From contig CAMCMB010000030.1 of the NCBI GenBank assembly GCA_945875845.1, positions 1 to 64,000 on the forward strand: a DNA stretch of 64,000 nucleotides, given 5' to 3'. The translations under genes and the position numbers were made by a program. The stretch is from Pirellula staleyi DSM 6068 (GTDB taxonomy: Bacteria; Planctomycetota; Planctomycetia; Pirellulales; Pirellulaceae). The notes beneath the pieces were generated by a model. It had not been told where the DNA came from, ran no database searches, and worked only from the letters and a program-made list of their open reading frames with translations. Below, one piece after another: positions 1 through 64,000 of this stretch (positions are counted from its first letter, which is position 1; the number at the start of each line of letters is the position of its first letter).

Positions 1-290
1 TTGATAGCCGAAGCAGTTTCCATGACGATGATCATTGGTGAGTCCTTATCGTTGACGGTGATAATCCAATGATCTGCTCATGATAAGGACTCGCCTTTTA
101 CGCAATAGCACTTTTTCGCTAGCTCTGAAAATAGCGCAACTTCAAAACTCACGCGTCGGGTTACCATCGCGTGGCACGAGCGTCCCGCTCGTGAATCCAT
201 GGGCGAGACGCGTGTAAAGCCATTGGCATGAATGGAAGGCCGCTGGGTTGGGCGGCGATGCGGCCTGCCCTGAGGAGGTTCTAGCGGAAC

Positions 291-2612
291 TCAGACAACG
301 GCAGCGAATGGCTCACGCGCTCGGTCCGACTTGCTCTTGACTATGGGTGGTTCGTCGATTCGAACACAGTCGACATAATACATCCGTTTGCCATTGACCT
401 CTTCCTCTACCAAACCATGGATGTCCGTGTCAAAACCAGGGAACATTTCGTTGAACATGCGAGCAAAACGCAGGTACTCCACGATAATCTGATTGAACCG
501 CTCACCGGGAATCAACAGAGGGATTCCAGGTGGATAGGGTGTTAGGAGCACTGCCGTCGCTCGCCCCTCCAGCTCATCGATTTCCACGCGGTCGATCTCG
601 TCGTGCGCCATCATCGCAAAGGCATCCGATGGTTTCATGGCTGGTTGCATGGGCGACAAATACATTTCTGTGGTCACGCGAGCAACGTCATGCTTCTTGT
701 ACGTTTCGTGGATCTGTTTGCACAGATCCTTGAGTCCAATGCGTTCGTAGCGAGGGTACTGTTGACTAAACTCTGGGAGGATTTTCCACATTGGCATGTT
801 CTTGTCGTAATCGTCCTTGAACTGCTGTAGGGAGCTGAGCAGTGTGTTCCATCGACCTTTGGTGATACCGATGGTAAACATGATGAAGAACGAGTAGAGC
901 CCTGTTTTCTCGACGATAACGCCGTGCTCCACCAGGTAACGCGTCACGATCGAAGCTGGGATACCCGTGTCGGCAAAGTGGCCAGTCACATCAAGACCAG
1001 GAGTGATGACAGTCGCCTTGATTGGGTCAAGCATATTGAAGCCGGGTGCCAAATTCCCGAATCCGTGCCACGTGTCATCCGGCGTGAGCATCCAATCGTC
1101 CCGTTCGCCGATCCCTTCCTCGGCCAAATGATCGGGGCCCCAGACCTTGAACCACCAATCGGCCCCCCATTCGTCGTCTACCTTGCGCATAGCCCGGCGA
1201 AAGTCGATGGCTTCCATAATGGACTCTTCCACCAGTGCGGTCCCACCTGGCGGTTCCATCATGGCTGCCGCCACGTCGCATGACGCAATGATGGCGTACT
1301 GCGGAGAAGTCGACACGTGCATCAAATAGGCTTCATTAAACGTATTTCGATCGAGCTTCTTTTTGATCGGTTCGCGGACAAGGATTTGCGAGGCTTGAGA
1401 GATTCCAGCCAGCAGTTTGTGAGTGGAATGGGTTGCAAAAATCATTGACTCAAGCGGAGCGGGCCGATTCGGACCGATCGCATGCATATCTTTGTAAAAT
1501 TCGTGAAAGGCAGCGTGTGGGAGCCAGGCCTCGTCAAAGTGAAGCGTTCCAATTCGGCCGTCCAAAAGCTTGCGCAACGATTCTACGTTGTAGATGATTC
1601 CGTCGTAGGTGCTTTGTGTGATCGTCAAGATACGAGGTTTGCGGTCGGGATGTTTCGCCTGAGCCTCACGAGCGAATGGGTTCGCGTCTATCTTTTTTTG
1701 AATATTTTCGGGATAGAATTCTTCCATCGGAATTGGGCCGATGATGCCTAAATTATTTCGTGTTGGAGTCAAGAACACCGGCACGGCACCTGTCATGATG
1801 ATTGCGTGCAAGATTGACTTATGGCAATTGCGGTCGACGACGACAATGTCGCCATTGGCGACCGTGGAGTGCCATACGATTTTGTTCGATGTAGACGTTC
1901 CGTTGGTCACAAAGAAACAATGATCCGCTCCGAAAATGCGAGCGGCATTTCTCTCCGATGCAGCCACAGGTCCGGTATGGTCGAGCAACTGACCCAACTC
2001 TTCGACGGCGTTGCAAACGTCCGCTCGCAGCATGTTTTCGCCAAAGAATTGGTGAAACATTTGCCCTACAGGACTTTTCAGAAAGGCCACGCCGCCTGAG
2101 TGGCCTGGGCAATGCCACGAGTAGGAGCCATCCTGTGCATAATTCACCATAGCCCGAAAGAACGGAGGGGCCAATCCATCCGTGTAGGCGCGAGCTTCGC
2201 GGAGAATATGCCTAGCCACAAATTCGGGCGTATCCTCGAACATATGGATGAATCCGTGCAATTCGCGCAAAATCGCGTTTGGGATATGCCGAGAAGTTCT
2301 GGTTTCGCCGTAAAGAAAGATCGGGATATCTGCGTTTTTGAAGCGGATTTCGCTAATAAATTTCCGGAGATTCTCCAGTGCGGTCTTCATCGAGTCGTCC
2401 GTCGCGAACTCCTCATCATCGATCGACAAGATAAAGGCCGATGCGCGGCTCTGTTGCTGAGCAAATTGCGACAAATCCCCGTAATGCGTAACACCCGCAA
2501 CTTCGGTTCCCTCGCGTTCGATGGCCTCTGCCAATGCGCGAATGCCGAGCCCCGAAGCGTTCCCAGATCGGAAGTCTTCGTCGATGATCACAATCGGAAA
2601 CTTGAATTTCAT
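291..2612 (-). CDS. Orn/Lys/Arg decarboxylase class-I-type, PLP-dependent, with N-terminal wing domain
   Basis: 773-aa ORF; PLP-lysine region 'ATHSTHKLLAGISQASQ', 'HFDEAW', 'WHCPGHSGG' typical of the family. Confidence 0.93.
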   Translation of the reverse strand: MKFKFPIVIIDEDFRSGNASGLGIRALAEAIEREGTEVAGVTHYGDLSQFAQQQSRASAFILSIDDEEFATDDSMKTALENLRKFISEIRFKNADIPIFLYGETRTSRHIPNAILRELHGFIHMFEDTPEFVARHILREARAYTDGLAPPFFRAMVNYAQDGSYSWHCPGHSGGVAFLKSPVGQMFHQFFGENMLRADVCNAVEELGQLLDHTGPVAASERNAARIFGADHCFFVTNGTSTSNKIVWHSTVANGDIVVVDRNCHKSILHAIIMTGAVPVFLTPTRNNLGIIGPIPMEEFYPENIQKKIDANPFAREAQAKHPDRKPRILTITQSTYDGIIYNVESLRKLLDGRIGTLHFDEAWLPHAAFHEFYKDMHAIGPNRPAPLESMIFATHSTHKLLAGISQASQILVREPIKKKLDRNTFNEAYLMHVSTSPQYAIIASCDVAAAMMEPPGGTALVEESIMEAIDFRRAMRKVDDEWGADWWFKVWGPDHLAEEGIGERDDWMLTPDDTWHGFGNLAPGFNMLDPIKATVITPGLDVTGHFADTGIPASIVTRYLVEHGVIVEKTGLYSFFIMFTIGITKGRWNTLLSSLQQFKDDYDKNMPMWKILPEFSQQYPRYERIGLKDLCKQIHETYKKHDVARVTTEMYLSPMQPAMKPSDAFAMMAHDEIDRVEIDELEGRATAVLLTPYPPGIPLLIPGERFNQIIVEYLRFARMFNEMFPGFDTDIHGLVEEEVNGKRMYYVDCVRIDEPPIVKSKSDRAREPFAAVV

Positions 2613-2871
2613 AAAAACCTTTCGAACAGGGAAATCAAAAATCCACCTCGGGACGAGATTCTAACTGTCAGATTAGCGGACCCTGGTCAACCGGGAAAGC
2701 GCCATTTTCCGTTTTCTCGCGAATGCCTGCCATGCCGATTCCACTGGGGATTAGCTATTCATTTTCGGCCATTCCAATTACGCTAGTCTCCTTGGCTGGG
2801 AGTTATCATTAAAAGATCTTCTCCATAAACGCTCTCAGCCAAAAACACTTCGACGGTTTCAGAAACTTTGA

Positions 2872-5487
2872 ATGGAAAGCGACAAGCGAATGCAACGATC
2901 TTTTGGGATGGCTTTTGGGATGGCTTTCGGGATGGGTGGAAGCACATCGCTCTTGTTATTATTGATATGCAGTATACCTGCCTTTGGACAACCCTTTCCG
3001 AACAAAAAATACGGACAGGACGACAAGTTTCGGCAATTGGAAGAAATCCTTCCAACTCCCAACGGCTATCGAAGTGCAGCCGGCGAGCCAGGTCCCGATT
3101 ACTGGCAACAGAAGATCGACTACAACATCGACGTAACGCTCGATGACAAGAATCAAGCGATCCAGGGAAAGGAGAGTATTCGCTATCATAATCAGTCTCC
3201 TCACACCCTGCGTTATGTGTGGATCCAACTGGATCCTAACATTTTCACGCCAGAGAGTACGGCAAACAAAACGCAAGGATCGAGACGTCGGCAACTGTCG
3301 GGACGCATGCCAACGAACCAGATAGAGGCAATGCTGCTTAGAAATTCGTTCGACGGTGGTTGCAAGATTGAATCCGTTACCGATCAACGCGGTACCGAAC
3401 TGCCTAAGACGATTGTCGATACGATGATGCGAATCGACCTCGTCGAGCCCCTGCTTCCTGGTCAAGAATTTACGTTCAAGATCCAATGGAATTACAAGAT
3501 CAACAATGCTCGGCTTCTCGATGGGCGGACCGGCTTTGAGTTCTTTGAAAAGGACGGGAATTACATTTATGAGATAGCCCAGTGGTTTCCTCGTTTGGCA
3601 GCCTTTACGGATGTGACAGGCTGGCAACATAAGCAGTATCTTGGCCAAGGCGAATTCACTCTCGAATTCGGCGATTACATCGTGCGCATCACCGCACCTG
3701 CAGACCATGTCGTTGCTTCAACAGGTGTCCTTCAAAATCCTACCGAAGTGCTAACGGTCACGCAACAAGAGCGATTGGCCCAAGCGAAAACCGCCGAAAA
3801 GCCAATGTTCATCGTGACACCCGAAGAAGCCAAAGCCAGCGAGAAGGAAAAATCGGAAGCGACCAAGACTTGGGTTTACCATGCAGAAAACGTCCGCGAT
3901 TTTGCTTTCGCGTCAAGCCGAAAGTTTATCTGGGACGCCCAAGGGCACAATGTGAACGGCAATAGCGTCACCGCCATGAGCTATTACCCAAACGAAGCCG
4001 AACCCCTGTGGAGCAAGTACAGCACACACTCCATCATTCATACGCTCAACGTGTACAGCCGATACACTTTTGATTATCCCTATCCGATTGCGATCAGTAT
4101 CAACGGACCCATCGGCGGAATGGAATACCCGATGATTTGCTTCAACGGACCTCGCCCCAAAGAGGACGGGACCTATTCGTCCAATACCAAATATGGCCTC
4201 ATTTCCGTTGTTATTCACGAAGTCGGTCACAATTATTTCCCCATGATCGTGAACAGCGATGAACGACAGTGGTCATGGATGGACGAAGGGCTCAATACTT
4301 TTTTACAGTATCTGGCTGAGCAAGAATGGCAAGATGAGTATCCTTCGCAACGCGGTGAACCGGAATTCATCGTACCTTACATGCAAAGCAGCAATCAGGT
4401 GCCAATCATGACCAACAGCGAATCGATCATGCAATTCGGTCCTAACGCCTACAACAAACCTGCGACAGCCTTGAACATTTTGAGAGAAACCGTTCTGGGC
4501 AGAGAGCTATTCGATTTTTCGTTCAAGGAATACGCCAGACGGTGGAAATTCAAACGCCCGATGCCGGCTGACTTCTTTCGCACGATGGAGGACGCATCGG
4601 GCACGGACCTCGATTGGTTCTGGCGAGGTTGGTTCTACACAACCGATCACTGCGATATCTCGATCGAAAACGTAGAGCTATTTCAGGTCGACCGGAACTC
4701 GCCCGACGAGAATGCCGAGCTAACCAAAAAGAAGAAAGAAAGTCGGCGTCCATCGCTTTCCCAGCAGCGGGACAAGCCGCTGAAGAAACGAACGGAACAA
4801 TTTCCGGAATTGAAAGATTTTTATAATGAATATGATCCAGACAAAGTGACCGACGAGCAACGCAAAGCCTTCGAGAAATTCAAGAGCGAACTATCGGAGA
4901 AAGAAAAAAAGATGCTCGAGAGCACCGGCGTTTTTTATCGTGTGTCGCTGAAAAATGTGGGTGGATTGGTCATGCCAGTCATCCTCATGGCAACATTCGA
5001 AGATGGCTCAACACGCGAAATTCGTATCCCTGCCGAGATATGGCGTGTGGATAGTTCCGATTGCGGCACAATGATCATCGCCGATCAAACGCTCAAGTCG
5101 ATTGAACTTGACCCATATCGCGAAACCGCTGATATCAATCGAGACAATAACTACTTTCCGCCACTGATCGAGCCGACGCGATTCCAGTTGTTCAAGTCGC
5201 GTCAATCGGGTGAAGACAACCCAATGAGTCAAGCCAAAAAGGCAAATGAGGCAAAGGATCGCGAAGCCGCTAAGGCTAAGGAAAAAGAAACCAAGGATAG
5301 CAAAGCAGAGGAGAAACCCAAGCCGGTGGAAGCAGAAGCGCCAGTGAAAGTGGAAGCGCCAGTGAAAGTGGAAACGCCAGCGAAAGTGGAAGCAAAGCCC
5401 GATTCCGAGGCCAAGCCGGACGCGGTTGTTTCAAAAACGAAAGAAGGAAAGAAAAAGAAAAAGAAAAAGGACAAGAACAAGAACTAG
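2872..5487 (+). CDS. M1 family metallopeptidase (secreted), Lys-rich C-terminal tail
   Basis: 871-aa ORF; 'GGMEYPM' and zinc motif 'HEVGHNYFP...WMDEGLNTF' (HExxH-x18-E); signal-like N-terminus. Confidence 0.9.
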   Translation: MESDKRMQRSFGMAFGMAFGMGGSTSLLLLLICSIPAFGQPFPNKKYGQDDKFRQLEEILPTPNGYRSAAGEPGPDYWQQKIDYNIDVTLDDKNQAIQGKESIRYHNQSPHTLRYVWIQLDPNIFTPESTANKTQGSRRRQLSGRMPTNQIEAMLLRNSFDGGCKIESVTDQRGTELPKTIVDTMMRIDLVEPLLPGQEFTFKIQWNYKINNARLLDGRTGFEFFEKDGNYIYEIAQWFPRLAAFTDVTGWQHKQYLGQGEFTLEFGDYIVRITAPADHVVASTGVLQNPTEVLTVTQQERLAQAKTAEKPMFIVTPEEAKASEKEKSEATKTWVYHAENVRDFAFASSRKFIWDAQGHNVNGNSVTAMSYYPNEAEPLWSKYSTHSIIHTLNVYSRYTFDYPYPIAISINGPIGGMEYPMICFNGPRPKEDGTYSSNTKYGLISVVIHEVGHNYFPMIVNSDERQWSWMDEGLNTFLQYLAEQEWQDEYPSQRGEPEFIVPYMQSSNQVPIMTNSESIMQFGPNAYNKPATALNILRETVLGRELFDFSFKEYARRWKFKRPMPADFFRTMEDASGTDLDWFWRGWFYTTDHCDISIENVELFQVDRNSPDENAELTKKKKESRRPSLSQQRDKPLKKRTEQFPELKDFYNEYDPDKVTDEQRKAFEKFKSELSEKEKKMLESTGVFYRVSLKNVGGLVMPVILMATFEDGSTREIRIPAEIWRVDSSDCGTMIIADQTLKSIELDPYRETADINRDNNYFPPLIEPTRFQLFKSRQSGEDNPMSQAKKANEAKDREAAKAKEKETKDSKAEEKPKPVEAEAPVKVEAPVKVETPAKVEAKPDSEAKPDAVVSKTKEGKKKKKKKDKNKN
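5329..5397 (+). repeat. Short tandem repeats encoding VEAPVK/VETPAK units in the tail of the M1 peptidase
   Basis: Repeated 'gtggaagcgccagtgaaa' 18-bp units in sequence. Confidence 0.8.
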
Positions 5488-5705
5488 TTTCGGCATGACG
5501 CTCCCTTTGCGTTTCCCCCCACTCGCCCCGCCTCGGGGAGATGGGGTCGGGGGGCAAAGCGCTCGTTTGCAAGTCTCCGGTTCAGTGATATGTTTACACG
5601 CTATACATTGGATGGACGATCAAAATCAAAATCAAAACCCATCGCCCACGTCTGATCTCCCCTAAAAGGGGCGAGGGGAGTAGGACCAATTTCGCCGAGA
5701 AACGA

Positions 5706-6338
5706 ATGCAAAAAAATCCGATTTTTTCCGCTTGGCTCATACCGCTTTACCTGTTGATATGGGGAACCAGTTGCGACTTTGCTTTCGCTCACCCATTCCA
5801 CCTGTGTGTCGGACAGATGGTATGGAACCAGAAAGCGGGAGCTTGGGAAGTCTCATTGCGACTTCATCCTCAAGACCTGGAGGCGGCGATGACGGCCGAT
5901 TTGTTTCCCGACGATCCGTCCAAGAAGGTAAGCGCCGAGGACCGAAACTTTCCCGAACTTGTGCAGACGTATCTAAGTCAATGCTTCTTTATTCGACGAA
6001 CACCCTTCGCCATGAGTTTGGAAGAAACAATGGCGGTCTTGACCGCAGAGCGTTCCTCAGATTCGACCACGAACCAAGCCAGAGAAATGACCGCGGACCG
6101 TTCGATATTAAAGTGGGTTGGCGCGGAACAGGAGAAGGGTTGGTTGTGGATCCATCTTGAAATGAAACCGCCCGAGACAAAAAAAGGGGAACACAAACTG
6201 TGGCTAGTACATAGAGTCCTTTTGGAGCACGTTGTACGTCAAGAAAATACGCTCTCCATTAATCCAGCCGTCAGCCCAAAGTTTGCATTGCAATTCAAAA
6301 AAGGCGAAGACGTGAGAGAGATGACCGCTCCCAAATAA
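5706..6338 (+). CDS. DUF6702-like secreted protein
   Basis: 'AHPFHLCVGQMVWNQKAGAWEVSLRLHPQDLEAAM' resembles DUF6702 N-terminus; downstream of M1 peptidase on same strand. Confidence 0.65.
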   Translation: MQKNPIFSAWLIPLYLLIWGTSCDFAFAHPFHLCVGQMVWNQKAGAWEVSLRLHPQDLEAAMTADLFPDDPSKKVSAEDRNFPELVQTYLSQCFFIRRTPFAMSLEETMAVLTAERSSDSTTNQAREMTADRSILKWVGAEQEKGWLWIHLEMKPPETKKGEHKLWLVHRVLLEHVVRQENTLSINPAVSPKFALQFKKGEDVREMTAPK

Positions 6339-6494
6339 GTGCATGAAGCTCTTGGTTAGGCGAGAATCCGGGTGAAAGAATCCGGGTGAAAAAATCCGGA
6401 ACGGAGGGTAGGATGGCGCCATTTGTCCCATCCAAACAGAGGATCGGGACATTGACCCCGATCACCCTTTGGTAGTTCCAAACCGCCGCTCGCT

Positions 6495-7244
6495 TTACAA
6501 CAAACTGTCTAGCAACAGCCGCAATTTGCGAAGCTCTTGCCGCATATCCATCCCCTCCATGGGTGTCATGTCGACACTCAAGGCAAGATCATAGCCAACC
6601 GACTGCAGTTGCGTGATCAGACGTCCATATTCGATTTCCCCTTGGCCTACTCGGACTTGGAGTTGGTCTTTTTTGGAATCGCGAAGTTGGACGTGGTAAA
6701 CGTATTTAAGCAGCTTTTCGTAGTTTTTGTTGCGATTGTTGCTGCATAGGTAATGGCTCGGATCAAGCGTCAATCCAACTCCCGGCACGTAATCGCATAG
6801 GTTTTTTACGGTGTCCGGGTCTTCGCTCAAACAACCCATCTGACTCTTTAAACCAATGCGAACGCCTCGGCTCTCTGCAATTTCAACCAACCTTTGCAAG
6901 TGTTCTACTTCTTGATTGAAGGGCGTACCGTGTTCGCCGCTCGGAATTGTCAGCGAAACGACTTTGGTCGCCTTGGCAAGATCGCAGATTTTCGTGAATC
7001 GATCGTAAAAGGGTTCCCCCTCCGCATCGATCTTCACGTTATAACTGCAAATGTCTAAACGGTGTGTATCTCGAACGATTCGCAAGCATTCATCGAAATC
7101 TTCCAGAATCCTCGCTGGGGGCATTTGAATGCCCTTGTCATCGAGTACGATTTCCACGCAGGTAAATTCCAGGTCGCTCAAGACCTCGATCACGTCAGGC
7201 AATGGAATGTCAGGGAAACAACTAGTAGATGCAGCAACAAACAC
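6495..7244 (-). CDS. Sugar phosphate isomerase/epimerase (xylose isomerase-like TIM barrel)
   Basis: 249-aa ORF; 'GVGLTLDPSHYL', 'YVYHVQLRDSKKDQLQVRVGQGEIEY'. Confidence 0.85.
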   Translation of the reverse strand: MFVAASTSCFPDIPLPDVIEVLSDLEFTCVEIVLDDKGIQMPPARILEDFDECLRIVRDTHRLDICSYNVKIDAEGEPFYDRFTKICDLAKATKVVSLTIPSGEHGTPFNQEVEHLQRLVEIAESRGVRIGLKSQMGCLSEDPDTVKNLCDYVPGVGLTLDPSHYLCSNNRNKNYEKLLKYVYHVQLRDSKKDQLQVRVGQGEIEYGRLITQLQSVGYDLALSVDMTPMEGMDMRQELRKLRLLLDSLL

Positions 7245-7329
7245 GACGTTAACACTCCTTTGGAACGGTCAATTTTGAGGTCCCCATTATCCGCAGGAAC
7301 GACAACCTGACAACCTCGCTTTTAGAAAC

Positions 7330-9549
7330 ATGTCCATCGATCCACTAAAAACTTCTTTGAGCCATCTGGGATCTAGCTCGCAATCCGTACCCACATCCGA
7401 CAAGAAAGAGACGCAAATCAAGGCCCCGGTGGTGGCCAACACTCCTCTCCAATATGTCCCTGGGATCGGCCCCAACCGCGTCGAACTTTTCGCAAAACTC
7501 GGCATTCGGCGAGCAACAGATCTCCTTTTCCTGTTCCCACGAAGCTACCAAGACATTGCTCCTTATCAGACGATCACCGAACTGGAATCCGGCTTTCGAG
7601 CCAGCGTCATCGGTCAAGTCGTGGATATGGACCAGCGAGTCAGTTTTGAAGGACGCAGCACTGTCGGAGTTTTGCTTGCTATCGAGGGCGGGGGCTACGT
7701 GCGTTGCGTTTGGTACAACCAACCTTTTCGGCGACAACAGTACACCCTCGGAATGAGAATCATCGCCACAGGCGTCGCCAAGTCGACTGGCATCTCGTTT
7801 GAAATGCGCCACCCGGAAACGACTCTTCTTGCAGCCGACCAACCGTTGCCGGAAGCCAAGCCGCTACCGATCTATTCTTTGACAGACGGTCTCCAGCAAC
7901 GCCACGTGGCTGCCGCTGTTTCAGCCGCTCTTGAGGGTTTGGCCACCTCCATTGAGGAAGCCCTCCCGGAGTCCATTCGTCTAGCGGCTAACAATCCAGT
8001 GGCTTCGCTCGACAGATCAGACCAAGTGGTCATCCGGTCGCCGTTGCTGGGGATTGCCGAAGCTCTCAAGGCAATTCATCATCCCAATTCAATTGAGGAA
8101 GCCAATGAGGCAAGGCACCGATTTATCTTTCAAGAGCTTTTTGTCTATCAGCTAGCCCTCGCCATGCGACGCCATCGATTGCAACACGACAAACCCGCCC
8201 CCAAAATCGAAGCGACGCCCCTGATCCATGCGCGCATATTAAAGCGATTCCCATTTGAGTTGACCCGGGATCAATTGCGAGCGATCGACGACGTTCGAGC
8301 CGATATGGCACAAGATGTCCCGATGAACCGGCTCATTCAAGGTGATGTTGGTAGCGGCAAGACGGTCATCGCACAATATGCGATGCTCAACGCAGTTGCC
8401 AACAAGCAACAGGCTGCACTCATGGCGCCCACGGAACTCTTGGCCCGGCAGCATTTCACCCGGCTCTCGCAACAGCTTTCGGGCAGCCAAGTCATGATCG
8501 AATTGCTGGTCGGATCAATTTCCCAACGCGAACGCACGGAATTGTTACAGCGGATCGCGATAGGGACAGTGGACATTGTGGTGGGCACTCAGTCGTTGCT
8601 CAGCGAACACGTCCAATTCGAATTGCTGGGACTGGTTGTCATTGATGAACAGCACAAGTTTGGTGTCGAACAAAGAGCAAGTTTGCGCGAATCAAGAATC
8701 GTTCCTCACTATCTCGTACTTTCTGCGACCCCCATTCCTCGCACCATTGCGATGACGGTTTTCGGTGACTTGGACGTTTCGATTCTCAAGGACAAGCCGC
8801 CAGGGCGCTCGACCGTTCACACGTACCTCGGAAGCACATCCCAACAATCGAAATGGTGGGAATTCGTGGTCAAGCAAGTTAAGAGTGGGCGACAAGCATA
8901 CGTTGTGACCCCACGGGTAGAGTCCGATCCAGCCACCGAGGTCCTGGGTGCCGAACAAGTCTACGAACAACTGCTCAATGGCCCCCTTGCTGGCCTGCGA
9001 TTGGATTTGCTGCACGGTCGCATGGACGGCAATGAAAAACAATCCAAGCTGGATGCATTTACTACGGGTCAGACACAAGTGCTCGTTGCCACAACGGTAG
9101 TCGAGGTCGGTATCGACGTCCCGAATGCAACTCTGATGACGATCCTAGATGCGGATCGACTCGGGCTCGCTCAGCTGCACCAATTGCGGGGTCGCGTATC
9201 GCGAGGTAGTTACCCAGGTTATGTCTGTGTGTTTGCAAAACAAGGAGTTGCGCCCGAGGAAAATGTTAGGCTCAGCGTCTTGGCTTCGACCGATGATGGC
9301 TTTCGCCTGGCGGAGCAAGATCTGCAAATGCGAGGACCTGGGGATTTGTTGGGGACCAAGCAAATCGGCTTGCCTCCATTGCGCATCGCAGACTTGGTTC
9401 GCGATGCGGAAATCCTGAATGTTTCCCGCCGGCTAGCACAAGAATTGATCGATCGCGATCCAAACCTGAAAATGCCCGAGCATGCACTATTGAAACGTCA
9501 AGTAACGCAACGACACGGGGCCGTGGTCACCCTGGGTGACGTGGGATGA
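7330..9549 (+). CDS. recG: ATP-dependent DNA helicase RecG
   Basis: 'LQYVPGIGPNRVELFAKLGI', 'LIQGDVGSGKTVIAQYAML', 'VIDEQHKFGVEQR', 'LSATPIPRTIAMTVFGDLDVS', 'GRVSRGSYPGYV'. Confidence 0.97.
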   Translation: MSIDPLKTSLSHLGSSSQSVPTSDKKETQIKAPVVANTPLQYVPGIGPNRVELFAKLGIRRATDLLFLFPRSYQDIAPYQTITELESGFRASVIGQVVDMDQRVSFEGRSTVGVLLAIEGGGYVRCVWYNQPFRRQQYTLGMRIIATGVAKSTGISFEMRHPETTLLAADQPLPEAKPLPIYSLTDGLQQRHVAAAVSAALEGLATSIEEALPESIRLAANNPVASLDRSDQVVIRSPLLGIAEALKAIHHPNSIEEANEARHRFIFQELFVYQLALAMRRHRLQHDKPAPKIEATPLIHARILKRFPFELTRDQLRAIDDVRADMAQDVPMNRLIQGDVGSGKTVIAQYAMLNAVANKQQAALMAPTELLARQHFTRLSQQLSGSQVMIELLVGSISQRERTELLQRIAIGTVDIVVGTQSLLSEHVQFELLGLVVIDEQHKFGVEQRASLRESRIVPHYLVLSATPIPRTIAMTVFGDLDVSILKDKPPGRSTVHTYLGSTSQQSKWWEFVVKQVKSGRQAYVVTPRVESDPATEVLGAEQVYEQLLNGPLAGLRLDLLHGRMDGNEKQSKLDAFTTGQTQVLVATTVVEVGIDVPNATLMTILDADRLGLAQLHQLRGRVSRGSYPGYVCVFAKQGVAPEENVRLSVLASTDDGFRLAEQDLQMRGPGDLLGTKQIGLPPLRIADLVRDAEILNVSRRLAQELIDRDPNLKMPEHALLKRQVTQRHGAVVTLGDVG

Positions 9550-9738
9550 TGTGGGATGAGGCCCTCATCTTTACCCACATTTCGCAGCAAGCACGACTCG
9601 AAATCCCAATGGATTTGCGTGATCCCAGCGCGTTTTCTCCCCCTCTCCCCGCTTAGGAGACTTCTGATTGAGTGGATTTGCTGCAAGCAACGACTCGATC
9701 ACGACCCGAAGCGTGACGGCTTGTTGATTGAATGGTAC

Positions 9739-9790
9739 GACGGACTTCCAAGTCCGTCGAATTCCCGATTGACGGACTTGGAAGTCCGTC
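9739..9790. repeat. Paired palindromes GACGGACTTCCAAGTCCGTC / GACGGACTTGGAAGTCCGTC
   Basis: Copies at 9739-9758 and 9771-9790; each has 9-bp arms and each is the reverse complement of the other. Confidence 0.9.
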
Positions 9791-10166
9791 TTACCGCCCT
9801 TACCCAATAACGATTTCACTAAAGCAACAAGCCGGTCGCTCAAGTTTCCAACGTCGCCGAGCCAGGAAACTTTCTCACCCATGTGACAAGCACATGGGGG
9901 CCGAAACCGCTGCGCGGTTTGGCTGGGTTTAGCTGACCAAACTTGCTGTCCAACGACACAAGGTTGTAGGGGCAGGAGCGCTCGCTGCGCTTGCGTCACG
10001 GCGAGTCGGCGACGCCATAGGTTTCAAGTAGCACGCCAAGCAATTGCGAAATCGCGGGGCACGCTAGCTTTTCGCGGCGGTGGGGGCGGTGGCGACATCG
10101 CACGTTTGCACCTTTGTGTTAAAAATGATGCATGGACCGATCGCCGACAATCAGCATGCTTTTTCG

Positions 10167-11651
10167 CTACGCGATCAGCTCGTGGAGTACACGCCCATGC
10201 ACATCGGTTAACCGCCGATCGATGCCATTGTTGCGGTAGGTCAACTTCGTATGATCGATACCAAGTTGATGCAGAATCGTGGCATGGATGTCATAGACTT
10301 GCGTCGGATTATCTCGGTCTAGCGGCTTATAACCCCAAGCGTCACTCTCACCATGCGTGACACCCCCTTTTATGCCTCCACCGCAAAGCCAGTTGGTAAA
10401 GACAAACGGATTGTGATCGCGTCCCTTTCCTCCTTGCGAGGAAGGCATGCGACCAAATTCGGTGGTCCAGAGAATCAGCGTGTCCTCGAGCATGCCTCGC
10501 TGCTTCAAGTCTTGAATGAATGCCGCGCAGCCACGAGCCATTCCCATCGCAAGCGGACCATGATCGCGTCGCACGTCTTCATGTGAGTCCCAATTACGAC
10601 GTGGAAATCCGTTATCGTTCCCACTCCAAATCTGAACAAAGCGGACCCCGCGTTCCAGCAGTCTCCGAGCGGCCAAGCATTTTTGTCCGAAATGAAATGT
10701 CTCTTCGTCCGAATTGATCTCCTTGCCCCAATCCTGTGCCCCTCGCTCGAGTCCATAGAGTCTCATCGCATGCTCCGACTCGGACGCAAAGTCCAACGCC
10801 TCAGGAGCGGCTAACTGCATCTTGGCAGCCAGTTCGTAGCTTCGAATACGGCCTTCCAATCGTGCGTCACCTGCTCGAGTCGATGCGTGCTCGCGATTGA
10901 GCCTACTCATCAAGGCTTGCGATTGTTGCTCACCCGACGCCGTAACGTAGGAACCCGCTCGATGCGGAAACAGGTCGGCAATGGGATCGGGGCGACCAGG
11001 ATAGATGATCGTACCGGCGTGCTGGGCGGGCAGAAAGGCGGAATCCCAATTCTTCACTCCGTTGGAACCAAAGCCGCGATGGTCGGGCAGCACTACGAAA
11101 CTGGGGAGGTTCTCATTGATCGATCCCAATCCATAACTAACCCAACAACCCGCTCCTGGAAAACCAGGCAACAAGAAACCGGTCGACTGCAACAACGTCG
11201 CAGTGCTATGCACACCCGACTTGCTCACCATGTTGTGCACGAATGCGATGTCATCTGCGACCGAGCCGAGCGGTGCTACGGTTTCGCTCAGCAGCTTGCC
11301 ACAATCGCCATAGGGCTTAAAGTCCCAGATCGGTTTCATCCAGGGACCCAGACCATTCTGAAACGCTTCGACGGGCTCGCCAAAATCACTGGGTGCCCCA
11401 TCGCGTTTGACGAGTTGTTCCTTGTAGTCAAACAAATCGATATGGCTTGCGGCACCTGACATGAAGAACTGTACGACACGTTTGGCTTTTGCGGGATGGT
11501 GCAAGCCGGCATCTCTGTTCCGAGAAATCGTGTCGCTGGAATTCGCTCCCTCTTGTGCAGTCAATTCGCCATTCGACGCGAGCATTGAGGCCAGCGCAAT
11601 ACCACCTAGACCGCTCCCTGATTCAAACAAAAAAGTTCGTCTTGAAGGCAT
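10167..11651 (-). CDS. DUF1501 domain-containing protein
   Basis: Start reassigned to MPSRRTFLFESGSG (Tat-like) at 11651; 'ADDIAFVHNMVSKSGVHS', 'TEFGRMPSSQGGKGRDHNP', 'DIHATILHQLGIDHTKLTYRNNGIDRRLTDVHG'. Confidence 0.93.
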   Translation of the reverse strand: MPSRRTFLFESGSGLGGIALASMLASNGELTAQEGANSSDTISRNRDAGLHHPAKAKRVVQFFMSGAASHIDLFDYKEQLVKRDGAPSDFGEPVEAFQNGLGPWMKPIWDFKPYGDCGKLLSETVAPLGSVADDIAFVHNMVSKSGVHSTATLLQSTGFLLPGFPGAGCWVSYGLGSINENLPSFVVLPDHRGFGSNGVKNWDSAFLPAQHAGTIIYPGRPDPIADLFPHRAGSYVTASGEQQSQALMSRLNREHASTRAGDARLEGRIRSYELAAKMQLAAPEALDFASESEHAMRLYGLERGAQDWGKEINSDEETFHFGQKCLAARRLLERGVRFVQIWSGNDNGFPRRNWDSHEDVRRDHGPLAMGMARGCAAFIQDLKQRGMLEDTLILWTTEFGRMPSSQGGKGRDHNPFVFTNWLCGGGIKGGVTHGESDAWGYKPLDRDNPTQVYDIHATILHQLGIDHTKLTYRNNGIDRRLTDVHGRVLHELIA

Positions 11652-11662
11652 GGTAAATCGGC

Positions 11663-14600
11663 TCAATCCACAAAGGTAAAGGCGTTTAAGTTCAGAAGCA
11701 CACGACATAAATACGACATGCCGTTCGTCCTTGCAAACTGAATCATCTGCTCGCGATCCGATTCGGAAGGCCCCACCCCGAGTGCCAGCCGACAAGCTCG
11801 TTCCACCTGGCTGGGAATGTCTGTGTATTCCTTTTCAACGCGAGCCGCGAAATGCTTCGACTGACTGAGCATGAACCCGTTGTTCAGAAGTGCCAAGGCT
11901 TGAATTGCCGACAAGCTTTCATTTCGTTTGTCGACGCGCATCGATGGATCCGCGCAGTCCAGCGAGGTCATCCATGGTTGCGTTTGGGATCGGACAATGA
12001 AACGATAAACGGAACGTCGCCATGTTTTGGGATCGTCGGGATCTGCTAGTCCATACTCATAATGCGGCGAATGCTCAGGGTGTTCGATCACAAAATCTTG
12101 CCAGCCTGGGCCACCCATACTGATATCCAGTTTTCCGCTCACGGCGAGCACCGAATCGCGGATCGCTTCGGCTTCCAAACGTCGCCGATTTTGTCTCCAT
12201 AGCAGCGTGTTGTTGGAATCCAATGTCTCTCCCGTTGTATTGCTTTCCGAAGACTGACGATACGTCGCGCTCTTCACGATGAGTCGGTGCAAATCCTTGA
12301 TCGAGCCTCCGCGATCGCGGAAATCCGTAGCTAGCCAGTCGAGCAATTCGGGATGAGAAGGCAATCCACCATTGTGCCCTAAGTCATTTGGCGAATCGAC
12401 AAAACCGCGGCCAAAGTGGTACTGCCAAACGCGGTTCACGATGCTTCGCCAAGTGAGTGGGTTGGCCGGATCCGTGATCCACTTCGCAAGCAAGACACGG
12501 CGCTGGCCCTCCCCAGCCTCCGGTTGTAACTCGAATCGCGAACGTTGAAACGCAAGAAAGGACAACGCGCCCGGTGTGACTTCGCGGCCCGGCTGAGTTA
12601 CTTGTCCACGTGCTAGCAAGAAAATGGGCCTCGGCTTTCCTCCTACTGCACCCGTACCGCCAAAGGCGCCGCTCCCCTGATGAATTCCGCCAGCGTACAC
12701 CACGTTCGGAGCAGGCATTTGCTTGAGCTCCGCAGACAATCCTGCGAGTTCCGACATCAGCAACCGCCGTTTTGCTTTGCTCGCTTCGTCCATCGACTTC
12801 TCTAAAAGGTTTTCTCGCTCTTGAACGAGTTGCGCTTTGTCTTCCTTCGAGGTGGCAGTTGGTGCAATGCCGTCGGTCAGGTTTGTTTTTTGCCAACGCG
12901 GTGCGGCCTCAATGGAGTCCAGGGCCGTTACCGAACGCCCTAAGGCTATGTTTTTGTCCGCTGAGTCAAACACCTGAAGCTCGGAGAGGGCGAGGATATA
13001 ATCCTCCTTACGCGTAGCGAGTTTGCTGGCAGTAACGCGTACGTATCTCCCCGCGATCCCATCGTCTTTCGCACTATTCGTAGTAAAGGGCTGAAGTCCA
13101 TTGTTTTTGAAGTCAGCCATGAAGGTCACGTCATGCTTACGCCAAAACAACTTCACTCCGGTTTTGAATTCCGGGTCATCGCTCGCCTCAATCTTGAAAC
13201 GAATGGGAAATCCAAAGCCTGCACCTATAGCATTAAAATCATCGTAGCAGGGCAGCAACGTCACTCGCTGGATTTCCGTGCGCTCGCCAAGATCGACCTG
13301 AACCCATTTTTCTTGGTCTTGAGTCGACGCGATTGCGCTGTGGTAACCGAACTCGGGCCCTGGATTGCTTTTTTCTTCGGAGGGTGCCGAAGCTTTCTCG
13401 ATGCGCTTTGTGAGGCTAGTGTATTCCTCGCCCGCTAATGGAATCAAGGGTTCTTCGATTTGCCGCAAAGAGTGGGAGGTTTCGCTCTTGAGTCGTTCTA
13501 GCTCTAGGATTCGTCGCTGGACCGTTTCGTCGCGGTAGTATTTTCGATCGGTGCGATCCAAGGCTGAGAATACTGCATGCAAACTGTAGTAGTCTTCTTG
13601 ACTGATTGGGTCAAATTTATGTTGATGGCACTGAGCGCAATGAACCGTGGCGCTGCAAAAAGTTCCGATGGTGTTCGAGACCATATCATCGCGGTCCAAA
13701 TGGCGCGCGATCTTACCATCGGTTTTCGTTTCGGGGACTTCCGCGTGGCCGATGAAGTCCCAGGGGCCTGCCGCAATAAATCCGAGAGCTTCAATACCAT
13801 CGCTGGTCCCAGGCCTCACGACATCTCCGGCGATTTGCTCCTCTACAAATTGTGCGTAGGGCTTGTCTTCATTGAAAGCCCGGATCACATAATCGCGATA
13901 GGGCCAAGCATTCGGACGCTGTTTGTCTTTGTCATACCCATGCGTATCGCCGTAGTGCACCACGTCGAGCCAGTGCCTCGCCCATCGCTCGCCATACCGT
14001 GGCGATGCAAGCAATTGCTCGACGAGTTGGTTGAGCGCCCCCTCGGCATCGACGCTTGACTCGCGTTCAAAGTCGTCCAGCTCCTCGGGCTTAGGGGGCA
14101 GCCCAATCAGGTCAAAATAGAGGCGACGCGCCAACGTTCGAGAGTCAACCGGCTGCGACTTCGTCAATCCTTTACCAGCGAGCTGGATGTTCACGAAGTG
14201 ATCGATGGCTTGCGAGCGTTCGATGGCAGGTTCCAATTTAGGAAGCGGTTGAAAGCTCCACCATTTCAACGGGTCATCCAATTTTTTGTTGGCCGAATCG
14301 GGCCACAACGCACCAGCATCCATCCATCTTTGCAGGGAAGAGATTTCTTCCGCTGTCAGTCGAGGCAGGTTGCTATCCTTGGGTGGCATCACCAAGTCCG
14401 AGTTCGCGTCCGATACGAACTTGAGGAGCTGGCTTGCCGCGCTTTTGCCAGGTACGATTGGCGGCTCACCTTGATCGCCACCCGCCATCGCGATCTCTCG
14501 GACATCCAGGCGATAGCCACTTTTTTGAATCTTGGGACCGTGGCATGCATAGCATTTGGTTTCAAAGATCGGTCGAATGCGTTCTTGAAAGAAAGCCTCT

Positions 14601-14776
14601 TCGCCAGCCGAATCATCCGCAAAGCAAATCGCTTGGAACTCAAAAACAGGCCAAATCAGCAAACTCAAAAGCAGTAACTTGGTAGCTTCGCTGAGCATCC
14701 ACGCGCAGCTGTTCGCAACATGCGTTCGCGAGTTAATTCTAGGGCGCGAGTTGAGATAACGCGATTTATTTAACAT
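11663..14776 (-). CDS. PSD1 and planctomycete cytochrome C domain-containing protein (DUF1549/DUF1553), with F5/8-type-C-like segment
   Basis: 'CYACHGP', 'ARHWLDVVHYGDTHGYDKDK', 'NPLTWRSIVNRVWQYHFGRGFVDSPNDLG'. Confidence 0.93.
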   Translation of the reverse strand: MLNKSRYLNSRPRINSRTHVANSCAWMLSEATKLLLLSLLIWPVFEFQAICFADDSAGEEAFFQERIRPIFETKCYACHGPKIQKSGYRLDVREIAMAGGDQGEPPIVPGKSAASQLLKFVSDANSDLVMPPKDSNLPRLTAEEISSLQRWMDAGALWPDSANKKLDDPLKWWSFQPLPKLEPAIERSQAIDHFVNIQLAGKGLTKSQPVDSRTLARRLYFDLIGLPPKPEELDDFERESSVDAEGALNQLVEQLLASPRYGERWARHWLDVVHYGDTHGYDKDKQRPNAWPYRDYVIRAFNEDKPYAQFVEEQIAGDVVRPGTSDGIEALGFIAAGPWDFIGHAEVPETKTDGKIARHLDRDDMVSNTIGTFCSATVHCAQCHQHKFDPISQEDYYSLHAVFSALDRTDRKYYRDETVQRRILELERLKSETSHSLRQIEEPLIPLAGEEYTSLTKRIEKASAPSEEKSNPGPEFGYHSAIASTQDQEKWVQVDLGERTEIQRVTLLPCYDDFNAIGAGFGFPIRFKIEASDDPEFKTGVKLFWRKHDVTFMADFKNNGLQPFTTNSAKDDGIAGRYVRVTASKLATRKEDYILALSELQVFDSADKNIALGRSVTALDSIEAAPRWQKTNLTDGIAPTATSKEDKAQLVQERENLLEKSMDEASKAKRRLLMSELAGLSAELKQMPAPNVVYAGGIHQGSGAFGGTGAVGGKPRPIFLLARGQVTQPGREVTPGALSFLAFQRSRFELQPEAGEGQRRVLLAKWITDPANPLTWRSIVNRVWQYHFGRGFVDSPNDLGHNGGLPSHPELLDWLATDFRDRGGSIKDLHRLIVKSATYRQSSESNTTGETLDSNNTLLWRQNRRRLEAEAIRDSVLAVSGKLDISMGGPGWQDFVIEHPEHSPHYEYGLADPDDPKTWRRSVYRFIVRSQTQPWMTSLDCADPSMRVDKRNESLSAIQALALLNNGFMLSQSKHFAARVEKEYTDIPSQVERACRLALGVGPSESDREQMIQFARTNGMSYLCRVLLNLNAFTFVD

Positions 14777-14834
14777 GGGTTACATCGAGTAGGTGCCGGA
14801 CTTGGCGGACAGTGCAAAAACTTTTGGACCGAAA

Positions 14835-17800
14835 CTAATTCCGATTGACCGCCTCATCCAAATTCATCACCAGATTTGCAACGAGTGTGTACACCGCTAG
14901 CTCATTAGGGGGCAATTTGGAATCGAATGGTTTTTCGCCGACGGCAATCAGACGCTTGGAGTCCTCCACGTTTGCGTCGAACCGAGCTTGAAATTGCGAA
15001 ACGGCTCGCTCCATCGCTTGTTGCTCGGAAATTGTGGGTTTGCGAGACAAGACTTGTTGGAACGCAAACGCGATTCGATCGGACGGTTTAATGGATGCGT
15101 CGTTTAAAATACGTTCGGCTAGAACCCGAGCTGCTTCTACGTACTGAACGTCGTTCATCAACTGCAAGGCTTGCAGTGGTGTGTTGCTGCGTTCGCGTCG
15201 CGAGCAAAACAGCTCTCGGTTGGGTGCATCGAAATTGCTCATGAACGGCGGCGGCGCAGTTCGTTTGATGAAGCTGTATAAACTTCGTCGATACAGAACA
15301 TCGCCATGATCCTGAATGTAATAGCGAGTGTTCGAGTCGCCGTACCCGACCGGTTCCCAGATGTTCCCTGGCTGGTAACCTTTCACACCTGGACCACCAC
15401 GCTTTCGATTTAGCAATCCGCTTACCGCAAGCACATTATCTCGTATTTGTTCCGCGTCCAAACGGATCCTAGGACCGCGCGCGAGATAACGATTTTCAGG
15501 ATCGATGTTCCATGCGTCCTGGGTCACGACTGCAGAGCGACGAAAGGCAGCTGTGCTCACCAATTCACGCATTAGTTGTTTGATGTCCCAGCCGCCAGCC
15601 CTAAATCGGTCCGCCAAGAAATCCAAGAGTTCTGGGTGGGTCGGTGGTGCTCCCTGTGTGCCGAAGTCATCGCTCGTTTTGACCAAGCCTACGCCATACA
15701 CTTGTTGCCAAAAACGATTGACGGCAACGCGAGACGTGAGGGGTTGCTCGTTGGAAACGAGCCACTGTGCTAGATCCAATCGATTGGGCGAACTAATGTT
15801 TGCCCGTTGAATGAGTGGCGGCAACACGGCCGGAGTGTTCGGAGTCACTTTTTCTCCCTTTTGATCGTACTGACCTCGCATCATCACGAACGTTTCTCGG
15901 GGCGTTGACTGATCATTGAAGATGAAAGTGCCGGGGATCTTGCTTTCGATGTTCGATCGCTCGATTTTTGCCAGTTGCCATTTGCGTCTTGCCTCAAGGA
16001 CCGCAGGGGCTGTCGCTTCGGAGATATAGGTTCGGAAGAATGTGGCGACGCCTTCAGCGCTCTTCTTTCCCAACTCGCTATCGGGGCCCTCTTTGATGGC
16101 CTTGGCCAGTTCGCCAGTAGCAAGTGGTACATCAGTCCCCTTCACACCCGCCCACCACGTGTTAACCTCCGATGTCAATCGGTCCTCATCGCGTTGGTTT
16201 CCCGTGCAAACCAAACCATCCCAGTAGCAGACGCCACCGAAGAGGCCCAGTTTGATCTCCTTTACTTTTTTGCCGACCGCAAGTTCGGAAAGAGGAATCG
16301 TCAATTCCGTCCATCGCCCAGGCTGGGGCAACTTGCCGAGTACGCGATCTGGACCCGCATCGACCATGCGAGCATCCTCAGGTTTGTCGCACCAAACCCA
16401 TCGCTTGGTGCCTCCATCTGTCTTTACTTCGAGAAACGCTGCGATTGGGGGCTCCTTGCGATCCGTCATCATCCAGACCTTGAGGCTTCCTTGTTCTGGA
16501 ATCCAAAGTGGGTTAAGCCCGCCCGTAATCGTTTGTTCGTACTTGTGTCCAAACTCTTGTTGCAACGATCGGCTCCCCATCGGAGAGCTGATATCGTCAT
16601 TCCAAACGGGGTCATTGCGCGAGGTGTTACGAACCGCAGCACCCACGGGAAAATCATCATCCAGCCAAATCGACGTAAAGGGACCGGTTGGGTTGGATTT
16701 GGATGCGTTTTGCAACTCGATCGCAATGTTTTCCTTGTCTTTTGCCGCTTGGACCAGCGTGGCCAGCGACTGCGATTCTTTTTGTTTGGCTAGTTCTAAG
16801 GCTTTGGATTGCTCGTCCGTCGGCAGGGATAAAAACGGACGTGTTGTGTTAACGTTTCCGTCCATCGCCGGGTCCGCCGCGCTGTAAAAAAACGCGTACA
16901 TGGAATAGAACTCGCGAGTGCTGATTGGGTCGTACTTATGATCGTGGCAAACAGCGCATCCGCCTGTCAACCCAAGCCACGCTTGAATGGTTGTGCTCGT
17001 TCGATCGACTGCATAGCGAAAGAGAAACTCATCGCTGATGGCCCCCCCTTCGCTCGTCGTGACATTGGATCGATTGAATCCCGTGGCAACCAATTGCGAT
17101 TGAGTTGGATTGGGGAGTAAATCGCCAGCCAACTGTTCGATGGTGAATTGATTGAATGGCATGTTTGCATTGAAGGCATCCACGACCCAATCGCGATATG
17201 CCCATGCTTGCCGTTCATTGTCCAAGTGCAAGCCATGCGTATCGCCATAACGGGCAACATCGAGCCAATGTTTGGCCATCTCCTCACCAAAGCCCGATGA
17301 AGCAAGATACTGGTCAACGAGCTTGCGATAGTTTGCATCGGAGGGATCCGCGACGAAACCCTCAACATCGCCTAAGCTCGGTGGCAAACCTGTCAAGGTA
17401 AAGGCTAGGCGGCGCACCTGGGTTATTGCATCCGTTGGTGCCTGGGCTGATAGTCCTTTTCGTTTTTGTTCTGCGCTCAGCAGATCGTCAATCGATGATT
17501 GTGCATCTTTTTGGGCAATGATGGGTTCGAACGACCAGTGCTTTTCGTAAGTCGCACCTTGTTCAATCCAAGTTGCGATGGTTTTCTTTTCCGCTTCACT
17601 GAGCTGACGGTTTGAAGTTGGCGGAGGCATTACTGTTTCGGGATCGGTCGACACCATTCGGGACCAGACCAAGCTGTCGCTGAGTTTACCCGGTGCAATT
17701 GCGGCCTTGCCACCGTCGCGTGGTGCCCGTGCATCCTCGGCGATATCCAAACGCAAGTCGGCCTCACGCGTTTTGGCGTCCATGCCATGGCATCGGTAGC

Positions 17801-17942
17801 AAGCACTAGAAAGGATGGGGCGGATATCTTGGTTAAAGCGAAGTTTTGTCGCTGAGTCTTGCGCAAAAGTTCTCCCGAGGGAATTCGCGCAAAACCATCC
17901 TAAAAGCACCGCGAAACAAGTGAGAGGGCGGTTTCGAAGCAT
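14835..17942 (-). CDS. PSD1 and planctomycete cytochrome C domain-containing protein (DUF1549/DUF1553)
   Basis: 'CYRCHGMD', 'KHWLDVARYGDTHGLHLDNERQ', 'TSRVAVNRFWQQVYGVGLVKTSDDFGTQG'. Confidence 0.94.
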   Translation of the reverse strand: MLRNRPLTCFAVLLGWFCANSLGRTFAQDSATKLRFNQDIRPILSSACYRCHGMDAKTREADLRLDIAEDARAPRDGGKAAIAPGKLSDSLVWSRMVSTDPETVMPPPTSNRQLSEAEKKTIATWIEQGATYEKHWSFEPIIAQKDAQSSIDDLLSAEQKRKGLSAQAPTDAITQVRRLAFTLTGLPPSLGDVEGFVADPSDANYRKLVDQYLASSGFGEEMAKHWLDVARYGDTHGLHLDNERQAWAYRDWVVDAFNANMPFNQFTIEQLAGDLLPNPTQSQLVATGFNRSNVTTSEGGAISDEFLFRYAVDRTSTTIQAWLGLTGGCAVCHDHKYDPISTREFYSMYAFFYSAADPAMDGNVNTTRPFLSLPTDEQSKALELAKQKESQSLATLVQAAKDKENIAIELQNASKSNPTGPFTSIWLDDDFPVGAAVRNTSRNDPVWNDDISSPMGSRSLQQEFGHKYEQTITGGLNPLWIPEQGSLKVWMMTDRKEPPIAAFLEVKTDGGTKRWVWCDKPEDARMVDAGPDRVLGKLPQPGRWTELTIPLSELAVGKKVKEIKLGLFGGVCYWDGLVCTGNQRDEDRLTSEVNTWWAGVKGTDVPLATGELAKAIKEGPDSELGKKSAEGVATFFRTYISEATAPAVLEARRKWQLAKIERSNIESKIPGTFIFNDQSTPRETFVMMRGQYDQKGEKVTPNTPAVLPPLIQRANISSPNRLDLAQWLVSNEQPLTSRVAVNRFWQQVYGVGLVKTSDDFGTQGAPPTHPELLDFLADRFRAGGWDIKQLMRELVSTAAFRRSAVVTQDAWNIDPENRYLARGPRIRLDAEQIRDNVLAVSGLLNRKRGGPGVKGYQPGNIWEPVGYGDSNTRYYIQDHGDVLYRRSLYSFIKRTAPPPFMSNFDAPNRELFCSRRERSNTPLQALQLMNDVQYVEAARVLAERILNDASIKPSDRIAFAFQQVLSRKPTISEQQAMERAVSQFQARFDANVEDSKRLIAVGEKPFDSKLPPNELAVYTLVANLVMNLDEAVNRN

Positions 17943-18072
17943 AACTTGCTAGATCCTGTAGGTGGGGTAAGCTTCCAGCTCGCCATCCGTGATTCATCGC
18001 AAGCTGGAAGCTTACGCCACTTCAGGCTCTGGCTGATATCTAGACAATCTAGGTAGCGAGCTTATTGAAATA

Positions 18073-19710
18073 TTATTTATCGCGGATCGAATTAAAGTAG
18101 TCGCGTTGTTGGTCGCGTTGGGCCTTGGGTAGCGTCATATTCTCGATCGCATCGGGGTCGTCTGGCGTTGCGTTGAGAACTGCGTCACGAACTTCTTCTT
18201 TTGTTGTACCTTTGCGATTTGGGCCTCCGACCTTACCGCCGAAGACGGTTTCGCCCTTTCGCATTTGTTCACGGACTTGGGAATCGAAGTTTTTGTAGTC
18301 CGTCTCCTCTTCGTCACGATCACCCGCCCCCTTGCCTTCGCCCTTTGAGTTTTTGCTATCCTTGCCTTTCTTGTCCGAATTGCATTTTCCGCATCCATCA
18401 CCGTTGCATTCCGCACATGCCGAAGCTTTTTTTGCGTTTTGGAGATCCTCCATCATACTCTCCATTTCCTGAAGAGCTTCTTGATCGTCTGCCATGTCTG
18501 CAAGTTCCGCTTGAAGTTCTTCGAGGGCTTGCTGGGCCCCTTGCTCGTCACCCTTTTCCATGGCTTCCTGAGCCTTTTTCATTTGAGCCTTCACGGCCTG
18601 TGCGGCTTTGGACTGTTTTGCATTCGCGCTGAGCTGATCGAGTTTCTTTTGTATCTTTGCGGCTGCATCCATATCTCCCGATTTTTCGGCCTTGGCGAGT
18701 TCGTTCAGAGCGTCCTCCATCGCCTGTTTTTGTTGTTCTTGTGACTTCTCGATGGCCTTTTGCATTTGTTCTAGTTGTTTGGCCAGCTGTTGCTTTTGCT
18801 CGTCGTTCAGCTCGCCTGATTTCATCTGTTCAAGCATTTTTTCAAGTTCTTTACCCGCTTTGTCGAAGTCCCCATCCTTCAACGCGTCAGCGACTTTCTC
18901 AGCCGGTCCTTTGTCCAAGTTTTTGAGGGAGTCTAAAGCTTTTTTGAGACTGTCGGCTCCGCCAAGCGATTCTTTCCGCTGCTCCATTTCCTTCTTGATC
19001 TCATTGAAGTCGGAGAGGAGTTTTTTGGAATCAAGCGTATTCGTTTTCTGAAGATCTTCGAGTTTCTTTTCAAGCTTCTTAAATTCGTCAGCTGCATCTT
19101 GCAAACCTTTTTCCTCCAAAGCTTCACGCTGTTTCTTGATTTGAGCCAGAATGGGTTTGGTTTGATTCTTGATGTTGTTTAAGCGTTCCGCAGCTAAACC
19201 AGGAAGCTTTGCGATGGCTGGAAGCTCAGCGTCGGGTACCCAAAAGAGGGCGATGCAAGACAGCAACGGTAACAGTACCCAAGGCGTTTGGGGCGATGTT
19301 TTAACCGGGAAGTGATCGCGAACATCAATGCGTTCGACTTTGGCAGTCGCGTCTTTGAGCAATGCCTCTCCCACCGCAGTTTGCCGCGCTTCCGGATCAA
19401 GTTGCATCGCACTGCTGATTCTCTCACGCAGGCCAAAACGGCGATCTAACTCGACCGCGGAATGAAGTCGAGTCGGACGATAAAAGAAAGAGATAATCCC
19501 TGCAACTAAGGCGGCAGCCCCGCCGCACGCGCTCAGCCAGATCAGGCTCCAACTATGGAAGGTATACGGTAAAAACCAAATTTTCGGGACCAGCAGGGCG
19601 ACAAAGCAAATCGAAAAAGCCAGGATCAGACACCATGATAGGATGTTGAGAATCGTCTGCGTCCAAAGAAGACGACCGGCGCGAGCGATTTGGCGATCGA
19701 TTGAGTCCAT
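18073..19710 (-). CDS. Membrane-anchored coiled-coil protein with a CxxCxGxGCxxC knuckle
   Basis: N-terminal hydrophobic helices, long KELEKM/QKQQLAK coiled coil, 'CAECNGDGCGKC'; start likely MDSIDRQ at 19710 within ORF 18073-19740. Confidence 0.75.
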   Translation of the reverse strand: MDSIDRQIARAGRLLWTQTILNILSWCLILAFSICFVALLVPKIWFLPYTFHSWSLIWLSACGGAAALVAGIISFFYRPTRLHSAVELDRRFGLRERISSAMQLDPEARQTAVGEALLKDATAKVERIDVRDHFPVKTSPQTPWVLLPLLSCIALFWVPDAELPAIAKLPGLAAERLNNIKNQTKPILAQIKKQREALEEKGLQDAADEFKKLEKKLEDLQKTNTLDSKKLLSDFNEIKKEMEQRKESLGGADSLKKALDSLKNLDKGPAEKVADALKDGDFDKAGKELEKMLEQMKSGELNDEQKQQLAKQLEQMQKAIEKSQEQQKQAMEDALNELAKAEKSGDMDAAAKIQKKLDQLSANAKQSKAAQAVKAQMKKAQEAMEKGDEQGAQQALEELQAELADMADDQEALQEMESMMEDLQNAKKASACAECNGDGCGKCNSDKKGKDSKNSKGEGKGAGDRDEEETDYKNFDSQVREQMRKGETVFGGKVGGPNRKGTTKEEVRDAVLNATPDDPDAIENMTLPKAQRDQQRDYFNSIRDK

Positions 19711-19850
19711 GAATCTTGCTCCCAAAGCTAGGTGTGCCAAGCCGTTGCGATATGTTTCGAGTGCGGCTATCGCGGCTCAATTTGGTTCGGCCAGTTCCGA
19801 AGTCCGTCCATTGTACGGGTTTACATCGAGAAATTCAAAGGTGAAGACGC

Positions 19851-20174
19851 TTAAGGTTTTTCAGAAAACGGACATTCGCAGGCAAATCGCCCGCAACCAG
19901 GACAACCACTCCCGTACTTTTTTTGAAGTGCAGCGCTCAAATCGACTCCAGCAACGTTGGCAATCGTTGTTAGCCATGCGAACACGTCGGCAAATTCCTC
20001 CTCCAAATTTTCCCGATCGTCCCCTGCCCTGAGCGCGGACGCCAATTCGCCAATCTCCTCCATGAGCCACATAAAAGTGCCAGAAGTGCCGCGTTCTGCA
20101 TCTTTCTCATAGTACATCGTGCGAATGAGCTGCTGAAAATCGCGGAGAAAAACGTCCGGCTTTGGGGTATTCAT
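19851..20174 (-). CDS. MazG-like nucleotide pyrophosphohydrolase
   Basis: '[46 protein letters not shown]' EExxE-12-28-ExxD pattern. Confidence 0.88.
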
Positions 20175-20366
20175 AGGGCCCTTTGGGGGTCAGAAATAGG
20201 GATCGGTGAAACAGATTCGGACGGCCCGTGTGATCCATTGCAGAAACGCACGGTTGCACTTGCCATGCGTTCTACAATCTTTTCCAAACCCTGGAAACCT
20301 CTGGCAAGCGAGATCCCTGGAATTACCCTTGCCGTTTCACGAGTTCTCAAATTTCAGATTTCAATT

Positions 20367-21074
20367 ATGATTACGGACCCCAAAACAAGTGAAGGTTCGG
20401 TCCTTCACTCAGATGACAATTCGAGCCTTCATTCAAGTGACGGTTCGGATTCAATCGTGGCTCATCGGGCGAGCCTTGCAATCGGAAACAACGAAACAAA
20501 ACATCCTGTGGATCATAAACGCATAGAAAGAGCCGTCCGCGAAATTTTGGTGGCCGTGGGCGAGGACCCAGATCGCGAGGGATTGCTGGAGACACCGGCT
20601 CGGGTTGCTCGAATGTACGCTGAAGTATTTTCCGGTCTTCACAAGGATCCGCGGATCCACTTGAAGCGAGTCTTTTCGGAAAGCTACGACGAAATCGTTC
20701 TCCTGAAGGACATCGAATTTCAAAGCATGTGCGAGCACCACTTGCTGCCATTCCATGGCAGGGCTCACGTTGGTTATCTGCCAGACGGCAAAGTTGTTGG
20801 GCTGAGCAAAATGGCAAGAATCGTCGATGAGATCGCGAGGCGTCCGCAAGTTCAGGAACGGATGACCGAAGCCATCGCAAACATGATGGAACAAGAACTC
20901 GGAGCACGTGGAGTGGTTGTCATGGTGGAAGCGAGCCATTCCTGCATGACAATGCGAGGGATACGCAAGTCCGGCAGTATGTGCGTAACAAGCGCAATGA
21001 GGGGAGTTTTTCGAGACAACTTATCGTCGAGAGCAGAAATCCTCAGCCTAATTATGAACCCTAAGCATAGCTAA
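20367..21074 (+). CDS. folE: GTP cyclohydrolase I
   Basis: '[26 protein letters not shown]', '[22 protein letters not shown]', '[12 protein letters not shown]'; ORF track starts at 20238, ATG at 20367 gives the more plausible start. Confidence 0.95.
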
Positions 21075-21118
21075 GCTCTCGGCAAGGTCATGAGGGACGA
21101 AGCAGCCTGCTTCGTGGC

Positions 21119-21148
21119 AACGCAGGCAACGCAGGCAACGCAGTGAAC
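21119..21148. repeat. Short tandem repeat (ggcaacgca)n
   Basis: 'ggcaacgcaggcaacgcaggcaacgcag'. Confidence 0.8.
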
Positions 21149-21262
21149 GCATTTTTAGTCCGCCATTGTGTTGCACACCCACTGAAGGGTTCGTAAATTG
21201 ATCCGTTTGATCCTTTTCGGCCCGATGGCTCCTGGACGTCGCGTTCATGACATGGCAAAAAA

Positions 21263-22195
21263 ATGAATTTTCTAGCTTATCAGCACTTTACCTTGCTAAT
21301 CCCCTTTAGGCGCGGAACCACGTTGAGTGTCGTTCTTGCTTTGTGCCTACTCGGCTCGGTAGTTGCTGAGGATCGGGGCAAGTTCGAATATCCCTATGCC
21401 CCATACAACCGCGGTTCGATGGAGCCGCAACGGACTGGCTGGCCGCTGAGCGAGGAAGAGCGCGACTATGCTCTCAAGGCTGAGCACGATCGTCGTCCTG
21501 GTCGCGAATCGAATCAACATATGCCGGCGATGTGGCCCGTCACCCCGTCAGCTGGCTTCTGGGGTGGTTCGAGTTGGTTAGATACACACGCCACGTTGGT
21601 CCATTATGTGAGAGCGAATCAAGGGCCCATCGATGTCCTGCTCGTTGGCGATAGCATCACGCAACAATGGGGGAGTCCGCTCGACAAAGGCGTGCTTAAT
21701 GACGCGTGGAAAAAGCACTTCGCGAATTACAAAACGATCAACATCGGCATCGGCGGCGACAAAATTCAGAACGTGCTCTGGCGATTGGATCATGGTGGAG
21801 TGGATGGTCTGGAACCACGCTTCGTGGTGGTCATGATCGGCAACAACAACATGTTCTTCACTCCGGAAACAGGCATAGAATCAGTCGCGAAGGGCGTTCA
21901 AGTCTGCGTCGCCAATATTCGCGACCGGTTTCCGAAAGCAGAAGTGATCGCCGTGAAGATCCTGCCCGCGCACGCGCCTGGCAATCGCTTCTACGAAGAC
22001 ATTTTGAAGACCAATGCGGCCATCGATCGGCTCAAGTTGAACAGCGACCCGAAGGTTCACGTACTCGACATCACCGGCGATTTTATGAGTTCGGATGGCG
22101 CGCTGAAAAAAGACCTTTTCACGCCAGACAACATCCATCTCTCGCTCGAAGGCTACGCAGTCTATGCCGAACGATTGAAGCCGCTGATTGACTAG
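21263..22195 (+). CDS. SGNH/GDSL hydrolase (PAF-acetylhydrolase IB-like)
   Basis: 'VLLVGDSITQQWG', 'NIGIGGDKIQNVLWRL', 'VVMIGNNN', 'FTPDNIHLSLEGYAVYAERLKPLI'. Confidence 0.92.
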   Translation: MNFLAYQHFTLLIPFRRGTTLSVVLALCLLGSVVAEDRGKFEYPYAPYNRGSMEPQRTGWPLSEEERDYALKAEHDRRPGRESNQHMPAMWPVTPSAGFWGGSSWLDTHATLVHYVRANQGPIDVLLVGDSITQQWGSPLDKGVLNDAWKKHFANYKTINIGIGGDKIQNVLWRLDHGGVDGLEPRFVVVMIGNNNMFFTPETGIESVAKGVQVCVANIRDRFPKAEVIAVKILPAHAPGNRFYEDILKTNAAIDRLKLNSDPKVHVLDITGDFMSSDGALKKDLFTPDNIHLSLEGYAVYAERLKPLID

Positions 22196-22477
22196 CGGCG
22201 ATTCTGCACTTCGGAGGCGGAGTATTGAGCGAGCGCGCAGTCTAAAAACAGGTCGCAGATTCCATCGAGCCCAAGTCTAGCTCATTGCGACGATCCGAAC
22301 AGTCGGATAACGAGATCGCTCGATGGCGAGCGTAGTTCGTGCTGCGCGCACCTGACATATCGGATGATCCTTTGGAGGGAAAGAGCGGTTGTGTGTTCAA
22401 GCTATTCTCCCAATTCTTAGACAAACGAGAGCATTCGAGGACGAGACCAACGCAGCGAAAACGCGCCCCCCCGCTAC

Positions 22478-22531
22478 AATGATCTGTGTCCCTCGAAATT
22501 TCCCAATGATCTGTGTCCCTCGAAATCTCCC
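22478..22531. repeat. Two-unit 27-bp direct repeat (AATGATCTGTGTCCCTCGAAATYTCCC)
   Basis: 22478-22504 and 22505-22531 differ by one base. Confidence 0.9.
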
Positions 22532-22721
22532 ATTTTCTTGCTCCAAGCAATGATTGGGAACCCTGAAAGCGTCGATAACCAAATTTGCTCCATGGATTTG
22601 CGTCACACCTGATTGTTTGGGCAGCTAGAATGGTACGTTGTGATCCAGGTTGTTCGCTCTCGACGTGCTTAGTGACTCTTGGTAATGATCCAACTCGATA
22701 ACTTTTCAAGCGAGAACAGGA

Positions 22722-23396
22722 ATGCCAATCAAAGTCAAGCCAGACTCCGAACAACGCCTCCAGCTGAGACATTGCACAAAAATCGATGCAACTAGCCTGA
22801 CGAATTTAGCTATCAAACTCAGCAACTTGGCTGATCCGCCGCTTTTGCCCGACCAACTTCTGAAGGAAATTAAAAAGACACTTTCGGATGATGATGCAGA
22901 GGCACTTCTGCCACCTCTGCTCTCGATGGGGATGATCGCGCGATCTAGCGATACCAAGTCTGTTGATGTGGTCAAGGCGTTTCGCGGCGTTTTTGAAACT
23001 CCCGCCGAACAGTCTGATTGGGATCGTGTCGCGGCATCGATTCAAACTCTGATTGAGTCCTCGGCCATTCGACTAGTTACCAAGGCGATGCAGTTGAGTT
23101 ATGATTATGCGAATCTGTTGAGAAAAGCGCATATCGTCACGGACCTTAGACCACTTTTTGACGAATCTGGGAATTCGGTCGAGGCGGCAGTGGTTACTCA
23201 CACCCTTCGCGTGGCCTATCACAGTGACGATGGTGCACACGATATAAGCCTAGCAATGGACCTCAAAGACATCCGCAACCTCAAAGAACAATGCGAGAGA
23301 GCAATTTCAAAGGCAATGTGTATTCGCGAAGAGTTCGCAAATGCTACAAAGAAGCCCTGCTTAATATCCGGAGATGTGGAGAAGGATAATGAGTAG
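22722..23396 (+). CDS. Hypothetical helical protein, gene 1 of three-gene cassette
   Basis: 224-aa ORF on the same strand, overlaps next gene by 8 bp. Confidence 0.75.
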   Translation: MPIKVKPDSEQRLQLRHCTKIDATSLTNLAIKLSNLADPPLLPDQLLKEIKKTLSDDDAEALLPPLLSMGMIARSSDTKSVDVVKAFRGVFETPAEQSDWDRVAASIQTLIESSAIRLVTKAMQLSYDYANLLRKAHIVTDLRPLFDESGNSVEAAVVTHTLRVAYHSDDGAHDISLAMDLKDIRNLKEQCERAISKAMCIREEFANATKKPCLISGDVEKDNE

Positions 23397-24306
23397 TGCT
23401 GTAGTCGACACAATGGACATCATAGTCAACGTACGTGAGTACGAAGAACAGCAATATCTCTCGCCAAACCTGCAGGATTGGTATCGGAGAACTGCTCGCC
23501 AAGGACGGTTCAGCGCTTTGTATGGTCGTTCAAGTTTTGGGGTAACCCTGGAACTCCTGAATAACTCAAGCGCAGATCGAAAACAAACGACAGCCGTTCG
23601 TCCGTGGATGGAACGTTTCAATTCTTGGTTAAGCCCTGCAATTGAGGCCGAGGATCCGAAAATTGGAAAGCGTGCATGCGAAGTTGGGCGTGATAACGCT
23701 TCACAATTTATTGAGCAGGCAGCCACAGCCAGCCTGGACGAATGGACTCAAACTCTTGCCTATACCGACTTCAATGAACAGCCCGTCTCAGCGTCGCTCC
23801 TGATTCTTGCAGCGTCATTTGAAAAAAGAGCGGAACTACCCGCTTGGCGAATCTTAATTGATCGATGCAGAAAGAGGCTGCAATCAATTGGCGTTCAAGC
23901 CAAATTGATTGATTGGAATGCGGATTCGGATCAAAACGCGTGCGAACGTGATTCATTCATCAAAGCGGCACGGATGGTTGCGTGCTTGGAATCACACAAG
24001 GCTATGGCTGGCTATCTCGATGCTGCCGTGGAATTCGAGAAACGATTGGACGTGCGATCTGCATTGGCTTGCGTGTACCGAAACGTACGTTATCGACTGC
24101 GAGACAATCAGCTGAAACTGTTGAATGATGACTTGGTTACGTTTCGTTTCGGGGAAGCTAACAAAGACACGATGCTTGCCGTCCTCACAGCAACTGCACC
24201 GTTCAAGACAACACTTCCGAATCGGCGAGCTTTGTTCAAGCAGATTCAAGTAGCGCTGAAGAAGCGAGGAGTGATGGAGCGAGGTCTACTGGACGGACTG
24301 AAGTGA
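23389..24306 (+). CDS. Hypothetical protein, gene 2 of three-gene cassette
   Basis: ATG at 23389 overlaps stop of gene 1 (ATGAGTAG); long ORF with no recognised family. Confidence 0.75.
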   Translation: MSSAVVDTMDIIVNVREYEEQQYLSPNLQDWYRRTARQGRFSALYGRSSFGVTLELLNNSSADRKQTTAVRPWMERFNSWLSPAIEAEDPKIGKRACEVGRDNASQFIEQAATASLDEWTQTLAYTDFNEQPVSASLLILAASFEKRAELPAWRILIDRCRKRLQSIGVQAKLIDWNADSDQNACERDSFIKAARMVACLESHKAMAGYLDAAVEFEKRLDVRSALACVYRNVRYRLRDNQLKLLNDDLVTFRFGEANKDTMLAVLTATAPFKTTLPNRRALFKQIQVALKKRGVMERGLLDGLK

Positions 24307-24312
24307 TCGACT

Positions 24313-25050
24313 ATGCAAAGGGTGCAAAATCAGCGGGACAGGTCTTTGGACACGATTTGTCATGTGGCAATTGCCATTAGGGAGTTTGAACCAGGCAGAA
24401 GGCACGCGGGACTCTTCTATCGGGTCGCAGAGGAAGGTCCAATAGATTTTTTACACCTTGCCTGGCATTGTGATTTGCAACGCGATAGTTCCTTCTCTGA
24501 CAAGTATTGCTGGATTGATCCAGACATCCCTAAGCCGAGATTGCGGCAAGTTGCCGCGCTGTGCGACGATATCGTTGCAGCAAATCTCACCGACGGAATT
24601 CCCTATGCCTCGGGATCACCTATCGGAGCTTTTGATGATCAGACGAATAGGTTTCTTCTTGGACCAACACGAGCTGGGCTGACTTGTGCAAGCTTTGTTT
24701 TGGCAGTTTTTGAGCGGGCTAAATTACGGCTTGTCAGATACTCTGGTTGGCCACCTCCTGATCAGGAAGATATCAGTTTTCAGCAGTTCGTTTTGGATAA
24801 CTTACGAGGACGACCAGGAGTTTCTGGGGAGCACATTTCAGCTGTAGAGCGCGAGATTGGGACTTCAGTACGTTATCGCCCCGAGCACGTAGCAGGCGCT
24901 GCTGCAATCCGAGGTCGCCGACCGGTAAAGTACAGTAGTGCGAAGGCTATTGGACTTGATATCGTAAGGTTCTTGAGAAGCGAACAACCAATAAGTCAAT
25001 TCAAGTTTTCTTGGTGGGAACGCTTTCTGCGAAGATTCGGTTGGCTATAA
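24313..25050 (+). CDS. Hypothetical protein, possible permuted papain-fold (NlpC/P60- or LRAT-like), gene 3 of three-gene cassette
   Basis: 6-nt gap from gene 2; 'IDFLHLAWHCDL' (candidate His) then 'GLTCASFVLAVFERAKL' (candidate Cys). Confidence 0.65.
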   Translation: MQRVQNQRDRSLDTICHVAIAIREFEPGRRHAGLFYRVAEEGPIDFLHLAWHCDLQRDSSFSDKYCWIDPDIPKPRLRQVAALCDDIVAANLTDGIPYASGSPIGAFDDQTNRFLLGPTRAGLTCASFVLAVFERAKLRLVRYSGWPPPDQEDISFQQFVLDNLRGRPGVSGEHISAVEREIGTSVRYRPEHVAGAAAIRGRRPVKYSSAKAIGLDIVRFLRSEQPISQFKFSWWERFLRRFGWL

Positions 25051-25218
25051 AAAGCCTGGCTCGCACTGTGTGCCTAGCGTGCTTTAGCCGGACACTACAG
25101 CTTTCCCATCTCCAAGAAACGGAGGTACGCAGTCCTGTTAAAGATGATGTGATCGAGCAACTCAATTCCGACAATTTGGTGCGCTCCATGGAGCCATCCA
25201 TCTATGCTTGCCCCCATT

Positions 25219-25310
25219 GAAGTCAGTTCGTTGAGTCAGTTCCTTGGGGTCAAGTCAGTTCGTTGGGGTCAGACCCTGTTTTCTGTTTACAGCCAGTTCG
25301 TTGCATGTTA
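25219..25310. repeat. RAYT-associated leader repeats (tcagttcgttGGGGTCAGACCC...)
   Basis: Degenerate repeats 'gtcagttcgttgagtcagttccttggggtcaagtcagttcgttggggtcagaccc' immediately 5' of the RAYT fragment. Confidence 0.65.
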
Positions 25311-25320
25311 AAGTATCGGT

Positions 25321-25590
25321 ATGGCTAGACCTTTACGAATCGCATTTCCGAACGCGATTTATCATGTGATGGCACGTGGAAACGGTCGCCAAAAAATCTT
25401 TCATGCCGATGCAGACTACCAACGAATGACCGATGGATTGGCTAAGACGGTCGCTCGTACCGGTTGGCAGGTTTTCGCCTTTGTTTGGATGCCTAATCAT
25501 ATCCATCTCTTTGTTAGGACCCCCGATTCAAGCTTCGAGGCCACATCGGCGTCTCTAAACGCCAAGCCAACTAGCTCTCTGTTGCTCTAA
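25321..25590 (+). pseudogene. Truncated REP-associated tyrosine transposase (RAYT / IS200-like Y1)
   Basis: 'MARPLRIAFPNAIYHVMARGNGRQKIFHADADYQRM...WMPNHIHLFVRTPD' then loss of homology; catalytic-region C-terminal half missing. Confidence 0.85.
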
Positions 25591-25757
25591 GTCATCGCCA
25601 GAATGGCGACCAAGACATCTGCGATTCCGCAGACCACACCTTCGCAGGTCATTTTTCCGTAAGCCGGTTTCGATCGTCGAAAAAGAATCGGAACGAACGA
25701 ATCTCTGCTTAACCAGCAAAAGCATGATGACCAGCATCATCTACAACTCAAAATGCT
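25531..25757. repeat. Left copy of ~230-bp imperfect direct repeat flanking the DISARM island
   Basis: Aligns with 36690-36945: 'cgccagAatggcgaccaagacatctgcGattccgcagaccacaccttcgcAggtc', 'gatcgtcgaaaaag', 'gaatctctgcttaac', 'atctacaactc'. Confidence 0.8.
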
Positions 25758-25869
25758 CGCGAACGAAGACCAGTACTTACATTGTCGTGAGAGTTACGGT
25801 CACGATGTTTGATGGTCGGGCGGACAAAGTTCAGTCTCATCCAATCACTAGTTTTGGTACAATAGGGTC

Positions 25870-26175
25870 TTGGCTGAAAAACACTTGCTCAATACAGCTC
25901 CGAGCCAACTCATGGAAGAACCTTCGCAACCGACGATCTATATCCTTGCTGGGCCGAACGGCGCTGGCAAAACAACTTTTGCAAATTCATTCTTGCCAAC
26001 GTTCGCCAAGTGCCGTGAGTTTCTCAACGCTGATCTTATCGCTGCGGGTTTGGCTCCATTTGCTCCAGAGACTCAGGCCTTTCTCGCGTCAGAACTCCTG
26101 CTGAAGCGAATCGATGAGTTGGTGGCAACTCGAATGACCTTTTCATTTGAAACCACCTTGGCAGCGAGGAGCTAG
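25870..26175 (+). pseudogene. Zeta toxin-like P-loop ATPase, 3'-truncated
   Basis: 'TIYILAGPNGAGKTTFANSFLP' Walker A, 'FLNADLIAAGL', 'FSFETTLA' then abrupt stop at junction with methylase sequence. Confidence 0.75.
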
Positions 26176-27668
26176 CCGACATGCAGGCGCTGATCGAGCA
26201 AGACCCACGCAACTCCGAACGAATACAGCCCTACATCGGAGGCGAGGAAGTTACCGAAAGTCCTACACACACCCACCGCCGCTATATCATAAACTTTCGC
26301 GACCTTGATGAGGACGAGGCGAGGAAATGGCCTGAGTTAATGGAGATTCTCGAAAAACAAGTTAAGCCACAGCGTCAAACTGACAAACGTGAGACATATC
26401 GAAAACACTGATGGCACTACGCCGAAAAACGACTGGAACTTTACGAGACAATCGCTTCGTTGGATCGTGCCTTAGTTACGATACTTCACGCAAAGCACCT
26501 TTCATTTGCCGCCCTTCATGTGGATGTGGTTTTTTCTCACGCACTTGGTGTATTTGCTCTCGGAAGCAACGGTGCTTTCGCGGTAATGCAATCGCGTGTA
26601 CATGAATGTTGGGCGCGTTTTTTTGGTTCGTCGCTCGAAGATCGGCTTCGATATTCGCTGACTGATTGTTTTGAGACTTTTCCTTTTCCGCAGTCTTACG
26701 AGGACAAAGATCTGCTTAACGAGACCGGAAACAACTACTACGATTTTCGACGATCAACAATGCTGTCGTTCAATATCGGGTTGACCGAGACCTACAACCG
26801 CTTCCATTCTCCGGACGAGCGTGAGTCGTGCATTTTGGAGCTTCGTCGACTTCACAGTGAAATGGATGTTGCCGTCTTGCGAGCGTACGGCTGGGACGAT
26901 CTGGCCGACCAAGTCGCCCAGCCCGACTTCTGCCAATTCCTGCTCGACTACGAAGAAGAAGACGACGACAGCGAGCCGATGGGCGCTAGCCCCGGTTCCC
27001 GCGACTCGACCGACGTACCAGAACCGGGGCTAGCGCCCTTCGGCTTGCATCGAAAATCGAAAAAGAAAAAGCCCTGGCGTCTCCGCTGGCCGGACGAATT
27101 CCGCGACGAAGTCCTTGCCCGCCTCCTCGAACTCAACGAACAACGCCACAAAGAAGAGTTGCTGCTCGTGAAGGGCAAGTCAACTGAGGCGAAGACAGAG
27201 AAGGAACCGAGCAAGAAGCCCGCTAAAGCAAGGCCATTGCTCGACGGTCTTGATCAAGTCGAACTCGACCGCGAAGAACGACTCATATTGCTAGTCGTCG
27301 ATTCACTCAGACTGATCACGCGAACGGCGTTGGATGAAGCGTTCATGGCGATGAAGTATCCCAAGCTTCGCAAGTCGCGATTGGGACTGGGCGAACCACC
27401 GAAGTCGGTTCCTCGCACCGATGCCGAACGCGACGCGCTCATCGGCGGGCTCGTAGACCGAGGCTTCCTCGAAAAGCATCCCAGCGATCACCAACACGTT
27501 TGGAAACTCGGGGCCACCGCCCCGTTACTAGCTGCCACCGCAGCCGAACGCCAAGCTCTAGAAGAAACCAAAGCCATATTCCAAAAGTCGATCGACGCCA
27601 ACGACGACTTGGCCTCATTCAAGGAAGGAGTGACCGATGCAAAACCAGGTCTTGTTTCCATTGCATGA
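26166..27668 (+). pseudogene. drmMI: DISARM class-1 adenine methylase remnant (DrmMI-like), 5'-truncated with in-frame TGA at 26409-26411
   Basis: 'ELADMQALIEQDPRNSERIQPYIGGEEV...YIINF...KRETYRKH*WHYAEKRLELYETIASLDRALVT...VHECWARFFGSSLEDRLRYSLTDCFETFPFP'; ORFs 26181-26411 and 26460-27668 are in the same frame. Confidence 0.75.
26981..27038. repeat. REP-like inverted repeat inside methylase remnant
   Basis: GGGCGCTAGCCCCGGTTC (26981-26998) and GAACCGGGGCTAGCGCCC (27021-27038), perfect 18-bp arms; further copy at 33553-33570. Confidence 0.92.
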
Positions 27669-27713
27669 GGTGTTTGTTGAAGCAGTGTTTATTCGGGTGA
27701 TACGCGGGAGGGA

Positions 27714-28475
27714 ATGTTAATCATGACGCCCTCGATTCCGCAGTGTTTCAGCGACTATGTCGTCTACGTCGACGAGAGTGGCGATCATGGACTCAAGACC
27801 ATGGACAAGACTTATCCGATGTTTGTGCTGGCCTTTTGTATTTTCAATAAGCAACAGTACGCCAACGTCATTACCCCAAAGCTCCAAGAGTTCAAGTTTC
27901 GTTACTTTGGACATGACATGGTTGTGCTGCACGAACATGAGATTCGTAAGCCCAAAGGACCGTTTATGATTCTTGCTAACCCTGATATCCGCGAGCGCTT
28001 CCTCGATGACTTGAACACGATCATCACGGAAGCAGACTTCAAAATCATTGCTACTGCGATCCGAAAAGACGAGTTCATCAAGAAGCAGGATGACTCACAC
28101 AATCTCTACAACGTTGCGGTTCGCTCCTGTCTGAAACGACTCTTTTACTTCCTTGATGAGCATGGACAGTCAAATTGCGTGACCCACACTATCTTCGAGC
28201 AGCGAGGTGACCAAGAAGACAAAGATTTAGAGCTCGAGTTTCGTAGAGTGTGCGACGAAGAGAACCCCAATGGGGTTCCACTGCCATTTTCGATAGTCTT
28301 GGAGAGCAAACAACGAAATTCATGCGGACTTCAACTAGCGGACTTGGTCGCAAGACCGATCGGTCGTAAGTGCCTAAATCCCGGTCAAGAAAACCGAGCG
28401 TACGATATTTTAGAAAAGAAGTTTCTCGCGAAACTTCCTGGGAAGAAAGGGGTAGGACTTGAAAGCTACCCATAA
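27714..28475 (+). CDS. DUF3800 domain-containing protein
   Basis: 'YVVYVDESGDHGLKTMDKTYPMFVLAFCIF', C-terminal 'CGLQLADLVARPIGRK'. Confidence 0.88.
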   Translation: MLIMTPSIPQCFSDYVVYVDESGDHGLKTMDKTYPMFVLAFCIFNKQQYANVITPKLQEFKFRYFGHDMVVLHEHEIRKPKGPFMILANPDIRERFLDDLNTIITEADFKIIATAIRKDEFIKKQDDSHNLYNVAVRSCLKRLFYFLDEHGQSNCVTHTIFEQRGDQEDKDLELEFRRVCDEENPNGVPLPFSIVLESKQRNSCGLQLADLVARPIGRKCLNPGQENRAYDILEKKFLAKLPGKKGVGLESYP

Positions 28476-29328
28476 AAACAAAAAGCCCCGAAGTTCTTCG
28501 GAGCTTTTTTGCCGACCGGAAATTTCCAATCCAGACGGAAGTATCGGTCGGATATACCCAAAAGTCAACCCGAATCCCGCGTACCGAGCAGAATTCCGGG
28601 ACTTCCGTAACTCAGGTAGGGCTATCAACGAAGCGCTAACTCGCATCAGCCAATCTTTCGAGCCCGACAGGAAATCATTCGGTGGAAACGTTTTTCTGAA
28701 AGTGTTCGTCGAATGGAAATCACGAATGGTCTCATTGGATGACTTGCGTGATCAAAAAGCGAATATCGCTGCACTGGATGCAGCGCGCCCGCAGGATCGG
28801 TGCGACTCTTGGCTCGAATTGTCAGTGTCGTTATCGCGAGTCGCGGATGTTTGGAATGCAAATGAACAGAGGCGGATACTGGAATCATCTTCCGCGGGTC
28901 GTGTGACGAGACCACGGAGCATGCCGACACCAACAACATCAGATAAACTGCTCGAAACTTCTGCTGCGGATTACTTTGATTTCCGAACAAGGGCTTTGAT
29001 TCGTTCAGAAGCTGGCCTTATCACACTAATGAATCGTATCCATGATCCCAAAGAGACATCGGAAGAAATTCAAAAGCTTCGAGGGCTTCATGAAACCATG
29101 GATCGTGCCGTGCTGAATGCATATGGCTGGCAAGACTTGGCTTTGTTCGCAAGGTGCGAATTCCTTCCGCCTGCAGGTATAAAGCATTCGAGTCACTTTC
29201 GCAGTCCTGCGCAAGACCCAAAAGAAATCCGCCTGCGTTGGCCAGACGAATTTTGCCAGCGTGTACTTGATAGATTAATTGCGATTGCAGATTGTGCAGA
29301 CGATCGCGTTGAGAAATCGAAGGGTTAA
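28459..29328 (+). CDS. Hypothetical ORF whose C-terminus resembles the methylase C-terminal tail
   Basis: 'AADYFDFRTRALIRSEAGLITLMNRIHDPKE...RGLHETMDRAVLNAYGWQDLA...LRWPDEFCQRVLDRLIAI' parallels the 26460-27668 product; the predicted start overlaps a terminator so true start is uncertain. Confidence 0.5.
   Translation: MKATHKNKKPRSSSELFCRPEISNPDGSIGRIYPKVNPNPAYRAEFRDFRNSGRAINEALTRISQSFEPDRKSFGGNVFLKVFVEWKSRMVSLDDLRDQKANIAALDAARPQDRCDSWLELSVSLSRVADVWNANEQRRILESSSAGRVTRPRSMPTPTTSDKLLETSAADYFDFRTRALIRSEAGLITLMNRIHDPKETSEEIQKLRGLHETMDRAVLNAYGWQDLALFARCEFLPPAGIKHSSHFRSPAQDPKEIRLRWPDEFCQRVLDRLIAIADCADDRVEKSKG
28480..28510 (+). terminator. Rho-independent terminator after DUF3800 gene
   Basis: AAAAAGCcCCGAAG-TT-CTTCGGaGCTTTTTT stem-loop with T-tract 4 nt after the stop. 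Confidence 0.85.
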
Positions 29329-29331
29329 CTG

Positions 29332-30441
29332 ATGGGGAACAATGTTATAATGGCTAAAGCAAACTCATCAAAAACGTCTTTGTCCGCGCGGAAGCCCAAC
29401 GAAGTTGTGATTCCCAACCTCCTCGGCGACATCCGGCAGGTCATCGAAGCCGCCCGCGAACAGACAGCTCGTGCTGTCAACTCGACACTTGTGATCATGT
29501 ATTGGCAGATTGGCAAGCGGATCCGGGAAGATGTGCTTCAGAATGAACGTGCGGAGTATGGCAAGGAGATTGTGTCGGCGCTGTCGGCACAATTGACTAC
29601 CGAGTACGGCAAAGGATTTGGGCAGCGAAACCTGGAGCAAATGATCCGGTTCGCCGAAGTTTTTCCAGACAGCCAAATTGCGCAGACGCTGTCTGCGCAA
29701 TTGAGCTGGAGCCATTTTACGGAGATTATTCGGCTTGAAGACTCGCTAAAACGTGACTTCTACGCGGAGATGTGCCGGGTCGAACGCTGGAGCGTCCGGA
29801 AACTGCGACACAAAATCGGGCACCTGCTCTTCGAACGGACGGCTGTTGCCAAAAAACCCGCTAAGCTGATCGCCGATGACATCGCGACACTGCGCGATGA
29901 GGATCGACTGACACCGGATATGGTCTTTCGCGATCCGTACTTCCTCGATTTTCTTGGACTGAGAGGGTTTCACTCGGAAAAGGATGTCGAAGAAGCGATT
30001 CTGCGGGAACTGGAAGCGTTCATCTTGGAACTGGGGACCGACTTCGCCTTTGTCGCTCGGCAGAAACGGATCACGGTCGACAATGAAGATTACTACCTCG
30101 ATCTACTGTTCTACCATCGTCGTTTACGCTGCTTGGTCGCAATCGATTTGAAGCTCGGCAAGTTTCAAGCGGCGGATAAAGGCCAAATGGAACTGTACCT
30201 TCGATGGTTGGAGAAGCACGAAATGCATCCCGGCGAAGAAGCTCCCATCGGACTGATTCTTTGCGCGGATAAGTCGGAAGAGCATGTGGAGCTATTGCGA
30301 TTGGAGGATAGCAACATCCGCGTTTCGCGTTATCTGACCGAGTTGCCATCGAAAGAACTGCTCGAACAAAAGCTACATCAGGCAATCTCGCTTGCGCGCG
30401 AACGATTCGCCATGCTTAACAAGAAAGAAAAACCTGAATGA
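29332..30441 (+). CDS. PDDEXK nuclease domain-containing protein (YhcG/DUF1016 family)
   Basis: 'VNSTLVIMYWQIGKRI', 'QLSWSHFTEIIRLEDSLKRDFYAEMC', 'DYYLDLLFYHRRLRCLVAIDLKLGKF'. Confidence 0.93.
   Translation: MGNNVIMAKANSSKTSLSARKPNEVVIPNLLGDIRQVIEAAREQTARAVNSTLVIMYWQIGKRIREDVLQNERAEYGKEIVSALSAQLTTEYGKGFGQRNLEQMIRFAEVFPDSQIAQTLSAQLSWSHFTEIIRLEDSLKRDFYAEMCRVERWSVRKLRHKIGHLLFERTAVAKKPAKLIADDIATLRDEDRLTPDMVFRDPYFLDFLGLRGFHSEKDVEEAILRELEAFILELGTDFAFVARQKRITVDNEDYYLDLLFYHRRLRCLVAIDLKLGKFQAADKGQMELYLRWLEKHEMHPGEEAPIGLILCADKSEEHVELLRLEDSNIRVSRYLTELPSKELLEQKLHQAISLARERFAMLNKKEKPE
29676..29702. repeat. Perfect 12-bp inverted repeat with 3-nt loop inside YhcG-like CDS
   Basis: AATTGCGCAGAC-gct-GTCTGCGCAATT. 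Confidence 0.92.
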
Positions 30442-30493
30442 TGATCGCGATCCTAGCGAGTAACTTTTCAACTCCCACTGAAACAACGCTTCT

Positions 30494-33400
30494 ATGAGCA
30501 CAGAGCCAATCCAAGTCCGAGCGTCATTGCTTGATGCTCTTCAAGTTGACCTTATCGGTCCGTCCGGTGGACTTGGCGATCATCGTGAGACGCTTCCTCA
30601 AGCACCCTCTCGCTGGTACCTCACGGGCTTTCTCGTGCCGACCGATGCCGACGAGGACCAGCGTTACGATCCAAATAGCGATGACGAAGTCGATCAGGCT
30701 CCTGCTGTAGCGACAGTCGACGAGAATCAAACACCTGAGCAAGCAGCCAGCAAGCGATCCTATCTGCCTAGTAGCCTGGGGTTGAGCATTCTGGTTCCGT
30801 CGGGCAAGCAGGAGCTGCAGGCGATCGTCCGATATGGTGAGTATCTTCGAATCGAGCCCGAGGAAGGTGCCAGGCAAGGGAGTTTGCCTCAATGGCGACG
30901 CAACCCACACGAAGAAATCCTCACTATCGAGCTCGGTACCCAAGTCCCTGCCCACGGCGTCGTCCCGGTACCGAATAGTCGCGGCGTTGAAGTGGTGTGG
31001 TCATTGCGTGGGGTACCAGACGGTGACTCCGATGGTGGGCTCCCGAAAGGAACGCGGAGTCTTTCGATTTTCGTCGTGAATCGTCGCAAAGCATCGCCGG
31101 ATGAAGTTCGCGACGAGGGATTCGTCTTTCAGGTGGAACTGGAGGTGCAAAGCGATCAATCCTTTATCGCGCGTCCAAGTCTGCACAGCCTGGAAAGCGA
31201 TGATTGGGATGAGCGGGTCGCAGATCTTCAATATCGCAACTCCTTTGAGTACTCCGTCGGTCACGGCGTTTCTTCGGAATCGGTCGTGGAAGAGGGTGTT
31301 TGCAAGATCGTTCGGACTTGCCATTTGCCAACCGCCGAAGTCGAAAAGGTCGCGCCGGCCAAGATCGACGGAGTCACGTTGAATATGGAGTCGCTCGCGC
31401 TGCTGCGCGATGGCCAAGATGCGATGGAGCAGCTTGGTGGCTTTGCCAGCAGTTACGAAAGTTGGATTGAGAAGCAGAAAAAGAGCCTCAGTGGCTTGTC
31501 ACAACGTCGGCAAGAGATCGCATCGGAGCTGCTTCGGCGCGCCGGACTCGCCGCAAAGCGAATTCGAGCCGGAATCGAGTTGCTCGCTCAAAACGACTGC
31601 ATGGAAGCGTTTCGACTTGCAAACAAAGCAATGGCAGATCAGGGACGTCGCCGATTGGCCTTGCAATTGAATATTGCTCCGGAAACGGTCACGCCTGCTT
31701 GGCGTCCATTCCAGCTTGCATTTATTTTGATGAATCTGAAAGGAATTGCCGATCCAACGAGCGATGGAGGAATGTCCCTGGTGTGGAACTAAGTTTAAGT
31801 CAAATTCGTTTCAACTAGTTCCCAACACCGACAATCCGACGGACCTGCGAGTGAATTGTGCCAACCGCCGCTGCGAGTTCTCTCGAGGCAACTCACTGCC
31901 AATTCTGTCGGTGGATGAGCCAATCTATCGTCGACTGCCGTGCTTTCTGATTGCCACAGTCGATAAGTTCGCTGCAATGCCCTGGACCGGCGAGGTAGGA
32001 GCCTTTTTCGGCAATGTGAATCGAGTTGACTCGGAGGGTTTCTACGGTCCTTGCGACATGGGTACGGGTAGGCCGTTGCCGGTCGATCGACTTCCACCGC
32101 CAGATCTGGTTATCCAGGACGAGTTGCATTTGATCTCGGGCCCATTGGGAACAATGGTCGGCCTGTACGAGACTGCCTTGGATTCGCTCGCGACTGTGAA
32201 AGTGGATGGCAAGGAGGTGAGGCCGAAGATCATTGCATCAACAGCGACGGTGCGTCGGGCGCTCAGTCAGATTCGATCGCTTTTCAACCGTCCGGATGTC
32301 GATGTGTTTCCTCCGCCGGGCCCTGACATCCGTGATTCGTTTTTTGCACGAACACACAGCGTCAAGGAAAGTAATGCTCGGGAGTACGTTGGTATCGCCG
32401 CACAGGGCCGTAGTCCTAAAGTGATCATGTTGCGTGTCTACCTCACGCTCCTATCTGCTGCTCAAAAGGCGTATGACGCCAACGGCGGTAGTAAAGTCGA
32501 TGTGAATCCCGCTGATCCCTACATGACGCTGCTTGGGTACTTCAACAGCCTCCGCGAACTGGGCGGTGCCCGACGACTGATCGAGGATGAAATCCGAACT
32601 CAGCTAACGGGACGTGGCAGTCGCAAACGTCTTGGCGAAACGGATGGGGTTTTCAAAGATCGGACCATTGCATACGAGCCCGTCGAGCTAACCAGTCGAG
32701 TTAGCACCGACAAGGTTTCGGAAGCCAAGCGAAGGCTTGAACAAGCCTTTAAAGAGAAAGACCGTGTCGATGTCGCCATTGCCACCAACATGATCTCTGT
32801 CGGTCTCGATATTACTCGGCTTGGTCTCATGGTTTGTTTTGGTCAACCCAAGACCAGCAGCGAATACATCCAGGCAACCAGCCGTGTAGGACGAGACGAC
32901 AAACGTCCAGGATTGGTGGTGACGATCTTGAACGTGCATCGCCCCCGTGACCGATCGCACTACGAGCGATTTGCTGCATTCCACGAGTCCTTCTATCGCA
33001 GTGTGGAAGCGACAAGCGTAACGCCATTTTCTCCAAGAGCCTTGGACCGTGGTTTGGCTGGTACCTTCATTGCGCTAGCCCGACATGGTCATGCTCCGAT
33101 GACTCCGCCACGAGGAGCGACGGAAATTCTCAAAGAGATGCCGCGACTTCAATTTGCGGTAGAACAGCTCGCGAACCGTGCCCTTGAAACGCATTCGAAT
33201 AGCTCGTCTCCCGAAGCAGCAGAGTTACGGCAGAAAGTGGCCGATCGCTGCAAAGATTTGCTCGATACCTGGAGCACCATTGCGAAGGAACTGCACGATA
33301 CCGGCGGTGCCTTGCAGTACCAAACGGAAACAGGAAGCGCTCAGCGATTGCTTTATGAGTTTCTGAACCCTGAACTAAAGAATTTACCCCCGAGACACAA

Positions 33401-33503
33401 GAAGTTCCGCGCGAACCGTTCGATGCGTGACGTTGAGCCAAGCGTCAATCTTTGGCTGAAAACGATCGATGGTGTTGACATCGATGCGGAGGAGGACCAA
33501 TGA
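30494..33503 (+). pseudogene. drmA: DISARM helicase DrmA with internal deletion and frameshift (ORFs 30494-31792 and 31746-33503)
   Basis: N-part 'WRPFQLAFILMNLKGIADPTSD' joins out of frame to 'MEECPWCGTKF'; C-part 'VIQDELHLISGPLGTMVGLYE', 'IATNMISVGLDITRLGLMVCFGQPKTSSEYIQATSRVGR'. Confidence 0.8.
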
Positions 33504-33552
33504 GAATATGCAGTATTGCCGTCCGATCGGCGCTTGCGGTTGTTTTTTTATT

Positions 33553-33570
33553 AACCGGGGCTAGCGCCCG
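33553..33570. repeat. Solo REP-like arm AACCGGGGCTAGCGCCCG between drmA and drmB
   Basis: Matches arm of 26981-27038 inverted repeat. Confidence 0.85.
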
Positions 33571-33597
33571 TCGGTTCGCATGTGATGAGGCAACACG

Positions 33598-35424
33598 ATG
33601 AGTAGAAGGCCAGGAAGTCGCCCTCACGGGCAAATTCGTCAAAGCCAGTTGATCACATCGTTTGGACCAGGTTCGATGGTGGATTTGCCGAACCATTCTG
33701 TCCTCATCGGCGGACTGGATTCGTGGTCAATGGGTGGAGAAGAGGTTGTGGAGCCGCGACTGGTCGAGAAGCTCAAGCTGCTCTTTGATCCGCCGTTGCA
33801 GGTTCTAAAGCTTTATAGTCCACCACCAGACAATGACGATCCGACTGCACCGCAGACAGGTGTAACAGCATGGCAGTTCCCCGAGTGGTTCATCACCCAA
33901 GATGTGGACCGAGATGCTAGCGTTGGGTTCGTTCGTGCAAGAATGTTGGTTCACCGGAACATGCTTACCAAGGGCAAATTCATTGGTGACGACAAGAAAA
34001 AACGAACCGTTGTTCCAGTCCGTTTCGTTCGTGCATGCCGAAATGGGCATATCGGTGACATCGATTGGTATAGCTTTGTGCACGGAGGAAACACGGAGTG
34101 CCGACGTCAACTATGGATCGAGGAACGCGGTACAAGCGGCGATCTAGCGGAAGTTTATGTTCGCTGTGAATGCGGCAATGCCGAACGCAGCATGGCTTTG
34201 GCGATCGAGTCGCCTGAATCAATGTTGCGATGTGATGGAAAGAGGCCATGGCTCGGTGCTTACGCCAACGAGAAATGCGGTGAGCCTAACCGTTTGCTTA
34301 TCCGAACCGCAAGCAATGCGTACTTCACTCAGTTGATGAGCGTCATCTCATTGCCAGATCGAAATGTTGAACTTCGTGAAGCGGTTGAACTTGTGTGGGA
34401 CTTCATCGGCGCGGTGGCGGATGTTGGTGAGCTCAAGTATGAGAGAAAGAAAGCCAAGGTCCATACAGTTCTGGGCGATTATTCCGACGAGGAGGTCTTC
34501 GCGGAAATAAAGATGCGTCGCGGCCAGTCTGCTGGTCAGCCCAAAACGATCAAGCAGGCCGAGATGGAAACGCTTATGGCCAGCAAAGACGAACTTGGCG
34601 ACGACAAACCCGACGGTAACTTCTTTGCGAGAACCCTACCGAAAAAGGTCTGGGACAAGCCCTGGATGCAATCTATCGAGCGCATCGTGCTTGTCCATCG
34701 GCTCCGTGAGGTCATGGCCCAAGTCGGCTTCACCCGCTTTGAAGCAGTCTCCCCAGACATTGATGGCGAGTTGGAAATGGGTGTCCGTCGCGCTTCGTTG
34801 GCGCGTGAGATCACATGGTTACCAGCAGTCGAAAATCGAGGTGAAGGGATATTCATTCAGTTTAAGAAGCAAGCAGTAGAAGACTGGGCATCACGTCCAG
34901 AGGTGATGGCACATGGGATGCGATTGCTTCGCGGTTACGAGGCCTGGAAGGCGGAGCGAAATGGCGCATCGAAAAAGTTCGTTGAGGAAGGTGGGCTACT
35001 CCCATACATTCTGTTCCATTCGTTTTCGCATATGCTGATCACGGAGGTGTCGCTCGAATGCGGATACCCGGCCAGTTCGATTCGCGAGCGAATTTACACC
35101 ATCCCCGATGTTGGCTACGATGTGTTGCTTTACACCGGTACTTCTGACGCGGAAGGAACCTTGGGCGGCTTGATCCAAGTTGGTCGCCGCATTCACGAGC
35201 ACATACGCGGTGCGCTCGCCATGGGAGAGCTCTGTTCCAATGACCCGGTGTGTGCTCAACATGAACCATCAAACCTGCATGAGCACCGTTTCCTGCACGG
35301 TGCTGCCTGCCACGGTTGCTTGTTGATTTCGGAGACATCTTGTGAGCAACACAACGAGTTTCTCGATCGAGCACTGGTCGTGTCGACGGTCGACAATCTA
35401 GGCATCGAGTTTTTCAAACAATGA
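33598..35424 (+). CDS. drmB: DISARM protein DrmB (DUF1998 domain)
   Basis: 'IRQSQLITSFGPGSMVDLPNHSVLIGGLDSW', 'VRFVRACRNGHIGDIDW', C-terminal 'ACHGCLLISETSCEQHNEFLDRALVV'. Confidence 0.85.
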   Translation: MSRRPGSRPHGQIRQSQLITSFGPGSMVDLPNHSVLIGGLDSWSMGGEEVVEPRLVEKLKLLFDPPLQVLKLYSPPPDNDDPTAPQTGVTAWQFPEWFITQDVDRDASVGFVRARMLVHRNMLTKGKFIGDDKKKRTVVPVRFVRACRNGHIGDIDWYSFVHGGNTECRRQLWIEERGTSGDLAEVYVRCECGNAERSMALAIESPESMLRCDGKRPWLGAYANEKCGEPNRLLIRTASNAYFTQLMSVISLPDRNVELREAVELVWDFIGAVADVGELKYERKKAKVHTVLGDYSDEEVFAEIKMRRGQSAGQPKTIKQAEMETLMASKDELGDDKPDGNFFARTLPKKVWDKPWMQSIERIVLVHRLREVMAQVGFTRFEAVSPDIDGELEMGVRRASLAREITWLPAVENRGEGIFIQFKKQAVEDWASRPEVMAHGMRLLRGYEAWKAERNGASKKFVEEGGLLPYILFHSFSHMLITEVSLECGYPASSIRERIYTIPDVGYDVLLYTGTSDAEGTLGGLIQVGRRIHEHIRGALAMGELCSNDPVCAQHEPSNLHEHRFLHGAACHGCLLISETSCEQHNEFLDRALVVSTVDNLGIEFFKQ

Positions 35425-36215
35425 ACGACGCGTTCTCTCGACTCAGTTCCAAAGACCTGCGATTGATTGCAAACAGTTTGCGATCCGGTCGACTCACGCT
35501 TCCAGCTACGCCGCTCCAGATCGGACGCATCTTCCAAGGTGATGTTTGTACTCCCCTCGCTGCGAAGCTAACCGAGTTATCTGCAATCGGATTTAGTGCT
35601 GAGCAAGTTGCGGTCCTCATTGATTCCGTGATACAGGATCGGGAGTTGTTTCGCAACTCCGATCCAACGGGTATCGATTTCGTTACGTCAGGACCAGAAG
35701 CTCCCGGAATTTCCAATCGCGATACATCCGTCGTCGTGCGGGAGATGTTTGCACATGCAAAACAGTCTGTGACTGTGATTGGTTACGCGGTATATCAGGG
35801 ACAAAAGGTCTTTGAAGCACTAGCAGAGCGCATGGATTCAAAGCCAAAGTTGCAGGTCGAGCTATTTCTCAATATCTCGCGCGGAGATGGGGATACTACC
35901 AAGTCAGAGATTCTCGTGTCGCGTTACGTCGAGCGATTCAAGTCACATCAATGGCCGAAAGGTTCACGGCTACCAATTGTTTACTACGACCCACGTAGCG
36001 TATCCGACGATACGCCGATTCGATCCTCGCTACATGCGAAGTGCGTTGTTGTTGACGAGAGTGATGTATTTGTCTCGTCCGCAAACTTCACCGAAGCCGG
36101 CCAGGAGAGGAATATCGAAGTCGGGCTGCGACTTGATAACGCTTGGCTTGCCCGCAAACTAGTCGAGCATTACAAGAAGATGGCCGAGACAGGCCAATTT
36201 CGGCGGGCGATTTGA
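35421..36215 (+). CDS. drmC: DISARM protein DrmC (phospholipase D-like)
   Basis: 4-bp overlap with drmB; 'SSLHAKCVVVDESDVFVSSANFTEAGQERNIEVGLRL' HKD-type motif. Confidence 0.87.
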   Translation: MNDAFSRLSSKDLRLIANSLRSGRLTLPATPLQIGRIFQGDVCTPLAAKLTELSAIGFSAEQVAVLIDSVIQDRELFRNSDPTGIDFVTSGPEAPGISNRDTSVVVREMFAHAKQSVTVIGYAVYQGQKVFEALAERMDSKPKLQVELFLNISRGDGDTTKSEILVSRYVERFKSHQWPKGSRLPIVYYDPRSVSDDTPIRSSLHAKCVVVDESDVFVSSANFTEAGQERNIEVGLRLDNAWLARKLVEHYKKMAETGQFRRAI

Positions 36216-36424
36216 CCTATTTCATTACCATCAAAGCTTAAGCATCCCGAGCCATGGCAGTAACCAGCGTGTAATCCGCTGTTGTACTCTGTTCAATGGG
36301 AGAAACTCCTGCTCAAGTCTTCCACGACTTTCGCCCAATCGTTGAGCGCCGATCCTAGGTTCTTTGCGAATCTAACCAAGCGATTCTTTTCGTGATGAGT
36401 TAGAAGACAGCCCCTCATCCCCAG

Positions 36425-36451
36425 CCCTTCTCCCCGAAGCGGGGAGAAGGG
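36425..36451. repeat. Palindromic repeat CCCTTCTCCCCG-aag-CGGGGAGAAGGG
   Basis: Perfect 12-bp arms, 3-nt loop. Confidence 0.9.
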
Positions 36452-36689
36452 AGCAAGAAGGGAAAGATCTGGTTTTCGGCCTTGAGGTAACTCGCTCTGG
36501 AGCTTCTGAGGGGCGGGCCAGTTCCTTGCTAGTTGAGCCGGCGATGACGAGCATGAGTGACGTATTGATGCCAGCGAAAGCAGATCAATCGTCGAAGCAG
36601 TGGATTTCCTGAGAAAAGCTTGGTCGGAGCGGAGTATTTGCACAGGAGTGCTAGGCTTTGAGATTAGTTCCCCGCTGCCCTGAATCAAG

Positions 36690-36945
36690 TTTTTCGACCG
36701 CCGTCACGTCTCTGAACGCGTGACCATCGAGTTCTCAGTAGCCTGTAGTTGTCGCCAGAGTGGCGACCAAGAAATCTGCCATTCCGCAGACCACACCTTC
36801 GCGGGTCCTATTTTCGTCGGTGTTGCTGTTGTTGGGGGATTTCGATCGTCGAAAAAGCAGCGGAACAATCGAATCTCTGCTTAACAGGCCGATAACCGCT
36901 TTTCGCGCACTATCTACAACTCGCCATGCTCCCGATGAGTTTTTC
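36690..36945. repeat. Right copy of ~230-bp imperfect direct repeat flanking the DISARM island
   Basis: See 25531-25757. Confidence 0.8.
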
Positions 36946-37033
36946 GCACGGGGAGTTGCTGTGCCAAACCATTGATCTGCGTGCCGATGGGGAACGATTG
37001 AAGCCGCGATTGGCCAAGCTTCGAAAGTAGCGG

Positions 37034-38149
37034 TCATGGTTTCTTCGTTAATTCCGCCATGGCGCGGCCGAGTCGTTCGCCAGTCTCGTAGTAGGTCTCC
37101 GCATTGTGGTTGTAGTGGTGGCCTTGATTGACGGGCGAAACGTCCGCTTCGCGCCACAGGTCGCGCGTATCAATCGCCTTGACGTTGCCTTTGAACTCTG
37201 GGTACTTGCCATTGTCGCCGTCGACTGCGAGCTGCGCTTCGGCGATCTTCAAGCCGAAGCTCTCGCGACCAGGATTGCCGCAACCGGTTGCCAAAACGAA
37301 CTTCGCGTTCGGCGAATGGAAATCCTCACGGAGCGTCTTGATGAGGTGCACTAGGTTCTGCTCGTAGCGACTGGCCATCGCGGCGCTTTGGTCTTTGTGG
37401 CCCTGCCACCAGACGAAGCCCGCGACTTCGTAGCCCTGACCTTGATAGCCAGGGAAATACTTCTCCATGTTTTTCAGAACGGTTTTCGCATGAGCCGTAT
37501 CGGCGTCGTACTGACGACCTGCGTACCACGGAACCGGCTTCGGTTCCGCGCCTTTATCCCAGAAGTTGGCCACATCCTTGTAGCCAGCGTAGATCTTACC
37601 TTCGAATTCGAATCTTTCACTACCGGGTGGAAGCAGATCCCAGCCCAAGCTGCGATTGCCGATGCACGCTTTGAGCAACAGGACCGGCTCGTCATGCACG
37701 AACCCCATCACATGGCCGAAACCGAGTTCTGGTCCGAACGAATTCTTTGGCGTCAGCCATTCGTTTCGGACGTCGCTGTATTTGTCCATGTCCTTGTAGT
37801 CGACGCCGCGTGGATCCATCACATGGACATAGCGAACATCTTGCCGAGTAGTCCATTTGCCAGCGTCATCGACGAGGTGCGGATACTTGCCTTTCTCCTG
37901 GACCATGAATTCGAGCGAACCCTTCGTTTCCTTTGGCCCAACACGGCCAAAGCCGAGCATGTTGGACTGACCTAACAGGATGAAAACCTTCACTGGCTTG
38001 GTCTGGTCCGCCGGCATGCCGTCCGGGTCGGGCAGTTGAGCGGGCACATCCGCAGCACCGATTGCGAAAACGGCGGACATCACCAAGAACGAGAAAACGA
38101 GGATCATAACGAGTTGGATATGAATTTTCATGGTTCTGGCCAATTGCAA
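37034..38149 (-). CDS. Sialate O-acetylesterase (SASA domain)
   Basis: 'KVFILLGQSNMLGFGRV', 'VAGFVWWQGHKD', 'GHHYNHNAETYYETGERLGRAMAEL'. Confidence 0.92.
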   Translation of the reverse strand: MQLARTMKIHIQLVMILVFSFLVMSAVFAIGAADVPAQLPDPDGMPADQTKPVKVFILLGQSNMLGFGRVGPKETKGSLEFMVQEKGKYPHLVDDAGKWTTRQDVRYVHVMDPRGVDYKDMDKYSDVRNEWLTPKNSFGPELGFGHVMGFVHDEPVLLLKACIGNRSLGWDLLPPGSERFEFEGKIYAGYKDVANFWDKGAEPKPVPWYAGRQYDADTAHAKTVLKNMEKYFPGYQGQGYEVAGFVWWQGHKDQSAAMASRYEQNLVHLIKTLREDFHSPNAKFVLATGCGNPGRESFGLKIAEAQLAVDGDNGKYPEFKGNVKAIDTRDLWREADVSPVNQGHHYNHNAETYYETGERLGRAMAELTKKP

Positions 38150-38173
38150 ATGGGACTAAGTCCACCAAAATGG

Positions 38174-38698
38174 TTAGCGGCGATTCCGCTCCTCGGGGGT
38201 GGAAGATTCAGGAAGATGGTCAGGTTGACCACCATGGTTACTGCTTCCTGATTTTTCATGGACCCCATCGACTTGAATAAGCAGTTCGTTCTTTTGAGGC
38301 TCAATGCTAAAACTCAATCCAGAAGTGGAATAGGAGTTGTATTTATTGTTGACGACACCAATGGTAGAGGGTTTGTAGTTCGCCAGATTGTCGATTTGAA
38401 CGAACTGAACGACCACGCATTTGTGTGAACCCGCTACGGCACCATCCCCTTGTTTGTAGGTTGTGAGGGAAAATGTTCCATCGAGTCCAATCTCAGCCGT
38501 AGCTTGAACTCCATGTTCCTGCGACTTGCACTCAATCGTTCCAACTTTGACGGGGGAACCGTCCGGGAACACGACCTTTCCGGTGGCTGGGTAGGTCTTG
38601 AGCCTGCCATCGCTACAGCCCAGTGAAAACAATGTTGCAAGCGAAAACAAAACGGCCGCGAGTGTGCCATACTTGGGCCTGCGATGGGACCGCAACAT
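38174..38698 (-). CDS. Small lipoprotein, carboxypeptidase-regulatory-like fold probable
   Basis: Lipobox-like 'LFSLGCSDG'; 'YPATGKVVFPDGSPVKVGTIECKS'; follows DUF1559 gene as is typical in planctomycetes. Confidence 0.8.
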   Translation of the reverse strand: MLRSHRRPKYGTLAAVLFSLATLFSLGCSDGRLKTYPATGKVVFPDGSPVKVGTIECKSQEHGVQATAEIGLDGTFSLTTYKQGDGAVAGSHKCVVVQFVQIDNLANYKPSTIGVVNNKYNSYSTSGLSFSIEPQKNELLIQVDGVHEKSGSSNHGGQPDHLPESSTPEERNRR

Positions 38699-38702
38699 GG
38701 GC

Positions 38703-39722
38703 TTACTCGTCCAGCGTTACGGGTTGACCATCCGCTCGATTGCATAGCCGGCCGAGAGTCTCGGTGTCCATGCTGCTGCTAACGGCCCGTACGCTTCCGT
38801 CAGCGAGAGCGAAATGACAGAGTCCAACATGCCAGCTACCGAATCGAACGAGGTCTCCCCCATCACCTCGAAGGTTGGTTGCAATAGGCATGGTTGGCCC
38901 ACCTAGCCTGGACATATTAAAAACACTGTCGCCATTGAAGATGAATGCATCCTGCGGCGATTGCCCTAACTTGCCTATTGGGACATGCATTTCGCCAACC
39001 AGGAACGTGTTGCTCAAGCCGTCGGTCGCGTCGCGCTGTGCGATGCGGTCGTGCCAAGAACGGGGGATCTGTTCCTTGCAATTCGCGCGGCTGGAAATAA
39101 TGAGCCCAGTCCCATTTCCGCCATAGTTGAAGTCGCTTGGCAATCCGGATGCACCTGGCGAAAGATCGCCGTGGTTGGCTCCATAGTCGCCCACGGCCCC
39201 CATCAATTCTTCATCGCTGGTAATGGCAACCCTGCAACCACAAGGCAACGTGATCCAACGCGTACCAGCCCCGATGACTTGACCCAAGCCTTTTGCTTCA
39301 TCTGCCGTTCGGCGCGACGGACAGCAGTATACGGATAATGTCTTACTTCTGGTGTCTTCTTGATGTTTGCTATACGGGACGGAGTAGTCCCAACGTTGTT
39401 CTATGGATTGGGCTTCGATAAAGGGCATGATTCGAACAAGCCAAGTTGTTTCTTTACCGCCACAGGCTAAGGCTTGTGGATCCCCTGGTCGGGGTTCGTA
39501 GCGTGCAGGCGGATAGCATTTCATCGCGGAATGAAACATCTCTACCCCCAATCCAATCTGATGCAGATTGTTCTTACACTGCATAGCTCGGGCTGCCTCG
39601 CGAGCGGACTGAACAGCAGGCAGCAGGAGCCCCACGAGCATTCCGATAATAGCAATCACGACAAGCAACTCAACCAGCGTAAACGCTTGTCGGCTCGATA
39701 AACTCCGTGGGTGATTTCGCAT
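38703..39722 (-). CDS. DUF1559 domain-containing pseudopilin-like protein
   Basis: 'AFTLVELLVVIAIIGMLVGLLLPAVQSAREAARAMQCKNNLHQIGLG', C-terminal 'HFALADGSVR'. Confidence 0.95.
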   Translation of the reverse strand: MRNHPRSLSSRQAFTLVELLVVIAIIGMLVGLLLPAVQSAREAARAMQCKNNLHQIGLGVEMFHSAMKCYPPARYEPRPGDPQALACGGKETTWLVRIMPFIEAQSIEQRWDYSVPYSKHQEDTRSKTLSVYCCPSRRTADEAKGLGQVIGAGTRWITLPCGCRVAITSDEELMGAVGDYGANHGDLSPGASGLPSDFNYGGNGTGLIISSRANCKEQIPRSWHDRIAQRDATDGLSNTFLVGEMHVPIGKLGQSPQDAFIFNGDSVFNMSRLGGPTMPIATNLRGDGGDLVRFGSWHVGLCHFALADGSVRAVSSSMDTETLGRLCNRADGQPVTLDE

Positions 39723-39807
39723 CAGTGATTCAATTCATCCCGGTTTGGGCATTTTGAGGGTTCCGTTTCGTTCGAGAAAAGTCAGTTGCACTATATTCGA
39801 ATCCGAC

Positions 39808-39868
39808 TGTTCTTGCAAAATTTTTGGTTCTTGCATAAATTTTTTCATGCAAACCTTTTGCAAGAACA
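39808..39868. promoter_or_regulatory. Nested palindrome with four TTGCA-type half-sites, candidate operator
   Basis: Outer arms TGTTCTTGCAAAA (39808-39820)/TTTTGCAAGAACA (39856-39868); inner TTGCAT (39831-39836)/ATGCAA (39847-39852). Confidence 0.6.
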
Positions 39869-39912
39869 CAACGTATCGACTATCATCCGTGTCGTACTGA
39901 TTTCGTTATTCA

Positions 39913-40371
39913 TTGGATGAGTCCTTACTTTTGAACCTTTTCGGACACAAAACGATCGTTTGGCTGTTGCTTGGCACCTATTCGATACTGATTTTTGTCA
40001 ATCAGGCTCTTCACTTAGTTCCCGGCCTGGACTGTGGTTCGTCGCATTGTCGTATCCACCAAGTGGTGGAGGCGGATGTCGAATCCATGGATGCGTTTCC
40101 TTCGGGCGTCTGTCAACATAGGCACCATTCTGGCTGTCACCGAAATCAATTTGGGCAGAATATCGCAAACAAGCAGCCTTCCGAGTTTGCAGCGGCGGAT
40201 GGAATTTGTTTGATAGATAAACTTCTTGCGATGCTTTGCGGGGCTCTCTACGTAGGGAGTCACCACGAGCGACAAGAGGCAAGTTGCTTGCACGTTTTTC
40301 TCAACGGCGCGGTCGATGAGCGATCTTCCGTAGTTTATTTTCGGTCGCGCGCGCCCCCCGCCATCGCTTGA
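39913..40371 (+). CDS. Hypothetical membrane-anchored His/Cys-rich small protein
   Basis: TTG-start ORF with N-terminal hydrophobic helix, 'CGSSHCRIH', 'CQHRHHSGCHRNQ'; downstream of candidate operator. Confidence 0.45.
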   Translation: MDESLLLNLFGHKTIVWLLLGTYSILIFVNQALHLVPGLDCGSSHCRIHQVVEADVESMDAFPSGVCQHRHHSGCHRNQFGQNIANKQPSEFAAADGICLIDKLLAMLCGALYVGSHHERQEASCLHVFLNGAVDERSSVVYFRSRAPPAIA

Positions 40372-40610
40372 GCGGCCCGTGGTTTGTTCTCATGACTTGG
40401 CGTTGAAGCGACGAGGGTGTTTCCGTGCCTCTCCCGCTCAGTTCGGTGCTCGCGACAGCACCTGACTTCATGGCAAATCCGGCCTGCACGCCAGTGCCCA
40501 AGCCACCAACTTTGTGAGCGGTTTATCCCGAGCTGTCCGGCTGTTCGGTGAGGATATGTAAACCTTCTTGACTCGCTGCTTAAACCTCCAATTTCAACAT
40601 TAGGCGATTC

Positions 40611-41888
40611 ATGCATCAAACACTATTCACCTATTTTGGCCAAGCGATGCATTATGATTTTTGCCCATGGGCGAATGCATATGTCTATTGGCTCAAACGC
40701 CCAATTGGATGGGTTGCGGTCGCTTTTCTGGCGTCGCTCCTTTTGGGAGTCTTTGTGTCCAGCCAGGCGTTCCTGGTGTCTGTGGCAATATTTGCGTTGG
40801 GTGTCGTCGGTTGCTTGTGGCCTTGGATCGCGATGGTGGGTATTCGAGGTCAATTGTCCTGGTCTCACTTGCGATGCGAAGAGGGGGAGTGTATTCACAC
40901 AACACTTGCATTAGTGCATCGATGGCCTTGGCAGGGTTGGGGCATGATCGTTGAAGCGGACGATGCGATCGCCTCTCATGTGGACGCGGAGGGCCAGCCG
41001 ATCTGCTTAAGCAGAGTCCCTGCCATTTCGAAGAGTGAGTTTGAGTGGGTCTGCCGTCCTAGAATTCGAGGACGCTACCCAATGCGTGATGTTCGGCTGT
41101 CGACCGCTTTTCCTTTTGGAATATGGACAAGCTATCGCAAATTACAAGTGGCCACTCCGCTTTTCGTTTGGCCGAAAATGATCAAATTGGTGGATGTGCC
41201 TCATCAGGCGGGAAGTACCAACGCAGGTATCGGAACCACCAGCGAGCAGATAGGAGATGAAGGTGACTGGATGGGAGTCCGCCCATACCGACCGGGCGAC
41301 TCGCTTCGGCAGGTGCATTGGGCTCAAACATCGCGTCGCGACAGCTTGGTCGTCTTTGAACGTCAATCCCGAAGCAGGCAGTTGGTTTCCATCTGGTTCG
41401 ATACTTACGCTGCCGCGAACGCAGTCCACGAGCAACGCGAATGGATGATTCGTATCTTGGCATCCCTTACCAACCACTTCTTATCTCACTCTTGGCAAGT
41501 ACGAGCGCATTTCGAAGATAGCTGGACACCGCTATACGCAAACCGATCGAGCAAACAACTGTGGTTAGATAAATTGGCTTGCTGGCAACACAACCCATCT
41601 CAATCTGCAACAGACCGGATTCCGTCGATTCGCGAAGGAGTCAGTTACTGCGTGAGTACCGCGTCGCGCGCGGTCAGGTTAAATCGTTCCATTTCGCCCA
41701 ATGACAATGCGAAGTTTTTTTGGTTGCTGGTAGACGACATCGGACCAGACGAATCTTCCCACGCATTTTGTCGCAGTGCATCCGCTATCGTTATCGATGT
41801 GGAAAACGATCCTTCGAATCAACTGCGAAGCCAGTGGCAGCAGTTGTGCCAGCGAACGAGTCGAGTGAAAGTCGAGTGCGGATCGTGA
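40611..41888 (+). CDS. DUF58 domain-containing protein
   Basis: 'DEGDWMGVRPYRPGDSLRQVHWAQTSRRDSLVVFERQ'. Confidence 0.88.
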   Translation: MHQTLFTYFGQAMHYDFCPWANAYVYWLKRPIGWVAVAFLASLLLGVFVSSQAFLVSVAIFALGVVGCLWPWIAMVGIRGQLSWSHLRCEEGECIHTTLALVHRWPWQGWGMIVEADDAIASHVDAEGQPICLSRVPAISKSEFEWVCRPRIRGRYPMRDVRLSTAFPFGIWTSYRKLQVATPLFVWPKMIKLVDVPHQAGSTNAGIGTTSEQIGDEGDWMGVRPYRPGDSLRQVHWAQTSRRDSLVVFERQSRSRQLVSIWFDTYAAANAVHEQREWMIRILASLTNHFLSHSWQVRAHFEDSWTPLYANRSSKQLWLDKLACWQHNPSQSATDRIPSIREGVSYCVSTASRAVRLNRSISPNDNAKFFWLLVDDIGPDESSHAFCRSASAIVIDVENDPSNQLRSQWQQLCQRTSRVKVECGS

Positions 41889-44389
41889 ACAAGTTCATCG
41901 CGGTTTCTCCAAGAGTCGTTCGCAGTTCATCTCGATCGCGTTTGAAGCGTCCTGCAAGCGGTCAAGTCGCAAGCACAATCTACAACAAGGGCAATACGTT
42001 TTTATTGGCAATTGTGGCATCGATTGGCATCCTGCTATTGCGATTGCAGGGGTGTTTTTCGACTGTTTGGCTGTGGACGGAATTCTTGATATGCATCTCT
42101 ATCGCGATAACGACGCGAGCCTATTTTTCGATTCATCGAGAGTCGACCCTCATTGCAAGCAATAGAGGCGGCATCCCATGGGCAATAGGCTCCATTTTGA
42201 TTGGTGCACCGTGGGGAATCCGTCTGATTCATCGTTATTGCCTTGGTGGCGTCGGAGAGGCGACCGAACTGATTTGGTTGGCAATGCTTCAAAATGCAGC
42301 CCTCTGGCAAGCAGCCGTCGCTACAACGTCAAAACAAGAATGGACATCCTTTTTACTGAGCAGTTTCCTCATGTTGTTCGGGGTGTCCACCTCAGATCGG
42401 AGCGGCATGATTTGGATTGTCGTGCTGTTCGGCTTGTTGGCCGCCTGGTCTTTGATGGCTCGCTATTGGCAATCCATCGAGCGTGGCTTTGTTGCGGTCG
42501 AAAGCGTGCCACTGGTCCGAATGAGAATCGTCTTGGTGGCCATACTTTGCGCGGTGACAACAGCGATGGGTGCCGTCGCGATGCTCAACAAATCAACCAT
42601 CACGTTGCTGGATGGTTTTATGCCGACGTCGGGTGGCAAGAAAGATGCCGATCCGTCCGCCCGGAATGGAATTGGTGATGGCGACATGCTGGTTGCCGCC
42701 CAAGACGAAGCATATACATTTGGACCGGTCGATAGCAACCTATTCTTGGATTCCCAAGTTCCGTCGATGTACGATTTGGCGAGCGATATGTATGGTGAAC
42801 CCAAATCGCGATCCAAAAAGTTCATGCGCGCGATCGCACTTAACAGTGAAACCAAGGAAACGACGGAGGAAGGGTCCGAGTCAAAAAAGACGGGCCGGGA
42901 GTTTTCGGCAATCCGACACCCCGTCGACCGCTCAAACCCAATCAAACCAAGGGGATCCCAGAGCCGTGCGATTCTTTATCTGATTGGTGAAACTCCTCAG
43001 CATCTTCGGCTTGAATCCTACGATTCGTTTGATGGGACCGAATGGACGCACTCCGATGACCTTAAGTCACCACAGCAACGAGCCTTACCAAGATTACGAA
43101 CCCTGTCGAACAAGCCGTGGATGGAGCTACAGCAACACAATGCTTCGATCGCTCATCCGGTGCGCGAGCGACTGACCATCAAACTGATCAATATCCAGTC
43201 GCCTCGCATTCCGTCCCCGTCCTTGCTAACCGATATTCACATCGATCGAATCGATCAACCCGATTTTTTTGGATGGACGTCCGATGGCCAGCCTATGATG
43301 CCAAATTGCGATTCGATTCCGCAGCTCACGGTGGTTCACCAGATCTATCAGGTACCTCAACTACACTGCCTGCGAGACGCCTCCGACCCCCTGAATGATA
43401 TCGTCGCGAGTTCACAGCCCAGCGATTGGCTTGCACCGTATCTCACTGTGCCAGGGAATCGCCAATCGCTTCGATCGGAAGCGGAACGCTTGATGCAACC
43501 GCATCTCAACAAAAGTCCTAAACGGGTAACGGATTGGGTGAGAATCGAAGCGCTCGTAACCGCATTGCGACAAGATTTTGAGGTCGACATCTCATATTTG
43601 CCACCCGATTCATGCGATGACGTCGTCCAGCACATGATTGAAACGCGACGTGGGCCAGACTATCTCGTGGCGACAACAGCAAGTGTTTTGATTCGCAGTT
43701 TAGGGATACCATCTAGGTTGGTTACTGGGTTCTATGCTTCTCGGAGCCGATTTGATATTCGCTCTGGGCAAACAGAAGTTTTGCCGGAAGATTTGCATAC
43801 TTGGGCGGAGGTTTATGTGCACGGGGCCTGGCTCCCGATCGAACCCTGCTCCCAATTTGCAAAGCCTCGAGAATTTCGTTCATGGCGGCAATTTGCGATT
43901 CAGGGCTGGTGGTTGCTGTGCGACACAGCCATTCATAACCCCTTATCGATTGCGACCACGTTATTCTTCTTGGGAATGGCTGTTTACATGCGCAGACGAA
44001 TCGTCGACGCAGCATGCTCATCGGTTTTTCTCTCTGCGCATTTCCTGTCGATCCGCTCACGTGTGCGTTGGAGCTTGGTATTGCTTCGATGGAGAATGTG
44101 GGTGTGGGGTGTTCAGCGCCCGAGGCGAGCTACGGTTCGTCAATGGCTTGAGTCGCAGCTTGTCTGCGATCCGAGATTGAGACCCTCAGACAGGCAACTC
44201 TTTGTGGATGCGGCGCAGCGCCTCGCGTACGCGCCCACGCTTGCGACGACAGAATGGCTTACTGCAAACTCAGTTCCGCTTTGCAACATCAGTTGGGCAA
44301 TTACTCAGCGAGGCATCCTCGATCTTTTTCGAAGGAAGTCAACCGGTCACCAATGGAGCGACTTCCAATCACAGTCAAGGAAAAAATGA
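41885..44389 (+). CDS. Transglutaminase-like (TgpA/DUF3488-type) membrane protein
   Basis: Multiple TM segments, 'VATTASVLIRSLGIPSRLVTGFYASR...LHTWAEVYVHGAWLPIEPC'; GTG start at 41885 overlaps DUF58 stop. Confidence 0.85.
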   Translation: MNKFIAVSPRVVRSSSRSRLKRPASGQVASTIYNKGNTFLLAIVASIGILLLRLQGCFSTVWLWTEFLICISIAITTRAYFSIHRESTLIASNRGGIPWAIGSILIGAPWGIRLIHRYCLGGVGEATELIWLAMLQNAALWQAAVATTSKQEWTSFLLSSFLMLFGVSTSDRSGMIWIVVLFGLLAAWSLMARYWQSIERGFVAVESVPLVRMRIVLVAILCAVTTAMGAVAMLNKSTITLLDGFMPTSGGKKDADPSARNGIGDGDMLVAAQDEAYTFGPVDSNLFLDSQVPSMYDLASDMYGEPKSRSKKFMRAIALNSETKETTEEGSESKKTGREFSAIRHPVDRSNPIKPRGSQSRAILYLIGETPQHLRLESYDSFDGTEWTHSDDLKSPQQRALPRLRTLSNKPWMELQQHNASIAHPVRERLTIKLINIQSPRIPSPSLLTDIHIDRIDQPDFFGWTSDGQPMMPNCDSIPQLTVVHQIYQVPQLHCLRDASDPLNDIVASSQPSDWLAPYLTVPGNRQSLRSEAERLMQPHLNKSPKRVTDWVRIEALVTALRQDFEVDISYLPPDSCDDVVQHMIETRRGPDYLVATTASVLIRSLGIPSRLVTGFYASRSRFDIRSGQTEVLPEDLHTWAEVYVHGAWLPIEPCSQFAKPREFRSWRQFAIQGWWLLCDTAIHNPLSIATTLFFLGMAVYMRRRIVDAACSSVFLSAHFLSIRSRVRWSLVLLRWRMWVWGVQRPRRATVRQWLESQLVCDPRLRPSDRQLFVDAAQRLAYAPTLATTEWLTANSVPLCNISWAITQRGILDLFRRKSTGHQWSDFQSQSRKK

Positions 44390-45318
44390 TTCAATCAATG
44401 ACACAGACAGCTTCCTTGTTGGATCGGATGCGACACCAGCTCAACATCACTTTGCTCGGTAAGCCCGAGGTGGTAGAGAGTCTTCTGGCGTGCGTGCTCG
44501 CGCGCGGACATGTTTTGTTTGATGACCTGCCGGGCCTTGGGAAGACCACGTTAGCCAAAGCCTTGGCAACGGCCATCGGTGGGCGTTTTCAGCGAGTGCA
44601 GTGCACCCCCGACTTGCTGCCGAGCGACATTACGGGCTTCAGCATCCTAAATCAACAAACGCGAGAATTCGAATTTCGGCCAGGGCCCGTGTTTGGGGAT
44701 GTCTTGTTAGCGGATGAGATCAATCGCGCTACACCCAGAACACAAAGCGCTTTGTTCGAAGCAATGGCCGAACGCCAAGTCACCATCGAAGGGGAGTCCA
44801 AACCCTTGAGCCAAACGTTTTTGGTCTTGGCTACACAAAACCCAGTCGAGAGCGTCGGAGCCTACCCTCTTCCTGAAGCGCAACTCGATCGCTTTACTAT
44901 GAAACTCAGGATTGGCTATCCAAACCGAGAGAGCGAGCTAGAGCTACTCGCTCGGAGCAGTCGAAGCACCGAGGAAGTCGTTGCAACGCAAGTGCTTGAG
45001 CCAGGTCAACTGAACCTACTGCAGCGTGCAGTATCTCAGATTGTAGTAGAGTTGCCCGTGCGTGAGTATTTAGTGAGCTTAGCCGAGGCGACCAGAGCCA
45101 ATCACGCATTTGCGTTGGGCTTGAGCCCTCGCGGATTGCTTCAGTGGCAGCGAGCCGCCCAAGCCCGTGCGATGCTCGCGGGACGAGACTTTATGATCCC
45201 AGAAGACGTTCAAGATGTTGCGATTCCTGTGCTCGCAGTCCGGCTTTCAGGCATGGCTGGTGACGTCGAGCGCGTGATTGAAACCGTTCTCAACTCGGTA
45301 AGCGTTCCACTACCATGA
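44353..45318 (+). CDS. MoxR family AAA ATPase
   Basis: 'GHVLFDDLPGLGKTTLAKALATAIGGRFQRVQCTPDLLPSDITGF', 'LLADEINRATPRTQSALFEAMAERQVTIEG'. Confidence 0.95.
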   Translation: MERLPITVKEKMIQSMTQTASLLDRMRHQLNITLLGKPEVVESLLACVLARGHVLFDDLPGLGKTTLAKALATAIGGRFQRVQCTPDLLPSDITGFSILNQQTREFEFRPGPVFGDVLLADEINRATPRTQSALFEAMAERQVTIEGESKPLSQTFLVLATQNPVESVGAYPLPEAQLDRFTMKLRIGYPNRESELELLARSSRSTEEVVATQVLEPGQLNLLQRAVSQIVVELPVREYLVSLAEATRANHAFALGLSPRGLLQWQRAAQARAMLAGRDFMIPEDVQDVAIPVLAVRLSGMAGDVERVIETVLNSVSVPLP

Positions 45319-45809
45319 TGAAAATTTGTCAGCCCAATGATCCGTTCCGTATTTTGCCAAGTTGCTGGATTCTCGTTTTGTTGCTGGGCGGGATATGGTT
45401 GCCCTTCGCGGGTTGTCGCAATCAGTCCTCCACAAGTTCCCAAGAGGAGGAAAGCCATGAGCATTTCCCAGTTCACTGGCCGAAAACGATTTTTGCCGCC
45501 TCAGAGCGAATGAGCGAGCTGTCAAAGTCCGTCGAGGCAACATCTTCCAATCCGGAGATCAGTGTGGAACGAGAGTTCATCGATCTGATTCGATGGCTTC
45601 CGGAATTAGCGGCTGACAGCGAACTATCGGAAAAAGATTTCAACCGGATCGACGCTTGGTCCGCCAAAACGGTCCTGTTACTAGAAGAGCAAGTTGCAAA
45701 CGGAAAGAAGCTCAAGGACCTCGTCGAACTTGATGGGCTTATTTCCAATGTCGAGATGCTCGCTGACGTGTGTCGTTTAGAACTGGACCGAACGGGGTCG
45801 CCTGAATAG
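45315..45809 (+). CDS. Small lipoprotein-like hypothetical
   Basis: ATGA overlap with MoxR gene; 'LPFAGCRNQSSTSS' lipobox-like. Confidence 0.7.
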   Translation: MMKICQPNDPFRILPSCWILVLLLGGIWLPFAGCRNQSSTSSQEEESHEHFPVHWPKTIFAASERMSELSKSVEATSSNPEISVEREFIDLIRWLPELAADSELSEKDFNRIDAWSAKTVLLLEEQVANGKKLKDLVELDGLISNVEMLADVCRLELDRTGSPE

Positions 45810-45820
45810 AAGGAATTGAA

Positions 45821-47458
45821 ATGGATCTCTTGTTTTGGGGAGCGATCGTTCGGATGTCACAAGCTGCCGTGGCTGCTTGCCCGACCATCGTTGTCGGCTG
45901 GATCGTGGCTGCCGTCTTTGAACGCATCCTAGGGAGGGAAGGGACGCTCAAGCTTTTTGGTGGTCACACTTGGCGTCAATTGCCCTATGCTTGGATTCTG
46001 GGAATGCTATTGCCAGTTTGCTCACTCGGCGTTATTCCGGTCATGGTTCAAATGCGCAGAAGTGGAATCGCTGGTGGAACCATCCTGGCGTTCGGATTAA
46101 CCGCCCCTCTTTTCAATCCGATTTCTGTGCTCTATGGACTGACCTTGAGCGATCCCGTCGCAATCTTTGTTTTTTGCATGTGCTCGCTGACCATCGTGAC
46201 CGTGATGGGCTTGGTATGGGACAAGATGTTTCCATCGAATTGGATCCAACCGGAGCTGTTGCCAAAGACACCATTTGGCATCAGGCGGGTGGGAGCAGTT
46301 GCATTGTCCGTATGCCAGCAAGCGTTTAGTACTTCGACTCTGTACATTCTCCTGGCACTTGTTGGTGTTGGACTTTTAAGTATGTTTTTGCCTGCTGGCT
46401 TCCTTCAAAAAGCAGCCGGAAAGGATGATATGACAGCGCCATTGACAATGGCGGCCGTGGCGACGCTTGCCTATATCACTCCGATGGTTGCGATCGTTCA
46501 GATTGCTTCGATGTTCCAGCATGGCAACTCGATCGGCGCGGCGTTCACACTATTGGTATTGGGAACCGGCGTCAATCTTGGTCTCATCGCTTGGATCGTT
46601 CTGAATTACAAGGCTCGACCTGCCATCGCTTGGCTTGGATTTTTGATGCTGTTGGTTCTGACATTGGCTTATTGCATTGATAGACCATTGAGACCCAAGG
46701 GAGTTGAACCGGCGGATCACACACACGCTTTCGATGTCTACTGCAATCCATTTCCTTCGGGCGGACCCGGACTGATGGAGTCGAGTTGGAGGATGATTCG
46801 AGACTCTTGGAAAGCCGAGGAGTTGATTGCCGCTGTTGCTGCCTTTTTCCTTTTGGTCGTTGGAGCGTTTAACTACCATGGGGATCGAAACGGTCGATGG
46901 ATGGGCTACTTGCTTGGCTCAACGGATCGAGAATCGAATGAATGGGCGACTGCTTCGACGATTGGATTGCAGCGGGATATTATTTTGCCGAAGTCCGTGA
47001 TTGCTGCCTCTTGTTTTCTCGGACTCATTGCGGCCAGTGTGGTAGCGTGCTTTTTGTACTATCCACCTCGATCGGAGATCCGTAAAGAAATGGTAATGAA
47101 CCATGCGGATCTAATGGCAGACTGCGCTCGATACGATTGGGAAAGAATTATGTATTGGATACCCATACAAGAGGATTGGGCTCACAAAATGGAGGTGAGC
47201 GCTTACCTGCGAAGGCAACCTCTAACACGATTTCAACGCATGAAATTGCAAGTCTTCATGTCGAAACTCGAACTGCTCGAACACGCAGCCGAAGACCATG
47301 AAAAAGAAGAAGTCGACTTATGGAAAAAAGAAATGAACCGAGCGTTTCAGCGATTGAGGAATGCGATGGATCCAGAGTTTGGCCCAACCGCACTCACTTC
47401 TTTGACACAGCCGACAAAAGTCAAAGTAGTAGGCACATTCCATGTGCCGTCCACCTAG
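45821..47458 (+). CDS. Permease (DUF318/ArsP-like)
   Basis: 'LGMLLPVCSLGVIPVMVQMRRSGIAGGTILAFGLTAPLFNPISVLYGL' typical permease segment; multiple TM helices. Confidence 0.8.
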   Translation: MDLLFWGAIVRMSQAAVAACPTIVVGWIVAAVFERILGREGTLKLFGGHTWRQLPYAWILGMLLPVCSLGVIPVMVQMRRSGIAGGTILAFGLTAPLFNPISVLYGLTLSDPVAIFVFCMCSLTIVTVMGLVWDKMFPSNWIQPELLPKTPFGIRRVGAVALSVCQQAFSTSTLYILLALVGVGLLSMFLPAGFLQKAAGKDDMTAPLTMAAVATLAYITPMVAIVQIASMFQHGNSIGAAFTLLVLGTGVNLGLIAWIVLNYKARPAIAWLGFLMLLVLTLAYCIDRPLRPKGVEPADHTHAFDVYCNPFPSGGPGLMESSWRMIRDSWKAEELIAAVAAFFLLVVGAFNYHGDRNGRWMGYLLGSTDRESNEWATASTIGLQRDIILPKSVIAASCFLGLIAASVVACFLYYPPRSEIRKEMVMNHADLMADCARYDWERIMYWIPIQEDWAHKMEVSAYLRRQPLTRFQRMKLQVFMSKLELLEHAAEDHEKEEVDLWKKEMNRAFQRLRNAMDPEFGPTALTSLTQPTKVKVVGTFHVPST

Positions 47459-47525
47459 AATCCTGGCAAAAGCTTGCCTGCGAACGGCACGGCGGAGCGT
47501 GCCTGCACCTTCTGTCGGCTGTGTC
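47404..47525. repeat. Nested inverted repeat at 3' end of permease gene
   Basis: GACACAGCCGACA (47404-47416)/TGTCGGCTGTGTC (47513-47525) with inner AGGCAC/GTGCCT and GTGCCGT/ACGGCAC pairs. Confidence 0.8.
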
Positions 47526-47683
47526 TTCTTTATGATTTTTTCCAAAACGCCTTTTCGCACACCATGCGCTCTTGCACAACATATGCAAATGCGTACGATA
47601 AGGGTTACGAAAGGCGGTGATTGAGCGCGTCGAAGAGCGAAACGCGTCGCTGTCTAGACTAACTATTTGGAAAGATTGATTGC

Positions 47684-49099
47684 ATGGCGAATCGAAAATC
47701 AATTCGGGCAAGGGGTACCCAACGTTTATTGAAACGGATCGCGTTCGGAGGGCTGATCGGTTGCTTTACCTTCAACGGCCACCTATCGGTTTGTGTTGGT
47801 CAAAAACCGACGAAAACAAATGACCCTCGAACGGTCACTCGTCTGTTCTGGCAGGATACATCCGACCAATCGCTGCAGTGCGGTGACATGGTTCGAATGG
47901 GCACGGAATGGACCATTAAGAAACACGCCGTGAGTGGGTTGGCCAAGTTGGACGCTGGAAAGCAAAGCATGGTTCAGATGGCGGCGGCCAACGGAGTCGT
48001 TTTTGCCGGGATTCACGATAACGACAACGGTAATTTGCAGAGTGGCTGGATTGCAGTGAACGCTGGAGTCACCGAGGAAGAGCATGGAAACCATTCGCAT
48101 TGGCATTTTGAAAAAGAGCCATCGGTTTTGGCATCTCAGTTGGACACCAATCAAGGGAACCCAGCGCATATCTACGAATACCAGGGTGAGATTTTTGTTG
48201 CGAATGACAAGAAGAATGGATTCACGATTCTTTCGCCTTCCACTCTGTTGCGGTCGCGATCCTCTGCCTCAAGTCGTTTTGTGTCCGCTGGCGGAGGTCA
48301 CATCACTCTGGCTGCGGTTGACAAAAAAGTTTGCTACGCCACATGGGCCGACCGAGATGGGGACAATAAAGGGAGAGTCGATGTAGTGGGTCTGAGCGGT
48401 TCGGCATCAAAGAGCGGCTACACCGTTCATTTACCATCCGGAGGGCTGCATGGGGCTACCGCAAATTCTGGTAAGGTTTTCTTTGCTCCGTCAGATGGAG
48501 TGTTCTGGGTGCAAGCGGACGTTGCTCTGGGCAAGAAACCGAAGGAAGTCGAGATCAACCATTTGTCATTGGGTGAGGATGCTACGACCGGCAAGCCCTT
48601 ACGAACAGGCGCCTTCGAAAACCACAATCAATACGTACTCTTCACCACTGGCTCGGCGGATACGTCGACGTTGTGCTTGATCGATGCGAAGTCGGCCAAG
48701 CCTACTTTGTTGAAGCTGTCCATCCCTATCGAAAGCGGACTCGCCTTGACAACTCCCAAGTGTGTGTCAACCGGGCCGGCTGGAAAACAGTATGCGTTCT
48801 TGTTTAGCGATCGCCGTGGAAGCGAGTTATCCGAGTCCTTGCATATCGTTGATTTGGATCCAAACAACGATGGCAACTATTTCGATGCAAAAGTCGCCAA
48901 GTGTATTCCTGTGGGAACAAGCAAAATCGAGGGCCATGGCGGACATCACGAGGTTTGCTTTGTACCGGGCAGTCGATTGGCAGTGATTACCAACCCAGGA
49001 GACGGCAGCATTTGGGCAATCTCGCTTGCGGACCTAGAAGTGCAGGGCAAGGTTCAAGTCTCTGGCGAGCCGACGAGGATTGTCGCTGTCGGGGGCTAG
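47684..49099 (+). CDS. Secreted beta-propeller-like hypothetical protein with His-rich loop
   Basis: Repeated beta-propeller-like segments, 'EEEHGNHSHWHFEKEP', 'EGHGGHHEVCFVPGSRLAVITNPGDGSIWAISLADLEVQGKV'. Confidence 0.75.
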   Translation: MANRKSIRARGTQRLLKRIAFGGLIGCFTFNGHLSVCVGQKPTKTNDPRTVTRLFWQDTSDQSLQCGDMVRMGTEWTIKKHAVSGLAKLDAGKQSMVQMAAANGVVFAGIHDNDNGNLQSGWIAVNAGVTEEEHGNHSHWHFEKEPSVLASQLDTNQGNPAHIYEYQGEIFVANDKKNGFTILSPSTLLRSRSSASSRFVSAGGGHITLAAVDKKVCYATWADRDGDNKGRVDVVGLSGSASKSGYTVHLPSGGLHGATANSGKVFFAPSDGVFWVQADVALGKKPKEVEINHLSLGEDATTGKPLRTGAFENHNQYVLFTTGSADTSTLCLIDAKSAKPTLLKLSIPIESGLALTTPKCVSTGPAGKQYAFLFSDRRGSELSESLHIVDLDPNNDGNYFDAKVAKCIPVGTSKIEGHGGHHEVCFVPGSRLAVITNPGDGSIWAISLADLEVQGKVQVSGEPTRIVAVGG

Positions 49100-49222
49100 T
49101 TGCCCTAGAAGCATCACGAGGAGCGTGATGAGTGCGTACCCATTGCGCGCCGCGTGATGGATTCATCGTTTTGTTTCACTGTATCTATGATTCTAAATCT
49201 ATCATTTTAAACGTTCGAGGAT

Positions 49223-50269
49223 ATGAGTAACATGAAAAGTCACTATCGTAAAAAACCAATCTTGGGTTTCACCCTAGTCGAGTTATTGGTTGTCATCGCC
49301 ATCATTGGCATTCTAGTTGGGCTTCTGCTTCCAGCGGTTCAGGCTGCGCGAGAAGCGGCTCGCAGAATGCAGTGCTCCAACAACCTGAGGCAATTGGGGC
49401 TAGCAACGATCAATTATGAGGCAACGTTCAAGCGATTGCCGGGACTGACCGGTTCAAGTTCGTTTTCTCCACAAGCCCGGATCTTGCCTTACATTGAGCA
49501 AGGCAACCTCTCAAATCTGATCGACTACACCGTCCCTTTGTATGTTGGGCCTGCATTCGCAGCCCGGCTAAATGCTTTCCACGCTGTCGCTGCAAGCACG
49601 AATCTGTCAGTGATGCAATGTCCAAGCGACCCTGCGGATCCCTTTTTCGACATCGTGCTATCGGATGGTCGGCCAGCAAAAATCGCGGGACTCAATTATA
49701 TGTACTCGTACGGAAGTGGAACCGGTACGAACTACGACGATCGCTATGCGACGGACGGATTCGTTTGGGAGAATTCCTTTGCCAAGATCGGTGCGATTAC
49801 GGATGGATTGAGCAATACCATCATGCTGTCAGAGACCCTCAAGGGTGACAAGATTGTTTCGACGGGTGCGATGCCCAACTCGCCACATAGACGCATAGGC
49901 TCATGGGGAGGGTCCTCCTCGAATCCACCGGGCGTTCCTGGATTTGTGATGGGGTCAACGATTCGCAATCCCGACTTGGCCGCAGTCTCCCAAACAATCA
50001 CATCGTGGAGAGGTATTCGAGGAGAGAGCTGGATCCGTGGCGTACCGTACGCGGTCGTAACGAATGGATACTTAACACCAAACAGTCCCATTCCGGATGT
50101 CAACGTTCATGGGAGAGGTTGGTTTGGGCCACGCAGTCTGCATTCCGGTGGTGCCCAAGTGACGCACGGGGACGGCAGTACGCGTCTGGTCAGCGCCAGC
50201 ATCGATCGTGCTGCTCACGTCGCGATGCACACAAGCAATGCTGGTGACATTGCAACCATTGAGGATTAG
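49223..50269 (+). CDS. DUF1559 domain-containing pseudopilin-like protein
   Basis: 'GFTLVELLVVIAIIGILVGLLLPAVQAAREAARRMQCSNNLRQLGLA', C-terminal 'HSGGAQVTHGDGSTR'. Confidence 0.95.
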   Translation: MSNMKSHYRKKPILGFTLVELLVVIAIIGILVGLLLPAVQAAREAARRMQCSNNLRQLGLATINYEATFKRLPGLTGSSSFSPQARILPYIEQGNLSNLIDYTVPLYVGPAFAARLNAFHAVAASTNLSVMQCPSDPADPFFDIVLSDGRPAKIAGLNYMYSYGSGTGTNYDDRYATDGFVWENSFAKIGAITDGLSNTIMLSETLKGDKIVSTGAMPNSPHRRIGSWGGSSSNPPGVPGFVMGSTIRNPDLAAVSQTITSWRGIRGESWIRGVPYAVVTNGYLTPNSPIPDVNVHGRGWFGPRSLHSGGAQVTHGDGSTRLVSASIDRAAHVAMHTSNAGDIATIED

Positions 50270-50271
50270 TC

Positions 50272-50688
50272 ATGTTCCTACAAAACATTTTGGGAATGAG
50301 TCTGCTCGCATTGCTATGCACGGTTTCGGGGTGCTCTGATTCAGTTAGCCAACCAACTTCCAAGGTTCGTGCGTTGGTGAAATACAGGGGGGCTGTTCTA
50401 ACCGACGTTCGAATGGATGTATTTCAGCAAGTCGCTGCCGAATGGAAAATCGTATTGAGTGGTATTCCCGTCGTCGCAGAACCGTTCTATTTGTTACCGG
50501 TACCAAAGGCACCTGATTTCGATCCGAAGCTTCCGACTCGTGTTACGTTAGAATCGATTGGCCATAACGTTTTGCCGATCAAATCGATTTATCTTGACCC
50601 TATCCGAAGCCCCATCAAGTTGCTCATTCCGAGTAGTTCAACCGATCCGATCGTCGTTGAATTGCCGGATGGGGCCATCGGGAAATAG
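50272..50688 (+). CDS. Small lipoprotein-like hypothetical following DUF1559
   Basis: 'LLCTVSGCSDSVSQP' lipobox; adjacent to DUF1559 gene. Confidence 0.75.
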   Translation: MFLQNILGMSLLALLCTVSGCSDSVSQPTSKVRALVKYRGAVLTDVRMDVFQQVAAEWKIVLSGIPVVAEPFYLLPVPKAPDFDPKLPTRVTLESIGHNVLPIKSIYLDPIRSPIKLLIPSSSTDPIVVELPDGAIGK

Positions 50689-50985
50689 CTGCAATTTGCG
50701 AATCGCATTTCGACTGATGACGACTCGTGGATAACTACCTGCCGAAGCGTCCCTGGATGCCGCTTGAATCGACTCGATCCGTCGTTGAGCCGAAGTGAAA
50801 TCACTCCGCTCAATCGTCTCAGCCATGGCCGCTCGAGTCGGGTTTAAATCGACATAGGCCGAGCAAGCCAACAGAGTCGCTTCGTCGAGAATCCGAACAG
50901 CCCGATAGCGGCCTTGGAAAAATTTCCCAACTTCACGGTCTTCTTTGTTGGCTCTGGTACCAATGTTTTGGCAAAGCAATCGCAT
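50638..50985 (-). pseudogene. C-terminal fragment of RAYT-type (Y1) transposase
   Basis: 'EDREVGKFFQGRYRAVRILDEATLLACSAYVDLNPTRAAMAETIERSDFTS'; N-terminal catalytic part absent. Confidence 0.75.
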
Positions 50986-51252
50986 CCACTACGCGATATC
51001 GCTCAGCCTAGTTCGAATGGTCGCGACTTTCTCCAGATCATTTCGAATTGAGTTCAGTTCGAACAGCGTTTCGAAACGCAGAGGCGCGGAGAGCGCAGAG
51101 AAGACATCGTAGGAATAGCAACGAACGAAACCACACTCCGCGTCCTCTGCGACTCTGCGTTTATCTCCCTACCCATGCTCAGATAAAAAGGACATGCACA
51201 GCAGTTTGCTTCTCTCCGAATTTCGCATGGAATGCTTCCAAGCGGAAAGTGC

Positions 51253-51288
51253 ATGGCACGGACTGAGCCATGGCACGGACTGAGCCAT
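51253..51288. repeat. Two-unit tandem repeat GCACGGACTGAGCCATG
   Basis: 'gcacggactgagccatggcacggactgagccatg'. Confidence 0.85.
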
Positions 51289-51325
51289 GTTTAATTGGAA
51301 ATGGAGGACTTCGAAATGCGAAAAT

Positions 51326-52258
51326 CTATAGAGCTTCATGATGGTCAAGCGTTTCATTTCCCGTCGTGTCAGTCGCTACAACGTGCACTGGAACGTTTCC
51401 ACCGTTGTTCGAAAACCAGTTGTTAAACAGATTAGCTGCACTTGTGCCAGGAGCAGGCAGCATGTTGAAGAGTTTCGCTGTAGGGCCACCATTGATTCGG
51501 CAATACGCCTCAAATGCAGGGAACACGTCAACGAAACCATCAAACTCAATGCGGCGGTCGTCTGGACGAAATGTGAGCGTTCCGAAATAGTCAATATCAG
51601 GAGAGCCGGCATGGCAGGGATTACCACCTTCGGCTTTAAGTTTCACGATTGCTATTCGTTCGCCGGAACCAGCCTCAAGTGTGAAAGACATTCTTGAGAT
51701 ATCCCCCACCTTATTACACTCTTCATCTCCATCTTCGCAGTCACACTCTATCGTCGGACTGCAACTGTGCTTCAAACCCGACAAGCCAGGTGATGTGCTA
51801 GTGAAATCGACCGTGACCTGTGAGTGCATACGGGCCGATGCATCGATGTCACTACTGAAGCCTCGGTGGTCGGTGTGGAAACAGTCCGAAAATGCCGGGA
51901 TAGGTCCTCGGATCATCGTAAGTCCAGTGTGATTTGGCACCGACTCCGTTAACCCGTCGATAGTCGCAGGAATGAAGGCCTTGATCCAGAACGACATCGT
52001 CCGAATTTCAAAGTCGTTCAATCGTTGTAATGTCATCATTCCTGAGTCTACCCGACCATCAACCACGAGTCCCTGCGCGAGTTGAAATGCTTTGATAGCT
52101 GAAACTGTCTTCGCCCCCACCTGACCGTCCACTACTAGTTTTGGATCCGCCCCGCCGCCTGCGGGAGGAACTCGGTTCAATAACGTTTGAACGACCTTCG
52201 AGTCATCGAGCTTGTTGGTGCCACTGGCACCTACCGAAGCGGAAATTGTGAGCGGCAT
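51326..52258 (-). CDS. Peptidoglycan-binding (PG_binding_1) domain protein, C-terminal DUF3238-like
   Basis: 'VVQTLLNRVPPAGGGADPKLVVDGQVGAKTVSAIKAFQLAQGLVVDGRVDSGMMTLQRLN'. Confidence 0.8.
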   Translation of the reverse strand: MPLTISASVGASGTNKLDDSKVVQTLLNRVPPAGGGADPKLVVDGQVGAKTVSAIKAFQLAQGLVVDGRVDSGMMTLQRLNDFEIRTMSFWIKAFIPATIDGLTESVPNHTGLTMIRGPIPAFSDCFHTDHRGFSSDIDASARMHSQVTVDFTSTSPGLSGLKHSCSPTIECDCEDGDEECNKVGDISRMSFTLEAGSGERIAIVKLKAEGGNPCHAGSPDIDYFGTLTFRPDDRRIEFDGFVDVFPAFEAYCRINGGPTAKLFNMLPAPGTSAANLFNNWFSNNGGNVPVHVVATDTTGNETLDHHEAL

Positions 52259-52327
52259 AGATTAGATTCCTTTAATAAGTTATTCGAGTATTTCAAATGA
52301 CGAACATGTCTGCTATCTCATTTTTGC

Positions 52328-54046
52328 TTATTGAGGCAGTTCCAAGCAGCGAATTTGGCTTTTTTGCCCCACGATGCGTGTTGTAAGCAATACTTTGCGT
52401 GCATCCGGCGAGACCAAAATGTCATAGTCGGTGGTGGATACGGGCAATTCCCCGGTATCGAGAACTGCCTGTCCAATTAGCGAAAAATCACTTAAGCGGC
52501 GCACGCGTATGCTTACGGTCCAGAAGGGGGATGCTTTTTCTAATTCGACGGCGAACAGCCTGTCTAAATCATCAAATACGTGCACGCCATGCCATCTGGT
52601 CTCTACGGATGGGGATAGCATCGTACCGTCACTGTTGCCAGTACTCTCATTGATTTTCTTGAGAACGAAAACATTGCCAGCACCGAAAATACGCTCCGTG
52701 ACGACAATCTGCTCACCACTTTCGAAGAATGTGGCATCTACGATCGTGTTGCTCGTACCGTCTCTCGTCGCTGTCCATTTCACCGCACCGCTCAAAACAT
52801 CTATTAGCAAAATGGTAGGGTCACGCCTGAAGGGGAAGATGGGGATTCGCTCGCTCGACCATAACAACACTTTAGTTCCGTCGGGTGAAAGAGTCGCCTT
52901 TTCAACAATTCTCCCAGCGAGTGAAGTAAAATCTTGAAACGATTGATCGGACAGGCGAAACACTCGCAATTCTCCATACACTGATGACAGCACGGAATCG
53001 CCATCGGGGAAAAACGCCACTGGTTGAATTGGGGGAAGAGAGGTGGGAAACGCTTCTATGAGCTTGCCTGAGCTCAACTCCCAGATAGCCAACTCGTCTG
53101 ATGGAGCCGTATTCGTCAATAAGTAGTGGGATGCCGGACAGATCAGAGCGTTGCGGTAGGTCGTGGTATCATCTGTCAAGATTTTCACGGGTTGGCTGGT
53201 CTTGAGATTCCAGGCTCTAAACTTGCCGTCACCAAAATCACCCGTATGGAAACCATGTTCAACAACGGCATATTGCCAATCTTGGCTGAAACGAACTTTT
53301 GTCGGACGACCTTCCAGGCTCAAGAGTGCTTTCGTCGAATCTAGGTTAACGTCATAAGCTTCGACCAAAGGCTTTACGTCGTTTTCGGCTTTCCACACAA
53401 TACTGCCGAATGAGCTGGAGAGAGATACTTTAGTTGCTTCGGGGATTGGTAAAAGTCGACCGTTATCGGAATGCTGAAGTAGCTTCGCGTATGCACCGTC
53501 GGACGGGTTACTTGTTGTCCAATTCAGACTGATCGGCTCACCTTTGCCGACGGTAACGCCAGTTGCTACTGGCATGATGAATGTAAGAGTAGCCTGTTCG
53601 TTTGTGTCCGGAATTTCGAAACCGGGAAATGGCAGCGCGTAGTGAATCTTGAAGGCCTGAAGGGCGAGTATTCCGTGCTGAGCATTCAATGCAATTTCAT
53701 TGGAGCCAGCGGTGATGGAATCTCCAGGCACAAAGACGGTAATCAACTGACCTTGGCTGTCCATTGAGATTCTTCGCGAATTGCCGTTGATCGAGATTGC
53801 GATTGTGGCCGGCACCCCATTTTGATTGCTGGCAGCAATCTCAATTTGTATCCCAGAAGAGCCATCGGGTAGTGAAAAGGAAAATGTAAAAGCGTCAGTT
53901 TGATTCGCTTGGAGGCGATAGACTTGTCCCAGTTCAGGCCTCAACGTGTCAGCTGGCTCGATTCCGGGGGCGTTCTGGACTACAAGCCCCTCTGTTGCCC
54001 GAATAGTACCCGAACTGACATCGGCAACTAACAATAATTCTCGCAT
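52328..54046 (-). CDS. WD40/beta-propeller-like protein with N-terminal beta-sandwich domain
   Basis: 'KVRFSQDWQYAVVEHG...KFRAWNLKTSQPVKILTDD', 'ELAIWELSSGKLIEAFPTSLPPIQPVAFFPDGDSVLSS'. Confidence 0.7.
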   Translation of the reverse strand: MRELLLVADVSSGTIRATEGLVVQNAPGIEPADTLRPELGQVYRLQANQTDAFTFSFSLPDGSSGIQIEIAASNQNGVPATIAISINGNSRRISMDSQGQLITVFVPGDSITAGSNEIALNAQHGILALQAFKIHYALPFPGFEIPDTNEQATLTFIMPVATGVTVGKGEPISLNWTTSNPSDGAYAKLLQHSDNGRLLPIPEATKVSLSSSFGSIVWKAENDVKPLVEAYDVNLDSTKALLSLEGRPTKVRFSQDWQYAVVEHGFHTGDFGDGKFRAWNLKTSQPVKILTDDTTTYRNALICPASHYLLTNTAPSDELAIWELSSGKLIEAFPTSLPPIQPVAFFPDGDSVLSSVYGELRVFRLSDQSFQDFTSLAGRIVEKATLSPDGTKVLLWSSERIPIFPFRRDPTILLIDVLSGAVKWTATRDGTSNTIVDATFFESGEQIVVTERIFGAGNVFVLKKINESTGNSDGTMLSPSVETRWHGVHVFDDLDRLFAVELEKASPFWTVSIRVRRLSDFSLIGQAVLDTGELPVSTTDYDILVSPDARKVLLTTRIVGQKSQIRCLELPQ

Positions 54047-54090
54047 TTGCAGTCTCCAGGTTAAGAAAAATGGGGGCCTTCACAACGCTC

Positions 54091-56811
54091 TTACGACAAC
54101 CGCAACTTAGAAATATACCTACGTGCGTTTTCATCAGCATTGTCTAGATTCCATACGTGTCTATGACGACTGCGCACAACCATCATCAGCTGGTAGGTGC
54201 TAATATCGAACTCGAGTTTTTGAATGGCCACGCTAGCTTCGTTGCCGATCGTAAACTTCTCAAATAATGTCTGGAGACGTGCAGCGGCAGGTGTGCCTCG
54301 TAGATCAATGTGCTGTTGGCCCGTGACAAACATCGACACGAGATCTGCCTCACTGAGACCAAAAAGATCAACGAGCTTGTCTCGGAAGGAAGTATCGACC
54401 AACGATTGGAGAACTGGACTTCGATCAAGTTTTTCCAGGTTTTGCGGCAGATTGAACGAGACTCGTCGTGCCACCTCCTTGAAGACTGCCCCGGTGTCGA
54501 AGTCCTCTAAAATTCGACCTGGAGCATCGATGTCAATTCCAAGTTTCTGCTCAGAAAATTTATTAGCCATCTCTTCAAGCCATGCCGATCGGTCTTGGAT
54601 ACCGGACCAGATGATTACCAAAGCCTTGTGAGGTACCTTCACTTCGGTTTTCGACCCATCCAATAGCTGAAACAATTCCGGGACTACTTGGTTCAGGCTA
54701 TCTCCTCCCATTTCCTCGCGAAGATGCGAGGTGTAACCCTGCACTGCACCAAGCACCTTTCCCGCGAGTTCCGTACCGCGTCTGGACTCGAGTCGATAGG
54801 TATATGTGACATCCACCCATTTGAAGGTGATGTTCTGCGACTGAATCTGCGGCGACGTCTGGAAAAGCAGCGCTTCAGCAACGGCCTCAGCCAGGGTGTT
54901 GATCGCCTGCGTACCAGCATGTGTAAACCAAGCAACGATGTCATTGTATTCCAAAAGTAACTGGTTCACGATCGACTTAACAATGTCCTTCCAGGTAGAC
55001 CCCTTGGTGGCGATTAACTTCGCGACGTACGAAGCAATCGTCTCTGGGCACGCCCATTTGACAAAACGCTGCGAAGAGAAGTACACCAATGCTTGTCCGG
55101 CGTCCGCGATGCACTTCGCTCTTTGCTGTTCGTAATCATCGGTCACTATGATCTTGAACGCGGCCGCTCGCTGTGCAGTACGAATGGTCTCCTTGTAATC
55201 GAGTTCTGGAGTTTTCGCGTTCTCAATCTGTTGCGTATCGAGCTTACCGCCACCTGGGATGACGATGTCTGCATAATAAGCACCGGTGGCAAGATTCAAG
55301 GTTAACTGCCCTTCTGTGATCATGTCAAATGCTACGATCCGACCACCAATCATGTCCGACGCGCGGAAAAGTGTTTTACCAAGATTGGATGTTTGTCGCT
55401 TAGCCACTACTTCGATACGTTCATTTGATCGCTGAGCAGCTTTGCGGACGCTACGTCCCGCATTGCGGCCCGTATTGCGAAGTCGTGTAAACCCAGCTCT
55501 CGCTTGGTTGCTGAATTTTCCGAAGGCGTCATCCGAGCCTGTGTGAATTTTGTCCGATGCTCGTTCCGTGCGGTTAAACCCTCGAATAACCTCTTCTCGT
55601 AAACCTTTAACTTGCCCACTCAATTTTTTCAGCCCGTTGCTAACGTTTGAATTCAGTGACTGGAGTTGATCGCGGACACCCCGAATTCCTGCATCCAGCT
55701 GGTTCAGTTTTTGATTGGTCTGCTGAATTCCAACGGAGATATCGGTCAGTTTCGTGTGGATCCATCGAAGTTCAAGATGCACATTTCGCAAATCCTGGTG
55801 CAAGACGTCTAGCTTCTTTCCCACTAACTCGATTCCGTCCACGACGGCCGTCTCAACGTTAGCGATTCCTGCGGCGAGTTGTTTGAAGCCGTCAAGTAAC
55901 GTGCTTCGTGTTTCGGAAAACTCGCGCTGCAGCAAGGCGACCATCTCATCGTGGTTCTTCTTCAGTGTATTCTCGATGTCACCTAGTTTTTCAATGAGTT
56001 TACCCAAGTAACGTTGATCCACGCTGTGTAAATTGAAGTCGCGTACTGCATCGGTTTCTTTGTAAACATCCCTCAGGACTGCCACCAGTCGTTCTAGACG
56101 ATGTCGCATGACTAGCTTGAGCCCTGTGTCCCGTTCAGGATCTGCCAAATCTAGTTTCTGGCTAATCGTATCTTCGCTAGTTGTAGGATCCTCTGGCAGG
56201 TCGAATAGATCGACGAAAGAATGAAATTGCACAGTCCACTCATTAATCACCTCATTGGCTTGTTGTTCAGGCGTAAGTGTAGTTTCCGATTCTCGACGTT
56301 TTTTAGCCAATGCAGTGAGTTTCTGCGTGGCCAAATACATGACCGTCGTTACCTGAGCAGCCGCGGGAAAGGCTTCTAGGAATCCGTCGTAATCTTCCAC
56401 GATGTCTGAATCGCACACGACTGCAAAAGCCAAAGCATGGATTCGGAGTTCAGCCATGCGAGCCAGTGGTGACTCCGGATATCGCTTTACGAAATCGAGG
56501 TAACTACTTAGATCGTCAAACTCGCGCAACAAGTCGAACAACTCGTAGATGGCCTGTTCCGAAGCTGCGCGATCGCGGTACAGAGATATAAACTGGTGGT
56601 ATTGTGAAACAGATGGCGTAGCTTGCAGTAGTAGGTGTCGTAACGAAAAGGCAAGCATCGCCTCGTCCGAGTTTGGGAACTGGGAGATGTAAGTGTCGAG
56701 CATGCGGTGGTCGGACCGATCTGGTAGTGATTCCCACGATTTCGCCGCCAACCTAGCAGCTTCGTCTGGTTCGACTACACGAATTGAAATCGCAAGCTCA
56801 TTTGTTAACAT
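54091..56811 (-). CDS. Large uncharacterised protein: TPR-like N-terminus, central coiled coil, novel C-terminal domain
   Basis: 906-aa uninterrupted ORF; helical heptads 'VLHQDLRNVHLELRWIHTKLTDISVGIQQTNQKLNQLDAGIRGVRDQLQSLN'. Confidence 0.8.
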   Translation of the reverse strand: MLTNELAISIRVVEPDEAARLAAKSWESLPDRSDHRMLDTYISQFPNSDEAMLAFSLRHLLLQATPSVSQYHQFISLYRDRAASEQAIYELFDLLREFDDLSSYLDFVKRYPESPLARMAELRIHALAFAVVCDSDIVEDYDGFLEAFPAAAQVTTVMYLATQKLTALAKKRRESETTLTPEQQANEVINEWTVQFHSFVDLFDLPEDPTTSEDTISQKLDLADPERDTGLKLVMRHRLERLVAVLRDVYKETDAVRDFNLHSVDQRYLGKLIEKLGDIENTLKKNHDEMVALLQREFSETRSTLLDGFKQLAAGIANVETAVVDGIELVGKKLDVLHQDLRNVHLELRWIHTKLTDISVGIQQTNQKLNQLDAGIRGVRDQLQSLNSNVSNGLKKLSGQVKGLREEVIRGFNRTERASDKIHTGSDDAFGKFSNQARAGFTRLRNTGRNAGRSVRKAAQRSNERIEVVAKRQTSNLGKTLFRASDMIGGRIVAFDMITEGQLTLNLATGAYYADIVIPGGGKLDTQQIENAKTPELDYKETIRTAQRAAAFKIIVTDDYEQQRAKCIADAGQALVYFSSQRFVKWACPETIASYVAKLIATKGSTWKDIVKSIVNQLLLEYNDIVAWFTHAGTQAINTLAEAVAEALLFQTSPQIQSQNITFKWVDVTYTYRLESRRGTELAGKVLGAVQGYTSHLREEMGGDSLNQVVPELFQLLDGSKTEVKVPHKALVIIWSGIQDRSAWLEEMANKFSEQKLGIDIDAPGRILEDFDTGAVFKEVARRVSFNLPQNLEKLDRSPVLQSLVDTSFRDKLVDLFGLSEADLVSMFVTGQQHIDLRGTPAAARLQTLFEKFTIGNEASVAIQKLEFDISTYQLMMVVRSRHRHVWNLDNADENARRYISKLRLS

Positions 56812-57140
56812 TTTTCAATAACTTCCTGCTCAGTGAAACTGAATTTCCGGGGGATTTTCGATTTGATTTCTGTCGAATGATAAATATTTATAGGTCCATG
56901 CCCGATCGGCGTTCCCCAGTCCGCAGGGACTCTAATCGCAAGAGCGGCTCCTTGATTTCTCTCGTGCGTCCTTATTGGCAGCATCGTCGCCTTGGAATCC
57001 GTGGTTCTACCCAGGATACGTGAACTTCGTTACCATTGCTCCCACAGCCTACAAGTTTTGGTCTCTCATAAAACTCAGCGTATTGAACCGGCAAAAGTTA
57101 ACCACTAAAATTCCCGAAGAACCTTTAACCTAGTTGAGCA

Positions 57141-58865
57141 CTACAGAGACTTGAGGTACTCGATTAGCGACAGCTTTTCTTCCTCAGAAAGATCAGAACC
57201 GAATTCATGCCCCTGATTTCCTTTTCCGACTTCTTTAGTATTGAAGATGTAATCGCCTCCACTCATCAAACCTAACTCGGCGGGTAGGAATTCATTGCTC
57301 CCAGATCGGAAAGTTGTCTCTCGCTCGGTTGCTGGCTTCAGTACATCATACAATGTCCTTACAGACCCGTTATGGAAGTAGGGAGAAGTTGCAAAGATGC
57401 CTTGAAGTGGAGGAGCCCAATATGCGGCGCCGCTTTCCTGCCATCGAGTGCCCGAAATTTGCAAGTTCTTACTTTGCGCAATTCGAAAGTCGTTGGGTCT
57501 CCCACGCGATGCCATTGCCAAATGATTCTTAGGTGCAGGCTCCCCTAATGCACCCGTAAGCTGCCTAGTTCGCATTTGAATGATCTTCTCGGAGACATCT
57601 TTCAACAACGCAGCACGAACAGCTCCATCCTTTACAAACTGAGCATAGGCGGTTGGATCGGTTCCAACGTCGTATGCATTCCGCTCATGGAATACGATAC
57701 CGAAATCGTTTGGCGGAAGAGGCTGATGTTCATGGCAAGATGCGCAGTGAGATACGTATAATTGACGACCATAGGCCATTTTTGTAGTATCCAACGAGCC
57801 AAAAATTTGCTCTGGCCATTTTGGGGTTCGAAGTTTTTCGATTGCGGATTGAATTTCAGAAATGTTATCAAAATGGATCGTTGCAAACACAGACGCCTGC
57901 TTTAGAGATTCGATCATTTTCGGAGGACGCACCTCAGACGAGGACATGGCCTGAATCCAATTTCTTGGACCGGGATGATGAATTTCGACAAACCACTGTG
58001 CCCAGTTATCTGACCAAGCAAACCAAACTGGAGGATAATTGTCGGCACCTTCGAATGCAGGCAGAGGCCTCGGAGTTGCTGCTGAATCTGGCTGTACCAG
58101 TCCCTTCTTGACCAACCAGCCCACGAGCCCAAGATTGTTGTAATACCCCTGAGTAAGAGCATTCAGGTTTCCTGGTCCAGATTCGGTGACCTGTACTCCA
58201 GCAGACTGGATAATGCCCCGCATGGTCGCAACCGGCCCAAGGATTTCCGCTAACTCTTGTTTGATCGAAGCAGAATCCTCATTTGAAGGCTCACGGCCCA
58301 GAAGGTTGGTCGCGAATTGCTTGAAGAGGCTTTCGTCTTCGCTCAGCTTGAGAAACGTCGTGTAAAGATCAGACTTGAAGCGAGGAATATCTACCAAGGC
58401 TGGACCACCATGTATGGACAAATTGTAGATTTTCTCGTTTCCGTTGCCATCCAGGGCTCTATATGCCATCTGCCTCGTATGGCAAGCGGAACAGGTCATC
58501 CCAATATACGGTCGATCCCCAAACGATTTTGGACGCTCGTCGACGGCGATCCCGATTGGCAAACCGGATGGGTTCGCTTTTGACTTCGTCGCAGCGATAA
58601 ATCCATACTTTGAAGTGAGGCGAGGAAGGAATCTATCGGTTGGCTTATCGGGATCAGGCAAGCTAAGAAAAAAATCTAATGGTGCTAGATTCGTCCCTTC
58701 CGTCGTGTGGTTATAAAGATCCACTTCTTCGCGTGACCATCCTTGATTCAGCTGTATGACACCGTCATAAGCAACCGAGGAAACGCTTTGGCCGAAAGTA
58801 CTGCTTGAAATCCAGCAACCAAGTATCGCTGGGATAGCTAAAGAAAATGTGAAGGCTGATTTCAT
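57141..58865 (-). CDS. Secreted di-heme cytochrome c (RoxA-like / cytochrome c peroxidase-like)
   Basis: Signal peptide at MKSAFTFSLAIPAILG; heme motifs 'CSACH' and 'CASCH'; 'SPYFHNGSVRTLYDVL'. Confidence 0.87.
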   Translation of the reverse strand: MKSAFTFSLAIPAILGCWISSSTFGQSVSSVAYDGVIQLNQGWSREEVDLYNHTTEGTNLAPLDFFLSLPDPDKPTDRFLPRLTSKYGFIAATKSKANPSGLPIGIAVDERPKSFGDRPYIGMTCSACHTRQMAYRALDGNGNEKIYNLSIHGGPALVDIPRFKSDLYTTFLKLSEDESLFKQFATNLLGREPSNEDSASIKQELAEILGPVATMRGIIQSAGVQVTESGPGNLNALTQGYYNNLGLVGWLVKKGLVQPDSAATPRPLPAFEGADNYPPVWFAWSDNWAQWFVEIHHPGPRNWIQAMSSSEVRPPKMIESLKQASVFATIHFDNISEIQSAIEKLRTPKWPEQIFGSLDTTKMAYGRQLYVSHCASCHEHQPLPPNDFGIVFHERNAYDVGTDPTAYAQFVKDGAVRAALLKDVSEKIIQMRTRQLTGALGEPAPKNHLAMASRGRPNDFRIAQSKNLQISGTRWQESGAAYWAPPLQGIFATSPYFHNGSVRTLYDVLKPATERETTFRSGSNEFLPAELGLMSGGDYIFNTKEVGKGNQGHEFGSDLSEEEKLSLIEYLKSL

Positions 58866-58897
58866 GATGTGTTTTTTGCTGGAGGGGCGTTGACTGT

Positions 58898-59407
58898 TCA
58901 AGCGTATTCTGGGTGAATCTTGACGAATTCGTGGATTCGGTTTTTGGCTGACTCTCGAACCTTTTGCTCAAGCAAATCTTGATAGCCTGTCAATGTGCCA
59001 AAAACTTCCATAATCGGTGAAATGATACCGAGGGCTTGGTCGGCCCAGGTTTCGAAATCGCATGTGTCGTTCTGGACTCGAATCAAACCGTCTTCAAACT
59101 GAAAATCCGAGTTGATCTTGTTGTGGACATGTCGTGCAGATGACGTTGGCTCGCGCTGGAATTCGTAGTCGCATTCCCAATTGACTTTGCCTGTCACATC
59201 ATCCGCTGTCACGTCGCGATACATGACTCGAATGCCGCCTTCCCTCGCACATAGCATATGCCACATGGCACGGACCTGCTTATCTCTGAGGTCGAACCCA
59301 ATGTCCTTGAACTCCGTTTGAGGATGCAAGCACTCTTGCATGGTTCGGAAGTCGCCATAGGCAAGTGCGCCAAAAAATCGGTGAAGCGTCTGTGCGTTTT
59401 TGTGCAT
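58898..59407 (-). CDS. NTF2-like/SnoaL-like protein
   Basis: 'LHRFFGALAYGDFRTMQECLHPQTEFKDIGFDLRDKQVRAMWHMLC' typical of SnoaL-like fold. Confidence 0.75.
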   Translation of the reverse strand: MHKNAQTLHRFFGALAYGDFRTMQECLHPQTEFKDIGFDLRDKQVRAMWHMLCAREGGIRVMYRDVTADDVTGKVNWECDYEFQREPTSSARHVHNKINSDFQFEDGLIRVQNDTCDFETWADQALGIISPIMEVFGTLTGYQDLLEQKVRESAKNRIHEFVKIHPEYA

Positions 59408-59420
59408 TTAGTTTCTCGTT

Positions 59421-60371
59421 CTATTGAATCCTCTTTTTGGCGGATTCGTGAATGATCGGTTTTGACGCCCCGTTTGGTAGCTCGTGAGGAGAGCGATCCA
59501 TACGACCATTAATCCGATCGAAAAAAGGATAATCTTTCCAGCCGTGAATCTGACCGCATCTCTGCCAACTCTTGTCAACTCGCACATCATCATGATCGGC
59601 CCAACCTTTTATTGGAAACAGGCCGGTAGAAAAGGCCTCGGTAAGCATGTACCACAGTGCGATCATTCTCCGACGATATTGCTGATCCTGTTCTTGATCA
59701 TCTTTCCATCCGCCGCCGATATCGGCATGGTTGCCGCCCATCCACACTTCTTTGATTTTTGTTTCTCCAGGGTTCGTCGCGATCGCATACGTTGGAGCGT
59801 AAACACTCCGATCCTCGTGCATGGCGACTAAATGAACGACATTTCGAACAATACTGGGGATAGCAAGATCATCAATCCGATCATGAAACTGTTTGCGATA
59901 GCCGAGATACGACGTATTGCTCATCGCTAATCCAGGCAGACCCATTGAAGCCACCGTGTCAAAGATCCCCATGAATGGAACTTCTATACGATTTTCCCGA
60001 ACAAACGAATCCGATTCAAGCTTCTTCGCGACCAACCGAGCTGTTGCAGCTCCACGACTAAATCCAAAAATAAAAATTCGATCCCCCGACTTGGCATTCT
60101 CATGAATTGCAGAGAATGCTTCATCTACCTTGGCATCAACTTGCAGGCCAAACCAACCGTCGATGTTGTCTCCCCAATCGTTGTCTGTACCTACCCCACG
60201 CTGATAAACGAGCTGTTGCTGATCAGACTTTTCTAGAAGCCCCCACATTCGAGCAATATTCGTCGATTCTTCTTGGACCAGAACGGCAGGAGCGGTCGAA
60301 GAGGCGGCATTTACTGGTTGATTCGAATTGTTCCCAGTGCCGTCCAGCAGAAGGACAAGGTTCTTAGGCAT
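59421..60371 (-). CDS. DUF2235 alpha/beta-hydrolase-like protein
   Basis: 'LVLLLDGTGNN', 'RIFIFGFSRGAATARLVAKKL', 'MGIFDTVASMG'. Confidence 0.9.
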   Translation of the reverse strand: MPKNLVLLLDGTGNNSNQPVNAASSTAPAVLVQEESTNIARMWGLLEKSDQQQLVYQRGVGTDNDWGDNIDGWFGLQVDAKVDEAFSAIHENAKSGDRIFIFGFSRGAATARLVAKKLESDSFVRENRIEVPFMGIFDTVASMGLPGLAMSNTSYLGYRKQFHDRIDDLAIPSIVRNVVHLVAMHEDRSVYAPTYAIATNPGETKIKEVWMGGNHADIGGGWKDDQEQDQQYRRRMIALWYMLTEAFSTGLFPIKGWADHDDVRVDKSWQRCGQIHGWKDYPFFDRINGRMDRSPHELPNGASKPIIHESAKKRIQ

Positions 60372-60393
60372 CGCTTTTCTAGTTCCGTAAGTG

Positions 60394-63159
60394 TCAAAAG
60401 TACTTTTTCAGAAACGCTATGGATGAGGAGAAGGATTTTTGCTGGTCAGCCAACGACCAGTCAGCATCCGGAAGTTGGGGCAAAAACTCCCTCGCACGCT
60501 TTTGACCTGGATGCCCGGAACCAGAGTATGCCGTTTGATCAAATTCGCAGGCAACACCCGCGACCTTTAACCAGGACTCAAGTTCAACACTCTCCGAGAA
60601 CTTCACGATACCATCTTTATCCTTTAGGCTGCGTTTCATGGCTTGCCGCCCCGAGACTGTTTCGAAGTCGTACGCGAGGCGACCGATCGCGAAGACGGGT
60701 TGGTACGTCGCTGCTCCGCCACCACATCCACAACCGGATGGTGTTACGCTAGTTTGGGATCTGACGGATGGTGACGCAGCGGCCGGAACGACAAGTGATT
60801 CTAGTACTTGTTGTGCTTTCGAGACTGCGGGATTCTCGCGGGTGGAACACGAGGGAGTGACCACAGTCTCGGGGGAGCCCTCAACGTTTTGTGGTTCGAT
60901 CCTAATTGCTGTTTCTCCGAATCTAAGGGTAGTGATGGAATGAGTGATAGAAGGCCTCCCTGCGAGTAGTCGACGACAATCGACTGTTTCCTGAATGTCA
61001 CACCCTAAAGCAGACGTGACAATTGCCTGTCCCACTTCCATCCCGGAAGGTCGAACTCCAGACTTGAGTTGCATGCTGAGTAACAGGGCAGCAACGCCAC
61101 TCACAATTGGCGTAGCGAAACTGGTCCCTGAATTGACGGAAGTTTGCCCCGATGGGCTTGCGCCAAGTATGTTTTCGCCGACAGCAAGCACACCCTGCTT
61201 GATATATTTCTGCCCCCAATTACTAAACTGTAGCGGCTCCCCGGTGAAAGACATTGCACCAACTGTCAGCACTGATGGCAAAGCACGTGGAACGTGAAGA
61301 CAATCGCACCCTTCATTGCCTGCAGCGGCAACAACGAGTATTCCCTTCTTATCGCATTTGGAAATCGCTTGCTTAAGTGCAGGCTGTGCGTCTCCAGACT
61401 CGGAGAACTGCCCACCGCTTGTGTTGATGACCGCTTCAGCGTTCAGCTTCTTTGAATAATCAACTGACTGATTAATCGCTTTCGCAAGGTTCGCCTGTGA
61501 GCAAGGTTCGACAGTTCCATCGAATCGAGTTCGATAGATCGGGATCGCAACGCCGCTGCATTGAGGTGCAATTCCTTTAACAGGGCTTTGGTGGTTTCCA
61601 AAGATTACACTAGCAATATGCGTTCCATGCTCCGTGGCAGCGTCTGTTCCGACAACTCCGTCACCGAGTGCCGTTAGTTTGCTGCCATTGAAAGCTGGAT
61701 GCGACAGATCAACCGGCCCGTCAAGAATTGCGATGCAAACTCGCGGGTCACCGAGTGTTTCGCCCCAAAGCTCACGCAAACCGGGAATCTCCGCGACGTC
61801 AGTCGCAGTGCGGGATGACATTGCCACCGAACCGACTTCTGCAGCCGCAGGCAAGACAAAACTCGAAGCGGCTGTCGGTTGGTTCTGCTCGCGAACGGCG
61901 GTAACACAGGGGCAGGTAACCGCTTCCGCAACCGTTCCTGGTGAACCTACGATTTTTCTTGCCGCTTCAATTGCGGCCTCGATGTCCTCGGGAGTATTGA
62001 ACGGACCTACACTGAATCGCACGGTTCCCTGTTGTTCAATCGTGCCGAGCGAGCGATGCATCAGGGCGGAACATTGAAAACCGCCACGAACTTGAATTCG
62101 AAATTCCTCTTCGAGCCGTTTGGCAACCGAAGGTGCGGCTTGATCGGCGAACGTTACGCTCACAACGCCGATGCGATCTTCTGACGACTTTGGGCCGTAA
62201 ACGGTTACTCCAGGGATGTTCGACAAACCTGCCATCAACTGATCGGTCAATTGGATGGCGTGTTGGCGAATATCGACGAGCCCACGCTGAAGAACGTATT
62301 CAATCCCAGCCCCAAGACCAATGATCCCAGGCGCGTTGTGGCTGCCCGACTCATATTTTTCCGGAAGTGTTTCCGGTTGGTCTTCGCTCGAACTAGCACT
62401 GCCCGTTCCGCCCTGCCGGACAGAGTCGAGCAACTCTTCGACACCAGGTCGAATGTAAAGGATGCCCGTTCCCAGCGGTCCGAGTAGCCCTTTGTGTCCA
62501 GGTGCAGCGACTAGGTCGGCACCGATTTCCGAAACAGACACGGGGATGTGCCCCAAAGTCTGAGCGGCATCGACAAGGAACAGAACGCCATGCTCACGAG
62601 CAATACAACCGATTTCCACCACTGGTTGCAAAGCGCCAGTTACGTTCGAGGCGTGAATTGCAACGATGAGTTTCGTGTTCGGACGAATCGCAACTCGTAT
62701 GTCCTCGGGACCAACTACACCAAACTCATTGCAGGCAACGCGTGTGACTTCGACTCCGTGACGCTTCTCAAGGCTACGTAGAGGGCGGAGTACAGAATTG
62801 TGCTCGAGATCCGTCGTGACTACGTGGTCGCCTGGTTTGAGGATGCCGTGAATTGCCAGGTTGAGTGAATCTGTGCCGTTGAGCGTGAAGATGATTCGAT
62901 TTGGACTTTCGGCTCCGATTAGGCGGGCGACTGCCGCTCTTGTCTTCTCTACCGCTTCGCGAACGTCGTTGGCTTCCGCGTAGGCGCTTCGGCCGACCGA
63001 AACGCCGAGCCGCCGCTGGTAATCATCGACGATGTCGCAGACCATCGTTGGCTTTGGCCAACTGGTCGCAGCATTATCGAGATAGACCCGCGAACGATTC
63101 ATGCTCATCTCCAACAAAAATGACCGGTCAAAACACACGCAGGCAGATCTATTGCCCAT
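60394..63159 (-). CDS. Fusion: group-II-like cysteine desulfurase + PatA/PatG-type (cyanobactin maturation) S8 subtilisin with PatG-like C-terminal segment
   Basis: 'VYLDNAATSWPKP', PLP Lys 'APGHKGLLGPLG', active Cys 'RGGFQCSALMHRSLGT'; then 'IPGLRELWGETLGDPRVCIAILDGPVDLSHP', 'EHGTHIASVIFG', 'SGTSFATPIVSGVAALLLS', 'GCDCLHVPRALPSVLTVGAM', 'GCGCGGGAATYQPVFAIGRLAYDFETVSGRQAM'. Confidence 0.9.
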   Translation of the reverse strand: MGNRSACVCFDRSFLLEMSMNRSRVYLDNAATSWPKPTMVCDIVDDYQRRLGVSVGRSAYAEANDVREAVEKTRAAVARLIGAESPNRIIFTLNGTDSLNLAIHGILKPGDHVVTTDLEHNSVLRPLRSLEKRHGVEVTRVACNEFGVVGPEDIRVAIRPNTKLIVAIHASNVTGALQPVVEIGCIAREHGVLFLVDAAQTLGHIPVSVSEIGADLVAAPGHKGLLGPLGTGILYIRPGVEELLDSVRQGGTGSASSSEDQPETLPEKYESGSHNAPGIIGLGAGIEYVLQRGLVDIRQHAIQLTDQLMAGLSNIPGVTVYGPKSSEDRIGVVSVTFADQAAPSVAKRLEEEFRIQVRGGFQCSALMHRSLGTIEQQGTVRFSVGPFNTPEDIEAAIEAARKIVGSPGTVAEAVTCPCVTAVREQNQPTAASSFVLPAAAEVGSVAMSSRTATDVAEIPGLRELWGETLGDPRVCIAILDGPVDLSHPAFNGSKLTALGDGVVGTDAATEHGTHIASVIFGNHQSPVKGIAPQCSGVAIPIYRTRFDGTVEPCSQANLAKAINQSVDYSKKLNAEAVINTSGGQFSESGDAQPALKQAISKCDKKGILVVAAAGNEGCDCLHVPRALPSVLTVGAMSFTGEPLQFSNWGQKYIKQGVLAVGENILGASPSGQTSVNSGTSFATPIVSGVAALLLSMQLKSGVRPSGMEVGQAIVTSALGCDIQETVDCRRLLAGRPSITHSITTLRFGETAIRIEPQNVEGSPETVVTPSCSTRENPAVSKAQQVLESLVVPAAASPSVRSQTSVTPSGCGCGGGAATYQPVFAIGRLAYDFETVSGRQAMKRSLKDKDGIVKFSESVELESWLKVAGVACEFDQTAYSGSGHPGQKRAREFLPQLPDADWSLADQQKSFSSSIAFLKKYF

Positions 63160-63423
63160 TCATTGCGAAGGTGGAATATTGATTCCATCGAGACATATAT
63201 CGCAAGCATCTGTCAAGAAATTAGTTGGTCTATGGACATGCTCAAGTTCGGGACAAAAACAGATTTGTCGTGGAGAAACGCTTGCCACGATCTTTTCGAT
63301 AGATCCTTTGGAGAGAAGTCCCTTCCCGCTTGCTGCTCCAACAGGGAATTGTGATCCCGATTCCACCTTCGCGTTTATGCAATACTCATAGTTGTCCCAA
63401 GGTTTCTTGAGTGAATGGCACAT
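63160..63423 (-). CDS. Small Cys-rich ORF, candidate precursor peptide or Zn-binding accessory
   Basis: 87-aa ORF whose TGA (63162-63160) immediately abuts the ATG of the fusion ORF (TGAATG); C-terminal 'ICFCPELEHVHRPTNFLTDACDICLDGINIPPSQ'. Confidence 0.4.
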   Translation of the reverse strand: MCHSLKKPWDNYEYCINAKVESGSQFPVGAASGKGLLSKGSIEKIVASVSPRQICFCPELEHVHRPTNFLTDACDICLDGINIPPSQ

Positions 63424-63529
63424 GAAGCAAACAATGGGTCACGCGTTTCGGCAAGTAACAGGGTAGCAATTGCGAATTTCCAGAAATCAGTCCTGTCGTA
63501 ACCCGCCGCAATCGACAGCAGTTACAATG

Positions 63530-64000
63530 ATGCACTTTGCTTCGTTGATTTCCTGCCGAGAAAAGATTTTGACAGACAACTCCGTTCCACATTCCGACCG
63601 ATCAGACAACAGCGTTGCGTCGAGTATTCTCGAAAGGGCAAAACTCGGTGATCAAGACGCGTTCCAGAGTATTTCAAAACTTTATTCCGGACTCGTGTAC
63701 TACTGGTGTCGCGAATCTCTCAAGCCTGAGGATGCGGAGGATGTGGGACAACAGGTTTTTGTAGCTGTTAGTCGAAACCTCAAGACGTTCAGACGGGAGA
63801 GAGCGGAGGATAGCTTTAGAGCTTGGTTGCGAATCATCACCAAAGCCAAGATCGCGGATCACTATCGAAAGACGATGAATCACGAAGTTGCAATTGGCGG
63901 TGAGGAACAGTGGATTGATCCTGCCGCAAGCGAGGAAAATGATGAGGAAAATGATGAGGACATCCGTCGCGACACTGCGATGCTCTATCAAAGAGCGATG
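63530..64000 (+). CDS. ECF-type RNA polymerase sigma-70 factor (partial, runs off window)
   Basis: Own translation from ATG 63530: 'SILERAKLGDQDAFQSISKLYSGLVYYWCRESLKPEDAEDVGQQVFVAVSRNLKTFRRERAEDSFRAWLRIITKAKIADHYRK'; no stop before window end. Confidence 0.88.
   Translation, partial: MHFASLISCREKILTDNSVPHSDRSDNSVASSILERAKLGDQDAFQSISKLYSGLVYYWCRESLKPEDAEDVGQQVFVAVSRNLKTFRRERAEDSFRAWLRIITKAKIADHYRKTMNHEVAIGGEEQWIDPAASEENDEENDEDIRRDTAMLYQRAM

Follow-up and report, generated by a model that had tools for sequence, protein, structure and literature searches.

PatG is composed of a thiazoline oxidase, an S8 macrocyclase and a DUF, with the tailoring oxidase N-terminal to the S8-DUF module, and a YcaO cyclodehydratase is a feature of the azoline-bearing majority of cyanobactin pathways. 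Tailoring domains known to be fused to PatG or PatA are an FMN dehydrogenase and a methyltransferase (PMC4603692), and the published cleavage consensus of PatA is G(L/V)E(A/P)S (PMC10885120). An S8 protease near short putative precursors, as in the loci described below, is also seen in group VI of the cyanobacterial S8-peptidase bacteriocin clusters; that group's definition also includes genes for a C39 ABC transporter and SurA, and its S8 protease is not evidently tied to the leader type or the PLP domain considered here (PMC3140520). No description of a PLP enzyme fused to PatA or PatG was found in the literature searched, which mostly excluded subscription RiPP papers, and we provisionally regard both such a fusion and the YcaO-less peptide family discussed below as undescribed.

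The stretch of DNA analyzed here (the window; 64 kb of a contig of Pirellula staleyi DSM 6068) contains, on its minus strand from 63159 to 60394, an uninterrupted 921-codon ORF in which a PLP domain is joined to an S8 protease. The 921-aa ORF of the original prediction is real, and its strand, which had not been given, can now be stated. Searching other planctomycetes for the same fusion, as had been suggested at that time, yielded a second genome, that of Pirellula sp. CoA8_C32 (G022; loci L064/L045), in which the protease half is divergent. This sister fusion, of 1154 aa, has complete PatG_D and PatG_C domains and scores 482 bits against TIGR03895, above the cut-off of 421. Because homology to the sister stops at 63101, and because the sister N-terminus (MLKRSRVYL) aligns to M18/M20, the true start of the window fusion is probably at one of these methionines (about 63102-63108), and the initial 17-19 codons of the ORF are probably untranslated. 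An AlphaFold model of the 921-aa protein, built from a 10-row alignment, has pLDDT values of mostly 70-92 in the S8 domain; the PLP domain and tail are poor (mean 52.5).

The N-terminal class V PLP domain (61951..63102, minus strand; residues 20-403) belongs to the TIGR01977 cysteine-desulfurase family. The domain is complete, as had been claimed: residues 25-403 give 415 bits against TIGR01977, for which the cut-off is 377, and there is a PF00266 match with E=8e-94; against the SufS, IscS, NifS, SclA and DndA profiles it falls far below each family's cut-off. PADLOC matches to DndA, SspA and subtilase were considered as signs of a defense system and set aside as generic domain matches because the DndA score is far below its NCBIfam cut-off. 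All of the PLP active-site residues are kept, namely H120 (EHNS), D197 (DAAQ), K223 (GHK; 62491-62493, minus strand), C363 (mobile loop; 62071-62073, minus strand) and R381. K223 is the Schiff-base lysine that had been recognized in GHKGLLGP, and the predicted persulfide-type cysteine is C363 in GGFQC. R381 and the remaining residues of the free-amino-acid pocket are retained, and this pocket would fit free Cys or Sec as the substrate; nothing in it points positively to a peptide acceptor. Stand-alone TIGR01977 cysteine desulfurases, which are common in this planctomycete order, are up to 57% identical to the window domain, have the same active-site residues and, like it, score above the family cut-off. 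The window domain differs from them in its cysteine loop, which reads FQCSAL instead of the usual LHCAP (one relative has FQCAP), and in being joined to the protease by a 50-aa Cys-containing linker. This linker (61786..61950, minus strand), with its CPC motif (C416, C418), is common to both fusions and absent from stand-alone PLP proteins.

The protease domain itself (60940..61785, minus strand; residues 459-740) has the D/H/S triad that was originally predicted, as D480, H511 and S680, none of which varies across the alignment. The opening section of TIGR03895, the PatA/PatG family, is matched by residues 511-753 with 298 bits, which does not reach the curated cut-off of 421 bits. The best PDB match of the domain is the PatA-type N-terminal cyanobactin protease 4h6w (E 4e-86), followed by other PatA-type structures, PatG macrocyclases (~1e-43) and generic subtilisins (1e-21 and weaker). 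Asp and His are separated by 31 residues, and the insert that PatG macrocyclases have between them is absent, leaving a ~38-residue gap against 4h6x. A tree built from 99 S8 domains places the window protein well inside the PatA/PatG set, across a 100/100 branch from two generic S8 rows, one of which is from the window's own genome. Within that set, the branch formed by the PatA and PatG proteins of canonical cyanobactin pathways does not include it; its position is, tentatively, beside the planctomycete stand-alone proteins L063, L105 and L111 (support 84/86). The TIGR03895 score, the 4h6w match and the tree position bear out the assignment to PatA/PatG instead of generic subtilisins; the phylogeny, in which a generic S8 placement was to count against this assignment, favors PatA/PatG and specifically PatA. 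Taken together, these comparisons strongly suggest that the window protease is of the PatA (leader-removing) type.

Similarity to the PatA-type proteases (4h6w, 4h6v/3zxx/3zxy; TIGR03895) lies in the S8 domain without the macrocyclase insert. The sister copy also has a PatG_D/PatG_C tail, and the putative substrates show a GVxP(S) site as well as leaders resembling LPxQ. In contrast to PatA-type systems, however, the fusions carry an N-terminal PLP domain in a genome that has neither YcaO nor a second (PatG) protease, in place of short cassettes the precursors have cores that are long and rich in Cys, and the window copy is devoid of C-terminal domains. The arrangement is like that of PatG in that a tailoring enzyme is N-terminal to the same S8-DUF module, but a PLP desulfurase replaces the FMN oxidase, there is no insert between Asp and His, and the tree branch is a separate one.

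Downstream of the protease domain, the window protein has a poorly conserved linker ending in VTPSGCGCGGG (60700..60939, minus strand), delimited by alignment of the window and sister proteins and by a survey of Cys clusters. It is followed by the start of the PatG_D region (VFAIGRLAYDF...; 60619..60699, minus strand), which alignment with L063 and the sister protein shows to be broken off after ~27 residues; these residues are all that is left of the PatG-like tail in the original prediction. After VFAIGRLAYDFETVSGRQAMKRSLK, at about residue 847, the protein turns into the end of a dienelactone hydrolase (PF01738). This remnant (60394..60618, minus strand; residues 848-921) comprises the final ~73 codons and stop of the hydrolase, in frame with the protease gene, and is 79% identical over 73 aa to an intact 240-aa gene in another genome, G019. 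The window DNA from 58898 to 60617 is 82% identical to the corresponding G019 locus (L043), unbroken from the SnoaL and Tle1-like genes to 60617. The gene for the Tle1-like alpha/beta hydrolase (59421..60371, minus strand; PF09994 E=6e-48; synteny with L043/L046), which is the neighbor of the dienelactone hydrolase in G019, marks this ancestral context and is outside the system. Neither PF18047 (PatG_D) nor PF18065 (PatG_C) was found in the window protein, and the whole window genome yielded no PF18065 match and no second PatG-type protein. Moreover, the missing PatG C-terminus and the hydrolase N-terminus are both absent from the rest of this 99.95% complete genome, which makes a deletion or insertion event at the 3' junction more likely than misassembly. 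In the reading favored here, the end of the hydrolase gene has taken the place, via deletion, of the PatG C-terminal domains and presumably of the precursor array as well.

No LPxQ-type or other precursor-like ORF was found in the 64-kb window, and two precursor profile searches of the window genome gave only matches with E above 0.2. The same searches recovered the G022 peptides described below at E 8e-9 to 3e-23, a result that checks the search and is not new evidence because those peptides are among the model rows. The best leader-like match in the window's own genome (G000:C34) was rejected when inspection gave no MxLP Cys-rich ORF. YcaO (PF02624) is absent genome-wide from both the window genome and G022, with control genomes being positive, and so the lack of YcaO noted originally for the window extends to the whole genome. 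The absence of both precursor-like ORFs and YcaO marks the window copy, on the present gene content, as an apparent orphan and C-terminally truncated member, and the loss of the PatG domains and of the presumed precursor array implies that this copy is probably impaired or orphan; we consider the chances that it has lost its function to be evenly balanced. Only slightly less probable is that it is a decaying pseudogene, deletion-fused to the hydrolase remnant and now functionless. The loss of PatG_D and PatG_C, the score below the TIGR03895 cut-off, and the absence of precursors and of a second PatG-type protein are all consistent with such decay, although the 921 codons are free of stops and the active sites of both the PLP and protease domains are intact. 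In addition, the hydrolase tail has a dN/dS of 0.31, and not 1, a value that is obtained on only 73 codons and mostly reflects pre-fusion time.

The sister locus has a different composition. Six ORFs of 63-125 aa, all with M[KR]LP starts, begin 18 bp behind the fusion in G022; five of them have 7-9 Cys, one of these five being a group-XII-like phospholipase A2. Across S8-PatG loci, M.LP ORFs are found 0-600 bp downstream in 32 of 42 cases; the opposite strand has them in 1 of 42 and the upstream side in 4 of 34, position and strand being the enrichment controls because the ORFs were collected with a motif containing LP. Behind stand-alone S8-PatG genes, this signature is seen in planctomycetes, cyanobacteria, proteobacteria, acidobacteria and Bacteroidota. 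Many of the precursor-like ORFs begin with MxLPxQxxPVxR, closely resembling cyanobactin precursor leaders, and the known precursor families in NCBIfam and Pfam give only sub-threshold leader matches (TIGR03678, TIGR04446 and TIGR04220), except for PatB-like proteins in canonical cyanobactin clusters. At least 4 Cys are present in 42 of 50 precursor-like ORFs (PatB-like proteins left out), and G[VIL]x[PA][SAQ] occurs in 20 of the 50 precursors when 1.6 are expected by shuffling (maximum of 7 in 1000), a figure that is independent of the selecting motif. The G[VIL]x[PA]S form of this motif is like the PatA consensus. One core class is recognizable across planctomycetes and Mesorhizobium, and both planctomycetes and alphaproteobacteria encode the same kinds of cores next to proteases without a PLP domain, implying that such peptides can be made without one. 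The RiPP-like pathway proposed in the original prediction gains support for the sister locus, with its precursor array, and for the S8-PatG family, but not for the window, where precursors are absent and the PatG domains have been lost.

Several other features of these loci were observed. S8-PatG genes with tandem Cys-rich precursor-like ORFs make up 79 loci (L064-L142) in many phyla, many of them apparently outside canonical cyanobactin clusters, with several core classes reappearing across planctomycetes, proteobacteria and cyanobacteria. Phospholipase-A2-like proteins with the MKLP leader of the small Cys-rich peptides are encoded both in the planctomycete G022 (L045 8892-9269) and in a desulfobulb (L072), ~1.3 kb past the S8-PatG gene, and it seems that complete small enzymes can carry this leader as well. 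A census of 47 neighboring genes at some 20 S8-PatG loci revealed only kinases, TPR proteins and a few VWA/AAA domains, and no modifying enzyme or transporter that recurs. At one locus (L047 2794-3915, G033), a stand-alone S8-PatG gene is closely preceded by a class-I aminotransferase-like gene of the same orientation.

The fusion is present in 2 of the 241 genomes of the family, with no third being found. Stand-alone TIGR01977 PLP genes are common in these 241 genomes and account for most of the family hits, and stand-alone S8-PatG genes are present in at least seven of them. The PLP fusion is missing from all 78 of the other S8-PatG loci drawn from the genome collection, the viral contigs scanned contain no relatives, and tblastn against plasmids gave no record with both halves. 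DNA identity between the two fusions is about 80% in the first PLP half, about 93% for residues 187-488 (window 61696-62601) and 54% in the protease, a mosaic pattern suggesting that alleles recombined after the gene had already become fused. A serine recombinase gene is situated ~0.8 kb upstream of the sister fusion; together with small flanking genes directly upstream (L045 1642-4108, G022), it may mark a mobile element. It is conceivable, if rather unlikely, that the fusion is fortuitous, in that coexisting genes were joined by recombination and the PLP domain is a general Cys/Sec lyase unrelated to the peptides, with the protease acting as in stand-alone S8-PatG proteins. The separate occurrence of the two stand-alone genes agrees with this idea, as do the observations that the genus Pirellula otherwise has only a PLP paralogue of ~37-46% identity and that a PLP gene is lacking within 8 kb of most stand-alone S8-PatG genes whose precursors are equally rich in Cys. 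Nevertheless, the join persists in two genomes even though the protease halves are only ~51% identical, the CPC linker is conserved, and dN/dS for the PLP half (~0.20 between the two fusions) indicates that it is under purifying selection.

The Cys cluster that was predicted to follow the protease is present as CGCGGG at residues ~809-814. Unlike the CPC linker, which is conserved in both fusions and is not part of stand-alone PLP proteins, the CGC cluster also occurs in PLP-less S8-PatG relatives (at least 2 Cys in 12 of 26 proteins) and is absent from canonical cyanobactin PatA, so that it goes with Cys-rich peptide systems and not with the PLP domain. The V[TSL]P[SA]xCxC stretch in S8-PatG linkers (window 60718-60747, residues 805-814) resembles the GVxPSxC of the substrates, and on the basis of this resemblance could be a pseudo-substrate, self-binding or self-cleavage site. 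Conserved cysteines on either side of the protease domain in both fusions might instead suggest that the PLP domain regulates the protease, with cleavage switched on or off by cysteine supply through a persulfide, either at C363 or at the CPC/CGC cysteines, while the peptide stays unsulfurated; we regard this as improbable, given that the CGC cluster is not tied to the PLP domain. Least probable is that the 3' junction (window ~60617) is an assembly chimera. Although the tail is from another gene family and the draft genome has 149 contigs, the displaced gene parts are nowhere else in the assembly, the join is in frame, and the PLP-S8 join is confirmed independently by G022, which upholds that join against the earlier concern over an assembly or frame artefact and leaves an artefact at the 3' join unlikely.

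We return to the reading that we favor, by a modest degree, in which a cysteine-desulfurase-type PLP enzyme and a PatA-type S8 leader protease form a lineage-specific fusion that works as follows. The sister protease would recognize the leader and cut the precursors after a GVx[PA]-type site, so that the M[KR]LP leader is removed and the core, mostly Cys-rich, is released; cleavage of the M[KR]LP peptides by the fusion protease is likely. The PLP domain would most probably use free cysteine as its sulfur source and hold the sulfur as a persulfide on C363, and this sulfur might then be passed, perhaps via the linker cysteines of CPC and CGC, to core cysteines or a related acceptor. Transfer to the peptides is speculative, and the sulfur could alternatively end on the CPC/CGC cysteines or in a general sulfur pool. 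Still more tentative is the idea of a bifunctional RiPP maturase in which the desulfurase sulfurates core Cys (as persulfide, polysulfide or other S-insertion) in one chain with the PatA-type releasing protease. It is similarly speculative that such a maturase would represent a YcaO-independent sulfur-tailoring branch of a wider PatA-associated peptide family in several phyla.

These results mean that a PatA/PatG protease module is common to several phyla together with distinct, mostly Cys-rich precursor-like peptides. Even if sulfur is not transferred, the leader and cleavage-site signature makes such peptides simple to find, through an M.LP start immediately after an S8-PatG gene. The N-terminal tailoring domain of the PatA/PatG module can be replaced by a sulfur-mobilizing enzyme and, if sulfur transfer does take place, the fusion would constitute a new YcaO-free route for sulfur into ribosomal peptides.
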